A stretch of DNA of 64,000 bases from Streptomyces misionensis. GTDB lineage: Bacteria > Actinomycetota > Actinomycetes > Streptomycetales > Streptomycetaceae. The notes beneath the pieces were generated by a model. That model saw only the letters and a list, made by a program, of their open reading frames with translations, did no database searches and had not been told where the DNA came from. The position numbers and the translations under genes were made by a program. Within the stretch, counting starts at the first letter, position 1. The number at the start of each line of letters is the position of its first letter. The stretch spans positions 1,922,001 to 1,986,000 of the forward strand of contig NZ_FNTD01000004.1 in assembly GCF_900104815.1 (NCBI RefSeq), written 5' to 3'. Shown in pieces: positions 1 to 64,000 of the stretch.

Positions 1-516
1 GAGGCGCGAGACCGAGCCGAAGTTCGGGTCGGACTCGACGGAGAAGTAGACGTCGCCGTCCAGTTCGTAGGCCGCGCCGATGTCACGCAGCCGCTCCACC
101 AGCGGGACGATGCCGGGTATGGCCTCGACCGCGCCTATGTAGTGCCGCGGCGGGAGCATCCGCAGGGCGGTCATGTCCTCGCGGAAGAGGGCCGTCTCCT
201 TCTCGGCGAGGGCGGCCCAGTCGAGTCCGTCGCGCTCCGCGCGCTCCAGCAGCGGGTCGTCGACGTCGGTGACGTTCTGGACGTAGTGAACCTGCCGCTT
301 GGTGTCGAGCCACACGCGCTGAACGAGGTCGAACGCGTTGTAGGTCGCCGCGTGACCCATGTGGGTCGCGTCGTACGGGGTGATGCCGCAGACGTAGATA
401 CGGGCGACGGGACCGGGCTGGAGGGTGACCAGGCCGCCGGTCGCGGTGTCGTGGATCCTCAGGTCGCGGCCCTGACCAGGCAGGGCGGGGACCTCGGAAG
501 CGGGCCAGGCATGCAT
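1..516 (-). CDS. mshC: Mycothiol ligase MshC, 5' part (truncated by window start)
   Basis: Cysteine:1-D-myo-inositol 2-amino-2-deoxy-alpha-D-glucopyranoside ligase, which joins cysteine to GlcN-Ins in mycothiol synthesis. The visible 172 residues are the N-terminal catalytic fold of a class I (CysRS-like) synthetase. The HIGH-type motif reads HMGH at residues 52-55, just after a likely zinc-ligand Cys43 (YVCGI). The start chosen gives MHAWPASEV; an in-frame ATG two codons upstream (522) is possible. The 3' part lies outside the window. The mycothiol pathway supports an actinomycete. MshC is told apart from true CysRS by overall likeness to Streptomyces MshC that I recall, so a cysteinyl-tRNA synthetase paralogue is the only real alternative. 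Confidence 0.92.
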
Positions 517-621
517 GTACATGAGCCTAACCGGCCGCCGGTCGCGGTTACGACCGGGATCGCGCCGGATGGCCGGTTGGGCGCTCTTGTATCTTCGGCC
601 CCCATGTGCTCACGGGTGCGC

Positions 622-1449
622 TCACACGGGTGGCCAGGGGATCGCCGGCCACTCCCCGCCGGGCTCCGGATGCACTCCGGAGGTGAGCAGGGCGGCGACG
701 CGGGCCCGGGTGGCGTCGAGTTCCGCGGCCGTGATCAGCGGGGTCAGCCGTTCGCCGAGGTCGCCGTCCAGGGCGTCGCGCAGCCGCTTGAGCACCTCGG
801 TGGCGTCCGCGGTGAGGGGTTCGCCGGCCCAGCCCCACAGCAGGGTGCGCAGCTTGTCCTCGACGTTGAAGGTGACGCCGTGGTCGATGCCGTAGAGCCG
901 GCCGTCGGCGGTGGGCAGCAGATGGCCGCCCTTGCGGTCGGCGTTGTTGATCACCGCGTCGAGGACGGCGAGCCGGCGCAGCCGCTCGTCGTCGGCGTGC
1001 ACCAGCAGCGCGGTGCGGCCCTCGCCGACCTCCGCGAACCCGATCGCCTTCCAGCCGGGCTCCGGCTCCTCGGCCTCGACCAGGGCGAGCAGTTCCGCCT
1101 CGGCGTGCACGTCGATCCACAGCTGGCACATGCCCTCGCCGTAGGGGCCCTCGCGCAGCACGGTCGGCGGGACCAGCCCCCAGCCGGTGGCCTCGGAGAC
1201 CTCGTAGGCGGCCACCTCGCGGGCCGCGAGGGTGCCGTCGGGGAAGTCCCACAGGGGGCGCTCCCCGGCCACCGGCTTGTACACGCAGGAGGCTTCCCGG
1301 CCGTCGTACGCGACCGTGCAGAACAGCGCGGCGTTGGAGGCGTCGCGAATACGGCCGCGTACGGTCAGCTCGCCGCGGGCGAGCAGGTCGGCGGCGCCGG
1401 GGTCGGCGGCCGTCACGCCCCGCGGCGGTATCCGTTCTGGCGCGGGCAT
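622..1449 (-). CDS. Conserved actinobacterial kinase-like protein (TIGR03843 / SCO1664 family)
   Basis: 275 residues, start MPAPERIPP. The middle reads like an atypical kinase: a lysine strand (ASCVYKPVAGE), then a catalytic-loop-like NNADRKGGH and a metal-loop-like GIDHG, the pattern seen in PI3/4-kinase and HipA-type folds. No substrate is known to me. The gene overlaps the upstream DUF3090 gene by 37 nt (1413-1449) and mshC begins 105 nt downstream, so all four genes from the histidine phosphatase to mshC probably form one transcription unit. This gene, DUF3090 and the phosphatase are, as I recall, widely conserved together in actinobacteria. Family call is firm; kinase activity is inference. 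Confidence 0.85.
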   Translation of the reverse strand: MPAPERIPPRGVTAADPGAADLLARGELTVRGRIRDASNAALFCTVAYDGREASCVYKPVAGERPLWDFPDGTLAAREVAAYEVSEATGWGLVPPTVLREGPYGEGMCQLWIDVHAEAELLALVEAEEPEPGWKAIGFAEVGEGRTALLVHADDERLRRLAVLDAVINNADRKGGHLLPTADGRLYGIDHGVTFNVEDKLRTLLWGWAGEPLTADATEVLKRLRDALDGDLGERLTPLITAAELDATRARVAALLTSGVHPEPGGEWPAIPWPPV

Positions 1450-2003
1450 ACGTGTCCTTCCGGATCGAGCGGGAGGCTGCACAGCGGGCACGGCGGCCGC
1501 CCGGCGTTGACGACGTCGAGGGCGCGCTTGGCGAAGGCCCGGGCCTGCGCGCCGGTCAGCCGGACCCGCAGCATCGGGGGCCCGTTCTCCTCGTCCTGGA
1601 GCAGCCGCTCCTCGGCCTCCGCGAGGTCCTCCTCGGTGTCGGCGTCCAGCTCCACCAGGGCCTGCGCCTCCACGACCATGCGCTGCTCCTCGGCGTCCCA
1701 GGCCAGGGCCATGGTGCCGACGCGGAACTCCTCCTCGACGGGGGTCTCCAGCGGCGCGGTGTCGGCGACCTCGGCGGGTGCCATGGCCGGGACGGAGGCG
1801 CTGCCGCCGCTGCGGCGCACGACCTCGTCCAGGAGTTCGTCCATGCGCTCGGCGAGCGCGGCGACCTGGGTCTTCTCCAGGACCACGCTGGTCACCCGGG
1901 GGCCTGCGGTGGCCTGGAGGAAGAACGTACGGCGTCCGGGCAGTCCGACCGTGCCGGCCACGAAGCGGTCCGGCGGGTCGTAGAGGAACACCTGACGGGA
2001 CAC
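1413..2003 (-). CDS. DUF3090 family protein
   Basis: 196 residues, GTG start (MSRQVFLYDPPDRF). The C-terminus carries a zinc-knuckle-like CPLC followed by a third Cys (HVCPRQNG), and the central part is acidic. Function is unknown. It lies between the histidine phosphatase gene (92 nt upstream) and the kinase-like gene, whose start it overlaps by 37 nt, which implies translational coupling. Length and both ends fit the family. Confidence 0.85.
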   Translation of the reverse strand: MSRQVFLYDPPDRFVAGTVGLPGRRTFFLQATAGPRVTSVVLEKTQVAALAERMDELLDEVVRRSGGSASVPAMAPAEVADTAPLETPVEEEFRVGTMALAWDAEEQRMVVEAQALVELDADTEEDLAEAEERLLQDEENGPPMLRVRLTGAQARAFAKRALDVVNAGRPPCPLCSLPLDPEGHVCPRQNGYRRGA

Positions 2004-2094
2004 GTCCTGTCTCCATTGAGTCGAGAGTTTCGGGGGTGCGGGCCACTGCGGATGAGCGACGGCGCGGATCGCTTCACCCTACTGCGGCCGACGA

Positions 2095-2781
2095 TCACGG
2101 TGCGCCCGCACCGCCACCGACCGGTGCGTCGCCGTCCGGGTGCTCCTCGCGCGGGGCGAGGGAGGCGAGGTCACCGGTGTCGCCGAGGCGGACCAGGAAG
2201 GGACGCAGCCGGGTGTAGCGGATCGCGGTGATGGAGCAGGGCTCCACGGAGATCCGCTGGAAGAGGTCGAGATGGAGGCCGAGGGCGTCGGCGACCAGGG
2301 CTTTGATGATGTCACCGTGCGAGCACATGAGGTAGACCGCGTCCGCGCCGTGGTCGCGTTCCACCCGGTCGTTCCACTCGCGCACGGCCTCGGCGGCGCG
2401 GGTCTGCATGGCCCGCATGGACTCGCCGCCGGGGAAGGCGGCGGCCGACGGGTGGGCCTGGACGACCTCCATCAGCGGCTCGTCCTTGAGTTCGGCGAGC
2501 TTGCGGCCGGACCAGTCGCCGTAGTGGCACTCCCCGATCCGCTCGTCGGTGTGGACGCGCAGCTCGGGGCGGGCGGCGAGCAGCGGCGCCACGGTCTCCT
2601 TGCAGCGCTGGAGGGGGCTGGTGACGACCTCGGAGACCGGCAGCGCGGCGAGGCGCCCGGGCAGTGCGGCGGCCTGCGCGGCGCCCCGCTCGTCCAGGGA
2701 CACCCCCGGGGTCCAGCCGGCGAGCACGCCGGAGGTGTTGGCGGTGGAACGTCCGTGCCTTACGAGGATCAGCGTGGGCAT
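2095..2781 (-). CDS. Histidine phosphatase, MSMEG_4193-like
   Basis: 228 residues. The phosphohistidine motif RHG is at residues 8-10, a second Arg sits in SPLQRC, the acid region is GECHYGDWSGR, and the second catalytic His is in CSHGDI. This is the complete phosphoglycerate-mutase-superfamily active site. It probably acts as a phosphatase, not a glycolytic mutase; substrate unknown. It heads the minus-strand run toward mshC and is divergent from corA, with 53 nt between the starts, which must hold both promoters. Confidence 0.88.
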   Translation of the reverse strand: MPTLILVRHGRSTANTSGVLAGWTPGVSLDERGAAQAAALPGRLAALPVSEVVTSPLQRCKETVAPLLAARPELRVHTDERIGECHYGDWSGRKLAELKDEPLMEVVQAHPSAAAFPGGESMRAMQTRAAEAVREWNDRVERDHGADAVYLMCSHGDIIKALVADALGLHLDLFQRISVEPCSITAIRYTRLRPFLVRLGDTGDLASLAPREEHPDGDAPVGGGAGAP

Positions 2782-2834
2782 GCGGACCAGGGTAGGCGCA
2801 TCGGGCGATGCGCCGGTGACCTCACGAAGGGAGA

Positions 2835-3845
2835 ATGCGCTCCGTGATCGTCGACTGTGCCATCTACCGGCACGGACAGCGGACCGAGGGTCCGGAGGAC
2901 CTGTCCGACGCGCTCGCCGAGGCGCGGGCCGCGGGCGGGTTCGTGTGGATCGGGCTGTACGAGCCGTCCGAGCGGGAGTTCGACCTCGTCACCCGGGAGT
3001 TCGGGCTGCACCCGCTGGCGGTGGAGGACGCCCTGAAGGCGCATCAGCGGCCCAAGCTGGAGGTGTACGAGGACTCGCTGTTCGTGGTGCTGAAGCCGGT
3101 GGTGTACGAGCCGGAGAGCGACACGGTGTCGGCGGGCGAGGTGATGGTCTTCGTGGGCGACTCCTTCGCGGTGACCGTGCGGCACGGCGAGGGTTCACCC
3201 CTGGCGGCGGTGCGGCACCGACTGGAGGAGGAGCCGGACATGCTGGACAAGGGCCCCACCTCGGTGCTGTACGCGATCGCCGACGCCATCGTGGACCGCT
3301 ACCTGGAGGTGGCGACGGAGCTGCAGACGGATCTGGAGGAGCTGGAGGCGGAGGTGTTCCGGCCGGAGGCCGGGGGCACCCGCAACACGGCCTCGCGGAT
3401 CTACGGCTTCAAGCGGCAGGTCCTGGAGTTCCGGCGGGCCACCGGGCCGCTGGCGCTGCCGCTGAGCCGGCTGGCGGGCGGCGGCCCGCCGGGCAGCGGC
3501 GGCGCCCTGCCGTTCGTGCACGACAAGGCGCGGCCCTTCTTCCGGGACGTGGGCGACCACCTGGCGCGGGTGAACGAGTCGGTGGAGGGGCTGGACCGGC
3601 TGGTGTCCGACGTGCTGTCGGCGCATCTGGCGCAGATGAGCGTGCGGCAGAACGACGACATGCGGAAGATCTCCGCCTGGGCGGCGATGGCGGCGGTGCC
3701 CACGATGATCGCCGGGATCTACGGCATGAACTTCGACCACATGCCCGAGCTGCACTGGCTGTGGTCGTACCCGGCGGTGATCCTGGTGATGGCGTTGCTG
3801 GAGGTGCTGCTGTACCGGCTGTTCAAGCGGCGCGAGTGGCTGTGA
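2835..3845 (+). CDS. corA: CorA-family magnesium/cobalt transporter
   Basis: 336 residues. A large N-terminal cytoplasmic domain is followed by two C-terminal membrane segments. The CorA signature GMN is at residues 297-299 (IYGMNF) between the two helices, with the MPEL loop after it. Start is ATG in ATGCGCTCCG; a GTG three codons later is less likely. Passive divalent-cation influx, homopentameric in the family. Single gene, ending before a bidirectional hairpin. Confidence 0.9.
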   Translation: MRSVIVDCAIYRHGQRTEGPEDLSDALAEARAAGGFVWIGLYEPSEREFDLVTREFGLHPLAVEDALKAHQRPKLEVYEDSLFVVLKPVVYEPESDTVSAGEVMVFVGDSFAVTVRHGEGSPLAAVRHRLEEEPDMLDKGPTSVLYAIADAIVDRYLEVATELQTDLEELEAEVFRPEAGGTRNTASRIYGFKRQVLEFRRATGPLALPLSRLAGGGPPGSGGALPFVHDKARPFFRDVGDHLARVNESVEGLDRLVSDVLSAHLAQMSVRQNDDMRKISAWAAMAAVPTMIAGIYGMNFDHMPELHWLWSYPAVILVMALLEVLLYRLFKRREWL

Positions 3846-3960
3846 GGAGCACGCGCCGTTCCAGGAGCGTCGTGCAGTCGGTCTCGGGCGGGACGGGCAC
3901 CGGGGTGAGGCCGCGCCTGCGCAGCAGGGCGGTGAGGCCGGACCGAAGAAGGACGCGGAG
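3823..3960 (-). other. Coding-like stretch without a start codon
   Basis: On the minus strand, about 45 codons in phase (TDLRVLLRSGLTALL to LLTATRAA, stop TGA at 3823-3825) show strong G/C third-position bias like neighbouring genes, and the stretch runs 23 nt into the end of corA. No ATG or well-placed GTG opens it; the codon where a start is expected is GTT. It could be a decayed small gene, a gene with an internal GTG start, or chance. Weak call. Confidence 0.25.
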
Positions 3961-4000
3961 GTCCGTAACCGCTCGTCGCCCGGCGCGTTGTTCCGGGTGA

Positions 4001-4041
4001 CGGCCGTGGCGGGGAAGACCCCCGAGCCCCCACCACGGCCG
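4001..4041. terminator. Bidirectional hairpin between corA and the LLM oxidoreductase
   Basis: A perfect 9-bp stem CGGCCGTGG/CCACGGCCG (4001-4009 with 4033-4041) encloses a smaller GGGG-AAGA-CCCC hairpin. It sits between two convergent genes and has no T-tract, as is common for Streptomyces terminators. Confidence 0.6.
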
Positions 4042-4055
4042 CGAAGACTTCCGCG

Positions 4056-5111
4056 TCAGGCGAGCCCGGCGTGCTCCAGGGCCTCGGTGCCGGCGCGCAG
4101 GGAGGCGAGCCGCTCCTCCAGCGTGAAGCCGGCGGGGGCGAGGCTGAGGGTGGTGACCCCGGCGTCGGCGTAGGCCTTCATCCGGTCGGCGATGCGCTCG
4201 ACGGAGCCCAGCAGCGTGGTCTTGTCGATGAGGTCCTGCGGGATCGCGGCGGCCGCGCCCTGCTTGTCCCCGGAGAGGTACTTCTCCTGGATCTCGGCGG
4301 CCTCCTTCTCGTACCCCATGCGCCGCGCGAGCCGGTTGTAGAAGTTCTGCTTGGCGCTGCCCATGCCGCCGACGTACAGCGCGGTGTAGGGGCGGAAGGT
4401 GTCGGCGAGGGCGGCCAGGTCCTGGTCGGCGCCGACAGCGAGCGGCAGGGTCGGGCACACGTCGAAACCGTCGAGGGTCTTGCCCGCCTTCTCCCGGCCG
4501 GCCCGCAGATGCGTGAGGGTGGTCTCCTCCAGGTGCTCGGCGGCGGGGAAGATCAGCAGGGCGCCGTCGGCGATCTCGCCGGTCTGCTCCAGGTTCTTCG
4601 GGCCGATCGCGGCGATGTAGAGCGGGATGTGCTCGCGCTGGGGGTGCACGGTCAGCTTGAGCGGCTTGCCCGGGCCGCCGGGCAGCGGCAGCGTCCAGTG
4701 CTCGCCCTCGTACGACAGCCGCTCCCGGGACATCGCCCTGCGGACGATCTCCACGTACTCGCGGGTGCGGGCCAGCGGCTTGTCGAACTTCACGCCGTAC
4801 CAGCCCTCGGAGACCTGCGGCCCGGAGACGCCGAGGCCGAGCCGGAACCGGCCGCCGGAGAGGGTGTCCAGGGTGGCCGCCGTCATCGCGGTCATCGCGG
4901 GCTGGCGGGCCGGGATCTGGAAGATGGCGGAGCCCACGTCGATGCGCTCGGTCTGGGCGGCGACCCAGCTGAGCACGGTGGCCGCGTCGGAGCCGTAGGC
5001 CTCGGCGGCCCAGCACACGGCGTAGCCCAGCCGGTCGGCCTCCTTGGCCACGGCCAGATTGTCCCCGTCCATTCCCGCGCCCCAGTAGCCGAGGTTGATG
5101 CCGAGCTGCAT
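4056..5111 (-). CDS. LLM class F420-dependent oxidoreductase (Rv3520c-like)
   Basis: 351 residues with the luciferase-like TIM-barrel N-terminus MQLGINLGYWGAGM, the SGGRFRLGLGVSGPQ loop and a C-terminal GSVERIADRMKAY segment typical of F420-binding members. It probably catalyses hydride transfer between F420H2 and an unknown substrate. Overall it resembles the mycobacterial Rv3520c subgroup as I remember it. Monocistronic; upstream is divergent from the aldo/keto reductase. Confidence 0.88.
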   Translation of the reverse strand: MQLGINLGYWGAGMDGDNLAVAKEADRLGYAVCWAAEAYGSDAATVLSWVAAQTERIDVGSAIFQIPARQPAMTAMTAATLDTLSGGRFRLGLGVSGPQVSEGWYGVKFDKPLARTREYVEIVRRAMSRERLSYEGEHWTLPLPGGPGKPLKLTVHPQREHIPLYIAAIGPKNLEQTGEIADGALLIFPAAEHLEETTLTHLRAGREKAGKTLDGFDVCPTLPLAVGADQDLAALADTFRPYTALYVGGMGSAKQNFYNRLARRMGYEKEAAEIQEKYLSGDKQGAAAAIPQDLIDKTTLLGSVERIADRMKAYADAGVTTLSLAPAGFTLEERLASLRAGTEALEHAGLA

Positions 5112-5200
5112 GGCCGAATCCCCTTACCCGTGAGTAACGTCACTGTGGCGCCGACCTTAGCGCGGGGGCGCGGGCGGCGCTCCGTGCGGGCCCGTACGAG

Positions 5201-5209
5201 TTGTCCACA
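5201..5209 (+). promoter_or_regulatory. Single DnaA-box match (TTGTCCACA)
   Basis: Exact match to the Streptomyces DnaA-box consensus in the intergenic region between the LLM oxidoreductase and the aldo/keto reductase. I saw only this one copy here, so it is not an origin; it may be a chance match or a DnaA-responsive promoter site. Confidence 0.25.
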
Positions 5210-5250
5210 GGCAACCCACCGCATCGGTTATGGCCAGTAATCTCGCGGAC

Positions 5251-6234
5251 ATGGAGCAGAGGCATCTCGGCCGTACCGGCCTGCGCGTGTCCCGGATCGG
5301 ACTCGGCACCCTGACCTGGGGCCGGGACACCGAGGAGCACGACGCCGCGGACATGCTGAAGGCGTTCTGGGAGGCCGGCGGCACCCTCGTCGACACCGCC
5401 GACGTCTACGGCGACGGAGAGGCGGAGTACCTGCTCGGGCGGCTGATGGAACGGCTGGTCCCGCGCCGTGACCTGGTCCTGTCCACCAAGGCGGGCAGCG
5501 TTCCCGACCCCGAGCGCCGCTTCGACGGCTCCCGCGGCCACCTGCTGGCCGCGCTGGACGCCTCGCTGGCCCGCCTGGGCACGGACCACGTCGACCTCTG
5601 GCACATCCACGCCTACGACGCGGGCACCCCGCTGGAGGAGACGCTCCAGGCGCTCGACATAGCGGTGTCCAGCGGCCGCGCGCGGTACGCGGGGGTGTCC
5701 AATTTCTGCGGCTGGCAACTGGCCAAGGCGGCCACCTGGCAGCTCGCCGCGCCGGGCACCCGCACCCGGCTGGCCAGCACGCAGATGGAGTACTCGCTGC
5801 TCCAGCGGGGCGTGGAGCGCGAGGTGCTGCCCGCCGCGCTGGACCTGGGCGTGGGTCTGCTGCCCTCCTCCCCGCTCGGCCGGGGCGTGCTGACCGGAAA
5901 GTACCGGCACGGAGTGCCGGACGACTCGCGTGGCGCCTCCGAGCACCTGGCGCCGTTCGTGGAGCCGTATCTGGACGACACGGCGACCCGCATCGTGGAC
6001 GCGGTGACCACGGCCGCCGACGGCCTCGCGGTGACCCCGCTCCAGGTGGCGCTCGCCTGGGTCCGGGACCGGCCGGGAGTCACCGCGCCGATCGTCGGCG
6101 CACGCACCGCGCGGCAGCTCACGGCAGCGTTGTCAGTGGAGGCGCTTAGTCTTCCTGACGAGATCTGCCGGGCGCTGGACGACGTGTCGGCGCCCCTGCA
6201 CCGCTATCCCGATCACGACTGGAGCACGCTGTGA
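5251..6234 (+). CDS. Aldo/keto reductase
   Basis: 327 residues from ATG 5251 (MEQRHLGRTGLRVSRIGLG); an ATG at 5230 adds seven residues but has no better ribosome site. The catalytic tetrad is visible: Asp48, Tyr53 (DTADVYG), Lys80 (STKAG) and His120 (LWHIHAYD). NADPH-dependent carbonyl reduction, substrate unknown. The stop overlaps the next gene's GTG by 4 nt (GTGA), so the two are translationally coupled. Confidence 0.9.
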   Translation: MEQRHLGRTGLRVSRIGLGTLTWGRDTEEHDAADMLKAFWEAGGTLVDTADVYGDGEAEYLLGRLMERLVPRRDLVLSTKAGSVPDPERRFDGSRGHLLAALDASLARLGTDHVDLWHIHAYDAGTPLEETLQALDIAVSSGRARYAGVSNFCGWQLAKAATWQLAAPGTRTRLASTQMEYSLLQRGVEREVLPAALDLGVGLLPSSPLGRGVLTGKYRHGVPDDSRGASEHLAPFVEPYLDDTATRIVDAVTTAADGLAVTPLQVALAWVRDRPGVTAPIVGARTARQLTAALSVEALSLPDEICRALDDVSAPLHRYPDHDWSTL

Positions 6235-8507
6235 GCACGGAGCCGGAGACCACGGAGGAAGCCGGGCCGGGGACGCCGGACACATCGGGGGTGCCGGCGC
6301 CGCAGGACACGGCCGAGGGCGCCCCCGGTGCCGCCGAGGCGGAGGCCGACGGCGGCGCGAAGACCGACGGCGGCGCGGAGACCGACGCGCCGGAGACCGA
6401 GGCGGACGGCGGCTCGGGAGCGGCGGCCACCGACGAGGGTGCCGGTTCGTCCCAGTTGTCCGAGGCCGAGGCCGAGCTGGCCGCGCAGCGGATCGAACGG
6501 GAGCGGATCGAGCGGCGCAAGGCGGAGAAGGACGGCCCCATCCAGAGCGGCGCCAAACTGAGCGGGAAGGCGGCGGACCTGCTGGCCGCCGTCCGGGCCG
6601 TGGAGGGCGGCCGGAAGCCGGCGGGCACGGTGTTCGCCGCGCCCGAACCGGTGCCCGAGCCCGGCCCCGGGCCCGAGCGGCAGACCGGGGCGGGCCCCGC
6701 GGCCGCCCCGGCCCGCCCGGCCCCCGCCGCGGAGCCGGTGCGCAGCGCCCGGCCCGCGCCCGCCCCCAGCGGGCCCGCGCAGGAGACGGTCGAGGCCGTC
6801 CGCCGGGTGCTGGCCGAGGGCGGCGCCCCGGAGACCCTCGCCCTACAGGCGGCCACGGCGCTCGGCGAGGGCGCCGGGCCGGCCCTGCGGGAGGACCCCT
6901 GGCAGCTGCTGCGCGTTCCCGGGGTGCGGCCCGAGCAGGCGGACGGCTTCGCGCGGGCCCTGCTCGGCCCCGGCTGCGGCCCGGACGACGAACGGCGGGG
7001 CCGCGCGGTGACGGTCTGGCTGCTGGAGCAGGCGGCCCTCGCCGGGCACACCGCCCTGGACCTGCCCGCGCTCACCGCGGCACTGGCCCGGCAGGGCGTG
7101 CCGGACCCGGACGGGGCCGTGCAGAGCGCCCTCGCCGAAGGCGACGCCCTGGTCTTCCAGGACCCACTGGACGAGCCGGCCGCCCCGGCGGCCCCGCAGG
7201 AGGAGGACGAGGAGGCGGAGCCCCCGGTACGGGTCCTCGTCGCCCTGGAGCGGTACGCGCTGGCCGAGGAGAGCCTCGCCGACGGCCTGGCCCGGCTGGT
7301 CGACGCGCCGTCCCGGGAGGCGGCGCAGTCCTGGACCGCGGCCGTCGCCGCGCTGTCGGGCGGCGCGGCGGAGCTGGCCCGCGCGGTCGCCGGGCACGGC
7401 CTGGTGCTGCACACGGGCGGGGAGGCGGCCCGTGCGGAACCGGCGGCGCTGCTCGGCGCCGTCCGGGACGCGGGCCTGCGGGCCTTCGCGGTCTGCCACA
7501 CGCCCGGCGGCCGGGACCGGCTCGCGACGCTGGTCCCGGGAGCGGATGCGCGGGCGGGCGTCGGCACCGTCGCGGGGCTGCTGGCCGGGGCCGAGGGCCC
7601 CGCGCGGGACGCGGACGGGGCGCTGGAGCTGGACCTGCTGCTCGTGCTGGACGCGCCCCAGCTGGACGTGGAGAGCGCCGCGATGCTGGTGGAGTCGCTG
7701 CCCGACGGGGCCCGGCTGGTGCTCAGCGGGGACCCGGCGCTGCTCTGGTCGGCCGGACCCGGGCGGGTCTTCGCCGATCTGCTCGCGGCCCGCGTCTGCC
7801 CCCAGCTCCCCTCCCGGCTCCCCGACCCCGGCCCGGTCGGCGAGCTGGTCTCCGGCATCGGCGTCGGCGAGCTGAACCAGGTGGAGGCGCCCGGCAAGGA
7901 GGTCGTGATCGTGCCGGTGCGGGACGCGGGCGAGGCCGTGCACCGCACGGTGCAGCTGGTCGCGGACTCGGTGCCGCGCGCGTTCGGCGTCCCGGCGGAC
8001 CAGGTCGTGGTGATCACTCCGGGCCACGGCGGCGCGGCCGGCACCCGCGCCCTCAACGCCGCCCTGAAGGAACGCCTCAACCCCGGCCCCGGCCGGTTCG
8101 GCGGCTTCGACCCCGGCGACCGGATCGTCCACTCCCCCGCCCCGGGCCGGACCGTGCCGGGCACCGTGGTGAAGGCCGACGCGCAGGGGCTGCACCTGTC
8201 GTGCGCGGGCGCCCCCGTGGTCGTACCGCGGGAGCGGGTGGAGGGCGAGGTGCGGCACGGCTGGGCACTGACCGCGCACCAGGCGGTGGGCGGCCGCTGG
8301 CCCGCGGCCGTCGTGGTGCTGCCCGGCAATGCCGTGAAGGCGCTGAGCAGGCCATGGGTCTACACGGCGTTCGGGCGGGGCGAGCGGCATCTGTCCGTGG
8401 TGCACGGCGTGGAGCAGGCCCTGCCGCGCGCGGTCGCGGAGGTCCCGGCCAAGCCCCGTACGACCCGGCTGGGCACCCTGCTGCGCCCCCAGGCGCCGGC
8501 CGCCTGA
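6231..8507 (+). CDS. RecD2-like helix-hairpin-helix protein with degenerate helicase motifs
   Basis: 758 residues, GTG start. Residues 1-180 are low-complexity (Glu/Gly/Ala/Pro). About 185-300 resemble the HhH N-terminal domain of RecD2 helicases (EDPWQLLRVPGV). The rest tracks the RecD2 ATPase core: TGG at 395-397 occupies the Walker A place but continues EAARAEP where RecD2 has a GTGKTT-type loop; Walker B reads VLDAPQ (Asp474-Ala475) where DE is expected; SGDPALLWSAGPGRVFADLL matches the GD..QLPSVGPG segment; WALTAHQAVGGRWPAAVV (from 678) matches the UvrD-C-type motif but lacks the HKSQG Lys. Probably not an active ATPase; a DNA-binding or structural role is inferred. Confidence 0.75.
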   Translation: MSTEPETTEEAGPGTPDTSGVPAPQDTAEGAPGAAEAEADGGAKTDGGAETDAPETEADGGSGAAATDEGAGSSQLSEAEAELAAQRIERERIERRKAEKDGPIQSGAKLSGKAADLLAAVRAVEGGRKPAGTVFAAPEPVPEPGPGPERQTGAGPAAAPARPAPAAEPVRSARPAPAPSGPAQETVEAVRRVLAEGGAPETLALQAATALGEGAGPALREDPWQLLRVPGVRPEQADGFARALLGPGCGPDDERRGRAVTVWLLEQAALAGHTALDLPALTAALARQGVPDPDGAVQSALAEGDALVFQDPLDEPAAPAAPQEEDEEAEPPVRVLVALERYALAEESLADGLARLVDAPSREAAQSWTAAVAALSGGAAELARAVAGHGLVLHTGGEAARAEPAALLGAVRDAGLRAFAVCHTPGGRDRLATLVPGADARAGVGTVAGLLAGAEGPARDADGALELDLLLVLDAPQLDVESAAMLVESLPDGARLVLSGDPALLWSAGPGRVFADLLAARVCPQLPSRLPDPGPVGELVSGIGVGELNQVEAPGKEVVIVPVRDAGEAVHRTVQLVADSVPRAFGVPADQVVVITPGHGGAAGTRALNAALKERLNPGPGRFGGFDPGDRIVHSPAPGRTVPGTVVKADAQGLHLSCAGAPVVVPRERVEGEVRHGWALTAHQAVGGRWPAAVVVLPGNAVKALSRPWVYTAFGRGERHLSVVHGVEQALPRAVAEVPAKPRTTRLGTLLRPQAPAA

Positions 8508-8514
8508 CCGAGGG

Positions 8515-8567
8515 GCGGGGGCCGGTGGTGCCGTGGCGGCCGGGCCGCTACGGCACCACCGCCCCGC
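8515..8567. terminator. Very long hairpin between convergent genes
   Basis: A 12-bp perfect stem CGGTGGTGCCGT/ACGGCACCACCG (8523-8534 with 8550-8561) continues through a G:U pair into GCGGC-CGG-GCCGC, giving 18 pairs around a 3-nt loop. With a 2-nt bulge the stem extends outward (GCGGGG with CCCCGC, 8562-8567). It fills the gap between two convergent stops and should terminate both. Confidence 0.7.
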
Positions 8568-9305
8568 TCACCTCCCGGCGCCCCGGGCCCGGCCCCCGGA
8601 CCCGGCCCCCGCGCCGTCCTCGTCCACTTCCTCGTCCTCGACGAACTCGAGATCGTCGTCCTCGTCCTCGTCGGCGGGGTCGACGTCGTCCTCCTCGTCG
8701 TCGAAGACCGCGCTGACGTCGAACCGGCACACCACCACCTGCGCGTCGATGTGCTCGAACGGGGCCTCCAGCCACTCCCCGGCCTCCGGCGCCTCCTCGG
8801 CGGCGGTGACCCAGAGCGTGGAGTCGCCCTCCTCCAGACCGAACTCCTTGTGCCGGGAGGCGATCTCGTCCGGTTCGAACTCGCCGAAGAGCAGGCCCAG
8901 CGCCCCGGGGACGGTGCCGGCCGCGTCCTCGTCCACGCCGGTGACGTCCTCGTAGTCCGCGGCCTCGACCCGCTCGGCCTGGGCCAGCAGCCGCTGGGGC
9001 TCCGCGACGGTGTAGTCGCGGCGGATCAGGACGCTGATCGCATGGGGCTCCTCGGGGCCGGCGTACGGCGGCGGCGTCTCGTCGGCACCGGGGATCTCGA
9101 AGGGGGTGACCTCGTCGTAGCGGTCGTACAGCAGTTCGTCGTACGCCTCGGCGGCCGCGGCCAGCTGGTTGAACGCCTCGAAGACGGCCGGGTCGTCGTC
9201 TCCGGACCTGCGTTCGACCGCCGCCAGGTGACGGTCGAGCGCGGTCTTGACCGCCTCGGCGGCGGCGCGTACCTCGGCAGCGGTGGGCTGCGCAGCATCA
9301 GACAT
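8568..9305 (-). CDS. Conserved hypothetical protein with acidic tail
   Basis: 245 residues (MSDAAQPTAAEVRAAA). An N-terminal helical part (AFNQLAAAAEAYDELLYDRYDEVTPFE) is followed by a mixed region (SVLIRRDYTV, STLWVTAAEEA), then a strongly acidic Asp/Glu tail and a short Gly/Arg end. Soluble, no signal peptide. I do not recognise a characterised function. It is divergent from the DUF5703 gene 47 nt away. Confidence 0.75.
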   Translation of the reverse strand: MSDAAQPTAAEVRAAAEAVKTALDRHLAAVERRSGDDDPAVFEAFNQLAAAAEAYDELLYDRYDEVTPFEIPGADETPPPYAGPEEPHAISVLIRRDYTVAEPQRLLAQAERVEAADYEDVTGVDEDAAGTVPGALGLLFGEFEPDEIASRHKEFGLEEGDSTLWVTAAEEAPEAGEWLEAPFEHIDAQVVVCRFDVSAVFDDEEDDVDPADEDEDDDLEFVEDEEVDEDGAGAGSGGRARGAGR

Positions 9306-9352
9306 AGTGCAGACGCTATCCGTACCGGGCACCAGCCCGCACAATAGATGCG

Positions 9353-9541
9353 ATGCCGGAATACGAATTTGTCGACGTGTACGTGCCTCGCGGGGTCTCC
9401 CGCAAGGACGCCACACGTCTGCTGACGGACCATGCCGAGTACGGACACTGGGAGTTGGACCGACTGAGCCTGCTGCGCGACGGCAGCCGCAGGGTGCGGC
9501 TGCGCCGGCGGATCATCCGCCAGGTGCGGGCCACGTGGTGA
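9353..9541 (+). CDS. DUF5703 family small protein
   Basis: 62 residues (MPEYEFVDVYVPRGVSRKDA), ending in a basic stretch RRVRLRRRIIRQVR. It matches the short DUF5703 family of Streptomyces as I recall it; function unknown. There is no clear Shine-Dalgarno sequence before the ATG, so translation may be leaderless. Confidence 0.75.
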   Translation: MPEYEFVDVYVPRGVSRKDATRLLTDHAEYGHWELDRLSLLRDGSRRVRLRRRIIRQVRATW

Positions 9542-9559
9542 GACGAAAACGCTGAACCG

Positions 9560-9620
9560 GGCGGGGACATGGGAACGGAGCGGGCCCGCCGGTATGTGAC
9601 CGGCCCACTCCGTCCCCGCC
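9560..9620. terminator. Nested hairpins after DUF5703 and the long chaplin
   Basis: Nested inverted repeats: GGCGGGG/CCCCGCC (9560-9566 with 9614-9620), ACGGAG/CTCCGT (9575-9580 with 9608-9613) and GCCGGT-ATGTG-ACCGGC (9588-9604). They lie between two convergent genes and are likely a bidirectional terminator. Confidence 0.6.
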
Positions 9621-9649
9621 GTCCGCCACGGGCGTGCTCGACCGCTTCC

Positions 9650-10435
9650 CTAGGCCCTGGCCCGCGCCTTGCGGTACATCACCGCGCCCGCGAGCAGCGC
9701 GCCCGCGCCGGTCGACAGCGCGACGCCCAGCGGCAGCTCGCTACCGGTGTGCGCGAGCTGACCCGTGGCCAGGGACGCGGAACCCTGTGGGGTGTGCGCG
9801 TTCGCGGCGGGCGGGGTGCCCGGCTGGTGCGGCGTTCCCGGGTGGCCCGGCTGAGTCGGCCGGCCAGGTTGGCCGGGGTGACTCGGGTGACCGGGGTGGC
9901 CCGGGTGACCGGGGTGGCCCGGGTGACCGGGGTGGCCCGGGTGACCGGGGTGGCCCGGCGGGTTGGTGTGGCCCCCGCCGTGTGTTCCGCCGCCGTTGGC
10001 GCAGTCGTTGCCCAGGGCGGGATTGCCCACCCCGACGACGTCGACACTGTTGCCGCAGACGTTCACCGGGACGTCGATCGGCACCTGGACGGTGTTGCCC
10101 GATCCGACGCCCGGCGAGCCCGTGGTGTGTCCGCCCGCGTGCGCGCCCCCCGGGCCTCCGGAGCCGCCGTGCCCCTGACCTCCCTGGCCGCCACCGGAGT
10201 TGACGCAGGCGTTGCCCATCGCCGGGTTGAGGAGCCCGACGACGTTGACGGTGTTGCCGCAGACGTTCACCGGCGCGTGCACCGGCACCTGCACGGTGTT
10301 GCCGGACAGAACGCCGGGCGAGCCGGCCGCGGCGCCGGACGCGCCCGCGTCCGCGTGGGCCACGCCGGTCGCGGCGGCGATCATCCCGGTCGCCGCCGCC
10401 ATGGTCATCAGACCCTTACGGGTGCTTTGTCGCAT
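9650..10435 (-). CDS. chpC: Long chaplin with two chaplin domains and sortase signal (ChpC-like)
   Basis: 261 residues from ATG 10435, preceded by a G-rich ribosome site. Order: signal peptide; chaplin domain 1 (SPGVLSGNTVQVPVHAPVNV, CGNTVNV, ending GNACVN); Gly/His linker; chaplin domain 2 (SPGVGSGNTVQVPIDVPVNV, ending GNDCAN); a (GHP)n collagen-like spacer; the sorting signal LAHTG; a membrane helix; and a basic tail RKARARA. Each chaplin domain has the paired cysteines. Long chaplins are wall-anchored by sortase and support the hydrophobic aerial-hypha sheath. Neighbouring chpH matches the known chpC-chpH pairing. Confidence 0.92.
   Translation of the reverse strand: MRQSTRKGLMTMAAATGMIAAATGVAHADAGASGAAAGSPGVLSGNTVQVPVHAPVNVCGNTVNVVGLLNPAMGNACVNSGGGQGGQGHGGSGGPGGAHAGGHTTGSPGVGSGNTVQVPIDVPVNVCGNSVDVVGVGNPALGNDCANGGGTHGGGHTNPPGHPGHPGHPGHPGHPGHPGHPGHPSHPGQPGRPTQPGHPGTPHQPGTPPAANAHTPQGSASLATGQLAHTGSELPLGVALSTGAGALLAGAVMYRKARARA
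9873..9962 (-). repeat. 18-bp tandem repeat coding for (Gly-His-Pro)n
   Basis: About five units of ccggggtggcccgggtga (top strand); three identical copies run 9891-9944, with degenerate copies at both ends. In the chaplin frame each unit encodes two GHP triplets of the wall-spanning spacer. Copy number is likely to vary among strains. Confidence 0.85.
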
Positions 10436-10476
10436 TGGTACGTACCCCCCTGCCTTCGCTTTGCCTTCGCTGTCTG

Positions 10477-10522
10477 AAAAAGGCCGGTCGGCCTCGGGGC
10501 GCATCGCGCGCTCCGAGGCCGA
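10477..10522 (-). terminator. Terminator between chpH and the long chaplin
   Basis: A perfect 10-bp stem (TCGGCCTCGG/CCGAGGCCGA, 10488-10497 with 10513-10522, 15-nt loop). On the minus strand it is followed within 6 nt by TTTTT (10477-10481). This is the most classical intrinsic terminator in the window and lies 52 nt past the chpH stop, so the two chaplin genes are probably transcribed separately. Confidence 0.65.
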
Positions 10523-10574
10523 CGGCTCGCAAAAGACGCCCCCTCGGGGTGGATGGCCCCTCGGGGAGTCGGCA

Positions 10575-10808
10575 TCAGCTGTTGACGCAGGTGTTGCCGA
10601 AGGCGGGGTTCAGGAGCCCGATCACGTTGATCGTGTTGCCGCACACGTTCACCGGGACGTGCACGGGCACCTGAACGACGTTGCCGGAGACGACACCCGG
10701 GGAGTGCACCGCGGCACCCTGGGCACCGGAGTCGGCGACGGCCAGGCCCGCGCCCGCGAGAACCAGCCCACCGGTGGCAGCCGCAGCGGCGACGACCTTC
10801 TTGATCAT
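10575..10808 (-). CDS. chpH: Short secreted chaplin ChpH
   Basis: 77 residues, start MIKKVVAAAAATGG, preceded by GAGGAGG. Signal peptide to about residue 26 (LAVADS), then one chaplin domain: SPGVVSGNVVQVPVHVPVNV, CGNTINVIGLLNPAFGN, final TCVNS with the paired Cys. Short chaplins assemble into amyloid fibrils that lower surface tension and coat aerial hyphae. The 5' untranslated region can form a hairpin over the ribosome site (see 10813-10871). Confidence 0.93.
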   Translation of the reverse strand: MIKKVVAAAAATGGLVLAGAGLAVADSGAQGAAVHSPGVVSGNVVQVPVHVPVNVCGNTINVIGLLNPAFGNTCVNS

Positions 10809-10812
10809 TGTT

Positions 10813-10871
10813 CCTCCTCGTTGGCAAGGCGATCCCAAGGTGCGGGGACCGCATCACCTGTAACGAGGAGG
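10813..10871 (-). promoter_or_regulatory. Ribosome-site-sequestering hairpin upstream of chpH
   Basis: On the mRNA strand CCTCCTCGTT (10871-10862) is a perfect 10-nt complement of AACGAGGAGG (10822-10813), which contains the chpH Shine-Dalgarno sequence 4 nt before the ATG. The 39-nt loop holds its own hairpin TGCGG-TCC-CCGCA (10853-10841). If transcription starts upstream of 10871, translation of chpH could be gated by RNA folding. Confidence 0.5.
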
Positions 10872-10950
10872 GAGTATTGGAGCTACGAGCTTATGGTCGC
10901 ATTCACCCTTCTCAGTCGATCTCGAACGCGCACCCGAATGTCCGGGCGCC

Positions 10951-12276
10951 TCAGGAGGCGTCGATGAAGCGGTCGAGGACGCGGACGCCGAACCGGAGCC
11001 CGTCCACCGGCACCCGCTCGTCCACGCCGTGGAACATGCCCGCGAAGTCCAGCTCCGGCGGCAGCTTCAGCGGCGCGAAGCCGAAGCCGCGGATGCCGAG
11101 GTCGTCGAAGGACTTGGCGTCGGTGCCGCCGGAGAGCATGTACGGGATCGCCTTGGCGGCGGGGTCCTCGGCGAGCAGGGCGGCCTGCATGGCCTCCACC
11201 AGGGCGCCGTCGAAGGTCGTCTCGACGGCCTTGTCGGCGTGCACGTCCTCCCGGCGGACGTGCGGCCCGAGCAGCCGGTCGAGGTCGCCGAGGAACTCCT
11301 CCTCGTAGCCGGGCAGGAAGCGTCCGTCGATGTGCGCGGTGGCCTCGCCGGGGATGACGTTGACCTTGTAACCGGCGTTCAGCTGGGTGGGGTTTGCGGT
11401 GTTGCTCAGGGTCGCGCCGATCAGCTTGGCGATGCCGCCGAGCTTGGCGATCGTGGCCTCCATGTCCTCCGGGTCCAGCTCGGTGCCGAGCGCGTCGCCC
11501 AGCTCGTCGAGGAAGGCCCGGGTGGTCTTGGTGACCCGCACCGGGAACTTGTGCCGGCCGACCCGGGCGACGGCCTCGGACAGCTCGGTGATGGCGTTGT
11601 CCCGGTGGATCATGGAGCCGTGCCCGGCGGTGCCGGCCACGGTGAGCTTCATCCAGTGCATGCCCTTCTCGGCCGTCTGGATCAGATACAGCCGCCGCTG
11701 CTCGTTCACGGTGAAGGAGAAGCCGCCGACCTCGCTGATCGCCTCGGTGACGCCCTCGAACAGCTCGGGGTGGTGGTCGACCAGGTACCGGGCGCCGAAG
11801 GTGCCGCCCGCCTCCTCGTCGGCGAGGAAGGCGACCACGACGTCCCGCGGGGGCCGCCGCCCGCTGCGCAGCCGGTCGCGCACGACCGCGAGGGTCATGG
11901 CGTCCATGTCCTTCATGTCGACCGCACCGCGGCCCCACACGCACCCGTCGGCGATCTCGCCGGAGAAGGGGTGGTGGGTCCAGTCGTCGGCGTTGGCCGG
12001 CACCACGTCCAGGTGGCCGTGGATCAGCAGGGCGGGCCGGGACGGGTCCTCCCCCGCGATGCGGGCCACGGTGGAGGCACGGCCCGGGTGCGACTCGTAG
12101 ATCTTGGGCTCCAGGCCGACCTCGGCGAGCTTCTCGGCGACCCACTCGGCGGCCTTGCGCTCACCGGGCCCGGAGTGGTCGCCGTAGTTGCTGGTGTCGA
12201 ACCGGATCAGCTCGCGGCAGAGGTCCACGACCTCGTCCTCGCCGGTGACGCCCTGGGCCGTGTCCGTCTCGCTCAC
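10951..12276 (-). CDS. M20 family metallopeptidase / deacylase
   Basis: 441 residues. The M20 zinc site is visible: HGHLDVVP (His and Asp), GRGAVDMKD (bridging Asp), DEEAGG (catalytic and metal Glu), with the late His in the C-terminal part (MFHGVDERV). Cytosolic, two-zinc amidohydrolase of the ArgE/DapE/CPG2 type; the substrate cannot be told from sequence. Monocistronic, ending 142 nt before the chpH start on the same strand. Confidence 0.88.
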   Translation of the reverse strand: MSETDTAQGVTGEDEVVDLCRELIRFDTSNYGDHSGPGERKAAEWVAEKLAEVGLEPKIYESHPGRASTVARIAGEDPSRPALLIHGHLDVVPANADDWTHHPFSGEIADGCVWGRGAVDMKDMDAMTLAVVRDRLRSGRRPPRDVVVAFLADEEAGGTFGARYLVDHHPELFEGVTEAISEVGGFSFTVNEQRRLYLIQTAEKGMHWMKLTVAGTAGHGSMIHRDNAITELSEAVARVGRHKFPVRVTKTTRAFLDELGDALGTELDPEDMEATIAKLGGIAKLIGATLSNTANPTQLNAGYKVNVIPGEATAHIDGRFLPGYEEEFLGDLDRLLGPHVRREDVHADKAVETTFDGALVEAMQAALLAEDPAAKAIPYMLSGGTDAKSFDDLGIRGFGFAPLKLPPELDFAGMFHGVDERVPVDGLRFGVRVLDRFIDAS

Positions 12277-12489
12277 GCTGCTTCCTCCCGACTTCCCTGC
12301 TGGTGGTCCCTCTCATCCTCCCTCCGCCCCCGCCCCGGGCCCAAGACCGGTCCCGGCCCGTCACACTCCGTTCACGCCGGTCCGGCCCGGAGCGGGGGGT
12401 GATCAGCCACCCCCGAAAGCCTGGTAATGTTTCCTTCGTCGCCGCGAGGGAGACCCCACCGAGGGAAGCTCGCGCACGACAGACACCTT

Positions 12490-12577
12490 GTCCGGGTGGC
12501 GGAATGGCAGACGCGCTAGCTTGAGGTGCTAGTGCCCTTTATCGGGCGTGGGGGTTCAAGTCCCCCCTCGGACACCA
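12490..12577 (+). tRNA. tRNA-Leu (GAG)
   Basis: An 88-nt cloverleaf with 7-bp acceptor stem GTCCGGG/CTCGGAC (one G:U), anticodon arm CTAGC-TTGAGGT-GCTAG with anticodon GAG, a long class II variable arm (TGCCCTTTATCGGGCG), T-arm GGGGGTTCAAGTCCCCC and an encoded CCA end. Reads CUC, a common Leu codon here. Confidence 0.97.
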
Positions 12578-12580
12578 GTG

Positions 12581-12608
12581 AGGGCCCCTGCTTCGGCGGG
12601 GGCCCTTT
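12581..12608 (+). terminator. Intrinsic terminator of tRNA-Leu
   Basis: Stem AGGGCCCC/GGGGCCCT (12581-12588 with 12599-12606) around a 10-nt loop, then TTT, starting 3 nt after the tRNA CCA end. Confidence 0.8.
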
Positions 12609-12647
12609 CGTATGCCGGGGGGCGGGTGGGTTCCTAGACTTGGTCGC

Positions 12648-14372
12648 GTGGCCCGGGCCAATGACGAGGTCGAGGCGTTGCTGCGGGAGTACGCGGACCT
12701 CATCGCGATCACCGGAGGCGACGCGTTCAAGGCGCGCGCCTACGAGAAGGCCGCGCGGGCCATCGGCGGGTATCCGGCCGACGTCGCCAAGCTGGACGAG
12801 GACGGGCTGCGGGAGATCCCGAACGTGGGGCGGTCGATCGCCGACAAGGTGGCCGAGTACCTGCGCACCGGGAAGATGGCCGTGGTCGAGGAACGGCGGG
12901 CCGGGATCCCGGCCGGGGTGCGGGAGTTGATCACCATCCCGACCCTCGGCCCGAAGAAGGCCCTGCGGCTGTACGAGGACCTGCACATCTCGTCGGTGAA
13001 CGAGCTGGCCGCCGCGATCGAGTCCGACGCCCTGGCCGATCTCAAGGGGTTCGGGGAGAAGACGCAGGACAACATCCGGCACGGCATCGAGTTGTTGCGG
13101 CAGGCGGGGGCGCGGGTGCCGCTGCCGCTCGCGCTGGACACCGCCGAGGAGATCATCGCCGCGCTGTCCGGGGTGACCGGCTGCCGGCGGTGTGCCTACG
13201 CGGGGTCGTTGCGGCGGATGCGGGAGACGGTCGGGGACCTGGACGTGCTGGTGGCGGCGCGGAAGTCGGGGCCGTTCATGGAGGCGCTGTGCGAAATGCC
13301 GGGCACCGCCGAGGTGATCGCGCGGGGCGCGAAGAAGACGTCGGTGCGCACCGGCAAGGGGCTCCAGGTGGATCTGCGGGTGCTGCCGCCGGAGTCGTGG
13401 GGCGCGGGATTGCAGTACTTCACCGGGTCCAAGGCGCACAACATCCGTACTCGGACCATCGCGGTGCACCGGGGGCTGAAGCTGTCGGAGTACGGCGTGT
13501 TCGACGCGCGGAGCGAGGAGTCGGTGGCCTCGCGCACCGAGGAGGAGGTGTACGCGCGGCTGGGCCTGCCGTGGATCGAGCCGACGCTGCGCGAGGACCG
13601 CGGGGAGATCGAGGCGGCCCTGCGCGGGGAGCTGCCCGAGGTGGTGACCGAGCGGGACGTCCGCGGTGATCTGCACACCCACACCGATCTGACCGACGGG
13701 CTGGCGTCGCTGGAGGCGATGGTGGAGGCGGCCGCGGGGCGCGGGTACGCGTACTACGCGGTGACCGACCACGCGCCGAACCTGTACATGCAGCGGATGA
13801 CCGACGAGAAGATCCTCGGCCAGCGGGCGCGGCTGCGGGAGCTGGACGGGAAGCACCGCCGGATGCGGCTGCTGCACGGCACGGAGCTGAACATCGGGCC
13901 GGAGGGCGAGGTGGACTGGCCCGACGAGTTCCTGGCCGGTTTCGATCTGTGTGTGGCCTCGCTGCACTCGCACTTCGACCTGGGCCGCGCGGCGATGACC
14001 CGGCGGCTGGTGCGGGCCTGCGAGAACCCGTACGTCAATGTCCTGGGGCATCCCACCACCCGGCTGATCGGCCGGCGGCCGGGCGTGGACGCGGACTGGG
14101 ACGAGGTGTTCGCGGTCTGCGCGCGCACGGGCACGGCGCTGGAGGTCAACGCGCAGCCGGACCGGCTCGACCTGTGCGACGAGGACATCCTGCGGGCGCG
14201 GGCGCACGGGGTGCGGTTCGCGGTGAACACCGACGCGCACTCGGTGCCGCACCTGGCACAGCTGCGCTACGGCATCGGCACGGCCCAGCGGGGCTGGCTG
14301 ACGCCGGACGACGTGATCAACACCTGGCCACTGACCCGGCTGCGCCGGTTCCTGCGCAAGGGCGGGCGCTAG
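12648..14372 (+). CDS. polX: DNA polymerase X family protein (PolX), polymerase plus PHP nuclease
   Basis: 574 residues from GTG 12648 (VARANDEVEALL). An ATG at 12612 lies only 6 nt past the tRNA terminator stem and is unlikely. N-terminal helix-hairpin-helix repeats (IPNVGRSIADKVAEYL, IPTLGPKKALRLY); pol beta nucleotidyl-transfer signature G186-S187 with Asp197 and Asp199, third Asp in LQVDLRVLP; C-terminal PHP domain with D341-L-H-T-H metal ligands, DHAPN, LHSH and NTDAH. Gap-filling repair polymerase with 3'-5' exonuclease or AP-endonuclease activity in bacterial relatives. Single gene. Confidence 0.93.
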   Translation: MARANDEVEALLREYADLIAITGGDAFKARAYEKAARAIGGYPADVAKLDEDGLREIPNVGRSIADKVAEYLRTGKMAVVEERRAGIPAGVRELITIPTLGPKKALRLYEDLHISSVNELAAAIESDALADLKGFGEKTQDNIRHGIELLRQAGARVPLPLALDTAEEIIAALSGVTGCRRCAYAGSLRRMRETVGDLDVLVAARKSGPFMEALCEMPGTAEVIARGAKKTSVRTGKGLQVDLRVLPPESWGAGLQYFTGSKAHNIRTRTIAVHRGLKLSEYGVFDARSEESVASRTEEEVYARLGLPWIEPTLREDRGEIEAALRGELPEVVTERDVRGDLHTHTDLTDGLASLEAMVEAAAGRGYAYYAVTDHAPNLYMQRMTDEKILGQRARLRELDGKHRRMRLLHGTELNIGPEGEVDWPDEFLAGFDLCVASLHSHFDLGRAAMTRRLVRACENPYVNVLGHPTTRLIGRRPGVDADWDEVFAVCARTGTALEVNAQPDRLDLCDEDILRARAHGVRFAVNTDAHSVPHLAQLRYGIGTAQRGWLTPDDVINTWPLTRLRRFLRKGGR

Positions 14373-14460
14373 ACGGGCACTTCGCGGGTGGCTTGAACGG
14401 CTGGTCGTCGTACGGGAGTCGACCAAGTGGTCGCCTGGGGCACGAGATCTGTGACACGCT

Positions 14461-14479
14461 CTTCTCCCTGCGGGAGAGG
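14461..14479 (+). promoter_or_regulatory. Hairpin overlapping the ribosome site of the next gene
   Basis: CTTCTCCC-TGC-GGGAGAGG forms an 8-pair hairpin (one U:G) whose 3' arm contains the only good Shine-Dalgarno sequence (GGGAGAGGA) for the ATG at 14488. It may limit or regulate translation. Confidence 0.4.
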
Positions 14480-14487
14480 AACGACTG

Positions 14488-14874
14488 ATGACCCGTTACC
14501 AGTGCGGATCGTGCTCGTACCGGAGCGACCATCTGGGTGATGCCCAACAGCACTCGCAACAGACGGGCCACGTCTGCATCGGCAAGGACGATGCCGGGCC
14601 GACCGGAGGCCGGTTCGGCAAGGCCAGGGTCGTGGTCAAGGCCGGCGCCGGTGTTCTGGCCGCCACCGCCATCGGGGCCGTCGGGGCCCTCGCCTGGAAG
14701 TGCAAGGGACTCCAGGAAGAGCGCGACGGTCTCCTGTCCATGGCTTCGGGACTCGTGGCGCAGTTGGCGGAGGCGACGGCGGAGAACGAGAGCCTGAGGT
14801 CGGAGAACGACTACCTGAAGTCGGCCACCGGTGCCGCGAAGACCCTCAAGAGCTACGACGACCGAGTGGGCTAG
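14488..14874 (+). CDS. Small zinc-finger / membrane / coiled-coil protein, function unknown
   Basis: 128 residues. N-terminus MTRYQCGSCSYRSD has CxxC followed by two His and another Cys (HSQQTGHVC), a C2H2-like single finger. Residues about 45-70 (VVVKAGAGVLAATAIGAVGA) form one membrane helix. The rest is an acidic heptad-like coiled coil (LQEERDGLLSMA to NESLRSENDYLKSA). This suggests an inner-membrane protein with a cytosolic or DNA-facing finger. Not recognised from a named family. Convergent with capA-like gene. Confidence 0.7.
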   Translation: MTRYQCGSCSYRSDHLGDAQQHSQQTGHVCIGKDDAGPTGGRFGKARVVVKAGAGVLAATAIGAVGALAWKCKGLQEERDGLLSMASGLVAQLAEATAENESLRSENDYLKSATGAAKTLKSYDDRVG

Positions 14875-14921
14875 GCCCTGGACGCGGGGAACGGCCGCCG
14901 GAAGGACTCGTGGGTACGGCG

Positions 14922-16019
14922 CTAGAGGGCCCGTACGGTCAGCGTGCCGTCGGCCGATTCCTCGATGCGGGCGCCCCGGGTGCGGGGGGCGAGGGTGGTG
15001 CGCAGCCAGGTGGTGTCCTGTGGGGAGGCGGGTTCCAGGCGCATGCGGCGGGCCTGGAAGGGCACGAGCCGCAGGCCGGTCAGGCGGCCGGTGGCGGCGT
15101 CGAGCGAGGCCAGGTGGAGCAGCCGGAGGTCGTCGCGGTAGCGCTCCTGGCCGCCGATGCCCTCGTAGTCGTCCACGAAGTCGCCGCAGCCGTACAGGAC
15201 GAGTCGGCCGCGGTGGATCTCCAGGGGGCGGGGGTGGTGCGAGGAGTGTCCGTGGACGATGTCGGCGCCCGCGTCGACGAGCGCGTGGGCGAGGCGGGTC
15301 TCGGCGTGGGAGACGGCGTAGCCCCAGTTGGGGCCCCAGTGGAGGGAGACGACGACGAGGTCGCCGGGGCGGCGCAGCCGACGCAGGCGGTCGGCGAGGT
15401 CCCGCAGTGCGTCCTCGGTGAGCAGGGCGACTCCCGGCCGTCCGGCGGTGGCGGCCCAGTCGTGGGGGATGCCGCTGGAGGGCAGGCCGTAGGAGAAGAC
15501 CAGGGCCCGGCCGCCCGTGCGCAGCGGGACGGCCGCCGGGCGGCGGGCCCTGTCGGTGTCGCGGCCCGCGCCGGCCGTGCGCAGGCCTGCCGCCGTCAGG
15601 GCGGTCAGCGTCCCGGTCAGGCCGCGCGGGCCGAAGTCGAGGACGTGGTTGTTGGCGAGGGCGCACACGTCGGGGCGGGCGGCGGTGAGGCAGGGCAGGT
15701 TGGCGGGGTGCATCCGGTAGTGGACGGCCTTGCCGGGGGCGAACTCGCCGTCCGCGGTGACGGCGGTCTCCAGGTTGAGCACGCGCACGTCCGGCGCGGC
15801 CCGCTCCAGCACGGGCAGTGCCTCGCCCCAGGGCCAGCCGGCGTCCACCGGGCGGGGGATGGGGCCGTTGACGGCCTCGGCGAGGGCGACGTACTCGCGG
15901 GCGTCGTGGACGAAGTCCTCGCGCAGGGCCGGGTCGCCGGGGTGCGGGAGGATCTGGTCGACTCCCCGGCCGAGCATGACGTCACCGGTGAGGGCGAAGG
16001 TGACGGTTCCCTCGGGCAT
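14922..16019 (-). CDS. CapA-family metallophosphoesterase-like protein
   Basis: 365 residues. Starts TVTFALTGDVMLGRGVDQ, with NLETAVT, ALANNHVLDFG and HWGPNWGY plus VHGHSSHHP, the metal-binding blocks of the PGA_cap (CapA/PgsA) fold. No signal peptide. In Bacillus relatives the family acts in poly-gamma-glutamate export; in actinobacteria the role is unknown. Third gene after DUF1876 and the phosphoribosyltransferase-hydrolase fusion, 21 nt downstream of the latter. Confidence 0.85.
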   Translation of the reverse strand: MPEGTVTFALTGDVMLGRGVDQILPHPGDPALREDFVHDAREYVALAEAVNGPIPRPVDAGWPWGEALPVLERAAPDVRVLNLETAVTADGEFAPGKAVHYRMHPANLPCLTAARPDVCALANNHVLDFGPRGLTGTLTALTAAGLRTAGAGRDTDRARRPAAVPLRTGGRALVFSYGLPSSGIPHDWAATAGRPGVALLTEDALRDLADRLRRLRRPGDLVVVSLHWGPNWGYAVSHAETRLAHALVDAGADIVHGHSSHHPRPLEIHRGRLVLYGCGDFVDDYEGIGGQERYRDDLRLLHLASLDAATGRLTGLRLVPFQARRMRLEPASPQDTTWLRTTLAPRTRGARIEESADGTLTVRAL

Positions 16020-16040
16020 GGGTCGTCTCTCGGGCGCGGG

Positions 16041-17333
16041 TCAGACGTGTGCGGGCGCCATGTGGTCGGTGAACCAGTCGCGGGCCAGTTCGGTCACCCG
16101 GTCCAGCGTTCCGGGCTCCTCGAAGAGGTGGGTGGCGCCGGGCACGGTCGCCAGCCGGTTCTCGCACCGCAGCCGGGCCCGCGCGTCCCGGTTGAGGTCG
16201 AGGACCAGCGGGTCGGCGCCGCCGACGATCAGCAGGGTGGGTGCGGTGACCTCGGGGAGCCGGGGCGCGGCGAGGTCGGGCCGGCCGCCCCGGGAGACGA
16301 CGGCTGCGGGGCGCCCCTCGGCGGCGGCCCACAGCGCGGCGGCCGCGCCGGTGCTGGCGCCGAAGTAGCCGACGGCGAGGTCCCGCACGGCGGGTTCGGC
16401 GCGCAGCCAGTGGGTGGCGGCCAGCAGCCGGCCGGCCAGCAGGGGGATGTCGAAGACGTTGTCCCGGTCCCCCTCCTCGGCGTCGGTGAGCAGGTCGAAC
16501 AGCAGGGTGCCGAGCCCGGCGCGGTGCAGGCCCTCGGCGACGTACCGGTTGCGCGGGCTGTGCCGGCTGCTGCCGCTGCCGTGCGCGAAGGCCACGACGC
16601 CGGTGGCGCCGTCGGGCACGGTGAGCCGGCCGGCCAGCCGGACGGCTCCGGCCGGCACCGTCACCTCGCGGCCCGCCGTCGCGGTGTGCCGGTGGCGGCG
16701 CAGGCACGCGGTGACCTCGTCGTCCTCGGTCTGGGCGAAGTCGTCGTAGAACTGGCCGACGGCGGCGAAGTCCCAGGGTGTCTCCAGGCAGACCAGTTCG
16801 TCGGCGTCCCCGCCGAGGCGGCGGGCGAAGTCGCGGGGGGCGACGGGGACGGCGAGCACGATGCGGGCCGCGCCGCGGGCGCGGGCGACCCGGCAGGCGA
16901 CGCGGGCGGTGGAGCCGGTGGCCACCCCGTCGTCCACCACCACGGCGGTCCGGCCGGCGACGGACGCCAAGGTGCCTTCGCCCCGGTAGCGTCCGGCCCG
17001 CTCGGCGAGCACCCGGCGCTCGCGCTCCTCGACGCGGGCGAGTTCCTCGTCGCTCACTCCGGTGACGCGCAGCACGTCCGGGTTGAGCACGCGTACGCCG
17101 TCCTCGCCGATCGCGCCCATGGCCAGCTCCGGCTGGTAGGGCACGCCGAGTTTGCGTACGAGACAGACGTCGAGCGGCGCGTCCAGGGCCTCGGCGACGG
17201 CGGCGGCGACCGGCACTCCCCCGCGCGGCAGCCCGAGCACCACCACGTCCTGGCCGCGCAGGTACTCCAGGCGGCGGCCGAGCCGCCGCCCCGCCTCCAG
17301 CCGGTTGGCGAACCGCACGGCGGGCTCCGTCAC
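16041..17333 (-). CDS. Phosphoribosyltransferase-alpha/beta hydrolase fusion
   Basis: 430 residues, GTG start (VTEPAVRFANRLEAG). Residues 1-215: type I phosphoribosyltransferase domain with LGLPRGGVPVA and the PRPP loop VVVDDGVATGST near residue 134. Residues about 220-430: dienelactone-hydrolase-like domain with FAHGSGSSRHS, nucleophile elbow GASTG and late catalytic blocks LLIVGGADPLV and ATHLFEE. Such fusions occur in actinobacteria and are often in stress-related clusters. The start overlaps the DUF1876 stop by 4 nt, so they are coupled. Substrates unknown. Confidence 0.85.
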   Translation of the reverse strand: MTEPAVRFANRLEAGRRLGRRLEYLRGQDVVVLGLPRGGVPVAAAVAEALDAPLDVCLVRKLGVPYQPELAMGAIGEDGVRVLNPDVLRVTGVSDEELARVEERERRVLAERAGRYRGEGTLASVAGRTAVVVDDGVATGSTARVACRVARARGAARIVLAVPVAPRDFARRLGGDADELVCLETPWDFAAVGQFYDDFAQTEDDEVTACLRRHRHTATAGREVTVPAGAVRLAGRLTVPDGATGVVAFAHGSGSSRHSPRNRYVAEGLHRAGLGTLLFDLLTDAEEGDRDNVFDIPLLAGRLLAATHWLRAEPAVRDLAVGYFGASTGAAAALWAAAEGRPAAVVSRGGRPDLAAPRLPEVTAPTLLIVGGADPLVLDLNRDARARLRCENRLATVPGATHLFEEPGTLDRVTELARDWFTDHMAPAHV

Positions 17334-17644
17334 TCCCGGGGCAGCCAGAGCGGCACGGGACTCTCCTCCTCGGCCGCGCCCAGCGCCCGCATGTCGCCGT
17401 TGGCGGCGCGCACCAGCAGCCGGCCCATGGCGATCAGGGCGCGTCCGGCGGCCAGTTCGTCGCCGATCTCGGGGACGTCGTGGTCGTCGGGGCTGCGCCG
17501 GGCCTCGGCGTGGCTCTCCAGGACGTTGTCGCCGGTGTCGAGGACGATCCGGGCCGTGGTGTCCGGATCGTGCTCGGACAGGTACAGGCTCAGCCGCCAC
17601 TCCTTGACGGCCGGAGGATGGTGGCTGGTCACGGGTCGGGTCAT
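17330..17644 (-). CDS. DUF1876 family protein
   Basis: 104 residues (MTRPVTSHHPPAVKEWRLSL), with good ribosome site GAGGAGGGA. Contains the DUF1876 pattern LYLSEHDPDTTARIVLDTGD and LAAGRALIAMGRLL. Small cytosolic protein, function unknown; often in dormancy- or stress-linked operons. First gene of the run to the CapA-like gene; its stop overlaps the next start (GTGA). Confidence 0.85.
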   Translation of the reverse strand: MTRPVTSHHPPAVKEWRLSLYLSEHDPDTTARIVLDTGDNVLESHAEARRSPDDHDVPEIGDELAAGRALIAMGRLLVRAANGDMRALGAAEEESPVPLWLPRE

Positions 17645-17752
17645 CGTCCGTCCCTCCTCCTCGCGGCCGGTCCCGGGGCGCATGGGGCCGGCACTTCCAC
17701 TGTGCACCCGCCCGGCGGCGGGCGCCTCCCCGGCCCCCGGCACAATGGGCGC

Positions 17753-18127
17753 ATGAGCACGCGCACCTGCCCCTGCGGGCTTCCGCAGTCGTACGACGCC
17801 TGTTGCGGCCGTTTCCACTCGGGGGCCGCGAGCGCGCCGACCGCCGAGTCGCTGATGCGGTCGCGGTACTGCGCGTTCGTCAAGGGGGACGTGGAGTACC
17901 TGCTGCGCACGTGGCATCCGCGGACCCGGCCGGAGCGGCTGGACCTCGATCCGCGGATGCGGTGGACGGGCCTGGAGATCCTGGACGCCGACGGCGGGTC
18001 CGCGTTCCACACCACCGGCACGGTGACCTTCCGCGCCTCCTACCGGGGCGGCTCGCTGCACGAGCGCAGCCGCTTCGAGCGGGTGGACGGGGCGTGGGTG
18101 TACGTGGACGGCGACTTCCTCGACTGA
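17753..18127 (+). CDS. YchJ / UPF0225 family protein
   Basis: 124 residues. N-terminal SEC-C-like metal motif (TCPCGLPQSYDACCGRFHSG), then the NTF2-like YchJ fold (LMRSRYCAFVKGDVEYLLRT, ending WVYVDGDFLD). Function unresolved in the family; zinc binding is expected. Divergent from the DUF1876 operon. Confidence 0.88.
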   Translation: MSTRTCPCGLPQSYDACCGRFHSGAASAPTAESLMRSRYCAFVKGDVEYLLRTWHPRTRPERLDLDPRMRWTGLEILDADGGSAFHTTGTVTFRASYRGGSLHERSRFERVDGAWVYVDGDFLD

Positions 18128-18162
18128 GGGCCCTTCACCCGGCTGCGGGCCCGGCACGCCGG

Positions 18163-18864
18163 TCAGGGCGCCAGGATGTCCAGTTCCTGGAGGGCGCCCA
18201 CGGTGATCTGCCGGGTGAGTTCCTCGGCGCGGACCGCGTCGCGGGCGCGGACCGCCTCGGCCACCTGGACGTGCAGGGTGACGGCCGCGGGGTCGGGGTC
18301 CTCGAACATGACCTCGTGCCGGGTGCGGCCGCTGAGCACCTCCGCGACGACGTCGCCGAGGCGGGCGAACATCTCGTTGCCCGAGGCGCTGAGGATGACG
18401 CGGTGGAAGGCGACGTCGTGGAACAGGTACTCGCGCAGCCGGTGACCGCGTGAGTGGGCGACCATGCCGAGCGCGCACTCGGTGAGTTCGGCGCACTGTT
18501 CGGCGGTGGCGAGCCTGGCCGTGAGCCCGGCCGCGACCGGTTCGATCGCGGAGCGCAGCACGGTGAGCGAGCGCAGCTGGTGGGGGCGGTCGGCGCCGGC
18601 CAGCCGCCAGCGGATGACCTGCGGGTCGTAGACGTTCCACTCGCAGCGCGGCCGGACGGTGACGCCCACCCGGCGGCGGGACTCGACGAGGTGCATGGAC
18701 TCCAGCACCCGCACCGCCTCGCGCATCACGGAGCGTGACACCTCGAAGTGCTGGGCGAGTTCATCGGTGCGCAGGATGCTGCCCGGCGGGTACTCGCCCG
18801 CGGTGATCGCGGGGCCGAGGGTGTCCAGTACGCGGCCGTGCAGCCCCCGGCCCGGTGTGCTCAT
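18163..18864 (-). CDS. gntR: Gluconate repressor GntR (FadR subfamily)
   Basis: 233 residues. N-terminal winged helix (ILRTDELAQHFEVSRSVMRE), C-terminal FCD domain with metal-binding pattern (DVAFHRVILSASGN). Divergent from gntK-gntP, with an operator-like repeat in the 140-bp gap, so it probably represses both directions and is released by gluconate or 6-phosphogluconate. This agrees with what I recall of SCO1678 in S. coelicolor. Confidence 0.88.
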   Translation of the reverse strand: MSTPGRGLHGRVLDTLGPAITAGEYPPGSILRTDELAQHFEVSRSVMREAVRVLESMHLVESRRRVGVTVRPRCEWNVYDPQVIRWRLAGADRPHQLRSLTVLRSAIEPVAAGLTARLATAEQCAELTECALGMVAHSRGHRLREYLFHDVAFHRVILSASGNEMFARLGDVVAEVLSGRTRHEVMFEDPDPAAVTLHVQVAEAVRARDAVRAEELTRQITVGALQELDILAP

Positions 18865-18898
18865 GCACTCAGCGTACGGCGTAGGTCACGGGAACAAA

Positions 18899-18909
18899 AA
18901 GTCAGACTT
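18899..18909. promoter_or_regulatory. Candidate GntR operator
   Basis: AAGTCAGACTT is a perfect 5-bp inverted repeat containing GT-N3-AC, the core expected for FadR-type GntR proteins. It is in the gntR/gntK divergent promoter region beside an AT-rich stretch (TTATATGTCA) that may hold the -10 element. Confidence 0.5.
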
Positions 18910-19004
18910 ATATGTCACAGTCTCTTGAATTCGTCGTACCTAATGGGTTTCAGTGTGGCGACGCCGCCGTGGCGTCGGATGTCGAGGAAGACAGCGAGGC
19001 AGTA

Positions 19005-19523
19005 ATGCGAACCCCCCAGGTCGTCGTCGTGATGGGCGTCGCGGGGACGGGCAAGACCACGATCGGTCCTCTGCTCGCCGCGCGACTGGGCGTGCCGTAC
19101 GCCGAGGGCGACGACTTCCACCCGAAGGCCAACATCGACAAGATGTCGGCCGGGATCCCGCTCGAGGACGCCGACCGCTGGCCCTGGCTGGACGCCATCG
19201 GCCACTGGGCGCACGGGCGGGCCGGGCTCGGCGGGGTGGTCAGCAGCTCGGCGCTGAAGCGGTCGTACCGCGACCGGCTGCGGGCCGTGGCACCCGGTGT
19301 GGTGTTCGTGCACCTCTCGGGCGACCGGAAGCTGATCGAGGACCGGATGAGGCAGCGTCAGGGGCACTTCATGCCGACCGCGCTGCTGGACTCCCAGTTC
19401 GCCACGCTGGAACCCCTGGGGCCGGACGAGGCGGGTGTCGCCGTGGACGTCAGCGGAGATCCCCAGGAGATCACCGAACGTGCCGTCCAGGCGCTGGCCG
19501 GGCTGTCCACCGCATCCGCGTAA
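19005..19523 (+). CDS. gntK: Gluconokinase
   Basis: 172 residues from ATG 19005; the reading frame stays open upstream, but this start gives the usual family length. P-loop MGVAGTGKTT at 10-19, then GDDFHPKANIDKMSAGIPL, the gluconokinase signature, and RQGHFMP late. Phosphorylates gluconate to 6-phosphogluconate for the pentose phosphate pathway. 35 nt before gntP. Confidence 0.93.
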   Translation: MRTPQVVVVMGVAGTGKTTIGPLLAARLGVPYAEGDDFHPKANIDKMSAGIPLEDADRWPWLDAIGHWAHGRAGLGGVVSSSALKRSYRDRLRAVAPGVVFVHLSGDRKLIEDRMRQRQGHFMPTALLDSQFATLEPLGPDEAGVAVDVSGDPQEITERAVQALAGLSTASA

Positions 19524-19558
19524 CACCTCCCCAACCCCCGTAACCGCAAGGAACTCCC

Positions 19559-20956
19559 GTGACCAGACTCAGCGTCGAGATGCTGGCAGCGGACGCCCCT
19601 CCGCCGATCACCTCCGCCGGGCACGCCCAGTTGGGCATAGCCGCCCTGGTGGGCATCGTGGTGATCGTCCTGCTCATCACCAAGTTCAAGCTGCATGCCT
19701 TCCTGGCGCTGACCATCGGGTCGCTGGCGCTCGGAGCGGCCGCCGGAGCGCCGCTCGACAAGGTGCTCACCAGTTTCACCACCGGGCTCGGCTCCACGGT
19801 CGCGAGCACGGGCGTGCTGATCGCGCTGGGCGCGACGCTCGGCAAGCTGCTCACCGACTCGGGCGGCGCGGACCAGGTCGTGGACACGATCCTCGCCAAG
19901 GCCGGCGGCCGGGCGATGCCGTGGGCGATGGTGCTCATCGCCTCCGTGATCGGCCTGCCGATCTTCTTCGAGGTCGGCATCGTGCTGCTGATCCCCGTGG
20001 TGCTGATGGTCGCCAAGCGCGGCAACTACTCCCTGATGCGCATCGGCATCCCGGCGCTCGCCGGTCTGTCCGTGATGCACGGCCTGATCCCGCCGCACCC
20101 CGGCCCGCTGGTCGCGATCTCCTCGCTGCACGCCAACCTGGGCGTGACGCTGGCGTTCGGCATCCTGGTGGCCATCCCGACGGTGATCGTCGGCGGTCCG
20201 CTGTTCTCGAAGGTCGCGGCCCGCTGGGTGGACGTCCCGCCGCCGGACCGGATGCTGCCGCAGCGCCCCTCCGATGAGCTGAAGCGTCGTCCGAGCTTCG
20301 TCGCCACGCTGGTCACCATCCTGCTGCCGGTGGCGCTGATGCTGGTCAAGGCGCTGGTGGACATCATCATCGACGACCCCGCCAACACCACCCAGCGTGC
20401 CTTCGACGTGATCGGCGCCCCGCTGATCGCGCTGCTCGCCGCCGTGATCGTCGGCTTCTTCACGCTGGGCCGGCCCGCCGGGTTCAGCAAGGAGCGGCTC
20501 CAGGCGACGGTGGAGAAGGGCCTGATGCCGATCGCGGGCATCCTGCTGATCGTGGGCGCGGGCGGCGGCTTCAAGCAGACGCTGATCGACTGCGGTGTCG
20601 GCCAGATGATCCTGGACGTCTCGAAGAACTGGTCGATCCCGGCGGTGCTGCTGGCCTGGCTGATCGCCGTGGTGATCCGGCTGGCGACGGGCTCGGCGAC
20701 GGTGGCGACGGTGTCGGCGGCCGGTCTGGTCGCGCCGCTCGCGGCCGACATGTCGACCGCGCACACGGCCCTGCTGGTGCTGGCGATCGGTGCCGGTTCG
20801 CTCTTCTTCAGCTTCGTCAACGACGCCGGCTTCTGGCTGGTGAAGGAGTACTTCGGGCTCAGCGTCGGACAGACCGTCAAGACCTGGTCGATCATGGAGA
20901 CGATCCTGTCGGTGGTCGGCGGCGCCCTGATCCTGCTGCTGTCACTGGTCGTCTAG
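19559..20956 (+). CDS. gntP: Gluconate:H+ symporter GntP/GntT
   Basis: 465 residues, GTG start with AAGGA 7 nt upstream. About 12-14 membrane helices; family signatures GLPIFFEVGIVLLIPV, LIPPHPGPLVA and RLATGSATVATVSAAGLVAP. Imports gluconate for GntK. Cotranscribed with gntK. No 6-phosphogluconate dehydrogenase gene follows here; a terminator does. Confidence 0.93.
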   Translation: MTRLSVEMLAADAPPPITSAGHAQLGIAALVGIVVIVLLITKFKLHAFLALTIGSLALGAAAGAPLDKVLTSFTTGLGSTVASTGVLIALGATLGKLLTDSGGADQVVDTILAKAGGRAMPWAMVLIASVIGLPIFFEVGIVLLIPVVLMVAKRGNYSLMRIGIPALAGLSVMHGLIPPHPGPLVAISSLHANLGVTLAFGILVAIPTVIVGGPLFSKVAARWVDVPPPDRMLPQRPSDELKRRPSFVATLVTILLPVALMLVKALVDIIIDDPANTTQRAFDVIGAPLIALLAAVIVGFFTLGRPAGFSKERLQATVEKGLMPIAGILLIVGAGGGFKQTLIDCGVGQMILDVSKNWSIPAVLLAWLIAVVIRLATGSATVATVSAAGLVAPLAADMSTAHTALLVLAIGAGSLFFSFVNDAGFWLVKEYFGLSVGQTVKTWSIMETILSVVGGALILLLSLVV

Positions 20957-20976
20957 CCCCCGTACGACGGTGACGA

Positions 20977-21017
20977 TCCGCCCCCTCGACGGCCTCCGCG
21001 GCCAACGAGGGGGCGGA
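20977..21017. terminator. Bidirectional terminator after gntP
   Basis: A 12-bp perfect stem TCCGCCCCCTCG/CGAGGGGGCGGA (20977-20988 with 21006-21017), 17-nt loop with a small GGCC/GGCC stem. It lies between gntP and the convergent cytochrome b gene. Confidence 0.7.
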
Positions 21018-21022
21018 CGCGT

Positions 21023-21649
21023 TCACGGACGCCACAGCGGGTGCTCCCGTTTCGCCCACTCCCCGCTCACCGTCCCCGTGCGCAGGCCCCGCCGGGCCTC
21101 CGGGTCGCCCAGCGCCATGCCGATGTGGCCCGCGAGGACGACGGCGATGGCGAGGGCCAGCCAGTCGTGGACGAAGGTGGCGGCGGTGCGCCAGACCAGC
21201 GGGGCGAGATGGGTGAACCACATCGCCAGGCCGGTGCCGAGCATCACGAGGGCGGCGCCGGCGATCCAGGCGGCGTAGATCTTCTGCCCGGCGTTGAACT
21301 TGCCCGCCGGGCGGGCGCCGTGCCGCCGGTCGCGGCGCGCGGCCGCCCACAGCCAGAGCCGGTCGTGCGGGCCGAACCGGTTCAGCAGCCGCAGGTCGGC
21401 GCGGAAGGCGCGGAAGGCCAGGCCCACCAGGACGGGGACCGGCAGCGCGATCCCGGCGCACTCGTGGACGCGGACCACCAGTTCCCGGCGGCCGACCAGC
21501 ACGGCGAGCTGGGGGATGTAGAGGACGGCCGCGGTCAGCACGCACACCCCCATCAGCGCGGCCGTGGTGCGGTGCACCCAGCGTTCGGCCCGGCTGAAGC
21601 GGCGCAGCCGGGTGGCCGGGCGGGCCGGGGCGTCAGCCGGTGGGCTCAT
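21023..21649 (-). CDS. Cytochrome b561-type membrane subunit
   Basis: 208 residues, four predicted membrane helices. Candidate haem-ligand histidines: His26 (RWVHRT), His62 (RVHECAG) and the pair in FVHDWLA and AGHIGMAL. Start overlaps the upstream molybdopterin oxidoreductase stop by 17 nt, so it is its likely electron-transfer partner, as YedZ is for YedY/MsrP. Confidence 0.85.
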   Translation of the reverse strand: MSPPADAPARPATRLRRFSRAERWVHRTTAALMGVCVLTAAVLYIPQLAVLVGRRELVVRVHECAGIALPVPVLVGLAFRAFRADLRLLNRFGPHDRLWLWAAARRDRRHGARPAGKFNAGQKIYAAWIAGAALVMLGTGLAMWFTHLAPLVWRTAATFVHDWLALAIAVVLAGHIGMALGDPEARRGLRTGTVSGEWAKREHPLWRP

Positions 21650-22349
21650 CGGTGCGTCCGTTCGAGCGGCCGACCCAGGCGTCCACGTCGTAGCCCAGGT
21701 TCTCCCAGTAGCCGGGCCGCACCCGGTCGGTGACGGTGATGCCGGAGAGCCACTTGGCCGACTTGTAGAAGTACATGGGGGCGACGTAGAGGCGGACGGG
21801 GCCGCCGTGGTCGTGGCCGATGTCCTTGTCCTGCATGCGCAGGGCGACCAGGACGTCCGGGCGGCGGGCCTGGGCGAGGGTGAGGCTCTCGGTGTAGGTG
21901 CCGTCGAAGCAGGTGAAGCGCAGGGCCCTGGCGGTCGGGCGGACCCCCGCGGCGTCCAGCAGATCGGAGAGGCGCACGCCCTCGAAGGGGGTGCCGGGCA
22001 CCCGCCAGCCGGTGACGCACTGGACGTCCCTGACCAGCCGGGTCTGCGGCAGGGCGCGCAGGTCGGCGAGGGTGTAGGTGCGGGGGTGGTCGACCAGGCC
22101 GCCGATGGTGAGGCGGTAGTCGGTGGCGTTCTTGTCCGGTACCGACGCGGCGACGGAGTAGTAGCGGAAGCCGCCGCCGTTGGGGAGCAGGCCGCTCAGG
22201 CCCGTGGGGTCCTTGCCGGCGAGGGACTCCAGGCCGCGTTGCAGGGCGGGCGCGGTGAGCACGCCGAGGGCGCCCAGGCCGAGGGTGCCGAGGAAGACGC
22301 GGCGGCCGACGGGGGTACCGCCGCGTTCCTCGGGGGATTCGGGGTTCAC
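21633..22349 (-). CDS. Molybdopterin-dependent oxidoreductase (sulfite oxidase fold)
   Basis: 238 residues. The twin arginine before a hydrophobic stretch (GRRVFLGTLGLGALG) suggests Tat export. The sulfite-oxidase-fold cysteine that ligates molybdenum is in RDVQCVTGWRVPG; GTPFEGVRLSDLLD and KWLSGITVTD are family blocks. It probably reduces an oxidised periplasmic-side substrate such as a methionine sulfoxide, with electrons from the overlapping cytochrome b. Substrate not proven. Confidence 0.87.
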   Translation of the reverse strand: MNPESPEERGGTPVGRRVFLGTLGLGALGVLTAPALQRGLESLAGKDPTGLSGLLPNGGGFRYYSVAASVPDKNATDYRLTIGGLVDHPRTYTLADLRALPQTRLVRDVQCVTGWRVPGTPFEGVRLSDLLDAAGVRPTARALRFTCFDGTYTESLTLAQARRPDVLVALRMQDKDIGHDHGGPVRLYVAPMYFYKSAKWLSGITVTDRVRPGYWENLGYDVDAWVGRSNGRTDEPTG

Positions 22350-22439
22350 CCCTTCATTCGAGCACCGGGGGCGGCGACTGACCAGGGCTTCCGGGCGCTG
22401 GTCAGGGTTTCGTAAGGACTCGCGTCCGCGGCGCGGCGC

Positions 22440-23420
22440 TCAGGCCGGTGCCGGCAGGGCGCGGGCGCGGGCCGTGCGGAAGGCGAGCCAGGGGTCGCGG
22501 TGCGGGTAGCACCAGGGGACGCGGGTGGCGTGCGGGCCGATGCGCCGGAACAGCACGGCGGCCTCCGCCGGGCGGCCCGCGGCGGACAGCGCGAACGCGA
22601 GGTGGTTGAGGTCGATGTGCCGGCGGGGGTGCTCGTCGTGCTCCCACTCCAGCCACCAGTCGAAGCCGGCCCGCAGGATCCGCCGGGCGCGCGGCCCGGT
22701 CCAGTGCGCCGAGGCGGTGGGGTCGGCCGGGGCGAGCCCGGTGGCGGCGAGCACCCGGTGGCGCTCGGCGAGGGCGACGACCGGCAGGACGGCCAGCGGG
22801 GAGTCGGCGGGGGCCGCGGCGGCGGCCGCCTCGGCGAAGTCGTACACCTCGTGGGACTCGGCCCGGCCGCCCGAGGGGCGTTCGGCGAGGCGGGCGACGA
22901 GCAGGTGGTGGGCGTGGTGGTGCTCGGGGTGGCGGCGGCGCACCTCGGCGAAGGCGTCCAGCACCTCGGTGTCGGCGCCCTGGGTGCGGGCCAGCCGGAG
23001 CAGGCCGAGCCAGGGGGTGGGGTCGCCGGGGGCGAGCGCGGCGGCCTGCGCGCAGGTCTCGCGGGCCCGGTCGGGGTCCTCCCGGCCGCGCAGGGCGCGC
23101 CGTACCCGGGCGAGGGCGAGCAGGGCGGCGGCGTCGGCGGAGGCGGGTTCGGCCTTCAGCCAGTCCCGGGCCCAGGCGGCGGCGTACGGCTCGCGGGCGA
23201 GCACGGTCAGCCGGTGGCCGCGGCGGTCCCAGTCGTCGCCGGTGTGCAGCAGCAGGGAGCGGGCGGCCTGTCTGCGGCCCTGGACCAACGCGGCGCGGGC
23301 GGTGCGTAGTTCGGGGTCGTCGAGGGCGTCGTCGTAGGCGCCGGGGGCGGCCGGGGCGGTGGGTCCCGGCCCGTCCGTGCGGGCCCGGCGGGCGACGAGC
23401 AGGGGCGGGAGTGGTGACAC
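22440..23420 (-). CDS. TPR-like hypothetical protein
   Basis: 326 residues from GTG 23420, chosen because AGGAAG lies 7 nt upstream; an ATG at 23450 would add ten residues without a ribosome site. Ala/Arg-rich paired helices (ARTARAALVQGRRQAARSLL-like, LALARVRRALRG, ETCAQAAALAPGDPTPWLGL, HLAFALSAAGRPAEAAVLF) look like tetratricopeptide repeats. Function unknown. Confidence 0.65.
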   Translation of the reverse strand: MSPLPPLLVARRARTDGPGPTAPAAPGAYDDALDDPELRTARAALVQGRRQAARSLLLHTGDDWDRRGHRLTVLAREPYAAAWARDWLKAEPASADAAALLALARVRRALRGREDPDRARETCAQAAALAPGDPTPWLGLLRLARTQGADTEVLDAFAEVRRRHPEHHHAHHLLVARLAERPSGGRAESHEVYDFAEAAAAAAPADSPLAVLPVVALAERHRVLAATGLAPADPTASAHWTGPRARRILRAGFDWWLEWEHDEHPRRHIDLNHLAFALSAAGRPAEAAVLFRRIGPHATRVPWCYPHRDPWLAFRTARARALPAPA

Positions 23421-23761
23421 CGCGGGACTTCCTGTTTCTCGGGCTGCCATCGGCCGATCACGGACAGCAAACCCGCAGGCCAAGGTTTACGTCAAGCGGA
23501 ACGCGCCTGTTGATGGGTTCAACTACCGTGCGGGCCAAGGTAATTGGGGTATACGTCCGGAAGGGCGCCGTCGGGCGGCCGCACTCCGGGCGAGCTCCGG
23601 GCGGGTGGCTGTGGCGTACGCCATGGCGCCCCGCGTCCGGGGCGCCGACCATGGCGGGGCAACCGCCCGTTTCCGGGTCCTTCCGGGGCAATGCCGCCCC
23701 GGGAGCGCTACAGTCGGCCCCTACGCGTCCGTGGTCCGGCCGGATGATCGAGGTACGCAGC
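23421..23761. other. Intergenic region, 341 bp
   Basis: Divergent promoter region between the TPR-like gene and the DMT permease. It contains a short dyad GTTGA-TGGGT-TCAAC near 23512 and AT-richer patches, but no gene, RNA or strong operator that I can support. The frame is open upstream of the permease but does not look coding. Confidence 0.5.
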
Positions 23762-24658
23762 GTGTCCGTTCTGGTTCTCCTCCTCGCCGTGAGCGCGGCC
23801 TGCTGTCTGGGCCTCGGCTTCGTGCTCCAGCAGAACGCCGCGCAGCAGGCGCCGCTGAGCGACTTCCTGTCGTTCCGGCTGCTGCTGGACCTGATGCGGG
23901 TGCCACGCTGGCTGGGCGGGCTCGGGCTGATGGTGGCCGGCATGGTGCTGGGCGCGGTCGCCCTCGGCAAGGGCGAGATCTCCCTGGTGGAACCGCTGCT
24001 GGCCACCAACCTGCTGTTCGCGCTCGCGCTCTCGCGCCACCAGACCAAGCAGCCGCTGGGCCGCCAGGGGTGGGCGGGGCTGCTGCTGCTCGCCGGCGGG
24101 GTCAGCGCGTTCATCATGGCGGGTGAACCGCGCGCCGGCACCGCCATCGCCGATCCGCTGCGGCACTGGCTGATCATCGGCCTGGTGGTGGGGGTGGCGC
24201 TGGCGCTCACCGCGTACGCCAAGCGCTCCCGGCTCAGCTGGGGCCCGGTGCTGCTGGCCCTGGCGGCCGGGCTGCTCTACGGGGTGCAGGACGCGCTGAC
24301 CCGGGTGAGCGGCACCCTCTTCTCCGACGGCGGCTTCGGGGAACTGTTCACCAGCTGGCAGCCGTACGGGGTGTTCGCGTGCGGGGTCACCGGACTGGTG
24401 CTGGTGCAGAGCGCGTTCGAGACGGCGCCGCTGCGGATGTCGCTGCCCGCGCTCACCGCCGCCGAGCCGCTGGCCGGAATCCTGTGCGGAGTGGGCTTCC
24501 TCGGCGACCGGCTGCGCACCGACACCGGCGCGCTGGCCTGGCAGGCGGCCGGGCTCGCGGCCGTGGTCGCGGGCATCGTCCTGCTCGGGATGCACCCGGC
24601 GATGCCGTGCGGCGCGACGGAGGCGGAGCCGCCGGCCCGCGACCTCCAGCGCCGCTGA
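23762..24658 (+). CDS. DMT-superfamily permease (EamA-like)
   Basis: 298 residues from GTG 23762 (VSVLVLLLAVSAACCLGLGF) with GAGG 8 nt upstream; an ATG at 23744 is possible. Nine to ten membrane helices, with the inner repeat pattern of drug/metabolite transporters (LVEPLLATNLLFALALS and LTAAEPLAGILCGVGFLGDR). Substrate unknown. Confidence 0.82.
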   Translation: MSVLVLLLAVSAACCLGLGFVLQQNAAQQAPLSDFLSFRLLLDLMRVPRWLGGLGLMVAGMVLGAVALGKGEISLVEPLLATNLLFALALSRHQTKQPLGRQGWAGLLLLAGGVSAFIMAGEPRAGTAIADPLRHWLIIGLVVGVALALTAYAKRSRLSWGPVLLALAAGLLYGVQDALTRVSGTLFSDGGFGELFTSWQPYGVFACGVTGLVLVQSAFETAPLRMSLPALTAAEPLAGILCGVGFLGDRLRTDTGALAWQAAGLAAVVAGIVLLGMHPAMPCGATEAEPPARDLQRR

Positions 24659-24724
24659 CCTGCCGCGGTGACCCCGAGCGCCGCCGGACGGCCGCCGTGA
24701 CCGCGCCCGTGTTTGGATGAGGTC

Positions 24725-25243
24725 ATGAACCCTGCTGACGAGATCCTCGACATCGTCGACGAACACGACCGGGTCGTCGGGCAGTTGCCGCGCGGCGAGG
24801 TGTACGCCCGGGGGCTGCGCCACCGCTGCGTCTTCATCCAGGCCAGGGACGCGGCCGGGCGGCTGTTCGTCCACCGGCGCACCGCCACCAAGCCGGTCTT
24901 CCCCTCGCTGTACGACCCGTTCGTCGGCGGGGTGGTCGGCGCGGGCGAGTCCTACGACGAGGCGGCGCTGCGGGAGGCCGAGGAGGAGCTGGGGGTGTCC
25001 GGACTGCCCCGGCCCACGCACCTGTTCACGTTCCTCTACGACGACGGGGCCGGCCGGTCCTGGTGGTCGGCGGTGTACGAGGTGCGCTGCGAGCTGCCGG
25101 TCGACCCGCAGAAGGAAGAGGTGCAGTGGTACGGCTTCCTCACCGACGAGGAGGTCGAACGGCGGCTCGGCGAGTGGGAGTGGGTGCCGGACGGGCTGGC
25201 GGCGTACCGGCGGCTGGCGGAGTTCCGGGCCGCCGGCGGCTGA
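24725..25243 (+). CDS. NUDIX hydrolase
   Basis: 172 residues (MNPADEILDIVDEHD). Nudix box GGVVGAGESYDEAALREAEE is complete (G-x5-E-x7-REUXEE). The N-terminus resembles the IDI/YfcD-type NUDIX group. Hydrolyses a nucleoside-diphosphate-linked substrate; not further defined. An in-frame ATG four codons upstream (24713) is an alternative start. Confidence 0.85.
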   Translation: MNPADEILDIVDEHDRVVGQLPRGEVYARGLRHRCVFIQARDAAGRLFVHRRTATKPVFPSLYDPFVGGVVGAGESYDEAALREAEEELGVSGLPRPTHLFTFLYDDGAGRSWWSAVYEVRCELPVDPQKEEVQWYGFLTDEEVERRLGEWEWVPDGLAAYRRLAEFRAAGG

Positions 25244-25323
25244 TCCCGCGCGGCCCGGCGGGGCGCCGGGCGTGCCGTGGCCCCGGTCACGTTTCCCGCC
25301 ATGTTCGCCGTACGCACTGGACG

Positions 25324-25341
25324 ACATACCGACCGGTCGGC
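25324..25341. promoter_or_regulatory. Candidate TetR operator upstream of the phosphotransferase
   Basis: ACATACCGACCGGTCGGC contains the perfect 12-bp palindrome CCGACCGGTCGG (25329-25340), 42 bp before the ATG. The 14-mer ACATACCGACCGGT recurs, inverted, upstream of the SDR operon at 31796-31809. That operon encodes a TetR protein, the likely ligand of both sites. Confidence 0.6.
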
Positions 25342-25382
25342 ATCATGAATCGCGTCCTGTACGCCCGTTCGTTGGAGTGAAT

Positions 25383-26405
25383 ATGAGCGCCGACCACCCG
25401 CCCGGACTCGACCTGGACCGGCTGCGCCTCCTGCTGGAGCGCGAGCGCCCCGGTCTGGTGCGGGGCCCCCTCGGCGGACGGCTGATCGAGGGTGGCCGGT
25501 CGAACCTCACGTACGCGCTCACCGACGGCACCTCGCGGTGGGTCGTCCGCCGGCCGCCGCTCGGCCATGTGCTGGCCACCGCGCACGACATGAAGCGCGA
25601 GCACCGCGTGATCAGCGCGCTGCACCCCACCTCCGTGCCGGTCCCCGCCCCGGTGCTGCTGTGCGAGGACGAGGAGGTGCTGGGCGCGCCGTTCTACGTG
25701 ATGGAGTTCGTGGAGGGCACCCCGTACCGCACCTCCGGGCAGCTGGCCGCGCTGGGCGAGGAGCGGGTGCGCAGCGCGGTGCTGTCCCTGGTGGACACGC
25801 TGGTCGAGCTGCACGCCGTGGACCCCGCCGGGGTGGGCCTCGGCGATTTCGGCCGGCCGGAGGGCTATCTGGACCGGCAGCTGCGCCGCTGGGGCAAGCA
25901 GCTGGACGCCTCCCGCAACCGCGACCTGCCCGGCATCGACGAGCTGCACGCCACCCTGGGCCGCCGGCTGCCCGCCTCCCCCGCGCCCGCCGTCGTGCAC
26001 GGCGACTACCGCCTGGACAACGTGCTGATCGGGGCCGACGACCGGATCACCGCGATCCTCGACTGGGAGATGTCCACCCTCGGCGATCCGCTGACCGACC
26101 TCGGTCTGCTGGTGATGTACAGCCGCAGCCTCGACGTGCCCGACTCGCCCGTGGCCACCACCGCAGAGGCGCCGGGGCACCCGGCCCCCGCGGAACTGAT
26201 CGAGCGGTACGCGGCCCGCTCCGGGCGGGACGTCTCGGCCGTCTCCTGGTACGAGGCGTTCGCCTTCTTCAAGCTCGCCGTGATCGTCGAGGGCATCCAC
26301 TACCGCTACACCCTCGGCCAGACGGTCGGCCGCGGTTTCGACCGCATGGGCGCTCTCGTGCCCGTCCTCATCGACCACGGACTGACCACTCTTCAGGAAG
26401 GCTGA
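25383..26405 (+). CDS. Aminoglycoside-phosphotransferase-fold acyl-CoA kinase (ACAD10/11 kinase / LvaA-like)
   Basis: 340 residues, GGAG before ATG. APH fold: HGDYRLDN at 206-213 (catalytic Asp208, Asn213) and LDWEMSTLGDP from 226 (metal Asp227). The DWE-STLGDP wording is typical of the kinase domain fused to ACAD10/ACAD11 in animals and of stand-alone LvaA in Pseudomonas, which phosphorylates the 4-hydroxyl of 4-hydroxyacyl-CoA. The next gene, 5 nt downstream, is the matching dehydrogenase. Antibiotic resistance is unlikely in this context. Confidence 0.85.
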   Translation: MSADHPPGLDLDRLRLLLERERPGLVRGPLGGRLIEGGRSNLTYALTDGTSRWVVRRPPLGHVLATAHDMKREHRVISALHPTSVPVPAPVLLCEDEEVLGAPFYVMEFVEGTPYRTSGQLAALGEERVRSAVLSLVDTLVELHAVDPAGVGLGDFGRPEGYLDRQLRRWGKQLDASRNRDLPGIDELHATLGRRLPASPAPAVVHGDYRLDNVLIGADDRITAILDWEMSTLGDPLTDLGLLVMYSRSLDVPDSPVATTAEAPGHPAPAELIERYAARSGRDVSAVSWYEAFAFFKLAVIVEGIHYRYTLGQTVGRGFDRMGALVPVLIDHGLTTLQEG

Positions 26406-26410
26406 CCGTC

Positions 26411-27628
26411 ATGGACTTCGCGTTCGACGCGCGCACCGAGGAATTGCGGGCCAGGCTGCTCGCGTTCATGGACGAGCACGTGTACCCGGCCGAGGCGGTC
26501 GCCGAGGAGCAGCGGGCCGCGCTCGACTCGCCCTGGAAGACCCCGCCGGTGGTCGAGGAGCTGAAGGCGGAGGCCCGGCGGCAGGGCCTGTGGAACCTGT
26601 TCCTGCCCGACGCCGAGTACGGCGCGGGGCTCACCAACCTCCAGTACGCGCCGCTCGCCGAGATCACCGGCCGCTCCCCGCAGCTGGCGCCCACCGTGAC
26701 GAACTGCGCCGCGCCCGACACCGGGAACATGGAGGTGCTGGCGCAGTTCGGCAACGAGCAGCAGAAGAAGCAGTGGCTGGAGCCGCTGCTGGCCGGTGAG
26801 ATCCGCTCGGCGTTCGCGATGACCGAGCCGGAGGTGGCCTCCTCGGACGCCACCAACATCACCACCCGGATCGAGCGGGACGGCGACGAGTACGTCATCA
26901 CCGGCCGCAAGTGGTACATCTCCGGGGCGATGAACCCGGACTGCCGGATCTTCATCGTGATGGGCAAGACCGACCCGGACGGCGCGGACATCCGCCGTCA
27001 GCAGTCCATGGTCCTGGTCCCGCGCGACACGCCCGGTGTGACCGTCCGGCGGGCCATGCGGGTGTTCGGCTACGAGGACCACTTCCACGGCGGCCACGCC
27101 GAGGTGGTCTTCGACCGGGTGCGGGTGCCGGTGACCAACCTGATCGGCGAGGAGGGCGGCGGCTTCGCCATCGCGCAGGCCCGGCTCGGCCCCGGCCGGA
27201 TCCACCACTGCATGCGGCTGATCGGCATGGCCGAGCGGGCCATCGAGCTGATGTGCCGCCGGGCGGTCTCCCGCACGGCGTTCGGCAAGCCGCTGGCCCG
27301 GCAGGGCGTGGTGCAGAACTGGATCGCCGACGCCCGGGTGACGGTCGAGCAGCTGCGGCTGCTGGTGCTGAAGACGGCCTGGCTGATGGACACCGTCGGC
27401 AACCGGGGCGCGCACACCGAGATCCAGGCCATCAAGATCGCCACGCCGCGCGCGGTGGTCGCCATCCTGGACCGCGCCATCCAGCTGCACGGCGCGGGCG
27501 GGGTGAGCCAGGACTTCCCGCTGGCCGAGATCTACGCCTCCGCCCGCACCCTGATGCTGGCCGACGGCCCCGACGAGGTCCACCAGCGGTCGCTGGCCCG
27601 GCGGGAACTGAAGAAGTACCTCCAGTAA
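26411..27628 (+). CDS. ACAD11/LvaC-type acyl-CoA dehydrogenase
   Basis: 405 residues. AMTEPEVASSDATNI, FGYEDHFHGGHAEV and ARLGPGRIHHCMRLIG are wordings of the ACAD10/11 branch. The usual catalytic Glu of YEG is replaced: the segment reads LADGPDEVH with Asp385. In this branch the enzyme acts on 4-phosphoacyl-CoA and removes phosphate to give an enoyl-CoA. Coupled to the kinase gene by a 5-nt gap. Confidence 0.87.
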   Translation: MDFAFDARTEELRARLLAFMDEHVYPAEAVAEEQRAALDSPWKTPPVVEELKAEARRQGLWNLFLPDAEYGAGLTNLQYAPLAEITGRSPQLAPTVTNCAAPDTGNMEVLAQFGNEQQKKQWLEPLLAGEIRSAFAMTEPEVASSDATNITTRIERDGDEYVITGRKWYISGAMNPDCRIFIVMGKTDPDGADIRRQQSMVLVPRDTPGVTVRRAMRVFGYEDHFHGGHAEVVFDRVRVPVTNLIGEEGGGFAIAQARLGPGRIHHCMRLIGMAERAIELMCRRAVSRTAFGKPLARQGVVQNWIADARVTVEQLRLLVLKTAWLMDTVGNRGAHTEIQAIKIATPRAVVAILDRAIQLHGAGGVSQDFPLAEIYASARTLMLADGPDEVHQRSLARRELKKYLQ

Positions 27629-27638
27629 CCGCCGAGAA

Positions 27639-27728
27639 CTAGTAGCCGCCGAAGTAGGTGTGGTCGGCGCGCAGCAGGGCGCCGAGGAAGGAGCGGAGGC
27701 GGGACAGGGACGAGGGTCTGCGTGTCAT
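27639..27728 (-). CDS. Candidate 29-residue small ORF
   Basis: ATG 27728 to TAG 27639-27641: begins MTRRPSSLSRLRSFLGALLR and ends ADHTYFGGY. 26 of 28 sense codons after the start end in G or C, like real genes here. It is amphipathic and basic with an aromatic tail, divergent from lysR and convergent with the dehydrogenase. Only a weak GGA precedes the start. Could be a regulatory peptide or chance. Confidence 0.4.
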   Translation of the reverse strand: MTRRPSSLSRLRSFLGALLRADHTYFGGY

Positions 27729-27767
27729 GCGTCCAGCGTGGCGCGCGGGCCGTCCACCGGTCCAACA

Positions 27768-27789
27768 GATGGATTCGCTGGGAGCCATC
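27768..27789. promoter_or_regulatory. LysR-type operator candidate
   Basis: GATGG-N12-CCATC inverted repeat in the gap between the small ORF and lysR, 33 bp before the lysR ATG. It has the spacing typical of T-N11-A LysR boxes. Confidence 0.35.
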
Positions 27790-27821
27790 GCTTTCATGAA
27801 CGGGTTCCCTACGATGGGCGG

Positions 27822-28742
27822 ATGGAGATCCGCCAGCTCAGGCACTTCATGGCCGTGGTGACCGAGGGCAGCTTCACCGCGGCCGCGCGCGCCGAGCTGA
27901 TCGTGCAGTCGGCGCTGAGCGTGTCGGTCCGCAACCTCGAACGCGAGCTGGGCGCCGACCTGTTCGACCGCACGGGCCGCAAGGTGGTGCTCACCGAGGC
28001 CGGGCGGGCCCTCGTGCCCAGGGCCCGGGCGCTGCTCGCCGGCGCCGCCGAGGCGCGGGACGCGGTCGCCGCGGTGGCGGGGCTGGCGGCCGGGCGGGTG
28101 GCCGTGGGCACGATCCAGACGCTCACCTGTGTCGATCTGCCCGCCGAACTCGCCGCGTTCCACCGGGAGTTCCCCGGCATCCAGGTCTCCGTGCGGGACG
28201 CCACCGTCCCCGAGCTGACCGAGGCGCTGCGCGCGGGTGAGCTGGATCTGGCGTATCTCGCGCCGGACGCCCGGGAGTTGCCCGAGGGGCTGCACGCGCA
28301 CGCCGCCTGGCAGGAGGAACTGGTGCTGGTCACCGCCCCCGGGCATCCGCTGGCCCGCGCGGGGCGGACACTCCTGCGGGACCTGACCGACGAGCCGTTC
28401 GTCGACTTCCGGGCGGGCACCGGCCTGGAGACGGCCGTGCGCCGGCTGGCCGCCCACTGCGGCCTGGACCGCCGCATCACCTGCGACGTCACCCAGATCG
28501 GGCTCTTGGTCGAGCTGGTCCGGGCCGGGATCGGGGTGGCGTTCGTGCCCCGCGCCATCGGGGAGCGGGCGGGGCTGCCGTGTGTGCGCATACGGCAGCC
28601 GGAGCCCGGCCGTACCGTCGTCCTGGCCGGGCGCGGGGCGACGCCGGGGAACCCGGCGGCCCGGGCCCTCGTCCGTCACCTCACGGGCGCAGCGCCCGCA
28701 GCAGCAGGTCCGCCAGGTGGTCGGCGACCTGCTGGGGGGTGA
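27822..28742 (+). CDS. LysR-family transcriptional regulator
   Basis: 306 residues from ATG 27822 (MEIRQLRHFMAVVTEGSFTA). Classical N-terminal HTH (AAARAELIVQSALSVSVRNL, LGADLFDRTGRKVVLTEAG) and periplasmic-binding-like effector domain. It sits between the two halves of the putative 4-hydroxy acid regulon but has no shared operator with them. Its last 20 codons (Pro/Gly/Ala-rich) overlap the convergent tetR gene by 62 bp. Confidence 0.88.
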   Translation: MEIRQLRHFMAVVTEGSFTAAARAELIVQSALSVSVRNLERELGADLFDRTGRKVVLTEAGRALVPRARALLAGAAEARDAVAAVAGLAAGRVAVGTIQTLTCVDLPAELAAFHREFPGIQVSVRDATVPELTEALRAGELDLAYLAPDARELPEGLHAHAAWQEELVLVTAPGHPLARAGRTLLRDLTDEPFVDFRAGTGLETAVRRLAAHCGLDRRITCDVTQIGLLVELVRAGIGVAFVPRAIGERAGLPCVRIRQPEPGRTVVLAGRGATPGNPAARALVRHLTGAAPAAAGPPGGRRPAGG

Positions 28743-29283
28743 GGGGACCGTCGGGGCGGTACCAGGTGGACAGGTGGTGGACCGAGCCGAAATGGTAGTC
28801 CACGACCAGGTCGGCCGGGGTCGCGGTGGAGAAGACGCCCGCCTGCTGGCCCTCCTCGATGAGCGCGCGGAAGCGTTCGTGGTAGCGCCGCCGCTCGGCC
28901 CGTACCTGCTTGTACTTCTCCGGGCTCAGCTGGTGCATGGAGCGGAAGAAGATCGAGGCGTCGTCCAGGTTCTCGATGGTGGACACCACGACGTCCGCCG
29001 CGGCCCCCCGCAGCCGCGTCTGAACGGGCGCGTCCATGCCGGCGAAGTGGTCGAGCCGCTCCTGCTGGACGCGCAGCATCCGCGCGTAGATCTCGTGCAG
29101 CAGGTCGTCCTTGGAGCCGAAGTAGTGGTACAGCGCCCCCTTGGTGACGCCGGCCGCCTCCACGATCTCCTGCACGGAGGTGCGGTCGTAGCCCTGCTCC
29201 GCGAAGAGCCGGGTGGCGGCGGCCAGGAGCCGCTGCGGAACAGGGGCTCCGTCGCCGTCCGTCGTCCTGGGCACTGCCGCCAC
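28681..29283 (-). CDS. TetR-family regulator of the putative 4-hydroxy acid operons
   Basis: 200 residues from GTG 29283 (GTG 29274 also possible). HTH: ATRLFAEQGYDRTSVQEIVE, AAGVTKGALYHYFGSKDDLL, the FadR/KstR2-like TetR type that binds acyl-CoAs. Third gene of the SDR-ligase-TetR operon (15 nt after the ligase), so autoregulation through the site near 31800 is likely. Overlaps lysR by 62 bp at the 3' end. Confidence 0.88.
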   Translation of the reverse strand: MAAVPRTTDGDGAPVPQRLLAAATRLFAEQGYDRTSVQEIVEAAGVTKGALYHYFGSKDDLLHEIYARMLRVQQERLDHFAGMDAPVQTRLRGAAADVVVSTIENLDDASIFFRSMHQLSPEKYKQVRAERRRYHERFRALIEEGQQAGVFSTATPADLVVDYHFGSVHHLSTWYRPDGPLTPQQVADHLADLLLRALRP

Positions 29284-29298
29284 CTGCCTTCCGTGATG

Positions 29299-30978
29299 TC
29301 ACTTGTTCCCGTGCTGTCCACCGCCGTCGCGGGAACGCAGTTCCCGACGGAGGATCTTCCCACTCGCCGTCTTGGGCAACTCGGGGAGGATCTCCACCTG
29401 GCGCGGATACTTGTAGGCCGCCAGTCTCTCCTTGCAGTACACGGCGAGTTCATCCGGGTCCGCCCCGGCCCCCGGACGGAGGCTGATGTACGCCTTGACG
29501 GTCTCCCCGCGGTAGCCGTCGGGCACGCCCACGACGGCCGCCTCGCGCACCGCCGGATGGGTGTAGAGGACGTCCTCGACCTCGCGCGGCCAGACCTTGA
29601 ACCCGGCCGCGTTGATCATGTCCTTCTTGCGGTCCACGACGTAGAGCCAGCCCTGCGGGTCCATGAACCCGATGTCGCCGGTGCGCAGCTCGCCGTCCGG
29701 GAAGGTCTCGGCGGTGGCGTCCGGCCGCCGCCAGTACCCGGGGATCACCTGGGGGCCGCGCACCGCGATCTCGCCCTGCTCGCCGAACGGCACCTCCGCG
29801 CCCCGGTCGTCCACGATCCGCACCACCGTGTCCGGGCCGGGCAGCCCGACCGCGAGGGTCCCGGAGACGGGGTCGACCGGCGCCTCGAGGGTGGTGGGCA
29901 CGGAGGCGCAGGGGGCGGTGCACTCGGTGAGGCCGTAGCCGTTGTGGATGTACGCCCCGAACCGCTCCCGGAACCGTTCGACCAGCGCGGGCGGCAGCGG
30001 GGCGCCGCCGGAGCCGAGGTGCGCGAAGGAGGAGAAGTGCTCCGGGGACGCGTCGGGGTGGGCGGCCAGGGCCATGTAGGCGGTGGAGGGGCCGACCGTG
30101 AAGTGCGGGCGGTGCTCGGCGAACGCCTCCAGGACGACGCCGGGATCGAACCGGTAGGCGAGCACGAGGGTGCCCGCGCTGCTCAAGCAGGCGCCCAGCT
30201 CGCAGACCATGCCGGTGATGTGGAACAGCGGCGCGAGCGCGAAGTAGACGGGTCCCGGCGGGAGCTGGAGCCCGGTGCGCTGCCGTTCCGCGTTGTACAT
30301 GATGTTGCGGTGGGTGTTGGTGGCGCCCTTGGGGGTGCCGCTGGTGCCGGAGGTGTAGCTGATCAGCGCGATGTCGTCGGGTGCCGGGTCCCGGCCCTCG
30401 GGCGCCGGTCCGCCCCGCCGGGCCACGGCCGTCAGGTCCTCGGCGTCGGGGGCCTGCGGCAGCCGCTCGAAGGACAGCACCCGGGCGTCGTCGTGCGTCT
30501 GGAAGTCCCGCTCGCACGCGGTGAGCACGATCCGCACCGGCGAGTCGGCGGCCGTCTGCCTGAGGTACGACTCCCACGCCCGCTGCGAGCAGACCAGCGC
30601 GGCCACCTCGGCGTCCCGCAGCACATGGGAGACCTCGGCCGACTTGTACATCGGGTTGACCGGCACCACGACGGCGCCCGCCTTCCAGGCGCCGAGCAGG
30701 GCCAGCACGAAGTGCGGGGAGTTCTGGAGCAGTACGGCCACCCGGTCGCCGCGCTCCAGTCCGCGCGCGGCGAGGCCGGCGGCGACGGAGTCGGTGAGCC
30801 GGTCCACCTCGCGATAGCTCAGCCGGCCGTCGAAGTAGCTCAGGAAGGTGCGCTCGGGCGCCTCGGCGACCGCGGCGCGCAGGGCGTGCACCAGCGAGTC
30901 GGCGGGGTCGACGGGGGCGCGCTGGGCCTCGTCGAGCAGGGCCAGCCAGGGCTTGGACGCGTAGCGGGACTCGCTCAC
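29299..30978 (-). CDS. Acyl-CoA synthetase (LvaE-like AMP-binding enzyme)
   Basis: 559 residues, GTG start. ATP/AMP motif YTSGTSGTPKGA, GYGLTE, GELRTGDIGF, LYVVDRKKDMI, and the C-terminal catalytic Lys in PKTASGKILRREL. Soluble, medium/long-chain acyl-CoA ligase type. The start overlaps the SDR stop by 4 nt. In the proposed pathway it activates the hydroxy or keto acid to its CoA thioester. Confidence 0.88.
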   Translation of the reverse strand: MSESRYASKPWLALLDEAQRAPVDPADSLVHALRAAVAEAPERTFLSYFDGRLSYREVDRLTDSVAAGLAARGLERGDRVAVLLQNSPHFVLALLGAWKAGAVVVPVNPMYKSAEVSHVLRDAEVAALVCSQRAWESYLRQTAADSPVRIVLTACERDFQTHDDARVLSFERLPQAPDAEDLTAVARRGGPAPEGRDPAPDDIALISYTSGTSGTPKGATNTHRNIMYNAERQRTGLQLPPGPVYFALAPLFHITGMVCELGACLSSAGTLVLAYRFDPGVVLEAFAEHRPHFTVGPSTAYMALAAHPDASPEHFSSFAHLGSGGAPLPPALVERFRERFGAYIHNGYGLTECTAPCASVPTTLEAPVDPVSGTLAVGLPGPDTVVRIVDDRGAEVPFGEQGEIAVRGPQVIPGYWRRPDATAETFPDGELRTGDIGFMDPQGWLYVVDRKKDMINAAGFKVWPREVEDVLYTHPAVREAAVVGVPDGYRGETVKAYISLRPGAGADPDELAVYCKERLAAYKYPRQVEILPELPKTASGKILRRELRSRDGGGQHGNK

Positions 30979-31748
30979 GACACCTCCTCCACCTTCTGCT
31001 GGATCTGGTTCATGCCGGCCAGCCAGCGCTCGGGATCCGCGCCGCGCCCCCGGTAGCGTTCGGCGGTCTGCGCGTGCGGCAGGATCAGGAAGCGGTCCTC
31101 CTCGATGCCCTGGAACAGCGCGTCCGCCACGTCCTCCGGCTCGATCGCGGTGGGCGCCAGCATCACCTCGCCGGCGCTGCCGCTGGCCGCGAGCATGTCG
31201 GTGCGCACGCCCTCCGGGCAGATCGCGTGCACCTTCAGACCGCGGTGGCGGTACGTCAGGGACAGCCACTCGGCGAAGGCGTAGGCGCCGTGCTTCGTGA
31301 CGCTGTAGGAGGGGGCGCCGACCATGCTGAGCAGCCCGGCGGCGGACACCGTCGCGACGAACCGGCCGCTGCCGCGCTCCAGCCAGTGCGGCAGCAGCGC
31401 GTGGGCCGCGCGGACGTGCGCCATCACGTTGACGTCCCAGGTCAGTGCCCATGCCTTCTCGTCCAGCGACGCGTGGATGTCACCGTCCGCGAAGGCGACC
31501 CCGGCGTTGGCGCAGTAGACGTCCACGGTCCCGCCGAGCGCGTCCCGCGCCTGCTCGACGACGGCGGAGGCGTCCCCGGGCACGGCGGTGGCGCCGATCT
31601 CCCCGGCCACCGCCGCCGCCTTGGCCGCGTCCAGGTCGTTCACCACGACCCGTGCCCCCGCCGCGGCGAACCGCCTGGCGAGGGCGGCCCCGATGCCCCC
31701 GCCCGCCCCGGTGACGACCACTCCCGCATCCTGCATGGCATGCACCAT
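30975..31748 (-). CDS. Short-chain dehydrogenase/reductase (LvaD-like)
   Basis: 257 residues from ATG 31748 with GAGGAG upstream (a GTG at 31760 overlaps that site and is less likely). NAD(P) motif TGAGGGIG, CANAGV, and catalytic Ser/YSVTK. Cytosolic. First gene of the operon after the shared TetR operator; in the proposed pathway it interconverts 4-keto- and 4-hydroxyacyl-CoA. Confidence 0.87.
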   Translation of the reverse strand: MVHAMQDAGVVVTGAGGGIGAALARRFAAAGARVVVNDLDAAKAAAVAGEIGATAVPGDASAVVEQARDALGGTVDVYCANAGVAFADGDIHASLDEKAWALTWDVNVMAHVRAAHALLPHWLERGSGRFVATVSAAGLLSMVGAPSYSVTKHGAYAFAEWLSLTYRHRGLKVHAICPEGVRTDMLAASGSAGEVMLAPTAIEPEDVADALFQGIEEDRFLILPHAQTAERYRGRGADPERWLAGMNQIQQKVEEVS

Positions 31749-31789
31749 CGGTCTCCTCACGACACGACGCGACTCGGCTCAGCGCGGCC

Positions 31790-31809
31790 AGACTAACCGG
31801 TCGGTATGT
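31790..31809. promoter_or_regulatory. Candidate TetR operator upstream of the SDR operon
   Basis: AACCGGTCGGTATGT (31795-31809). The half-site CGGTCGGTAT is intact and the other half (AGACTAAC) is degenerate relative to ATACCGACCGGTCGGTAT. It is the inverted counterpart of the site at 25324 and lies about 45 bp before the SDR start. Confidence 0.55.
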
Positions 31810-31906
31810 GTGAAGGAAGGGTTGCCGCACCAACCTCAAAGGGGTGCGGGCAACCGCGCCACCCGCGCCACACGGCCCGCACCTTCCGCACGGACGGAGG
31901 CACCCC

Positions 31907-33130
31907 TTGCACCTCTCCCGAAGAAACCTCCTGGCCACAGCCACCCTGGCGGCCGTACCGGCCCCACCCCCGCACGGCCGCGCGGCCTTCCGCACCGGCT
32001 TCGAGGTCCTCGCGGCCGACGGCTACCGGCTCCTCGACGGCCGGAAGACGGGCATCGTCACCAATCCGACGGGCATCACCAGGGACGCCCGCCACATCGT
32101 CGACGTCATGCACGAGGACCCGCGCGTCAGGCTGACCGCGGTCTTCGGCCCCGAGCACGGCTTCCGCGGCACCGCCCAGGCCGGCGGCTCCGAGGGCCGT
32201 TACGACGACCCGGAGACGGGGCTGCCGGTCTACGACACGTACCTGAAGAGCGGGCAGGCCCTCGCCGACGTCTTCACCGCCTCCGGGGTGGACACGATCG
32301 TCTTCGACATCCAGGACGTGGGCGCGCGGTTCTACACCTACATCTGGACGCTGTACGACTGCATGGAGGCGGCCGCGCTCGCGGGCAAGCGCTTCGTGGT
32401 GCTCGACCGGCCGAACCCGGTCACCGGCCGCGAGGCGCAAGGTCCGGTGCTGCACAAGGAGTTCGCCACGTTCGTGGGCCGGCAGCCGATCGCACAGGCG
32501 CACGGGATGACCGTCGCGGAGCTGGCGCGGCTGTTCAACAAGGAGTTCCTCACCACGCCGGTCCCCCTGGAGACGGTCCGGATGACGGGCTGGCGGCGCT
32601 CGGACTTCTACGACGCCTCGGGGCTGCCCTGGGTGCCGCCGAGCCCCAACATGCCCACGCCGGACACGGCGCTGGTGTACTCCGGCACGTGCATGTTCGA
32701 GGCCACCAACCTGTCCGAGGGGCGGGGCACCACCCGGCCGTTCGAACTGCTCGGCGCCGAGGGCGTCGACGGCCGCTGGGCGGCGGCCGCGAACGGACTG
32801 GGGCTGCCCGGGGTGCGGTTCCGGGAGGCGTACTTCGCGCCCACCTTCTCCAAGTTCGCGGGCACCACGGTCGGCGGGGTGCAGGTCCATGTGACCGACC
32901 GGGCCGCCTACGACCCGGTGCGCACCGGGATCGCGCTGCTGGTGACCGCGCGCAAGGTGTGGGAGAAGTTCGCCTGGCGGCCGGACGACTGGATCGACAA
33001 GCTCACCGGATCGGACCGGGTGCGCACGATGATCGACGCGGGGGCCGGCACCGACGAGGTGGTGGACGCCTGGCGGCGGGAACTGGCCGCGTTCCGGCGG
33101 GTACGCGAGGAACATCTCCTGTACGGGTGA
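31907..33130 (+). CDS. DUF1343 / NamZ-like exo-beta-N-acetylmuramidase, Tat-secreted
   Basis: 407 residues from a rare TTG start placed 6 nt after GGAGG; no ATG fits that site. The N-terminus HLSRRNLLATATLAAVP is a twin-arginine signal. DUF1343 blocks: GIVTNPTGITRDARHIVDVM, FGPEHGFRGTAQAG, VFDIQDVGARFYTYIWTL, VVLDRPNP, PSPNMPTPDTALVYSGTC. Bacillus NamZ (GH171) removes MurNAc from peptidoglycan fragments, so wall recycling is likely. Confidence 0.87.
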   Translation: MHLSRRNLLATATLAAVPAPPPHGRAAFRTGFEVLAADGYRLLDGRKTGIVTNPTGITRDARHIVDVMHEDPRVRLTAVFGPEHGFRGTAQAGGSEGRYDDPETGLPVYDTYLKSGQALADVFTASGVDTIVFDIQDVGARFYTYIWTLYDCMEAAALAGKRFVVLDRPNPVTGREAQGPVLHKEFATFVGRQPIAQAHGMTVAELARLFNKEFLTTPVPLETVRMTGWRRSDFYDASGLPWVPPSPNMPTPDTALVYSGTCMFEATNLSEGRGTTRPFELLGAEGVDGRWAAAANGLGLPGVRFREAYFAPTFSKFAGTTVGGVQVHVTDRAAYDPVRTGIALLVTARKVWEKFAWRPDDWIDKLTGSDRVRTMIDAGAGTDEVVDAWRRELAAFRRVREEHLLYG

Positions 33131-33209
33131 ACCAGGCTCCATGGTTAACTTCGCTGCGTCGCGGAACAATTACGGCACGTGACGTTTCCGCGGGGCGAGG
33201 GAGCCTGAC

Positions 33210-34508
33210 ATGGCGGATCCTGGGATGAGCGTGTCTCCCTACTGGGAGCTGACCTTCGACACGAACGGGGACGTGGACCCGTCCGAACGCGATCGCCTGC
33301 TGGCCCAGGTCACGGAGCGCGGCGTCCGTGACCTGGTCGTCTTCGCCCACGGCTGGAACGAGGACCGCTCGGCCGCCACCGCCCTCTACCGCGGCTTCTT
33401 CGCCCCGTTCCCGGGTCTCGCGCCGCACGCGCGCCTCGGGTACGTCGGGGTGGTCTGGCCGTCGATGCGGTTCAGCGACGAGCCGATCCCCGACTTCCCG
33501 AAGTCGGTGCCGGCGACGGAGGCGGAGGCGGCCCCCGGTCCGGCGCTGGACAAGGACACCCGGCGGGCACTGCTCGCGGTCTTCCCCGGCCATACGTCCG
33601 TCCTCGACCGGCTGGCCCGGCTGCTGGACGAACGGCCGGCGGGCGACGCCGGACTGACGGAGTTCGGGCGGCTGGTGCGACTGCTGCTCGACGGCGCGCA
33701 GCGGCCCGCCGCCGACACCGACGAGCCGGGACTGCCGGCCGTGTTCACCGAGGAACCGGCCACCGCCTGCGCGGAGTTCGCCGACGCGCTGGCCGCGGTC
33801 GCGGCGCCGGGCGGCGCCGAGGGGTTCGGCCTGCCGAACCCGTGGGAAGGCGCCAAGGAACTGCTGCGGCAGGCCGCGTACTACACGATGAAGGGGCGCG
33901 CCGGGACCATCGGCGAGCATGGGCTCGGGCCGCTGCTGGGCAGGCTGGCGGCGGTCGCGCCCGGGGTGCGGGTGCACCTGGTCGGGCACAGCTTCGGCGG
34001 CCGTCTGGTGTCGTTCGCGCTGCGCGGGCTGCCCTCCGCGGTGCGCACGGTGAAGTCCGTGACGCTGTTCGAGGGCGCCTTCTCGCACTACGCGTTCGCC
34101 CAGCGGCTGCCCGACGACCCGCACCGGTCGGGGGCGCTGAAGGACCAGCAGCGACGCGTCGACGGCCCGCTGGTGTGCTGCTACTCCCGCTTCGACGCGG
34201 CCCTCGGCACCTTCTACCCGCTGGCCTCGAGGCTGGCGGGGGACGACCGGTCCTGTCTGGGCAACGAGATCGCGGCCGTACTCGGCCCCCGCTGGGGCGC
34301 GCTGGGCCACGACGGGGTGCAGTCGGTGCCCGGCACGGTCACGCTCGATCTGGCCCATGCCCTCGCGGGCGGGCTGCCCGCGTCGGGGTGCGTGAACATC
34401 GACGCGGCCTCGGTGGTCCGCCGCGGCGGACCACCGGCCGGGGCGCACAGCGACATCCTCCACCCCGAACTGGCCCGGGTGGTGCTGGCGGCGGGCCGGG
34501 TCTCCTGA
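33210..34508 (+). CDS. Alpha/beta-hydrolase (lipase-like), unknown substrate
   Basis: 432 residues with GGAG before ATG. Oxyanion-side motif LVVFAHGWNEDRS and nucleophile elbow GHSFGG with Ser261; late His candidates in GHDGVQSV or HSDILHPE. No signal peptide or membrane helix. A long insert (about 90-200) separates the core strands. Function unknown. Confidence 0.75.
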   Translation: MADPGMSVSPYWELTFDTNGDVDPSERDRLLAQVTERGVRDLVVFAHGWNEDRSAATALYRGFFAPFPGLAPHARLGYVGVVWPSMRFSDEPIPDFPKSVPATEAEAAPGPALDKDTRRALLAVFPGHTSVLDRLARLLDERPAGDAGLTEFGRLVRLLLDGAQRPAADTDEPGLPAVFTEEPATACAEFADALAAVAAPGGAEGFGLPNPWEGAKELLRQAAYYTMKGRAGTIGEHGLGPLLGRLAAVAPGVRVHLVGHSFGGRLVSFALRGLPSAVRTVKSVTLFEGAFSHYAFAQRLPDDPHRSGALKDQQRRVDGPLVCCYSRFDAALGTFYPLASRLAGDDRSCLGNEIAAVLGPRWGALGHDGVQSVPGTVTLDLAHALAGGLPASGCVNIDAASVVRRGGPPAGAHSDILHPELARVVLAAGRVS

Positions 34509-34540
34509 CCCGCCGCCGGCACCGGTCCGACGGCCGGGGG

Positions 34541-37330
34541 TCACCGGTGCGCGGTGTACTCCACGACCTGCTGGTAGGTCGGCCGGTTCTGCCAGCTGAT
34601 GTTGCCGTGCTTGATGCCGCCCAGCGTGCGCTGGACGATCGAGTCGGCACACCACTGGTCGCCCGCCGAGCAGAGGCTGTCGCCCGGGTAGACCTGGGCG
34701 GCGGTCATCCCGGCGGCCTGCTTCAGGGTGCTGATCAGGGTGTCCCGGCAGGCGCCGAGGTCCCCGCCGCCGCAGTACTTCTCGGCGAGCGGACCCTGCA
34801 CGTTCTTCCCCAGCACCGACCGGATGTCCTTGTCGACATAGCTCCACCAGCCGTACTGGAAGGCGCTGCCGGCGTGCGAGCCGGTCGGGCCGTGCCCGGC
34901 GGACGGCGCCTCGTCGACGGACAGGTTGCCGGTGAACGCGTTGTACAGATCGCTTCCGAGACCGGGCTGGAACTCGGCCTTGACCAGCAGCGGCCACCAG
35001 GCGTCCAGGATGCGGATCGCGTCGGCGTCGGCGTAGGTCTTGGAACCGGCGGAGGTCTCGGTGCGCCCGGCGCCCGCGCTCACCCAGGCCTGGAGCTTGC
35101 TCACCGCGCCGGCGGCGGTGGAGTCGGTCACCGGCGAGGAGCCGATCACCTGGAGCAGTTCGGGCAGCACGTCCTCGGCGCGCAGATCGCTCACGCCCGC
35201 GGACGCCATGGCCCGTACCAGCTGGGTGCGGGTCACCCCGCCGGCCGCGACCAGCTTCTTGACCCGGTCGTCCAGCAGATTGCCGCGGTGCACGGAGCCG
35301 TCGCCCCAGGAGGCGGTGGTGTAGTCCTTGGCCTGCTTGTTGTTCCAGGAGATGTAGTAGTCCTGGTCGATCGAGTTGGGGTGGGCGGAGGGCGGGGTGT
35401 AGTCGGCCGTGTTGGTGTCCGGGGCCCAGCCGCGCCACTCGTACGCGGGCTGCGCCCACACCGGGAACTCGGGGTCGACGCCGTCCGCGCGGACCGGGTT
35501 GTCACCGCTGTTGTAGTAGGCGGTGTGCTGGGAGTCGGCGTAGAACCAGTTGAAGGTGAAGTTGATGTGCTGCGTCGCGCTCTGGAAGTCCTGGGGGCCC
35601 TTGACGTAGCCGGGGTCGTTCAGCATCTGGAAGCCGATGATGGAGTCGACCTCGTGCAGATAGGAGGAGCGCAGGGTGGTGTAGGCGACCTTCTTGCCGC
35701 CGACCGTCGCCCGGTACTCCACCGGTCCGTACTTGGTGCGCCACACCCGCATGGTGTACGAGCCCGCGGCGGTGCCGTCGGCCAGCGTGGGCGACCAGGA
35801 GTTCTTCTGCTCCACCTTGTCCATCGCGGTGCAGGTGCCGTGGTACAGGTAGTGGTAGTCGTCCTGGCACAGCTCGACGGCGTAGGTGTCGATGATGTCC
35901 TGCCCGGAGGTGGTCGCGCTCCAGGAGTAGTCCTGGCCGCGGCCGAGTTCGACGTACATGCTCAGGCCCGCGAAGGAGGCGCCGCGGGCGCTGATGCCGG
36001 GGCCCTGGATCTCCTGGAGCATCAGCAGCTGCGGGGCGAAGTAACCGGTCTGCGGGCCGAAGACGGCGATCGGATGGCCGCTCGCGGTGTGCTTGCCGCT
36101 CACCACGAGGGCGTTGGACATGCCCCGGTGGGCGGAGCCGAGCGTGGACTTGGCGGCCGTCTGCGACATGGTCCGGGCGGCGGAGGTGCCCGCGCTGCCG
36201 GTGCGGTCGTAGACCAGCGGCTCCTGGGTCACCGAGCCGGCGTCGGGCAGCGCCTCGCCCTTGGCGGTGGCGGGCTTGGTGCCGTAGGGGAAGCTCTGGC
36301 CGTCGTGGACGGTGAGCACGGCCTCGGGGTCGTTGCGCTCGCGGAAGGACTCCCAGACCTTGGTGCCCTCCTCGACGCCGTACTTGTTCTGGGCGGCCAT
36401 CAGGGAGAGGGCGTTGTCGACCTCGCCGCCGCCGCCCGAGCCGAAGAGGGTGCCGATGACGGAGGCCAGCGCCACCAGGTCGGTGATCTTGAAGTGGTCG
36501 ATGGTGCCGGCGTTGGTGACGGCGTCCTTGTGGCCGGTCAGGTCGTACTCGCCGGGGAAGTAACGGCCGCTGTCGGAGGCGTCGATGTAGGAGTTGATGC
36601 CGTCCAGGTAGGCGTTCGCGTCGGCGAGGGCCTGCTGGCCGCGGGCGCCGCCGCCGGCCACCGCCCGGTCGATCTGCGCCTGGAGGTCGGCCTCGGTGTA
36701 GGGGGCGTTGCGGTAGAACTCCTGCTCGAGGCCCTGGTTGGCGGCGGCACCGCCCGCGAAGGAGGTCAGCTGGCCCCGGCCGACGTGCCGGAAGACGTCC
36801 ATCAGCCACAGCCGGTCCTCGGCCGCCGCGTACCCGGCACCGAACTCGGTGCCGTAGCGGGTGGTGCCGGTGATGTGCGGCACACCGGTCTTCTTGTCGC
36901 GCACGATCGTCACGTCGCCGCGCCCGTTCGGCTTCTCGGTCGAGGCGACCTGGTCGGACGGGACGCCGAAGGAGGCGTCGTTGAAGAAGCTGTTGATGGT
37001 CGAGTCGGACAGTCCCTTGTAGCCCGTGGCCAGGTCGGCGTACGGCCCGAGCTGGTCCTCGGCGTGCGCGGGCTGGGTGCCGAAGGCCTGGTTGAGCAGG
37101 ATCTGCGCGAGGGTGGCGTTGCCGTTCTCGCCCGGCGGCAGGATGTCCGAACACTGGCCGCCGCAGTAGTCGTTGGACGCGGCCGCGGTGGCGGCTGTGG
37201 CCGCGGTCTGGGTGAGCGGGGAGAGAAGTCCGGCTATCAGTACGCATACCGACGCGGACTTCAGGAACCCGGGGAGTCGGCGGAACGTTCTCACTCCGTC
37301 AAGGGCGATACGTGGGGTTCGCCGTGGCAT
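34541..37330 (-). CDS. Secreted penicillin-acylase family Ntn-hydrolase
   Basis: 929 residues from ATG 37330 with GGAG upstream. Signal peptide (FLKSASVCVLIAGLLSPLTQ). Alpha-part block RYGTEFGAGYAAAEDRLWLM; autoprocessing/nucleophile site G-M-S405-N (RGMSNALVVSGKHTASGHPI), then FGPQTGYFAPQLL. Mature enzyme should be an alpha/beta heterodimer with Ser405 at the beta N-terminus. Relatives hydrolyse beta-lactam side chains, acyl-homoserine lactones or cyclic lipopeptides; substrate here unknown. Confidence 0.9.
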   Translation of the reverse strand: MPRRTPRIALDGVRTFRRLPGFLKSASVCVLIAGLLSPLTQTAATAATAAASNDYCGGQCSDILPPGENGNATLAQILLNQAFGTQPAHAEDQLGPYADLATGYKGLSDSTINSFFNDASFGVPSDQVASTEKPNGRGDVTIVRDKKTGVPHITGTTRYGTEFGAGYAAAEDRLWLMDVFRHVGRGQLTSFAGGAAANQGLEQEFYRNAPYTEADLQAQIDRAVAGGGARGQQALADANAYLDGINSYIDASDSGRYFPGEYDLTGHKDAVTNAGTIDHFKITDLVALASVIGTLFGSGGGGEVDNALSLMAAQNKYGVEEGTKVWESFRERNDPEAVLTVHDGQSFPYGTKPATAKGEALPDAGSVTQEPLVYDRTGSAGTSAARTMSQTAAKSTLGSAHRGMSNALVVSGKHTASGHPIAVFGPQTGYFAPQLLMLQEIQGPGISARGASFAGLSMYVELGRGQDYSWSATTSGQDIIDTYAVELCQDDYHYLYHGTCTAMDKVEQKNSWSPTLADGTAAGSYTMRVWRTKYGPVEYRATVGGKKVAYTTLRSSYLHEVDSIIGFQMLNDPGYVKGPQDFQSATQHINFTFNWFYADSQHTAYYNSGDNPVRADGVDPEFPVWAQPAYEWRGWAPDTNTADYTPPSAHPNSIDQDYYISWNNKQAKDYTTASWGDGSVHRGNLLDDRVKKLVAAGGVTRTQLVRAMASAGVSDLRAEDVLPELLQVIGSSPVTDSTAAGAVSKLQAWVSAGAGRTETSAGSKTYADADAIRILDAWWPLLVKAEFQPGLGSDLYNAFTGNLSVDEAPSAGHGPTGSHAGSAFQYGWWSYVDKDIRSVLGKNVQGPLAEKYCGGGDLGACRDTLISTLKQAAGMTAAQVYPGDSLCSAGDQWCADSIVQRTLGGIKHGNISWQNRPTYQQVVEYTAHR

Positions 37331-37550
37331 GGCGGCTCCTAGCGAGTGGGGTGCGCGAACGTTACCGCCGGTATCCCCCAAGTTGAAGATGAACATGCGT
37401 CACTTTTTCGGGGGCAGTGGAAGGTCCCCGGGAGGAACCACGCGAAGAGATGGAGCCGAAGCGCCTGTCGATACGTCTATCAGGCGACGTCCGTACGACG
37501 ACGCCGAACTGACCGGAGTACAGGTGCAGGTGTGACGGAGGTGCAGGGCG

Positions 37551-38153
37551 ATGGCCGGTTTCCGGAGTCTGGCGAGACAGGTACGCGATCCGGGCTGCGA
37601 TCTGGCGCTGCGGCGCTACTCGCTGCGCAAGTGCCTGGAGAAGTTCGCCCCTTACGGGCATCGGGCGACATGGGACCATCTGTGCGCGCGGGCCGGGTTC
37701 GGACCCGAGGACCGCTCCCCCGATCCGGCGCGGCTCGTGGCCGCACTGGAGGAACTGGAGGAGGCCCGGTCCGTCTGGCTCGCCTATGAGACCGGCTTCA
37801 CCGAGCGGCGCCGCCGGGAGAAGCACGACGGGCTGCGCCGGCCGGGCAGCGTGGACGACTGGCACCGGCTGACCTGGGGCGGCTTCGGCGTCGCGTGGTG
37901 CGACGACCCGCGGGTCCACCCCTCCGCTCCCCTGGCCGAGGTGCTGCGCCGGCTGATCGCCGCGCTGGAGCGGGAGCCGGGGTCGTGCTGCCCGGTGTGC
38001 GGCGCCGACCGCCTCGTGTGGAAGTACGGCCTCGACCACGAGCCGTCCTCCGGCCCGGTCTGCACGGACTGCGGGATACTCGTGCCGCTCCCGGTGCTCT
38101 CCCCGCGCGCGCTGGACCACGCCCGGCGGGGCCGACTGCTGATCTCCGCCTGA
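37551..38153 (+). CDS. Hypothetical protein with C-terminal zinc ribbon
   Basis: 200 residues with GGAGG before ATG. N-terminal helical part (LARQVRDPGCDLALRRYSLR), middle region rich in Trp/Arg, then two Cys pairs CCPVCGADRLVW and VCTDCGILVPLPV that should bind zinc. Not recognised. Could bind nucleic acid or be a scaffold. Confidence 0.65.
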   Translation: MAGFRSLARQVRDPGCDLALRRYSLRKCLEKFAPYGHRATWDHLCARAGFGPEDRSPDPARLVAALEELEEARSVWLAYETGFTERRRREKHDGLRRPGSVDDWHRLTWGGFGVAWCDDPRVHPSAPLAEVLRRLIAALEREPGSCCPVCGADRLVWKYGLDHEPSSGPVCTDCGILVPLPVLSPRALDHARRGRLLISA

Positions 38154-38275
38154 CGGTACGGGATTCGATCAGGGGGTCGCGCAGGGGATGCCGCACCCCC
38201 GCGCTCCGCTGCCGCGGAGGCCGTCGGGCCCTTGCCGGTGGGGCGGTCGTCGGTGGGGCCTGGCACCATCGGGTC

Positions 38276-38986
38276 ATGGTGCAGGTGTGTCTCAACGGGC
38301 GGCGGACGCCCCAGGACGGCACGGCCGTCCCCATGTCCCCCGAGGAGATGGCGCGTTCCGCCGCGGACGCCGTCGCGGCCGGGGCGACGGAGATCCATGT
38401 CCACCCCAAGTCCCCGTGCGGTCACGACAGTCTCTCCCCCCGCGTCCTCGCCCCGACCCTCGAGGCGCTGCGCGCCCGCGTCCCGGTCCCGATCGGCGTG
38501 ACGACCGGCGCCTGGGCGGAACCCGACCCGGCCCGCCGCCTGGACCGCGTCCGCTCCTGGACGCTCCTGCCCGACTTCGCCTCGGTCAACTGGCACGAGC
38601 CGGGTGCCGAGGACCTCGCGCGGCTGCTGCTGGACCGGGGCGTGGCCGTCGAGGCGGGCATCTGGTCCGGCACCGGTGCCGCGGCCCGCTTCACCGCCTC
38701 TCCGCTCGCCCCGCGGGTGCTGCGCGTGCTGGCCGAGGTGACGGACCCGGACCCGGCCACGGCACCGGACTCGGCCCGCTCGCTGCTGGCGGAACTGGGC
38801 GACCGCCACGGCCGTCCGGTCCTCCTGCACGGCGAGGAGGGCGGCACCTGGCCGCTCGTCCGGCTGGCCGGCCGCCTCGGACTGGCCACCCGCATCGGCC
38901 TGGAGGACACGCTGTACCTGCCGGACGGCGAACGGGCCGCGTCCAACGCGGAGTTGGTGGCCCATGCGCTGCGCCCGCGACCGTAG
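38276..38986 (+). CDS. DUF849 / beta-keto acid cleavage enzyme (BKACE) family protein
   Basis: 236 residues (MVQVCLNGRRTPQDG), TIM-barrel blocks AAGATEIHVHPKSPCGHDSL (zinc His pair), ASVNWHEPG, VEAGIWSG, VLLHGEEGG and RIGLEDT. Family members cleave beta-keto acids with acetyl-CoA; this one is shorter than typical (about 270-310), so its substrate may differ. Stands before the RNA ligase gene, 87 nt apart. Confidence 0.75.
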   Translation: MVQVCLNGRRTPQDGTAVPMSPEEMARSAADAVAAGATEIHVHPKSPCGHDSLSPRVLAPTLEALRARVPVPIGVTTGAWAEPDPARRLDRVRSWTLLPDFASVNWHEPGAEDLARLLLDRGVAVEAGIWSGTGAAARFTASPLAPRVLRVLAEVTDPDPATAPDSARSLLAELGDRHGRPVLLHGEEGGTWPLVRLAGRLGLATRIGLEDTLYLPDGERAASNAELVAHALRPRP

Positions 38987-39073
38987 CAGCGCGGAATCCG
39001 GTGGCTCCACCCGTTTGACGTCCGCGACTCTGGGCGGCGTTGGAGCCGGAGACCGACGAACGGGGGGCTTTTC

Positions 39074-40141
39074 ATGTCCACGCTGCGGGTGACCGCCGAG
39101 GTGCTGACCGTCCACGAGCATCCGAACGCGGACGCGCTGGAGCTGGCCCAGGTGGGGCTGTACCGGGCCGTGGTCGCCAAGGGGGCGTTCCGGACCGGGG
39201 AGGCGGCCGTCTACATCCCCGAGCAGGCTGTGCTGCCGGACGGGCTGATCGAGGAGCTGGGGCTGACCGGGCGGCTGGCGGGCGGCGCCGCGAACCGGGT
39301 CAGGGCGGTGCGGCTGCGCGGCGAGCTGTCGCAGGGGATCGTGTGCCGGCCGAAGGCGCTCGCCGGGGTGGACCTGGCCGCCGCGGCGGCCGAGGGCACG
39401 GACTTCGCGGAGCGGCTGGGCATCACCAAATGGGTACCGCCGGTCCCGCCCACCATGAACGGCGAGGTGGAGCCGGCGCCCGAGCTGCTGCCCTGGGTCG
39501 ACATCGAGAACATCCAGCGCCACCCGGACGTCTTCGCGCCGGGCGAGCCGGTGGTGCTGACGGAGAAGCTGCACGGCTCGGCGTGCCTGCTGACGTACGT
39601 GGCCGACCAGGACCGGGTGTACGTCTCGTCCAAGGGTTTCGGCGCCAGGTCCCTCGCCCTGAAGGAGGACCCGCGCAACCTGTACTGGCGGGCGGTGCGC
39701 GGACACGGCGTCGCGGCGGCCGCCGCCCGGCTGGCCGAGCGGCTCGGGGCGCGGCGCGTCGGCGTCTTCGGCGAGGTGTACGGCGCGGGGGTGCAGGACC
39801 TGACGTACGGCGCGGACGGCCGGCGCGACACCCTGGGCTACGCGGCGTTCGACGTCTGCGCCGAGATCGACGGCGCCGTGCGCTGGCTGGACGCGGCCGC
39901 GCTGCTGGAGGGCGAGCTGCCGGTGGTGCCCCGGCTGTACGAGGGGCCGTACGACATCGAGCGGGTGCTGTCGGTCGCGAGCGGCCGGGAGACGGTGTCC
40001 GGGCGGGAGCTGCATCTGCGCGAGGGCGTGGTGATACGGCCCCGGACCGAGCGGTACAGCGCGGTGACCGGGGGCCGGGCGATCGCCAAGGCGGTGAGCG
40101 CGGCGTACCTGACCCGCAAGGGCGGCACGGAGTACGAGTGA
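39074..40141 (+). CDS. RNA ligase (DraRnl / DRB0094 type)
   Basis: 355 residues. N-terminal OB-like segment (VTAEVLTVHEHPNADALELA). Nucleotidyltransferase motif I is EKLHGS with Lys165 as the AMP acceptor; motif III GVFGEVYG, motif IV EGVVIRP, motif V AKAVSAAYL. This matches the Deinococcus Rnl5-type enzyme that seals RNA or RNA/DNA nicks. Role in Streptomyces unknown. Confidence 0.87.
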   Translation: MSTLRVTAEVLTVHEHPNADALELAQVGLYRAVVAKGAFRTGEAAVYIPEQAVLPDGLIEELGLTGRLAGGAANRVRAVRLRGELSQGIVCRPKALAGVDLAAAAAEGTDFAERLGITKWVPPVPPTMNGEVEPAPELLPWVDIENIQRHPDVFAPGEPVVLTEKLHGSACLLTYVADQDRVYVSSKGFGARSLALKEDPRNLYWRAVRGHGVAAAAARLAERLGARRVGVFGEVYGAGVQDLTYGADGRRDTLGYAAFDVCAEIDGAVRWLDAAALLEGELPVVPRLYEGPYDIERVLSVASGRETVSGRELHLREGVVIRPRTERYSAVTGGRAIAKAVSAAYLTRKGGTEYE

Positions 40142-40144
40142 GCC

Positions 40145-40164
40145 GGCGGGGCGCGGGGCCCGCC
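40145..40164. terminator. GC hairpin after RNA ligase gene
   Basis: GGCGGG-GCGCGGGG-CCCGCC stem-loop just after the stop; a similar imperfect repeat follows to 40197. It lies between convergent RNA ligase and soxR genes. Confidence 0.4.
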
Positions 40165-40212
40165 CCCCTCCGCGCGGGGCGCCGGGCCCGCCCCCTCTCG
40201 CGCGGGTCCCCG

Positions 40213-40680
40213 TCACACTCCCCGCGGGCGCTCCGTCATCAGCCGCGAGCCCGCGCGCCGCTCCCCGAAGGCGTCGTCCGGGTTGGACAGCACACAGGTG
40301 TCCAGGGACAGGCAGCCGCAGCCGATGCAGTCGGTCAGGTGGTCGCGGAGGCGGTTGAGCTGGGTGATGCGCTCGTCGAGTTCGGAGCGCCACGCCTGCG
40401 ACAGCCGCGCCCAGTCCTCCCGCGTCGGCGTCCGCTCCTCCGGCAGCTCGGCGAGCGCCGAGCGGATCGTGGCGAGCGGGATGCCGACCCGCTGGGCCGC
40501 GCGGATGAAGGCCACCCGGCGCAGGGTGTCACGGCTGAAGCGCCGTTGGTTGCCGCTGGTGCGGCGGCTGCTGATCAGGCCCTTGGCCTCGTAGAAGTGC
40601 AGTGCGGAGACGGCGGCGCCGCTGCGCGCGGACAACTGGCCGACGGTCAGCTCGTGGATCTTCTCGGGAATCTGGGGCAC
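40213..40680 (-). CDS. soxR: Redox-sensing MerR regulator SoxR
   Basis: 155 residues from GTG 40680. MerR HTH (LTVGQLSARSGAAVSALHFY) and the SoxR [2Fe-2S] cluster motif C-I-G-C-G-C-L-S-L-D-T-C. In Streptomyces SoxR responds to redox-active antibiotics such as actinorhodin. Divergent from the MaoC gene. Confidence 0.93.
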   Translation of the reverse strand: MPQIPEKIHELTVGQLSARSGAAVSALHFYEAKGLISSRRTSGNQRRFSRDTLRRVAFIRAAQRVGIPLATIRSALAELPEERTPTREDWARLSQAWRSELDERITQLNRLRDHLTDCIGCGCLSLDTCVLSNPDDAFGERRAGSRLMTERPRGV

Positions 40681-40732
40681 CCCGCACAGCCTAGTGAACG
40701 TCCCGTTGACATCGTCCCCGCCCCCGACCATG

Positions 40733-40748
40733 CTAAGCAGTTGCTTAG
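40733..40748. promoter_or_regulatory. Candidate TetR operator upstream of maoC
   Basis: CTAAGCAGTTGCTTAG: perfect 7-bp inverted repeat with 2-nt centre, 25 bp before the MaoC start. A related site with the same layout (CTAAGCGCTCGCTCAC) lies upstream of the convergent tetR gene at 41916-41931. Confidence 0.6.
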
Positions 40749-40772
40749 GAATGCGAGCGAGAGGCCGGGAAC

Positions 40773-41234
40773 ATGGCAGAACCGAGGATCTTCACCTCCC
40801 CCGCCGAGCTGAAGGCGGCCGTGGGCGAGCGGCTGGGGTACACCAACTGGCTGGAGGTCGACCAGAAGCGGATCGATCTGTTCGCCGAGGCCACCGGGGA
40901 CCACCAGTGGATCCACGTGGATCCGGAGAAGGCCGCCGCCGGGCCGTTCGGCACGACCATCGCGCACGGCTACCTCACCCTCTCCCTGCTGCCCCTCTTC
41001 GGGCCGCAGCTGATGGCGGTCGAGGGCGTGAAGATGGGCGTCAACTACGGGACGAACAAGGTCCGCTTCCCCGCCCCCGTGCCCGTCGGCTCCCGGCTGC
41101 GCGCCACCGCGACGATCACCGGGGTCGAGGACGTCACCGGCGGCGTCCAGGTGACCGTCGCGTTCAGCGTGGAGCGCGAGGGCGGGGACAAGCCGGTGTG
41201 CGTCGCGGAGTCGGTGTCGCGGTACTACCTGTAG
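40773..41234 (+). CDS. MaoC-like (R)-specific enoyl-CoA hydratase
   Basis: 153 residues, hot-dog fold. Active-site Asp43 and His48 in TGDHQWIHVD, then GPFGTTIAHGYLTLSLLP. Hydrates trans-2-enoyl-CoA to (R)-3-hydroxyacyl-CoA or acts in side-chain breakdown. The downstream tetR gene is convergent, with only 8 nt between the stops, and is its likely regulator. Confidence 0.9.
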   Translation: MAEPRIFTSPAELKAAVGERLGYTNWLEVDQKRIDLFAEATGDHQWIHVDPEKAAAGPFGTTIAHGYLTLSLLPLFGPQLMAVEGVKMGVNYGTNKVRFPAPVPVGSRLRATATITGVEDVTGGVQVTVAFSVEREGGDKPVCVAESVSRYYL

Positions 41235-41242
41235 CCGCCGGC

Positions 41243-41866
41243 CTACTTCGCCCCGACCATCCGCAGCACCAGGTCGGCGTACAGCTCGCCGACCTGCTCG
41301 GGCGTCCGTGGTCCGTCGATGTTGAACCAGCGGGCCACGTCGATGCAGAGCGACAGCACGGCGAGCGTGGTGCCCTGGACGTCGAGCACGTCGAACTCGC
41401 CCGCGGCGACGCCGTCCTCGACGATCCCGCGCACCTCGGCGTCGACCTGCCGGCGCAGCGCCAGGATCTCCGCGCGGGCCTCGGGGCCGAGGGCGTCCAG
41501 CTCGTACTGCACCACCCGGGCGGTGGTGCGCCGCCCCGCGTGCCAGCGGACGAAGGAGCTGACCGCGTCGGCCAGCCGCTCCCTGGCGCTGCCCTCGCGG
41601 CCGGCCGCCGTGCGCAGGATGTCCAGCGCCTTGTCGTGGCCGATGCGGCTGATCCGGTGGAGCAGCTCTTCCTTGGTCTTGTAGTGGATGTAGAGCGCGG
41701 CCGGGCTCATGCCGGCGCGGCCCGCGATGTCCCGGGTCGTCGTCGCGTGGTAGCCGCGCTCGGCGAAGGCCTCCACGGCGGCGACCAGCAGCCGCCGGGC
41801 CGCGTCAGGGGTGACCTCTTCCCACGGCTCGGCCTCGCCGCCGGTCGTCTCCTCCGCCGTACTCAT
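41243..41866 (-). CDS. TetR-family regulator (fatty-acid type)
   Basis: 207 residues from ATG 41866 with GAGGGG upstream; a further upstream start is possible. HTH: AVEAFAERGYHATTTRDIAG, RAGMSPAALYIHYKTKEELL. Likely represses itself and the MaoC gene through the related CTAAGC-type sites. Confidence 0.87.
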   Translation of the reverse strand: MSTAEETTGGEAEPWEEVTPDAARRLLVAAVEAFAERGYHATTTRDIAGRAGMSPAALYIHYKTKEELLHRISRIGHDKALDILRTAAGREGSARERLADAVSSFVRWHAGRRTTARVVQYELDALGPEARAEILALRRQVDAEVRGIVEDGVAAGEFDVLDVQGTTLAVLSLCIDVARWFNIDGPRTPEQVGELYADLVLRMVGAK

Positions 41867-41915
41867 CGCTTCACAAGCCCCTCTCGGTGACAGGAGCACC
41901 ACCATACCGCCGACG

Positions 41916-41931
41916 GTGAGCGAGCGCTTAG
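41916..41931. promoter_or_regulatory. Candidate TetR autoregulatory operator
   Basis: GTGAGCGAGCGCTTAG; in the other strand CTAAGCGCTCGCTCAC, about 50 bp before the tetR start. Same half-site and 2-nt centre as the MaoC site. Confidence 0.5.
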
Positions 41932-41958
41932 TGCAGCAGCCCAGGGGCCCGTGGCGGG

Positions 41959-42249
41959 TCAGAGCTTCTCGGCGAAGGGGTCGTGCTCCGCGAGCAGCCG
42001 GTCCAGCCGGGCCTGGTCGACCCGGCTGACGATCTGCCCGGCCTCCTGCCGGTCCCGGATCACCTTGGCGAGAGTGAAGGCGGAGGTGACGAGGTACAGG
42101 ACGGCGATGGCCAGGAAGGCCCGCACCCAGGCGTCGGCGTTCAGCCGGAAGATGCCGATGGAGGTGGCCACCATGGCGATCGCGAAGGACGCGACGGCCT
42201 GACCGTAGAAGGCGGCCGTGCTCTGCTGCTTGACCGGTGTGTCACTCAT
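41959..42249 (-). CDS. YiaA/YiaB-type two-helix membrane protein
   Basis: 96 residues, two membrane helices (FYGQAVASFAIAMVATSIGI and FLAIAVLYLVTSAFTLAKVI) followed by a charged cytosolic tail. Matches the yiaA/B helical domain. Function unknown. Confidence 0.82.
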   Translation of the reverse strand: MSDTPVKQQSTAAFYGQAVASFAIAMVATSIGIFRLNADAWVRAFLAIAVLYLVTSAFTLAKVIRDRQEAGQIVSRVDQARLDRLLAEHDPFAEKL

Positions 42250-42310
42250 GACCGACAGCATCGGCGGACGTGGCCCGCGCCACATCCGCTCGGCTACTCA
42301 GTCCGGATAC

Positions 42311-43465
42311 TCAGAACGCCGAGATCCCGGTCAGGGAACGGCCGATGAGGAGCTTCTGGATCTGGCTGGTGCCCTCGTAGAGGGTCATCACCCGGGCGTC
42401 GCGCAGGAGTTTGCCCACCGGGTACTCGTCGATGTAGCCGTAGCCGCCGAAGACCTGGAGCGCGTTGTTGGCGGCGCGGACGGCGGCCTCGGAGGCGAAC
42501 AGCTTGGCCTTGGAGGACTCCACGGCGAACGGCTCGCCCCGGTCGATCAGATCGGCGACCCGCCAGGTCAGCAGCCGGGCCGCGTCCACGTCCACGGCGA
42601 TGTCGCTGATCAGCTCCTGCACCAGCTGGTGCCGGGCGATCGGGCCGCCGAACTGCTCGCGCTCCCCCGCGTAGGCGACGGCCGCGTCCAGCGCGGCCTG
42701 GGCTATGCCGACACAGCCCGCCGCGACCGACATGCGCCCCTTGGCGAGCGCGGACATGGCCACCGAGAAGCCCTTGCCCTCCGGGCCGAGCATCGCGGAG
42801 GCGGGCACGCGCACGTCCTCCAGGACGAGTTCGGCGGTGGCCTGGCCGCGCAGGCCGAGCTTGCCGTGGATGGCGCGGCGGCTCAGACCGGGCGTGTCGG
42901 TGGGCACCAGGAAGGCGCTCACGCCCTTGTGGCCGGGGGCGTCGGTGGAGCGGGCGAAGAGCAGGACGACGTCCGCCCACGTCCCGTTGGTGATGAACAT
43001 CTTGGTGCCGTTGACGACGTACTCGTCCCCCTCGCGCACCGCCCGGGTGGTGAGGTTGCCCGCGTCGGAGCCGGTGCCGGGCTCGGTGAGGCCGAAGCAG
43101 CCGACGTACTCGCCCGCGGTCAGCCCCGGCAGCCAGCGCCGCTTCTGCTCCTCGTCCCCCCAGGCGGCGATCGTCTTGGCGACGAGGCCGAGGGAGACGG
43201 ACACGATGCCGCGCACCGAGGAGTCACCGCGGCCCAGTTCCTCGGTGACCAGGCAGTACGCGAGGTGGTCGCCGCCGGAGCCGCCGTACTCCTCCGGGAC
43301 GGTCAGCCCCAGGAAGCCGACGTCGCCGAGCTTCTTCACGATGCCCCGGTCGACCTCCTCGGCGCGGTCCCAGGCGACCACGTGCGGGGCGATCTCACGC
43401 GCCACGAAGTCCCGCGCGAGCCGCCGTACGGCGGCCTGCTCCTCGCTCAGCTCCAGGTTCACCAC
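42311..43465 (-). CDS. Acyl-CoA dehydrogenase
   Basis: 384 residues from GTG 43465 (VVNLELSEEQAAVRRL), with GGGGTGA upstream. FAD motifs CFGLTEPGTGSDAGN and NGTKMFITNGTWAD, and the catalytic Glu in TLYEGTSQIQ. Medium/short-chain or branched acyl-CoA oxidation. Divergent from a tetR gene with a strong operator candidate in between. Confidence 0.9.
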   Translation of the reverse strand: MVNLELSEEQAAVRRLARDFVAREIAPHVVAWDRAEEVDRGIVKKLGDVGFLGLTVPEEYGGSGGDHLAYCLVTEELGRGDSSVRGIVSVSLGLVAKTIAAWGDEEQKRRWLPGLTAGEYVGCFGLTEPGTGSDAGNLTTRAVREGDEYVVNGTKMFITNGTWADVVLLFARSTDAPGHKGVSAFLVPTDTPGLSRRAIHGKLGLRGQATAELVLEDVRVPASAMLGPEGKGFSVAMSALAKGRMSVAAGCVGIAQAALDAAVAYAGEREQFGGPIARHQLVQELISDIAVDVDAARLLTWRVADLIDRGEPFAVESSKAKLFASEAAVRAANNALQVFGGYGYIDEYPVGKLLRDARVMTLYEGTSQIQKLLIGRSLTGISAF

Positions 43466-43484
43466 GCGATCACCCCACACATTT

Positions 43485-43503
43485 AAATTAGCAGTGCTAG
43501 TTT
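43485..43503. promoter_or_regulatory. Candidate TetR operator between acyl-CoA dehydrogenase and tetR
   Basis: AAATTAGCAGTGCTAGTTT, a dyad with core TAGCA-G-TGCTA. Its complement AAACTAGCACTGCTAATTT agrees at 14 of 19 positions with AAACTAGCGGCGATAGTTT upstream of the ALDH operon (47488-47506). Confidence 0.6.
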
Positions 43504-43529
43504 ACAGCCGCAGCCCTACTATGTGCGCC

Positions 43530-44171
43530 ATGGCCCGACCGCGCAAGCCCCTGCTCAGCACCGACCGGATCGTCCAGACGGCCCGGGAGCTCGTGGACCG
43601 GGAGGGCCTGGCCGCCGTCTCCACCCGCCGGCTCGCCGCCGAACTCGGGGTGAGCGGGCCCTCGCTGTACAACCACTTCCGCACCAAGGACGAGATCCTG
43701 GAGGCGGTCGCCGACTCGGTGAGCGCGCTGGTCGACCTGTCGATGTTCGAGGACGGCCGCGCGTGGCGGACCGCGCTGCACGACTGGGCCGTCTCCTACC
43801 GGGCCGCCCTGCGCGCCCACCCCAACATCGTCCCGGTGCTCGCCCGCGGCCCCGGGCGCCGGCCGGCCGCGCTGCGGGTGGCCGACGCGGCGTACGGCGC
43901 GATGGTCGACGCGGGCTGGCCGCCGGCGCAGGCCACGTCCATCGGCGCGCTGATGCGGTACTTCATCATGGGCTCGGCGCTCGGCTCCTTCGCCGGCGGC
44001 TTCGTGGACGACGCCAGCGCGTACGACCCGGCCGACTACCCGCACCTCGGGCAGGCCCATCTGCTCGCCGAACAGCAGGAGAAGATCGACGAGCGGGCGT
44101 TCGAGACGGGGCTGACGGCGCTGCTGGACGGGCTGGCGCAGCAGTACGAGCTGATCCGGCAGGGCGCGTAG
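43530..44171 (+). CDS. TetR-family regulator (TetR_C-like)
   Basis: 213 residues from ATG 43530 (ATG 43521 also possible; neither has a ribosome site, so the mRNA may be leaderless). HTH: RELVDREGLAAVSTRRLAAE, LGVSGPSLYNHFRTKDEILE. Probably controls the divergent dehydrogenase and, through the shared site, the ALDH-ADH operon. Confidence 0.87.
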   Translation: MARPRKPLLSTDRIVQTARELVDREGLAAVSTRRLAAELGVSGPSLYNHFRTKDEILEAVADSVSALVDLSMFEDGRAWRTALHDWAVSYRAALRAHPNIVPVLARGPGRRPAALRVADAAYGAMVDAGWPPAQATSIGALMRYFIMGSALGSFAGGFVDDASAYDPADYPHLGQAHLLAEQQEKIDERAFETGLTALLDGLAQQYELIRQGA

Positions 44172-44221
44172 CCCGGACCCTTCGGCGCCGGCCGAAGGGT
44201 GCCCGGCGCATCCTTGACGGC

Positions 44222-44935
44222 ATGGGCAGGACGAAGGATCCCCGGGCGGCCGGGCTCGCGGCACTGGCCGCTCTGATCGCGGACGAGACACGGGCCGCGT
44301 GTCTGCTGGCGCTGCTGGACGGCCGGGCCTGGACGGCGGGCGAGCTGGCCCGGCACGCCGGGGTCGCCCCTTCCACGCTGAGCGAGCATCTGGGCAAGCT
44401 CGTCGCGGGCGGGCTGCTCGCGCAGGAGCGGCAGGGCCGGCACCGGTACGTACGGCTGGCCGACGCGCGGGTGGCGACGCTGGTCGAGGACCTCGCGGCG
44501 CAGCTGCCCCCGGCGCAGGGGCGGCCCGTGCGCACCCTGCGCGAGGCGAGCGCCGGGTCCGCGATGGCGCGGGGCCGTACCTGTTACGACCATCTCGCCG
44601 GGCGGCTCGGCATCACGCTCACGGACGCGCTGACCACGCGGGGACTGCTGCGGCAGGACACGGGTTTCGCGCTGACGGAGGCGGGGCTGGCGTGGTTCGC
44701 CGCCGCGGGCATCCCGCTGGACGGCGGCGGGCGCCGCCCGCTGGCCCGGGCCTGCCTCGACTGGACCGAGCGCCGGCCCCACCTGGCGGGGGTGGCGGGG
44801 GCGGCGCTGTGCCGGCACGCGCTGCAGGCGGGGTGGTGCGAGCGGATCGGGAGCGAGCGGGCGGTCCGGGTGACGGGGACCGGCGAGCGCGAACTGTCCG
44901 CGCTGCTCGGCGTCCCGGCGGACGCGCTGCGCTGA
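44222..44935 (+). CDS. ArsR-family winged-helix regulator
   Basis: 237 residues, longer than classical ArsR. N-terminal HTH (LLDGRAWTAGELARHAGVAP, STLSEHLGKLVAGGLL, RHRYVRLAD) plus a C-terminal extension with several Cys and Trp (CLDWTERRPHLAGVAGAALC). No ArsR metal motif ELCVCDL is present, so it senses something else. Follows tetR by 50 nt. Confidence 0.83.
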   Translation: MGRTKDPRAAGLAALAALIADETRAACLLALLDGRAWTAGELARHAGVAPSTLSEHLGKLVAGGLLAQERQGRHRYVRLADARVATLVEDLAAQLPPAQGRPVRTLREASAGSAMARGRTCYDHLAGRLGITLTDALTTRGLLRQDTGFALTEAGLAWFAAAGIPLDGGGRRPLARACLDWTERRPHLAGVAGAALCRHALQAGWCERIGSERAVRVTGTGERELSALLGVPADALR

Positions 44936-44958
44936 CTCCCGTACGCCGCCCGCGCCGG

Positions 44959-46041
44959 TCAGAACACGACCAGCGCCCGGCCGCCCTTGCCCACCCGCAT
45001 GTTCTCGAAGGCCGCCGGGATGTCCTCCAGGCCGATCCGCTCGGTGACCAGGGCCGACAGGTCCAGCCGGCCCGCACGGACGTGGTCCGCGAGGACCGGG
45101 AGGTCACGGGCCGGATCGCTGTTGCCGTAGACGCAGCCGGAGAGCGTGCGGCCCCAGTGGAAGAGTTCCAGGGCGTTGAAGGTGACCTGCTGGTCCTTGC
45201 CGCCGATGCCGACGACCGTCGTGCGGCCGCCCCGCCGGGTGGACTCCCAGGCCGCGCGGATGCTGACCGCGCGCCCGGCGCACTCGATGGCGACGTCCAC
45301 GCCCTGGTCGCCGGTGAGCGCGCGGATCTCGCGCGGGGTGGCGGCCGAGGCGAGGACGTAGTCGGTGGCGCCGGCCGCGCGGGCCAGGGCTTCCTTCTCG
45401 GGGGTGACGTCGACGGCGACGATCCGGGCCGCGCCCGCGATCCGCGCCGACTGGAGGGTGGCGAGCCCCACCCCGCCCGCGCCGAACACGGCGACGGTCT
45501 CACCGGGGCGGACCCGGGCGCTGTGGTGGACGGCGCCGTACCCGGTGAGCACGGCGCAGCCGAGGAGCGCGGCGTCCGTCAGCGGCACGCCCTCGGGCAG
45601 GGGCAGCACGGCCCCCGCCGGGACGACGGTCTCCTCGGCGAACGCGGCCACGGTGAGGCCGGGATGCAGCTCGGTGCCGGCGGCGGTGCGGGCGTACACC
45701 TCGGCGGAGCCGTTGAGGGCGTTGGCGCACAGCCAGACCTCGCCGAGCCCGCAGGCGTGGCATTCTCCGCAGGACGGCGCCCAGTTGAGGACGACGGGCG
45801 CGCCGGGCGAGACATGGGTGACGCCCTCGCCCACGGCGACCACCGTGCCCGCGCCCTCGTGCCCGAGGACCGCGGGGACCGGCACGCGCATCACGCCGTC
45901 GGCCAGGGACAGGTCGGAGTGGCACACCCCGGCGGCCGCGAGGCGGACCCGGACCTGGCCGGGGCCCGGGTCGGGCAGCTCGATGCCGGTTATCTCCAGG
46001 GGCGCGCCGACGGCGGGCAGGACAGCGGCTCGTACGGCCAT
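44959..46041 (-). CDS. Zinc-dependent alcohol dehydrogenase
   Basis: 360 residues. Catalytic zinc Cys in GVCHSD and GHEGAG; structural zinc cysteines in CGECHACGLGEVWLC; Rossmann motif GAGGVGLA. MDR family with NAD-type sequence (VAVDVTPEKEALA). Second gene after the ALDH (15 nt), so alcohol to aldehyde to acid oxidation is likely. Confidence 0.9.
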   Translation of the reverse strand: MAVRAAVLPAVGAPLEITGIELPDPGPGQVRVRLAAAGVCHSDLSLADGVMRVPVPAVLGHEGAGTVVAVGEGVTHVSPGAPVVLNWAPSCGECHACGLGEVWLCANALNGSAEVYARTAAGTELHPGLTVAAFAEETVVPAGAVLPLPEGVPLTDAALLGCAVLTGYGAVHHSARVRPGETVAVFGAGGVGLATLQSARIAGAARIVAVDVTPEKEALARAAGATDYVLASAATPREIRALTGDQGVDVAIECAGRAVSIRAAWESTRRGGRTTVVGIGGKDQQVTFNALELFHWGRTLSGCVYGNSDPARDLPVLADHVRAGRLDLSALVTERIGLEDIPAAFENMRVGKGGRALVVF

Positions 46042-46056
46042 GGCGGGTGAACTCCC

Positions 46057-47448
46057 TCAGAACTGGAAGGACTTGGTCTGGAGGTACTCGTCGAGGCCGT
46101 GACTGCCGAGTTCCCGGCCGACCCCGGACTGCTTGTAACCGCCGAACGGGGCCAGCGGGTTGAACCGGCCGCCGTTGATGTCGACCTGCCCGGTCTCCAT
46201 CCGCCGGGCGAAGGCCACCGCCTCGGCCTCGTCGCCCGCCCAGACGGCACCGGCCAGACCGTACACCGTGCCGTTGGCGATGCGCAGGGCGTCCTCCTCG
46301 TCGGTGTAGGGCAGGACGCAGAGCACCGGGCCGAAGATCTCCTCCTGGGCGATCGTCATCTCCGGTGTGACGTCGGCGAAGACGGTCGGGCTGACGAAGT
46401 AGCCCTTGTCGCGGGGGGACTCGGGGCCGCCGACGACCAGCCGGGCACCCTCGGCGACGCCCTTCTCGATGTAACCGCGCACCCGGTCGCGCTGCCTGGC
46501 GCTGACCACCGGCCCGATGCGGTCGCCGTACTTGGCGGCGGCGGCCCCGGCCAGCTCGACGGCCTGCGCGTAGCGGTCGCGGTGGACCAGCATCCGGGTC
46601 CACGCGCTGCACGTCTGGCCGGAGTTGTTCATGACGTTGGCGACGCCGACGTTCACCGCCCTGGCGAGGTCGGCGCTCGGCAGGATCACATTGGCGGACT
46701 TGCCGCCGAGTTCGAGGGCGACCCGCTTCACCGCCCCGCCGGCCAGCGCGCCGATCCGGCGGCCGACCGCGGTGGAGCCGGTGAAGGAGACGAGGTCCAC
46801 GTCCGGGTGCTCGGCGAGCGCCTGCCCGGCGACCGGCCCGAGGCCGGTGACCAGGTTGAACACGCCCGCGGGCACGCCCGATTCGTGCACCGCCTCGGCG
46901 AACAGCTGGGCGGTGAGCGGGGTGTCCTCGGCGGGCTTGAGGACCACGGTGCAGCCCGCGGCGAGCGCCGGGGCGACCTTGGCGACGATCTGGTGGAGCG
47001 GGTAGTTCCAGGGGGTGATCGCGCCGACCACGCCGACGGGCTCGTGCAGGACGGTGGAGTTGCCGACCTTCTCCTCGAAGGGGCGGCTCGCGGCCAGTTC
47101 GGCGTAGGACCCGGCGACCGCGATGGGCACGCCCGCGTGCACCGCCTGCGAGAAGGCGAGCGGCGCGCCGAGTTCGGCGGTGACCGTCTCGGCGATCTCG
47201 TCCTTGCGGGCCGCCAGGACGTCCCGCAGGGCGGACAGCCGGGCCGCGCGCTCGGCGGGCGGGGTGGCGGCCCAGCCGGGCAGGGCGGCGCGGGCCGCGC
47301 GCACGGCGGTGTCCACATCCGCGGCGCCGGCGGCCGGGACCCGGGCGATGACCTGCTCGTCGGCGGGATTCACGACCTCGATCACGTCGTCCGGGTGCCC
47401 GGCGGGGCGCCATGCTCCGTCGATGTAGAGACCGTCGTGTGCCTTCAT
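46057..47448 (-). CDS. Aldehyde dehydrogenase
   Basis: 463 residues from ATG 47448 with GGAGGA 6 nt upstream. NAD block [28 protein letters not shown]; catalytic Glu in [10 protein letters not shown] and nucleophile Cys in [10 protein letters not shown]. Oxidises an aldehyde to the acid. First gene of a two-gene operon with the ADH; a TetR-type operator lies 40 bp upstream. Confidence 0.92.
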
Positions 47449-47487
47449 ACCGCTTCCTCCCGGCGTTCGCCCCACTGGACCCCGCCC

Positions 47488-47506
47488 AAACTAGCGGCGA
47501 TAGTTT
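47488..47506. promoter_or_regulatory. Candidate TetR operator of the ALDH-ADH operon
   Basis: AAACTAGCGGCGATAGTTT: perfect 6-bp inverted repeat AAACTA/TAGTTT with 7-nt centre. Matches the site next to tetR at 43485-43503. Confidence 0.6.
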
Positions 47507-47536
47507 TCCGGCGCCAGACACGCACCGGGGCGGGCC

Positions 47537-48199
47537 TCACCGGGTCGCGGTGAGGTGGGCGAACACCACCACGTTGCTCGTGTAGCCGGTACGCCTGCTG
47601 TACAGGCCCCCGCAGGTGAGCACGCGCAACTCGGGGCGGCGGGAGCGGCCGTACACCTCCTTGTCGGGGAAGCCGGACTTGTCGAAGACCTGCACCCGGT
47701 CGACGGTGTAGACGGCGGTGCGGCCGTCCGCGCGCCGGGCCTCGATCTGCTTGCCGGGTCCGATCTGCGGGAGGGCGGCGAAGACCGCCGGCCCGGTCGG
47801 GGTGTCGCGGTGGCCGACGGCGATCGCGGTGCCCGCCTCGCCCGGGGTGGCGCCGCCCTCGTACCAGCCGACGGCCTTCGGCCGGTCGAAGGGCGGTGTC
47901 TCCAGCTGCCGGTCGCGGTCGAGCCGCACCCCGGTGACCGGGGCGTCGATGCCGAGGGAGGGGATGCGCACGGAGGTGGGCCGGGACCGGGGCAGCGGGC
48001 GGGCGGTGTCCGGCGCGCCCCGCCCGTCGGCGCCGGCCGGTCGCGCCCCCGCGGCCGCGGCGCCCGTGCGGTCCGGGGCGCCGTCGTCCCCGCACCGGCC
48101 GATCAGCGTCACCAGGACGGCCGTGAGCACGACCGTCCTGGTGAGGCGGTAGGCGCGGGTCCGGTACCAGGGCCTGCGTCGGCGCCTACGCCGCGCCAT
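47537..48199 (-). CDS. Class F sortase
   Basis: 220 residues. Basic N-terminus and one membrane helix (TRTVVLTAVLVTLIG), then the sortase barrel: VRIPSLGIDAPVTGV, catalytic His in AVGHRDT, nucleophile Cys in LRVLTCGG, Arg in SRRTGY. Transpeptidase that fixes proteins to the wall or membrane. Overlaps the upstream surface-protein gene by 14 nt. Confidence 0.9.
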   Translation of the reverse strand: MARRRRRRRPWYRTRAYRLTRTVVLTAVLVTLIGRCGDDGAPDRTGAAAAGARPAGADGRGAPDTARPLPRSRPTSVRIPSLGIDAPVTGVRLDRDRQLETPPFDRPKAVGWYEGGATPGEAGTAIAVGHRDTPTGPAVFAALPQIGPGKQIEARRADGRTAVYTVDRVQVFDKSGFPDKEVYGRSRRPELRVLTCGGLYSRRTGYTSNVVVFAHLTATR

Positions 48200-48854
48200 G
48201 GGGCCGCCGGCGGTTCAGCCGGAAGTACACGACGGAGCCCACCGCGACCAGGCCGACCGCGGCGGCGGCGCCGACCGGGGAGAACGCGGCCGCGGTGTCG
48301 ATGAGACCGCCGCCACCGGCGTGCACCCCGCCCTGCGGGCCGCTGTGGTCGCCGCCGCCCTGGCCCCAGGAGGCGTCGTTGTGCTGCTGTTGCTGCGGGT
48401 GGTCCTCGATCTGGCCGGGCGCGCCCGGGGCGCCGTTCTCGTGGCAGTTGACCCGGAAGACCTTCTCCTTGAGCGCGCCGGCCACGGCCCAGGTGATCCG
48501 GTACTGGCCGTCGGCGAGGCCCAGCGGGTCGGTGTGCCCGGCGCCGCCGGCGAGCTGGATGGTGCCGGTGACGGTGGCGGCCGTGGGCAGCGGGGGCTGG
48601 GGGGTGATGGTGTAGGCGATGACGGGGAGCACGTCGAAGTTGACCGCGTCGAGGTAGAACCTGCACACGGTCGGGTCGTCCTTCGAGACGCCGAAGGGGG
48701 TGCCGACTCGGTGGACTCTGATGTCGCCGTTCTCTCCCTGGGCCATGGCGGTCGGTGCCGCCACCCACGACGCGCCCGCCGCGGCGAGTGCGGTCAGGAC
48801 GACGGTGGCACCGGCGCGGGTACCGGCGGTGCGTGGGAATGTACGGGTGGGCAT
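48186..48854 (-). CDS. Secreted surface protein paired with the sortase
   Basis: 222 residues from ATG 48854 (GGAGGA 7 nt upstream). Signal peptide to about residue 40 ([10 protein letters not shown]), a beta-rich domain with two Cys ([21 protein letters not shown]), a Gln/Gly/His linker, one membrane helix and the basic tail [11 protein letters not shown]. The layout is that of a sortase substrate but no LPxTG or LAxTG is visible before the helix (LIDTAAA is the nearest). Function unknown. Confidence 0.75.
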
Positions 48855-49329
48855 GCGCATTTCCTCCGAGTCAGACGATTTTCATACAAATCGATCTCGT
48901 CTGGACTCTGCCCAATGCACTCGGCGGCCGACGGCAGCGGCGCCCGGCGCGCCGCCAGATATCCCCCTGGCGGCGCAACGCGCCCGTCGGCGCCCTCGCC
49001 GGGAGGCCGACGGCGGCGCGACGGGAACGCCGCCGGGGACCGCGCCGCGCCAACGGCGGGTCGAGGAGACCGCCGTCGCACGGTCGCCCGGTGTCGGCGC
49101 CGGGGCGGTGACGACGCGCGCCGAGCGGGTGCCGGGACGGCCGCGGCGCCGGCCGTACCCGCTCACCACACCGTGCGCGACCGCGACGGGGGCGCCCCCT
49201 CGCGCCGACGAGGGCCGGGCGGCAACTCCGGTTCCCGGGCGCGGGCTTGCGCGGCCACGGGAAGGCACGGGCGCCGTGGCCCGACCCCGCCGGCCGGCCG
49301 GCGTGGCGGTGGGCTCCCGTGCGCGCCCC
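48855..49329. other. Intergenic region, 475 bp, with strong hairpin
   Basis: Between the sortase operon and a tetR gene on the same strand. It holds a dyad GATTT-N6-AAATC (48877-48892) in an AT-rich patch just upstream of the surface-protein gene, and a perfect 10-bp hairpin GCGCCGCCAG/CTGGCGGCGC (48949-48976, 8-nt loop). A palindrome-rich GC run near 49285-49305 may terminate tetR. I see no gene here. Confidence 0.5.
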
Positions 49330-49947
49330 TCAGTCGAGCAACCGCCCGAGATAGGCCCGCAGCAGCTCGCGCGTCTCGTGGATGATCGCCTCGTCGCCCT
49401 CCGGGTCGAGCCGGAAGGCCAGTTGGACGAGGCTGTCCGCGCTCTCCACGGCGACCAGGAAGGCCCGGCGCAGTTCGTCGTCGGGGGTGCGGTCGAGATA
49501 GCCGGCCAGCAGTTCCGAAAGCCGGTCCGCGACCCGGCTGTTGGGCTCGGTCTGGCGGGCGCCGACCGGGATCTGGTTGCCGAAGTCGACCAGGGAGAAG
49601 CCGGGCGCGGTGCGCTTCATCGCCAGGTACTCGTCCAGGACGGCGTCCATCGCCACGCGCCAGTCCCCCGCCCCGGCCCGCTCCAGCCGCCCCGTGACGT
49701 GCTCGATGAACAGTTCCAGGTTGCGCTGGGCCAGGGCGTCGGCCATCTGCCGCTTGTTGCCGAAGAACCGGTAGACGGAGCCGATGGGCACGCCCGCGCG
49801 CACCGCGACGGCACGGGTGCTCAGGCCGTCGTAGCCCACTTCGTCGAGGAGTTCGGCGCAGGCGTCGAGGATCCTGGCCAGCCGTTCGGCGCTGCGCCGC
49901 TGGACGGGGGCGCGGCGGAGCGAGGTCGCGTGGGGCACGGGCTTCAT
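49330..49947 (-). CDS. TetR-family regulator
   Basis: 205 residues ([20 protein letters not shown]). [43 protein letters not shown]. Follows the lipoprotein gene on the same strand by 84 nt. Target not obvious. Confidence 0.87.
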
Positions 49948-50031
49948 GATGCCTTTCCGCCGGGGTCCGGTGAACCTCGTCCCAGGGTACGGAGAAGCGC
50001 TCCGGTGCCACTCGGCCGCGGACCCGGGCGC

Positions 50032-50604
50032 TCAGCCGCCGGTCACCGGGGCCGTGTTCGCGGTGGACGGCCGGGGCGGGGCCGGCGCCCGGGTGTCCGA
50101 CACCGTTATGTCGGCGGTGCTCTGGACCGGCTCGCCGTGCACGGCCCACACCGTGCCGTCGTCGGCGTACAGCCGGGCCGTGACGTGGTGCGTGCCGTGC
50201 GGCACGAGCCGGGCGGGCAGGCGGTAGCGGGGGGCGCGCAGCCGGGCGACGCGCCGGCCGTCCACGAAGAGGCAGGCGAGCCCGCGTCCGGTCACCGCGG
50301 TGGGCCGCGCGCCGGGGGTGGAGACCCGGAAGTGGCGGAAGGTCAGGCGTACGTCCCAGCCGTCGGCGGAGTCCGGGGTGACCTCCACGGCGACCTTGGG
50401 GGCGTCCTTGCCGCCGGCCTCGCGCAGATGGCGGCCCGCGTCGTCGGTGCCGGACAGCACCTTGCCGACCGGCGAGGGCGACACCGCCTCCCCGCTCGTC
50501 CCGCCCGCGTGCGCCGTGCCGCCCCCCGCGCAGCCCGCCGTTGCGAACACGAGGCCCACCGCGAGCGCGGCGAGCCGTCTCCGGGTCCCCTTCGTCCACG
50601 ACAT
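50032..50604 (-). CDS. Putative lipoprotein
   Basis: 190 residues from ATG 50604. Basic N-terminus, hydrophobic stretch and lipobox-like VFATAGC (Cys25, Thr rather than Leu at -3). The rest is a beta-rich extracellular domain ([40 protein letters not shown]) with a Pro/Thr end. Function unknown. Divergent from hmgA. Confidence 0.72.
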
Positions 50605-50733
50605 GCCCGGAGCGTAGAACACCGGGGCCCGGCCGGGAATCCGTCCGAGGTCTGGTTCCCCGCGCACGACGGAGGGACGAGGGCACGGATCGGGGAGCGA
50701 AGACGGCCCGCCCCCTTGCGCGGCACCCCGCGT

Positions 50734-50757
50734 ATTCCTACGGTATGGCATAGGAAT
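50734..50757. promoter_or_regulatory. Inverted repeat upstream of hmgA
   Basis: ATTCCTA-N10-TAGGAAT, a perfect 7-bp dyad ending 42 bp before the hmgA ATG. Strong candidate operator for a regulator of tyrosine breakdown; the GntR gene just downstream of hmgA is one candidate. Confidence 0.55.
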
Positions 50758-50799
50758 GAGTGGGTGCACTCAGTGGCGCGAAGGAGCGTGGGGGCGATC

Positions 50800-52110
50800 A
50801 TGAGCGGGGACGCGCGGAAGACGGCCGAGGGACTGTCGTACCTGACCGGGTTCGGCAACGAGCACGCCTCGGAGGCGGTGCCGGGCGCGCTGCCCGAGGG
50901 TCGCAACGCGCCGCAGCGCGCACCGCTCGGCCTGTACGCGGAGCAGCTCAGCGGATCGGCGTTCACCGAGCCGCGTGCCCACAACCGCCGCTCGTGGCTG
51001 TACCGGATCCGCCCCTCGGCCGCGCACCCGGCGTTCACCCGGACCGCCAACGGGTCGATCCGCACGGCGCCGTTCACCGAGACCGTGCCCGACCCCAACC
51101 GGCTGCGCTGGAACCCGCTGCCGGCGCCCGCCGCCGGGACCGACTTCCTCGCGGGCCTGTGGACGCTCGGCGGCAACGGCGACGCGACCCAGCGCACGGG
51201 CATGGCCGTGCACCTGTACCACGCCGACACCTCCATGGAGCGCGTCTTCTCCGACGCCGACGGGGAGTTGCTGATCGTGCCCGAGCACGGCGGGCTGCTG
51301 CTGCACACGGAGTTCGGGCGGCTGCACGTGGAGCCCGCGCACGTGGCGCTGGTCCCGCGCGGGGTGCGCTTCCGGGTGGAACTGCTGGACGACTCCGCGC
51401 GCGGTTACGTCTGCGAGAACTACGGCGCCCCGTTCCGGTTGCCCGACCTCGGCCCGATCGGCGCCAACGGCCTCGCCAACGCACGGGACTTCCGCGCACC
51501 GGTCGCCGCGTACGAGGAGACCGAGGGCCCGGTGGAGGTGGTGAACAAGTTCTGCGGCAACCTCTGGACGGCGACGTACGACCACTCGCCGCTCGACGTG
51601 GTGGCGTGGCACGGCAACCACGTGCCGTACGTCTACGACCTGCGCCGCTTCAATGTGCTCGGCACCATCTCCTACGACCACCCGGACCCCTCCATCTTCA
51701 CGGTCCTGACCTCCCCCTCGGACACCCCCGGCCTGGCCGGCGTCGACTTCGTCGTCTTCGCGCCGCGCTGGCTGGTGGGCGAGGACACCTTCCGGCCGCC
51801 GTACTTCCACCGGAACGTGATGAGCGAGTACATGGGCCTGATCGAGGGCGCCTACGACGCGAAGGCGGAGGGCTTCGTGCCGGGCGGCGGCTCGCTGCAC
51901 AACATGATGTCGGCGCACGGCCCGGACCGGGAGACGTTCGACAAGGCCAGCGCGGCCGAGCTGAAGCCGCAGAAGATCGACGACGGCCTCGCCTTCATGT
52001 TCGAGACCCGCTGGCCGGTGACGCTCACGCCGCACGCGGCCCGCGCCGACCACCTCCAGCGGCGCTACGACGACGTGTGGCACGGCCTGGAGCGCAACTT
52101 CCGCGCGTGA
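50800..52110 (+). CDS. hmgA: Homogentisate 1,2-dioxygenase
   Basis: 436 residues from ATG 50800. Starts [20 protein letters not shown] as in all HmgA. Iron ligands are in [12 protein letters not shown] (His, Glu) and [12 protein letters not shown] (His). Opens the homogentisate ring to maleylacetoacetate in tyrosine/phenylalanine catabolism. The fumarylacetoacetase and isomerase genes are not in this window. Confidence 0.95.
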
Positions 52111-52154
52111 CACGCGTGTTGCGCCCGTTGCTCCCGAACGGTACGGATATCAGC

Positions 52155-52904
52155 GTGACCTCCTTCGCCCCGGACTCGATCGTCCTGAACCGCAAGCTCC
52201 CGCTCTGGTATCAGGTGTCGCAGTCGCTGCGCGCCTCGATACTGGGCCGCTCGCCCGCCGACCCGCTGCGCCTGCCCACCGAGGAACGGCTGGCGGAGCA
52301 CTACGGGGTGAGCGTGCTGACCATGCGGCAGGCGCTGAAGGAGCTGGAGGACGAGGGCCTGATCAGCCGGCACCGGCGGCGCGGCACGTTCATCGAACCC
52401 GATGCCCGGCGCGGCGCCCCGGTGCGTCTGCTGGGCTCGGTGGACGCCATCGTGGCCCAGCAGTCCGGGATGACCACGAAGCTGCTGAGCCACGGTCCGG
52501 CGCCGGTGCCGGGCGGGCTCGTCGACTGCTTCCCGGGGCTGACGGAGGTGGCCACGTACCACCGGCTGCGCAGCGACGAGCAGACCGGCGAGCCGACCAA
52601 CCACGCGGTGAACCACGTACGCCCCGAACTGGCCGCGCGGATCGACCCGGACGATCTGCTGCGCTGGCCGATGACGAAGGTGCTGCGGGACCTCGTCAAG
52701 GCGGACATCTCCCGGATCACGGACACCGTGGAGGCCCGGCTCGCCGACCCGGAGACCGCCCGCCTCCTCCAGGTCCCGCTGCTCAGCCCGATCCTGCACT
52801 ACACGGGCGTCACCTACGACACCGCCGGCCAGGTGCTGGACGTGGCGGTGATCCACTACCGGGGCGACCGCTTCTCCTTCACGGTGACCCTGGACGCCAC
52901 CTGA
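52155..52904 (+). CDS. GntR-family regulator (HutC/UTRA type)
   Basis: 249 residues from GTG 52155. HTH: LRLPTEERLAEHYGVSVLTM, RQALKELEDEGLISRHRRRG; C-terminal UTRA-like effector domain (ILHYTGVTYDTAGQVLDVAV). 44 nt after hmgA, likely in the same unit, so a role in homogentisate control is possible. Confidence 0.87.
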   Translation: MTSFAPDSIVLNRKLPLWYQVSQSLRASILGRSPADPLRLPTEERLAEHYGVSVLTMRQALKELEDEGLISRHRRRGTFIEPDARRGAPVRLLGSVDAIVAQQSGMTTKLLSHGPAPVPGGLVDCFPGLTEVATYHRLRSDEQTGEPTNHAVNHVRPELAARIDPDDLLRWPMTKVLRDLVKADISRITDTVEARLADPETARLLQVPLLSPILHYTGVTYDTAGQVLDVAVIHYRGDRFSFTVTLDAT

Positions 52905-52930
52905 CCCGGCCGGTGCCCCCGGCCCGTACG

Positions 52931-54085
52931 ATGCCCAGCGTGCCGTACGACGACGACGCTCCGCTGCTGGCGGACCTCATGCCGTGGTCCGTCGCACCGC
53001 TGCGGCCGGGCCGCGCCTGGCCGACGGCGCCCGACCCCGACTCCCTGAAGGCCCGCTGGGACGCGCTGCTGAAGGCCGGACTCCCGGACCGCGAGGCGCT
53101 GTTCGAGCCGACCAGGGCCCGCACCCTGCACTCGGCCGTGCCCCAGTTGCCCGGCCGGGCCGCCGGCACCCGGCGCCTGGCCCGCGCGGAGGGCCCCTGC
53201 GCGGAGCCGGTACGGGTCCTCGCGGGCCCCTTCGACGAGCAGTGGCTGATCCCGGACCACCGGCTGCTGGACGCGGCCCGCCCGGAGCTGTGGCGCGTGG
53301 CGGACGCCCACCAGGTCTTCGCCGTGACGACCCCCGACGAGCGGCACCCGGTCCTGGCGGCCTCCCTCCTGCCCACCCTGCGCACCGGCCGCGTCCACCC
53401 CCTGTACCGCCGCCCCGGGGGCGCGGAACCCAACCTGGCCCCCGGCCTGCTGGACCTCCTGTCGGACCGCCTGGGCCTGCGGGTCGCCCCGCTCGACCTC
53501 CTGGCCTGGGTTCTCGCCACCGTCCGCTCCGGGCACACGGTCCCCCTGACCGACGATCCGCGGCTCTGGTCGTCCGGTGTGGAGCTGGGCCGGCGCACGC
53601 TCTGGCTGATGCGCCGCGACGGCGAGCGCCCCAAGCTGCCCGGCGGCCGCCGCCCCTACGTCCGCGCGCCCCTGCCGCCGCGCCCCCGGACCCTGCGCTA
53701 CGACCCCGAGGAGGAGACCCTCCACCTGGACGAGGGCCGCGTCTCCCCCGTCCCCGCGGCGGCCTGGGAGTACGAGCTGAACGGCAGCCGCGTCCTGGAA
53801 GCGTGGTTCGCCGCGCGCACGGCTTCGGCCGCCCCCGGCACACTGGCGGCGATCGGCCCGGCGACATGGCCCCAGCCGTGGACCTCGGAGCTGCTGGAGC
53901 TGATCACGGTGCTGGCGCTGCTGGCCGAACTGCGCCCGCTCAGAGCCGAGTCGGGGCCGTCCGCGATCACGGCGGCGGACCTGCGCCGGGCGGGCGTCCT
54001 GCCGCCGCCGCGGGCCGCCCGCCTGCCCGCCTCGGTGCTGGATCTCCCCGAGGAGGGCCCGGAAGGGCAGTTCGCCCTGCTGTAG
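52931..54085 (+). CDS. Orphan type ISP restriction/modification-like protein
   Basis: 384 residues (MPSVPYDDDAPLLADLMPWS). Annotated in Streptomyces, as I recall, as type ISP restriction/modification enzyme because it resembles the C-terminal part of those enzymes (GPFDEQWLIPDHRLLDAARP, LPTLRTGRVHPLYRRPGG, PSVLDLPEEGPEGQFALL-like end). No methyltransferase, helicase or nuclease motif is present and no partner gene is near, so it cannot act as a stand-alone restriction enzyme. Starts 26 nt after the gntR stop. Confidence 0.72.
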   Translation: MPSVPYDDDAPLLADLMPWSVAPLRPGRAWPTAPDPDSLKARWDALLKAGLPDREALFEPTRARTLHSAVPQLPGRAAGTRRLARAEGPCAEPVRVLAGPFDEQWLIPDHRLLDAARPELWRVADAHQVFAVTTPDERHPVLAASLLPTLRTGRVHPLYRRPGGAEPNLAPGLLDLLSDRLGLRVAPLDLLAWVLATVRSGHTVPLTDDPRLWSSGVELGRRTLWLMRRDGERPKLPGGRRPYVRAPLPPRPRTLRYDPEEETLHLDEGRVSPVPAAAWEYELNGSRVLEAWFAARTASAAPGTLAAIGPATWPQPWTSELLELITVLALLAELRPLRAESGPSAITAADLRRAGVLPPPRAARLPASVLDLPEEGPEGQFALL

Positions 54086-54122
54086 CGGCTCCGGGCAGGG
54101 GTTCCGGGGCGGCGGGGAGGGT

Positions 54123-54833
54123 CTAACGCGGCTCGTACGCGTCCAGGATGCGTGCGAGCGCCCGCTCGAAGACCGCCTCCAGATCCACCGGCCCCGAGGC
54201 CTCCGCGAACGCCGCCGCCATCCTCGGGTACGCCCCGGACGCGACCTGCCGGGCCAGGTAGGCCCCCCGCACCGCGGTCTCCTCCTCCTCCGACCACGGC
54301 AGCGCCCGCACCCGCTGCGCGCTGTCCAGTTCGTTGCGCACGTACGTCGTCACCACGCCGTTGACCATGGCGATGAGCTCCAGCTTGGTCCCGTAGGAGG
54401 CCGCCAGGGGTTCCAGACAGGCCAGGCAGTGCTCCAGGTAGCGCAGGGTGTGCGGGCTGAACCCGTAGACCGGTGACATCAGGCGCGGCAGCCACGGGTG
54501 CCGGTGCATCAGCGCCCGCGTCTGGCGCGCCACCCGCATCAGATCCGCCCGCCAGTCGCCGCACGGCTCCCACAGGACGTGCTCGGCGGCGGCCGCGTCG
54601 GCCATCAGCTCGTACAGGTCCTCCTTGCGGGGGACGTAGTTGTACAGCGACATCGTGCCGCATCCCAGCTCGGCCGCGACGTGCCGCATGGACACCGCGT
54701 CGAGCCCCCGCGCGTCGGCGATGCGGACGGCCGCCGCCGCGATGTCGTCGCGGGTGTACGCCGGCTTCGGCCCCCGCCCGGTGCGCTCGGGGCGCGCCCA
54801 GATCACCTCGGGAACGGCCCCTCGGACTGCCAT
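54123..54833 (-). CDS. TetR-family regulator of the ABC exporter
   Basis: 236 residues. HTH: AVRIADARGLDAVSMRHVAA, ELGCGTMSLYNYVPRKEDLY and TetR_C-type C-terminus. Divergent from the ABC exporter genes, with two TACGTAC operator copies in the promoter region. Likely represses itself and the exporter until a drug binds. Confidence 0.9.
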   Translation of the reverse strand: MAVRGAVPEVIWARPERTGRGPKPAYTRDDIAAAAVRIADARGLDAVSMRHVAAELGCGTMSLYNYVPRKEDLYELMADAAAAEHVLWEPCGDWRADLMRVARQTRALMHRHPWLPRLMSPVYGFSPHTLRYLEHCLACLEPLAASYGTKLELIAMVNGVVTTYVRNELDSAQRVRALPWSEEEETAVRGAYLARQVASGAYPRMAAAFAEASGPVDLEAVFERALARILDAYEPR

Positions 54834-54861
54834 CGGTCATCACCTCGGCCACCATCGTAGT

Positions 54862-54918
54862 TACGTACACCGTACGGAGTGCGCTATGGTCGACCCATGC
54901 CAACTACGTACGCTGTAC
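54862..54918. promoter_or_regulatory. Two direct TetR operator copies at tetR/ABC promoter
   Basis: TACGTACACCGTAC (54862-54875) and TACGTACGCTGTAC (54905-54918), 43 bp apart start to start (about four helical turns). Each centres on CGTAC-N3-GTAC. The second lies inside the first codons of the ABC ATPase gene. Confidence 0.65.
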
Positions 54919-55853
54919 TTAGTGAAGGTCTGGAGAAGCGCTTCGGCGCGGTGACCGCCCTGCGCGGCCTCGATCTGGCGGTGGCCCGGGGCACCGTCTG
55001 CGGGCTGCTGGGCCCGAACGGCGCCGGAAAGACCACCGCGGTGCGCCTGCTGACCACCCTGCTGCGACCGGACGCCGGGTCGGCGCGGATCGCGGGGCAC
55101 GACCTGGTCCGCGAGGCCGCCGAGGTGCGTCGCCGGATCGCGGTCACCGGGCAGTACGCCTCGGTCGACGGCGATCTGACCGGCCGGGAGAACCTGCGCC
55201 TGTTCGCCCGGTTGCACCGGGTGCGCGGTCCGGCCGCGCGCGCCGACGAACTGCTGGAGCGCTTCGGGCTCACCGAGGCCGCGAACCGCAGGTCCGCCAC
55301 CTACTCGGGCGGCATGCGCCGCCGCCTCGATCTCGCCGCGAGCCTGATCGGCCGCCCCGAGGTGCTCTTCCTGGACGAGCCGACCACCGGCCTCGACCCG
55401 GCCGGCCGCGCCGGCATCTGGCAGGCGGTGCGCGAACTCGCGGCACAGGGCACGACGGTGCTGCTGACCACCCAGTACCTGGAGGAGGCCGACCAGCTCG
55501 CCGACGAGATCGCCCTGATGGACCGTGGAAGGATCGCGCACACCGGTTCGCCCGCCGAACTCAAGGCGCGGATCGGCTCGTTCGCCGAGGCCGTGGTCGC
55601 CGACCGGGCCGCCCTGGACCGGGCGGCCGCCGTGCTGGACCGGCTCACCGGCCGCGAGCCGGTGTTCGACCACGCGCGCGGCTGCGTGGGCGCCCTCACC
55701 ACCGACCCGACGCTCACCCTGCCCCGCCTGGTGCGCGAACTCGACGCGGCGGGCGTGCCGCTGCTCGACGCGAGTCTGCGCCCGCCCACCCTGGACGATG
55801 TGTTCCTGCGGCTGACCGGAGCGGCCGCCGAGACCGAGGAGCGTGCCGCGTGA
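54897..55853 (+). CDS. ABC exporter ATPase (DrrA-like)
   Basis: 318 residues from ATG 54897. Walker A GPNGAGKTT, Q-loop VTGQYASVD, signature YSGGMRRRLDLA, Walker B LFLDEPTTGLD, switch LLTTQYLEEADQLAD, and the DrrA-type C-terminal domain. Drug efflux with the downstream permease (GTGA overlap). Confidence 0.93.
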   Translation: MPTTYAVLSEGLEKRFGAVTALRGLDLAVARGTVCGLLGPNGAGKTTAVRLLTTLLRPDAGSARIAGHDLVREAAEVRRRIAVTGQYASVDGDLTGRENLRLFARLHRVRGPAARADELLERFGLTEAANRRSATYSGGMRRRLDLAASLIGRPEVLFLDEPTTGLDPAGRAGIWQAVRELAAQGTTVLLTTQYLEEADQLADEIALMDRGRIAHTGSPAELKARIGSFAEAVVADRAALDRAAAVLDRLTGREPVFDHARGCVGALTTDPTLTLPRLVRELDAAGVPLLDASLRPPTLDDVFLRLTGAAAETEERAA

Positions 55854-56629
55854 GCGCGTTGGCGTACGACGGACTGGCCATGGCGGGACGGCAGCTGCGC
55901 CGGGTGCGCAACAGCCCGGGCCTCGCCGTGCTGACCCAGATGATGCCGGTCAACATGCTGCTGTTCTTCGGCTACGTCTTCGGCAGCGCGATCGCGATGC
56001 CCGGCCGCGAGTACCGCGCCTTCCTGGTGCCGGGGTTGCTGGTCGCGACCGCGGCGGGCGGCTTGATGACCGGCATGTTCCAGGCCGCCGCGGACACCCA
56101 CCGGGGCGTGACGGACCGCTTCCGGTCGCTGCCGGTGAGCCGGGCCGCGGTACCGCTCGGACAGGCGGTCGCGGACCTCGTGGTGACGGCCGTCGGAACG
56201 GTGCCGCTGCTGCTGGTGGGGCTCGCCGTGGGCTGGCGGATCGAGGGGTCGGCGCTCGCCGCGGCCGGCGCGGTCGGGCTGCTGCTGCTCTTCCGGTTCG
56301 CCTGCACCTGCGCCGGGATCTTCCTGGGACTGCTCAGCCGCAGCGAGGACGCGGCCGGACAGCTCGGCGCCTCCTCCTTCGTGCTGCCGCTGCTGTCCGA
56401 CGCGTACATCCCGACGGACCACCTGCCCGGCTGGCTGCGGACGCTCGCCGAGTGGAACCCGATCAGCGCGGTGACCACCGCCCTGCGGGACCTGTTCGGC
56501 AACGCGCCCGTGCCGCCCGGCGCCGCCTGGCCGGTGGCCCACCCGGTCGCCGGGTCGCTCGCCTGGAGCCTCCTGCTGATCGCGGTGTTCCTGCCGGCCG
56601 CGGTGCGCCGGTACGGCCGCGGCGAGTGA
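55850..56629 (+). CDS. ABC exporter permease (DrrB-like)
   Basis: 259 residues, GTG start overlapping the ATPase stop. ABC-2 type with six membrane helices; motifs FRSLPVSRAAV, LGLLSRSEDAAGQLG and WNPISAVTTALRDLFG. Forms the membrane part of the exporter. Confidence 0.9.
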   Translation: MSALAYDGLAMAGRQLRRVRNSPGLAVLTQMMPVNMLLFFGYVFGSAIAMPGREYRAFLVPGLLVATAAGGLMTGMFQAAADTHRGVTDRFRSLPVSRAAVPLGQAVADLVVTAVGTVPLLLVGLAVGWRIEGSALAAAGAVGLLLLFRFACTCAGIFLGLLSRSEDAAGQLGASSFVLPLLSDAYIPTDHLPGWLRTLAEWNPISAVTTALRDLFGNAPVPPGAAWPVAHPVAGSLAWSLLLIAVFLPAAVRRYGRGE

Positions 56630-56677
56630 CCGAGGACGCACTGACAAACCCGCGGGGCAGGGGAGATCATCCACCCC

Positions 56678-57874
56678 ATGGACCAGCAGCCGCTGCCCTT
56701 GGAGGGCATCACCGTCGTCACCGTGGAACAGGCCGTGGCCGCGCCCTTCGCGACCCGGCAGCTCGCCGACCTGGGGGCGCGGGTCATCAAGGTGGAGCGG
56801 GTGGACGGGGGCGACTTCGCGCGGGGCTACGACACGGCGGCGCGCGGGCTCGCCTCGCACTTCGTGTGGTGCAACCGCGGCAAGGAGTCCCTCGCCCTCG
56901 GCCTGAAGGACCCGCGCGGCCTCGCGGTGGTACGGCGGCTGGTCGCGGACGCGGACGTGTTCGTGCAGAACCTGGCGCACGGCGCGGCGGCCCGGCTGGG
57001 GCTGGACGCGGCCACGCTGTGCGCCGCCCACCCGCGGCTGGTCGCCGTGGACATCTCGGGCTACGGCCCCTCGGGGCCGTACGCGGACAAGCGGGCCTAC
57101 GACATGCTGGTGCAGTGCGAGGCGGGTCTGGTGTCGGTGACCGGGACGCCGGAGCGGCCGGTGAAGGCGGGGATCCCGGCGGCGGACATCGCGGCGGGCA
57201 TGTACGCGTTCTCGGGGGTGCTGGCGGCGCTGGTGCGGCGGGGTGTGACCGGGCGCGGCGGGCCGGTGGAGGTGTCCATGCTGGAGGCGCTGGCCGAGTG
57301 GCTGGGGCATCCGCTGCACCACACGATGCACGGCGGTGAGCCCCCGGCGCGCACCGGGCTCGCGCACGCGGTGATCGCCCCGTACGACGCCTATGCCACG
57401 GCGGACGGCGGCCGGGTGCTGCTGTCGGTGCAGAACGACCGGGAGTGGCGCCGGCTGGCCGAACAGGTGCTGGAGCGGCCCGAGTTGGGCACCGATCCGA
57501 TGTTCGCGACGAACGCCGCGCGGGTCGCGCACCGGACGGAGACGGACGGCCTGGTGGCGCGGGCGCTGGGCGCGCTGGGCGCGGACGAGGCCGTCGCGCG
57601 GCTGGAGAAGGCGGGCATCGCCTGTGCGCGGCTGCGGGATCTGCGCGAGCTGGCGGAGCATCCGCAGCTGGCGGCCCGTGAGCGGTGGCGTCAGGTGGGT
57701 TCGCCGGTGGGGCCGTTGCGGGCGCTGCTGCCTCCGGTCACGCTGCCGGGCGGGAAGGAGGCTCGGATGGGCGACGTGCCCGCGCTCGGACAGCACACCG
57801 GGGCGCTGCTGCGTGCCGTGGGGATGACGGACGACGAGATCGCAGCGTTGCGCCGGGACGGTGTGGCGGCCTGA
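56678..57874 (+). CDS. CaiB/BaiF-family CoA transferase
   Basis: 398 residues. Family III CoA-transferase: VVTVEQAVAAPFATRQLADL, LGARVIKVER, catalytic Asp in RAYDMLVQCEAG, and HAVIAPYDAYATADGG. Moves CoA between carboxylic acids; substrate unknown. Two hairpins follow. Confidence 0.88.
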   Translation: MDQQPLPLEGITVVTVEQAVAAPFATRQLADLGARVIKVERVDGGDFARGYDTAARGLASHFVWCNRGKESLALGLKDPRGLAVVRRLVADADVFVQNLAHGAAARLGLDAATLCAAHPRLVAVDISGYGPSGPYADKRAYDMLVQCEAGLVSVTGTPERPVKAGIPAADIAAGMYAFSGVLAALVRRGVTGRGGPVEVSMLEALAEWLGHPLHHTMHGGEPPARTGLAHAVIAPYDAYATADGGRVLLSVQNDREWRRLAEQVLERPELGTDPMFATNAARVAHRTETDGLVARALGALGADEAVARLEKAGIACARLRDLRELAEHPQLAARERWRQVGSPVGPLRALLPPVTLPGGKEARMGDVPALGQHTGALLRAVGMTDDEIAALRRDGVAA

Positions 57875-57882
57875 GCGCGGGC

Positions 57883-57937
57883 CCTGGACGGGGTCCAGGA
57901 CCGCCGGTTCGCCCGGTGAGCGCCGGGTGGGCGCTCA
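57883..57937 (+). terminator. Two hairpins after the CoA transferase
   Basis: CCTGGAC-GGG-GTCCAGG (57883-57899) and TGAGCGCC-GGGTG-GGCGCTCA (57917-57937, 8 bp), the latter followed by AA. Confidence 0.55.
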
Positions 57938-58033
57938 AAGGGACCGTTCAGTGACCGGCCAAGGGCCGATCGGGCTGTCGCGGGCGGGCCGGTGGCGGGG
58001 CGAGGGTCGCTCCGCGACCGCCTCGCGGCGGCC

Positions 58034-58315
58034 TCAGTGGCCGCTTCGGTGGCCGCCGAACAGCGAACGGCGCAGCCGGCGCAGCGGCGCGAAGAGCGAG
58101 ACCCGGCCGACCCGCGCACGCCGGTCGCTGTGCCCCCGCCTGGGGTCGCGCGCCGTCAGCTCCCGCATCAGCGAGGTCGCCTCGACGGTCTTCTGCTGCG
58201 GTATCGCGGGACCGCCCAGCACCGCCAGGTGACGGTCGAGGCGCGAACTGGTCGCGCTGCTCCCGCACGTGATCGCAGGGACCCTGGCCCTGCTGCGCAC
58301 TGTTATCTGTTCCAT
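58034..58315 (-). CDS. Small conserved hypothetical protein
   Basis: 93 residues from ATG 58315 with GGAG 5 nt upstream (MEQITVRSRARVPAITCGSS). It ends in a basic Arg/His-rich tail (SLFAPLRRLRRSLFGGHRSG). No membrane helix or known domain; looks like a Streptomyces-specific family. Upstream it has AT-richer promoter sequence and the short dyad CCCCAGTGGGG. Confidence 0.6.
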   Translation of the reverse strand: MEQITVRSRARVPAITCGSSATSSRLDRHLAVLGGPAIPQQKTVEATSLMRELTARDPRRGHSDRRARVGRVSLFAPLRRLRRSLFGGHRSGH

Positions 58316-58907
58316 GTCACTCCCCACCCGTACGAGTCCACCCGGCCCGGGCAGAGTAACCCTATCTCCCCACTGGGGCACACGTGTATCTCGCCCACGG
58401 GATTCACCTTCCCCGTAAGGGGGTTGATCAACCCTCGGTGGCTACTCTCCGAATGCGACCGGTTTCAGGGCGAGTTGGACAACCGGCTGGCCGACGGCTC
58501 GCGCCCGGTCGACCGTCGGGCCCGACGGTCACGGCGCGTGACGCCCGTCGGGCGCCCGCCCCGCGTCGGCCGGGGTGGCGCCGCCCCTGCGGGGCCCCGG
58601 GGGCGCCGATCGGCCCCCGGGGATGCGGAAGCGATCACTCCATGGACCCGGCGGCGGGCCGGCCGCGGCGGGTGCCGGCCGGGAGCGTGGAACGTGGGCC
58701 ATCTCACGCACCCGGACCGCGCGGTGGCCGGGGCCCCGCCCGGCCGGCGCCCCTGTCACCGCACACGGGCTCGTCCGCCGCTTCGCCGTGCCGCGGCGGA
58801 CGAGCCTGGGAAGTTCCGGAAGTTCACATCGATGCCGTGGGCCCGTCCGCGGGTTCACCCTGAAGGGCGGGCCCGGTGCGGTCCCGTGCGGGGCTCACCC
58901 GTTCGGG
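58316..58907. other. Intergenic region, 592 bp
   Basis: Between the small gene and the lipase gene, both on the minus strand. Contains a 14-bp perfect palindrome GGGTTGATCAACCC (58421-58434) and a 14-bp perfect hairpin at 58768-58806 (listed separately). No convincing gene; the open frames here lack ribosome sites and family likeness. Confidence 0.5.
58768..58806. terminator. Long hairpin downstream of the lipase gene
   Basis: Perfect 14-bp stem GGCTCGTCCGCCGC/GCGGCGGACGAGCC (58768-58781 with 58793-58806), 11-nt loop, about 100 nt past the lipase stop. No T-tract. A likely terminator; a small RNA end is also possible. Confidence 0.6.
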
Positions 58908-59711
58908 TCAGCCGGCCGCGTTGGTGAGCGCCGGCAGGTAGCCGCCCGACTGACCGGCGGCGGTGGGGTGGTAGGACTCGGTGACGTCGAGGACGTTGAG
59001 GCTGTGCAGCCAGGAGTCGCCGGAGCAGATCTCGTGGCTGGCGAAGGCGGAGCGGACGTCGCCGAAGACGAAGCCATGGGCCTGGACGCGGGACTGGATG
59101 GTGCCGTCCAGGGTGTCGGCGGCGTTGTTGATGGCCGACCGCTTGGTGTCGGACAGGCCGAGGCAGGTCTGGCCGAGCAGGTAGAAGCGCGGGTAACCGA
59201 CCACGACCACACGGGCGTTGGGCGCCTTGGAGTGGATGGCGTTGTAGACGGTGTCCAGCTTCCCGGGCAGCGTGTTGGTGATGTACGAGGTCGCGGTGGA
59301 GATCCGGGACAGACAGGTGCTGTCGGAGCTCAGCACGCAGGTCTGCATGACGTCCGCGAAGCCGGCGTCGTTGCCGCCGATGCTGATGGACACCAGCGAG
59401 GTGGACGAGTTGAGGGAACCGAGCTGGTTGGCCAGCACATCGTCGGTCGTCGCGCCCGAACAGGCGTTGAAGGCGAACGAGGCGGGCTTGTGCGCGGCGT
59501 TCCACAGGTACGCGGCGGCGTTGGTGCTGCGGTCGCAGTCACCGCTGGAACTGATGTAGCTGCCGGCACCGACGCCGGAGGCGTAGGAGTCACCCAGCGC
59601 CACGTAGCCACCGCTGTTGCTGGCCGCCTGCGCCGACGCCGCCTGCGTGAAGCCGAGGCCGAGGGCGAGGAGAAGCGGGGCAACCAATCCGGCAAGTCTG
59701 GAACGTCTCAT
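58908..59711 (-). CDS. Secreted SGNH-type lipase/esterase
   Basis: 267 residues, GGGAGGT before ATG. Signal peptide to about residue 30 (FTQAASAQAA). SGNH blocks: ALGDSYASG (Ser42), GGND, and ESYHPT with the catalytic His; six Cys in pairs should form disulfides. Matches the S. coelicolor extracellular lipase (SCO1725) as I recall it. Confidence 0.92.
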   Translation of the reverse strand: MRRSRLAGLVAPLLLALGLGFTQAASAQAASNSGGYVALGDSYASGVGAGSYISSSGDCDRSTNAAAYLWNAAHKPASFAFNACSGATTDDVLANQLGSLNSSTSLVSISIGGNDAGFADVMQTCVLSSDSTCLSRISTATSYITNTLPGKLDTVYNAIHSKAPNARVVVVGYPRFYLLGQTCLGLSDTKRSAINNAADTLDGTIQSRVQAHGFVFGDVRSAFASHEICSGDSWLHSLNVLDVTESYHPTAAGQSGGYLPALTNAAG

Positions 59712-59982
59712 GGAACCTCCCGAGTAGCAGGAACTCTGCGACAACTTGAGTAGCAACTACGCGCGTTGACTGGAAGTGTTCATGCCAAGAATTTTTGACT
59801 CTCCATAAGACCGTCGCCAAAGGTTTACCGCTCACCTATTGCGCGTACATGCCAAGTGTGGTGACAAGGCGTCAGCCGCCTCCGGCGGAACGGGTTTCCA
59901 GGGACCGGCGCATCCTCGGGACACCCGGGACAAGCGGTGGAAATGCCGTGCGCGCGGGGCATCGGTGACGGATCATGGCGAC

Positions 59983-61077
<1,095 letters not shown>

Positions 61078-61092
61078 TGCTTTGATGAAGGC

Positions 61093-61863
61093 GTGACCCT
61101 GTTCGTCGGCACCTCGGGGTGGCAGTACAAGGACTGGCGGGACCTCGTCTATCCGGCCGGGGTCCCGGCGCGGCTGTGGCTGGAGGAGTACACCCGCCTC
61201 TTCGCGACGGTGGAGATCAACAACGCGTTCTACCGGCTGCCGTCGTACGACACCTTCGCCGCCTGGCGGGTGCGGGTGCCGCCGGACTTCGTGGTCGCGG
61301 TCAAGGCCAGCCGGTTCCTCACCCACATCAAGCGGCTGAAGGACCCCGAGGAGCCGGTGCACCGGCTGATGACCCACGCGGCGGGCCTCGGTGACCGCCT
61401 CGGCCCCGTCCTGCTCCAGCTCCCGCCGACCCTGCGGGCCGACCCGGACCTGCTGGACGCCTGTCTGGCCCGCTTCCCGGCCGGTACGAGGGTCGCGGTG
61501 GAGCCCCGCCACGACTCCTGGTGGACACCGCGGGTGCGCGAGGTGCTGGCCGCCCGGGGCGCCGCCCTGTGCTGGGCGGACGTCCTGGCCCGCCCGGTCA
61601 CCCCGCTGTGGCGCACCGCCGACTGGGGCTACGTCCGCTTCCACCAGGGCCGCGCCCGCCCCTGGCCCCGCTACGGCCGGCGCTCCCTGGAGACCTGGGC
61701 CGACCGCATCGCCACGGCCTGGCCCGACGGCGAGGACGTGTACGCCTACTTCAACAACGACCCCGGCGGCGCGGCGGTGGCGGACGCGGTGGCCTTCGGA
61801 CGGACGGCGAGAAGGGCGGGCCTGCCGACGACACGGACGCCGCAGCCGGCGGCACACCGGTAG
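61093..61863 (+). CDS. DUF72 family protein
   Basis: 256 residues, GTG start 15 nt after the ATPase stop. TIM-barrel-like DUF72: FVGTSGWQYKDWRDLVYP, TVEINNAFYRLP, VKASRFLTHIKRL, VEPRHDSWW, YAYFNNDPGGAA. Function unproven. Likely cotranscribed with the ATPase. Confidence 0.9.
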   Translation: MTLFVGTSGWQYKDWRDLVYPAGVPARLWLEEYTRLFATVEINNAFYRLPSYDTFAAWRVRVPPDFVVAVKASRFLTHIKRLKDPEEPVHRLMTHAAGLGDRLGPVLLQLPPTLRADPDLLDACLARFPAGTRVAVEPRHDSWWTPRVREVLAARGAALCWADVLARPVTPLWRTADWGYVRFHQGRARPWPRYGRRSLETWADRIATAWPDGEDVYAYFNNDPGGAAVADAVAFGRTARRAGLPTTRTPQPAAHR

Positions 61864-61945
61864 CGCGCACCTGGTTTCCGTGCCGTCCGGAGGCCCCGGT
61901 ATCCGTGGATTTGACGCGTTGCCCGCGATCCTGTCTGCTGCCCCC

Positions 61946-62161
61946 ATGTCTGAAAGCACGAGCGCCGACGGCGCGTCCGCCACCCCGGGCGGCAGCTTCG
62001 AACTCGACTTCGGGGTCGTCCACTTGAAGGCGCAGAACATCACCGAGCGCGTCCAGTTGCTGCTCGCCTCGACGCTCTCGGTCGCCGTCCTCGGAGTGCT
62101 GTCCATGGGCATGTGGTCGATGGCGCGGGACGCGCGCCGGGACGGCGAGGAGGACGACTAG
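61946..62161 (+). CDS. Small membrane protein, unknown
   Basis: 71 residues (MSESTSADGASATPGGSFEL) with one membrane helix (LLLASTLSVAVLGVLSMGMW) and a charged tail. Not recognised. Confidence 0.6.
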   Translation: MSESTSADGASATPGGSFELDFGVVHLKAQNITERVQLLLASTLSVAVLGVLSMGMWSMARDARRDGEEDD

Positions 62162-62231
62162 CACGCCTCGCCCTCGGCCGACGTCCTCGGCGTGAGGCAG
62201 TCGGCGGCTTCGGCGTGGGCAGCCGGGGCCT

Positions 62232-62600
62232 TCAGTCCCCGTACGCCGCCCGCAGCGCGTCCCGTACCGCCGCCAGCGCCTCGTCCTCCCCGAGCCCCAG
62301 CCGGTGGGCCCGGTCGGCGTAGGCCTGCGCGGCCAGGGACGCCTCGCGCTGCGCGGCCGACCCGGCGGCGGCCACGTACGTGCCGCGGCGCCCCCGTGTC
62401 TCGATCACCCCGTCGCCCTCCAGCGCCCGGTACGCCTTCGCCACCGTGTTCACCGCGAGCCCCAGGGACTCGGCCAGCCCCCGCACGGTCGGCAGCCGGT
62501 ACCCCACCGGCAGCACCCCCGACCGGGCCTGCTCGGAAATCTGCGCCCGCACCTGCTCGTACGGAGGCGCGCTGTCATCGATGCGGATCTTCAGGCTCAC
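62232..62600 (-). CDS. YtrA-type GntR regulator
   Basis: 122 residues from GTG 62600. HTH: YRLPTVRGLAESLGLAVNTV, AKAYRALEGDGVIETRGRRG; short C-terminal helical part as in the YtrA subfamily. Divergent from the acetyltransferase gene. Confidence 0.88.
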   Translation of the reverse strand: MSLKIRIDDSAPPYEQVRAQISEQARSGVLPVGYRLPTVRGLAESLGLAVNTVAKAYRALEGDGVIETRGRRGTYVAAAGSAAQREASLAAQAYADRAHRLGLGEDEALAAVRDALRAAYGD

Positions 62601-62671
62601 GGCCCCGATTCTCCCGCACCCGCGGAAAAATGAGAGGCACGCCCGCACGTCTGCCCGTACGGTCCCTGCCC

Positions 62672-63601
62672 ATGACAGTGATCGTGCGTGACCTGCGTCC
62701 CGAGGCTCCCGGCGACACCGAGGGCTTCGCCCGGGTGCGCCGACTGGCCCTGCCGTACATCCTCTTCACCCCGGACTCGGTCCGGCACAACGCGCTGCAC
62801 ACCCATCCCGACGCCCGCTACCGCCCGCTGGTCGCGGAGGAGGACGGCGAGGTGACCGGCACGGCCCAGGTGCTGCTGGCGTACGACAGCGACGAGCCGG
62901 GCCAGGGCCTGCTGAACGTCTACGTCCGCCCGGACCGCGCGGGCCGCGGCGCGGGCGGGCTGCTGCTGCGCACGGCCGAGGAGTACCTCGCCGCGATCGG
63001 CGCGACCAAGGTGTACAGCTGGGTCCTCGACGAGCCGGGCAACCGCGCCTTCGCCGAACGGCACGGCTACCGCGCCGGCCGGTCCGCGCACTTCCTGGGC
63101 CTGGACCTGGCGGGCACCGCGCTCCCGCCGCTCCCGGCCGCACCGCCGGGCGTCGAGCTGCGCGCGGCCGCGGAGTTCGCGGACGATCCGCGCCCGCTGT
63201 TCGAACTGGACGCGGAGACGCTGCGGGACGAGCCGGGCGAGATCGCCTACGAGTACCGGGACTACGAGGACTGGCTCGCCCGGACCTGGCACCACCCCCT
63301 GCTGGACCGCGAGCTGAGCATGACGGCGTGCGTCGACGGCCGTCCGGTCGCCTTCAGCGTGGCGTTCACCGACGGCGACGGCCGCTACTGCAGCGCGATG
63401 ACCGGCACCGCCCGCGCCCACCGCGGCCGGGGCCTGGCCAAGCTCGCCAAGCTGCACTCCCTGCACCGCGCCCGCGCCGCCGGCGTCACCGAGGCCTTCA
63501 CGGGCAACGACGCCGGCAACGACCCCATGATCGCCATCAACAAGTGGCTCGGCTACCGGATCCGCGCCACGGAGGTCCACTATGTCCGCGAACTCTCCTG
63601 A
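62672..63601 (+). CDS. GNAT-family N-acetyltransferase (two GNAT domains)
   Basis: 309 residues. First domain has the acetyl-CoA loop VRPDRAGRGAGGLLL; second domain has TARAHRGRGLAKLAKLHSLH and ends NKWLGYRIRATEVHYV. Tandem GNAT as in mycothiol-synthase-like proteins, though MshD itself is not claimed. Its stop overlaps the next ATG by 20 nt. Confidence 0.85.
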   Translation: MTVIVRDLRPEAPGDTEGFARVRRLALPYILFTPDSVRHNALHTHPDARYRPLVAEEDGEVTGTAQVLLAYDSDEPGQGLLNVYVRPDRAGRGAGGLLLRTAEEYLAAIGATKVYSWVLDEPGNRAFAERHGYRAGRSAHFLGLDLAGTALPPLPAAPPGVELRAAAEFADDPRPLFELDAETLRDEPGEIAYEYRDYEDWLARTWHHPLLDRELSMTACVDGRPVAFSVAFTDGDGRYCSAMTGTARAHRGRGLAKLAKLHSLHRARAAGVTEAFTGNDAGNDPMIAINKWLGYRIRATEVHYVRELS

Positions 63602-64000
63602 AACCGCCACCGAGTTGACGATCGCCCTGGTCAAGGGCGGCCGCACGAAGATCCGTTATCCGGCCGGGCTGCTCGGGGACGACGGCACCCGGATCGTGGT
63701 CCGGGCGCCCTGGGCGGGCTCCGGCGTCCGCGACTTCGGCTTCGTCCGATTCGAGCCGGGCGATGTGTTCACCGAGTACTACTGGCGCGACCGGTGGTAC
63801 GCGGTGAAGGAGGTGCGCGCCGAGGACGGCTCCGTCAAGGGCTGGTACTGCGACATCACCCGGCCCGCGGTGCGCACCGGCGCGGAGCTGGTGGTGGAGG
63901 ACCTGGACCTGGACCTGTGGCGCTCGGCGGACGGCGGGGACGTACGGCGGCTGGACGAGGACGAGTTCGCGGCGAGCGGGCTGGCCGAGGCGGACCCGCG
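63582..64000 (+). CDS. DUF402 domain protein (Ntdp-like), truncated by window end
   Basis: ATG 63582 with GGAGGT 5 nt upstream; open to the window end (139 codons seen). TKIRYPAGLLGDDGTRIVVR and EYYWRDRWYAVKEVRAEDGS, then GWYCDITRP and LVVEDLDLDLWRSADG are DUF402 (FomD/nucleoside-diphosphatase) blocks. Overlaps the GNAT gene by 20 nt, so cotranslated. Confidence 0.85.
   Translation, partial: MSANSPETATELTIALVKGGRTKIRYPAGLLGDDGTRIVVRAPWAGSGVRDFGFVRFEPGDVFTEYYWRDRWYAVKEVRAEDGSVKGWYCDITRPAVRTGAELVVEDLDLDLWRSADGGDVRRLDEDEFAASGLAEADP

Follow-up and report, generated by a model that had tools for sequence, protein, structure and literature searches.

A probable TetR-controlled module for catabolism of acids oxygenated at carbon 4 in Streptomyces misionensis

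We analyzed a 64,000-nucleotide stretch of Streptomyces misionensis contig NZ_FNTD01000004.1 (the window) and found, at positions 25326–31807, two operons that together probably form a catabolic unit under TetR repression, which would break down acids carrying oxygen at carbon 4 and feed β-oxidation. A kinase–acyl-CoA dehydrogenase (ACAD) operon lies on the forward strand and an SDR–ligase–TetR operon, with the SDR as its first gene, on the reverse strand, and a copy of CATACCGACCGGT precedes each (Table 1). All five genes that an initial annotation had placed here were found where it put them, and its enzyme classes (APH kinase, ACAD, SDR, acyl-CoA ligase, and TetR) agree with the Pfam domains. 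Gene starts were chosen from ribosome-binding sites and to agree with the nearest kinases, which are 340 aa long, because the mechanical ORFs begin further upstream. The kinase and ACAD genes are separate, 5 bp apart, and the start of the ligase gene shares 4 bases with the end of the SDR gene. A scan for promoter and terminator consensus sequences, which is uninformative for Streptomyces, gave no match. The arrangement is conserved in relatives and the enzymes are of known type.

Table 1. Features of the two-operon locus, in window coordinates.
Feature	Position	Strand	Basis
Operator 1 (putative)	25326-25343	+	near-perfect 18-bp palindrome ATACCGACC/GGTCGGCAT, 39 bp ahead of kinase start
APH-fold kinase, predicted 4-hydroxyacyl-CoA kinase (LvaA/ACAD10-11 type)	25383-26405	+	Pfam APH, 198 bits
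ACAD11-type acyl-CoA dehydrogenase, predicted 4-phosphoacyl-CoA phosphate-eliminating enzyme (LvaC type)	26411-27628	+	Pfam acyl-CoA dehydrogenase domains
TetR-family repressor	28681-29283	-	Pfam TetR_N and TetR_C_24
AMP-forming acyl-CoA ligase, accessory	29299-30978	-	Pfam AMP-binding, 317 bits
SDR oxidoreductase, predicted 4-oxoacyl-CoA/4-hydroxyacyl-CoA dehydrogenase	30975-31748	-	Pfam adh_short, 123 bits
Operator 2 (putative)	31790-31807	-	ATACCGACCGGTTAGTCT, 41 bp ahead of SDR start

Among the closest known systems is mammalian ACAD10/ACAD11, and both ACAD11 domains match the window proteins over nearly their full length. PMC12440821 and PMC11342911 report, for ACAD10/11 as well as bacterial enzymes, phosphorylation of a 4-hydroxyl followed by expulsion of the phosphate by the ACAD. 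The mammalian proteins are kinase–ACAD fusions, whereas the window has two genes, TetR regulation, and an added SDR and ligase.

The kinase scored 247.5 bits against 9o56, 175–179 against ACAD11, and 178 against 3dxp, while the other solved kinases among the matches listed reached at most 51. It gave 21.5 bits against a macrolide kinase, 35.5 against the APH(3′) profile (cut-off 205), and at most 37 against seven APH paralogs from its own genome. These scores bear out the LvaA/ACAD10-11 type originally proposed and led us to reject an aminoglycoside-kinase identity; the initial annotation had named phylogenetic clustering with true aminoglycoside or unrelated phosphotransferases as grounds for rejecting its proposal, and judged by scores the kinase lies far from aminoglycoside and macrolide kinases. 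Residues R72, E73, R165, D208, N213, and D227 are conserved in all 81 rows of relatives that were aligned. They include the catalytic Asp/Asn and CoA-contacting Arg positions (R72, R165, D208, and N213), which were located from the accessible part of PMC12440821 and have equivalents in ACAD11 R86, R176, D220, and N225. The Arg pair is weakly discriminating, because both positions align with Arg in three of the seven paralogs; in none of the seven are all six residues present. This comparison supports the predicted type without deciding it. In databases the kinase gene bears the generic name phosphotransferase.

The ACAD is similarly distinct, at 462–468 bits against solved ACAD11 and 460 against 4hr3, with other ACADs at 149 or less; the next-best ACAD in the genome scored 159 versus 913 bits. 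As annotated, Asp385 in DGPDEVH takes the place of the ordinary Glu, and it aligns with mouse ACAD11 D753. Entry 8v3v has Asn at this position, and the Asp-to-Asn mutant is described as inactive (PMC12440821, in part). The Arg-His-Arg helix that faces the phosphate is also present, as R258, H266, and R269 (ACAD11 R626, H634, and R637). Asp385 and these three residues form a set that is complete in all 128 close rows, the window's own among them, and in 9 of 10 additional rows, the other one being gapped there; none of the 13 rows from ordinary ACADs has it. Both the scores and this active-site set uphold the LvaC/ACAD11 assignment, and we predict that the enzyme eliminates phosphate from 4-phosphoacyl-CoA. 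One could instead view the kinase as an antibiotic-type phosphotransferase, the ACAD as an ordinary fatty-acid dehydrogenase, and the shared operator as a generic fatty-acid signal, consistent with the generic family names that both proteins carry in databases and with operators of such type in lipid and phenylacetate regulons. The low kinase scores against antibiotic kinases and paralogs, and an active-site set that is complete in no ordinary ACAD row, make this highly improbable.

The operator-like sequence that had been noted as common to both operons is real, and its second copy is an imperfect palindrome. Exact matches to CATACCGACCGGTNNG number two in the 8.47-Mb genome, these two operators only. 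Allowing up to three mismatches, the window holds three matches against 0.56 expected, the third being site 1 on the opposite strand; this count alone is modest evidence because 2 of 100 shuffles also reached three. The genome-wide exactness of the pair and its conservation in relatives are stronger evidence than the window count. Four one-mismatch sites lie elsewhere in the genome, and the ORFs near two of them and near one two-mismatch site gave nothing clear.

To follow the locus in relatives, we took as long stretches 27 of the 88 same-genus loci with the TetR and 10 of 12 from other genera, picked before viewing for long contigs and a spread of identity; 29 short relative loci (L010–L038) stand outside the operator count. 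An operator lies within 300 bp ahead of the kinase in all 26 same-genus loci that have the kinase (20 exact to CATACCGACYGGT, 6 with one mismatch) and ahead of the SDR in all 26 that have the SDR, always as CATACCGACYGGTTAGTCTG. At L058, the kinase and ACAD were absent within the stretch examined. Three other genera (L059, L061, and L062) have an operator-like site with one to two mismatches ahead of the kinase, and among the genes nearby are a further ACAD, a thioesterase, or a ligase. L060 has no good site directly ahead of the SDR or kinase and has one ahead of an extra upstream SDR gene. The remaining six other-genus loci (L063–L068) contain a TetR match of 41–44% beside a divergent ligase, with no kinase, ACAD, or operator, and we treated their TetRs as paralog regulators.

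The best solved relative of the window TetR is 3vpr (90 bits), which we take to be PfmR, and of 90 other genomes searched from the same genus, 88 have a match at E ≤ 1e-40. Operator 1, as CATACCGACCGGTCGG, is one base apart from CCTACCGACCGGTCGG, which TTHB023 (PfmR) of Thermus thermophilus binds with a KD of 0.32 nM, the tightest among the promoter sites tabulated in PMC7022988. The motif ACCGACCGGTCGGT is described, in the part available of PMC2770484, as needed for control by the TetR-type PaaR of Burkholderia cenocepacia. Both window sites are pseudo-palindromes of the PfmR/PaaR type, TACCGACCGGT, upstream of their target genes, and we regard them as putative operators. The likeness to these systems lies in the operator type and the TetR-type repressor, whereas the targets differ, being lipid genes and phenylacetate degradation. 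This motif class also serves regulators of other pathways, in lipid and phenylacetate regulons. From operator uniqueness across the genome, conservation, and PfmR/PaaR likeness, a single TetR very probably controls both operons, as had been proposed.

The LvaD-like and LvaE-like labels of the SDR and ligase are superfamily-level assignments. The ligase matched best the NCBIfam long-chain acyl-CoA ligase subfamily (442 bits, below the cut-off of 705); it was detected in 21 of the 27 same-genus loci and undetected in 6, is in several pieces at L045 and L069, and in another genus is replaced by a ligase only 29% identical to it. The SDR was detected in 26 of 27, being missing in L048. On plasmids of Tsukamurella, Rhodococcus, and Deinococcus, its homologs have an ACAD11-type ACAD and a kinase nearby; such SDR–kinase–ACAD neighborhoods recur, and one has a lactonase-family gene. 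In a phylum sample of 29 loci, just 7 had the kinase no more than about 1.5 kb from the ACAD.

SDR families are promiscuous, and the kinase and ACAD could act on 4-hydroxyacyl-CoA while the SDR, perhaps with the ligase, works on another position or substrate class, such as a natural-product or terpenoid-acid skeleton. SDR homologs are indeed also found apart from a kinase: among ten plasmid neighborhoods, picked non-randomly out of 48 records to cover varied cases (two of them, L303 and L304, being nearly duplicates), 5 of the 9 annotated ones lacked a phosphotransferase within 5 kb. We nevertheless judge such a division decidedly unlikely, given the operator common to both operons, the invariant site 2 ahead of the SDR, and the fact that the SDR has ACAD and kinase for neighbors in Deinococcus, in Rhodococcus, and in the genus of the window. 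The 4-hydroxyacyl-CoA is probably made by the SDR from 4-oxoacyl-CoA.

The favored module would work as follows. When substrate is lacking, TetR bound at the two operators would keep both operons shut, and an acyl-CoA intermediate would release it. The CoA ester would come from the ligase here or, where this is missing, from another ligase. The SDR would interconvert 4-oxoacyl-CoA and 4-hydroxyacyl-CoA, and the kinase is predicted from its sequence to phosphorylate the 4-hydroxyl of the CoA ester. The ACAD, using FAD, Asp385, and the Arg-His-Arg phosphate pocket, would then expel phosphate to give 2-enoyl-CoA, which would enter β-oxidation. As substrate, a class of 4-hydroxy/4-oxo (or γ-lactone-derived) acids is likelier than levulinate alone; levulinate is not singled out among 4-hydroxy, 4-keto, or longer acids.

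A dedicated levulinate pathway equal to Pseudomonas lvaABCDE, in which the ligase would be a genuine LvaE and the SDR a genuine LvaD, appears unlikely. The lvaRABCDEFG cluster of Pseudomonas putida KT2440 (PMC6692424, PMC12440821, PMC11342911) likewise unites enzymes of the kinase, ACAD, SDR, and acyl-CoA ligase types in a single regulon. Ligase loss would be tolerable in such a pathway, because a P. putida lvaE deletion grows on levulinate (PMC6692424, in part). P. putida, however, also has LvaB, a transporter, and the sigma-54 activator LvaR, none of them apparent at the window locus, which has two operons and a TetR instead. As the initial annotation remarked of an LvaB-like helper, none is evident: no intergenic gap at the locus fits the gene for this 12-kDa protein. 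Neither a sigma-54 activator nor a transporter family was found among the six genes and seven flanking ORFs (two without a Pfam match). The ligase, moreover, resembles the generic long-chain type, and related loci contain another ACAD and a thioesterase, which suggests longer acyl chains as substrate. Pseudomonas citronellolis LA18T is also described in PMC6692424. Its levulinate cluster, like the window, has kinase, ACAD, SDR, and ligase and likewise no LvaB found, and its ligase is only 35% identical to LvaE; unlike the window, it has an LvaR-like regulator, an acetate-symporter-type transporter, and a histidine phosphatase.

We also surveyed Pseudomonas, by a contig scan with the YkvA protein of plasmid pWW0, which led to P. 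brassicacearum among others, and then by genus searches. No lvaABCDE cluster was recognized in the loci looked at, though many ACAD11-type genes were found. One locus, L224, seemed a good candidate, since the start of its ACAD is overlapped by a frame of 108 aa, and was rejected as it has no kinase.

We found no description of such a system in Streptomyces, and no literature linking ACAD11 with Streptomyces or LvaA with Actinobacteria, in searches that covered few subscription papers and preprints. The locus points to a role for a pair of genes that are mostly named no more specifically than phosphotransferase and acyl-CoA dehydrogenase, and offers a compact, widely conserved, readily testable bacterial system for the ACAD10/11- and Pseudomonas-type 4-hydroxyacyl-CoA phosphorylation route. 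Its likely matching sensor, the TetR with a defined operator, could be used as a biosensor and to find out what the natural substrate is. An endogenous housekeeping role, disposing of 4-hydroxy acids formed inside Streptomyces rather than supporting opportunistic growth on levulinate, is conceivable because the TetR is near-universal in the genus sample, the kinase, ACAD, SDR, and operators are in nearly all loci, and the ligase is dispensable, yet we hold it to be very doubtful. Oxidized lipids or turnover of the organism's own γ-butyrolactone signaling molecules are possible sources, and the TetR would in that case be a sensor of 4-hydroxy-acid intermediates. The other regulator at the locus besides the TetR is a LysR, whose gene (27822–28742), absent from the initial annotation, sits between the two operons.

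The phosphotransferase-fold kinase, the acyl-CoA dehydrogenase (ACAD), the short-chain-type oxidoreductase (SDR), the AMP-forming acyl-CoA ligase, and the TetR regulator named in the initial annotation are all present in the window (G000:C4:1922001-1986000 of the 8.47-Mb genome). They form two transcription units in one stretch, kinase-ACAD on the plus strand and SDR-ligase-TetR on the minus strand, and are flanked to the left by a NUDIX gene and to the right by a NamZ-type muramidase gene. This locus is a real, conserved module with a predicted 4-hydroxyacyl-CoA pathway and probable TetR control. Its chemistry has precedents in ACAD10/11 and Pseudomonas; the TetR regulon itself seems not to have been described in the literature searched. 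The enzymes are ordinary in type, and the module is useful as a testable system.

Features of the locus, with positions in the window
Feature	Position	Strand	Remark
Operator 1	25326-25343		18-bp near-perfect palindrome, 39 bp before kinase
Kinase	25383-26405	+	Upstream member of plus-strand unit
ACAD	26411-27628	+	5 bp from kinase
LysR-family gene	27822-28742		Between ACAD and TetR, i.e., between both units
TetR	28681-29283	-	Last of minus-strand unit
AMP-forming ligase	29299-30978	-	Overlaps SDR stop by 4 bases
SDR	30975-31748	-	First of minus-strand unit
Operator 2	31790-31807		Related to operator 1, 41 bp before SDR

The LysR-family gene overlaps the 3′ end of the TetR gene by 62 bp, tail to tail. 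Because it was matched in 0 of 37 relative loci (tblastn, E ≤ 1e-15), it looks like a strain-level insertion.

The window ACAD scores 462-468 bits against solved ACAD11 and 460 against 4hr3, versus 149 for the next structure; the next ACAD of the same genome reaches 159 bits against it. ACAD11 shares with LvaC, the Pseudomonas putida levulinate ACAD, the residues R626, H634, R637, and catalytic D753, according to the available text of PMC12440821, and their equivalents here are R258, H266, R269, and D385. In an alignment of rows drawn by similarity from the collected loci, this set is present in 128/128 close rows, including the window. Of ten more distant rows, nine have it and one has a gap. 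The set is complete in none of the 13 ordinary ACAD rows, eight of which carry Glu at the catalytic column. The proposed Asp385 in place of the usual catalytic Glu is correct.

The kinase scores 247.5 bits against 9o56, 175-179 against ACAD11, and 178 against 3dxp, followed by values of at most 51; its nearest named relatives are Streptomyces proteins with 92-93% identity. An aminoglycoside-type phosphotransferase is disfavored by these scores, as the APH(3′) profile gives 35.5 against a cut-off of 205, and, of the phosphotransferase paralogs in the same genome, the seven that rank highest by Pfam score give no more than 37 bits against the window kinase. Equivalents of ACAD11 R86, R176, D220, and N225 occur in all 81 kinase rows of relatives, although these residues add little beyond the scores because both Arg positions also align with Arg in three of the seven paralogs. 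As ACAD10/11 and their bacterial orthologs convert 4-hydroxyacyl-CoA via 4-phosphoacyl-CoA to enoyl-CoA (available portions of PMC11342911 and PMC12440821), homology lends good support to the prediction that the kinase and ACAD would carry out the phosphorylation and phosphate-elimination steps in this strain.

The operator-like sequence said to be shared by both operons is real: CATACCGACCGGTNNG has only two exact matches in the whole genome, operator 1 (CATACCGACCGGTCGG) and operator 2, 6.5 kb apart, and both are kept in relatives. Looser sites mean little, since 104 occur genome-wide with up to two mismatches, versus 54 for a reversed control pattern. The TetR contains a TetR_C_24 domain, and its best solved relative is 3vpr, which we take to be Thermus PfmR. 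Regulators of the PfmR-like class respond to acyl- or aryl-CoA compounds. TTHB023, to which the acknowledgment of PMC7022988 ties the name PfmR, binds promoter sites at 0.32 nM (CCTACCGACCGGTCGG) and 0.98 nM (TTTACCGACCGGTTGG) in the accessible text of that paper; in Burkholderia cenocepacia, negative control of a phenylacetate promoter depends on ACCGACCGGTCGGT, located between its putative -35 and -10 elements (PMC2770484, available part). Because these sequences resemble the operators, the latter fit the regulator's class, and the TetR presumably binds them. Elsewhere in the genome, G000:C4:5784639-5784654 reads CGTACCGACCGGTTGG, one base off the tabulated PfmR site CTTACCGACCGGTTGG.

The TetR has a match (E ≤ 1e-40) in 101 of 150 genomes, its own included; within the genus, 88 of the 90 other genomes have one. 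We examined long loci for 27 of these 88 and for 10 of 12 from other genera. Among the 27, kinase and ACAD were detected in 26, SDR in 26, and ligase in 21 (split into several pieces in L045 and L069, only partly shown in L048). An operator lies within 300 bp upstream of the kinase in 26/26 same-genus loci (20 exact CATACCGACYGGT, six with one mismatch) and likewise upstream of the SDR in 26/26, invariably as CATACCGACYGGTTAGTCTG. Both sites are kept although the spacing between the units differs. A plasmid copy in Streptomyces cathayae (L083, NZ_CP121683.1) has kinase, ACAD, TetR in two pieces, SDR, and both operators, site 2 being slightly altered after the core, with no ligase match; IS3-family genes flank it, and the module can therefore move.

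Of the loci from other genera, three (L059, L061, and L062) likewise carry the kinase, the ACAD, the TetR, and operator-like sites; L061 adds an extra ACAD and an acyl-CoA thioesterase. L062 also has a further ACAD, and its ligase is a different one (29% identity). In L060, the SDR, kinase, and ACAD genes follow one another in the same orientation; operator-like sites stand upstream of the TetR gene and of a further SDR gene that heads this run. Six loci from another genus of the order (L063-L068) contain a related regulator-ligase pair, a 41-44% identical TetR adjoining a 37-39% identical ligase, around which kinase, ACAD, and operator were not found.

The ligase belongs to a generic long-chain type, with an NCBIfam score under the cut-off. 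Its absence from 6/27 loci need not break the pathway because a P. putida mutant in the levulinate ligase gene lvaE still grows on levulinate (available text of PMC6692424).

SDR homologs occur in 48 plasmid records (E ≤ 1e-30), and we opened ten neighborhoods picked for variety, nine of them annotated. Four of the nine (Tsukamurella, Deinococcus QL22, R. opacus DSM 44186, and Deinococcus NW-56) have a phosphotransferase within 5 kb of the SDR, each with an ACAD11-type ACAD there (58-72% identity). The other five have no phosphotransferase within 5 kb; in one of them, Sulfitobacter SC1-11, the ACAD (51%) lies near the SDR, and a kinase is matched ∼12 kb away. The unannotated tenth, from C. metallidurans, yielded neither kinase nor ACAD by tblastn. 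The NW-56 cluster also carries an SMP-30/gluconolactonase-family gene and a histidine phosphatase. P. citronellolis, too, has a histidine phosphatase in its levulinate cluster (PMC6692424, accessible sections). Two Deinococcus plasmid loci, L306 and L302, show ACAD, SDR, kinase, and then histidine phosphatase, with MaoC and PaaI-type thioesterase genes nearby and, in L306 only, a lactonase-family gene; this content hints that gamma-lactones may feed the kinase-ACAD route.

In a phylum sample of 149 genomes, 56 carry ACAD11-type genes (E ≤ 1e-100), and a kinase lies within ∼1.5 kb of the ACAD in 7 of 29 phylum loci examined, three of the seven from the window's genus. The genus of P. brassicacearum has the ACAD in 386/398 genomes and the kinase in 117/119; its main ACAD copies have no adjoining kinase in the loci viewed, and second, weaker kinase copies adjoin an ACAD in 10/10. 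The tight regulated cluster is thus clearest in the genus of the window, and parallels to it are scattered. A second sub-branch of ACAD linked to a kinase occurs in Pseudomonas loci L217 and L255-L263 and shares 36-44% identity with the window ACAD. Its nine distinct aligned rows have DGPTEVH in place of DGPDEVH and retain the Arg-His-Arg residues and the Asp; it possibly has a different substrate.
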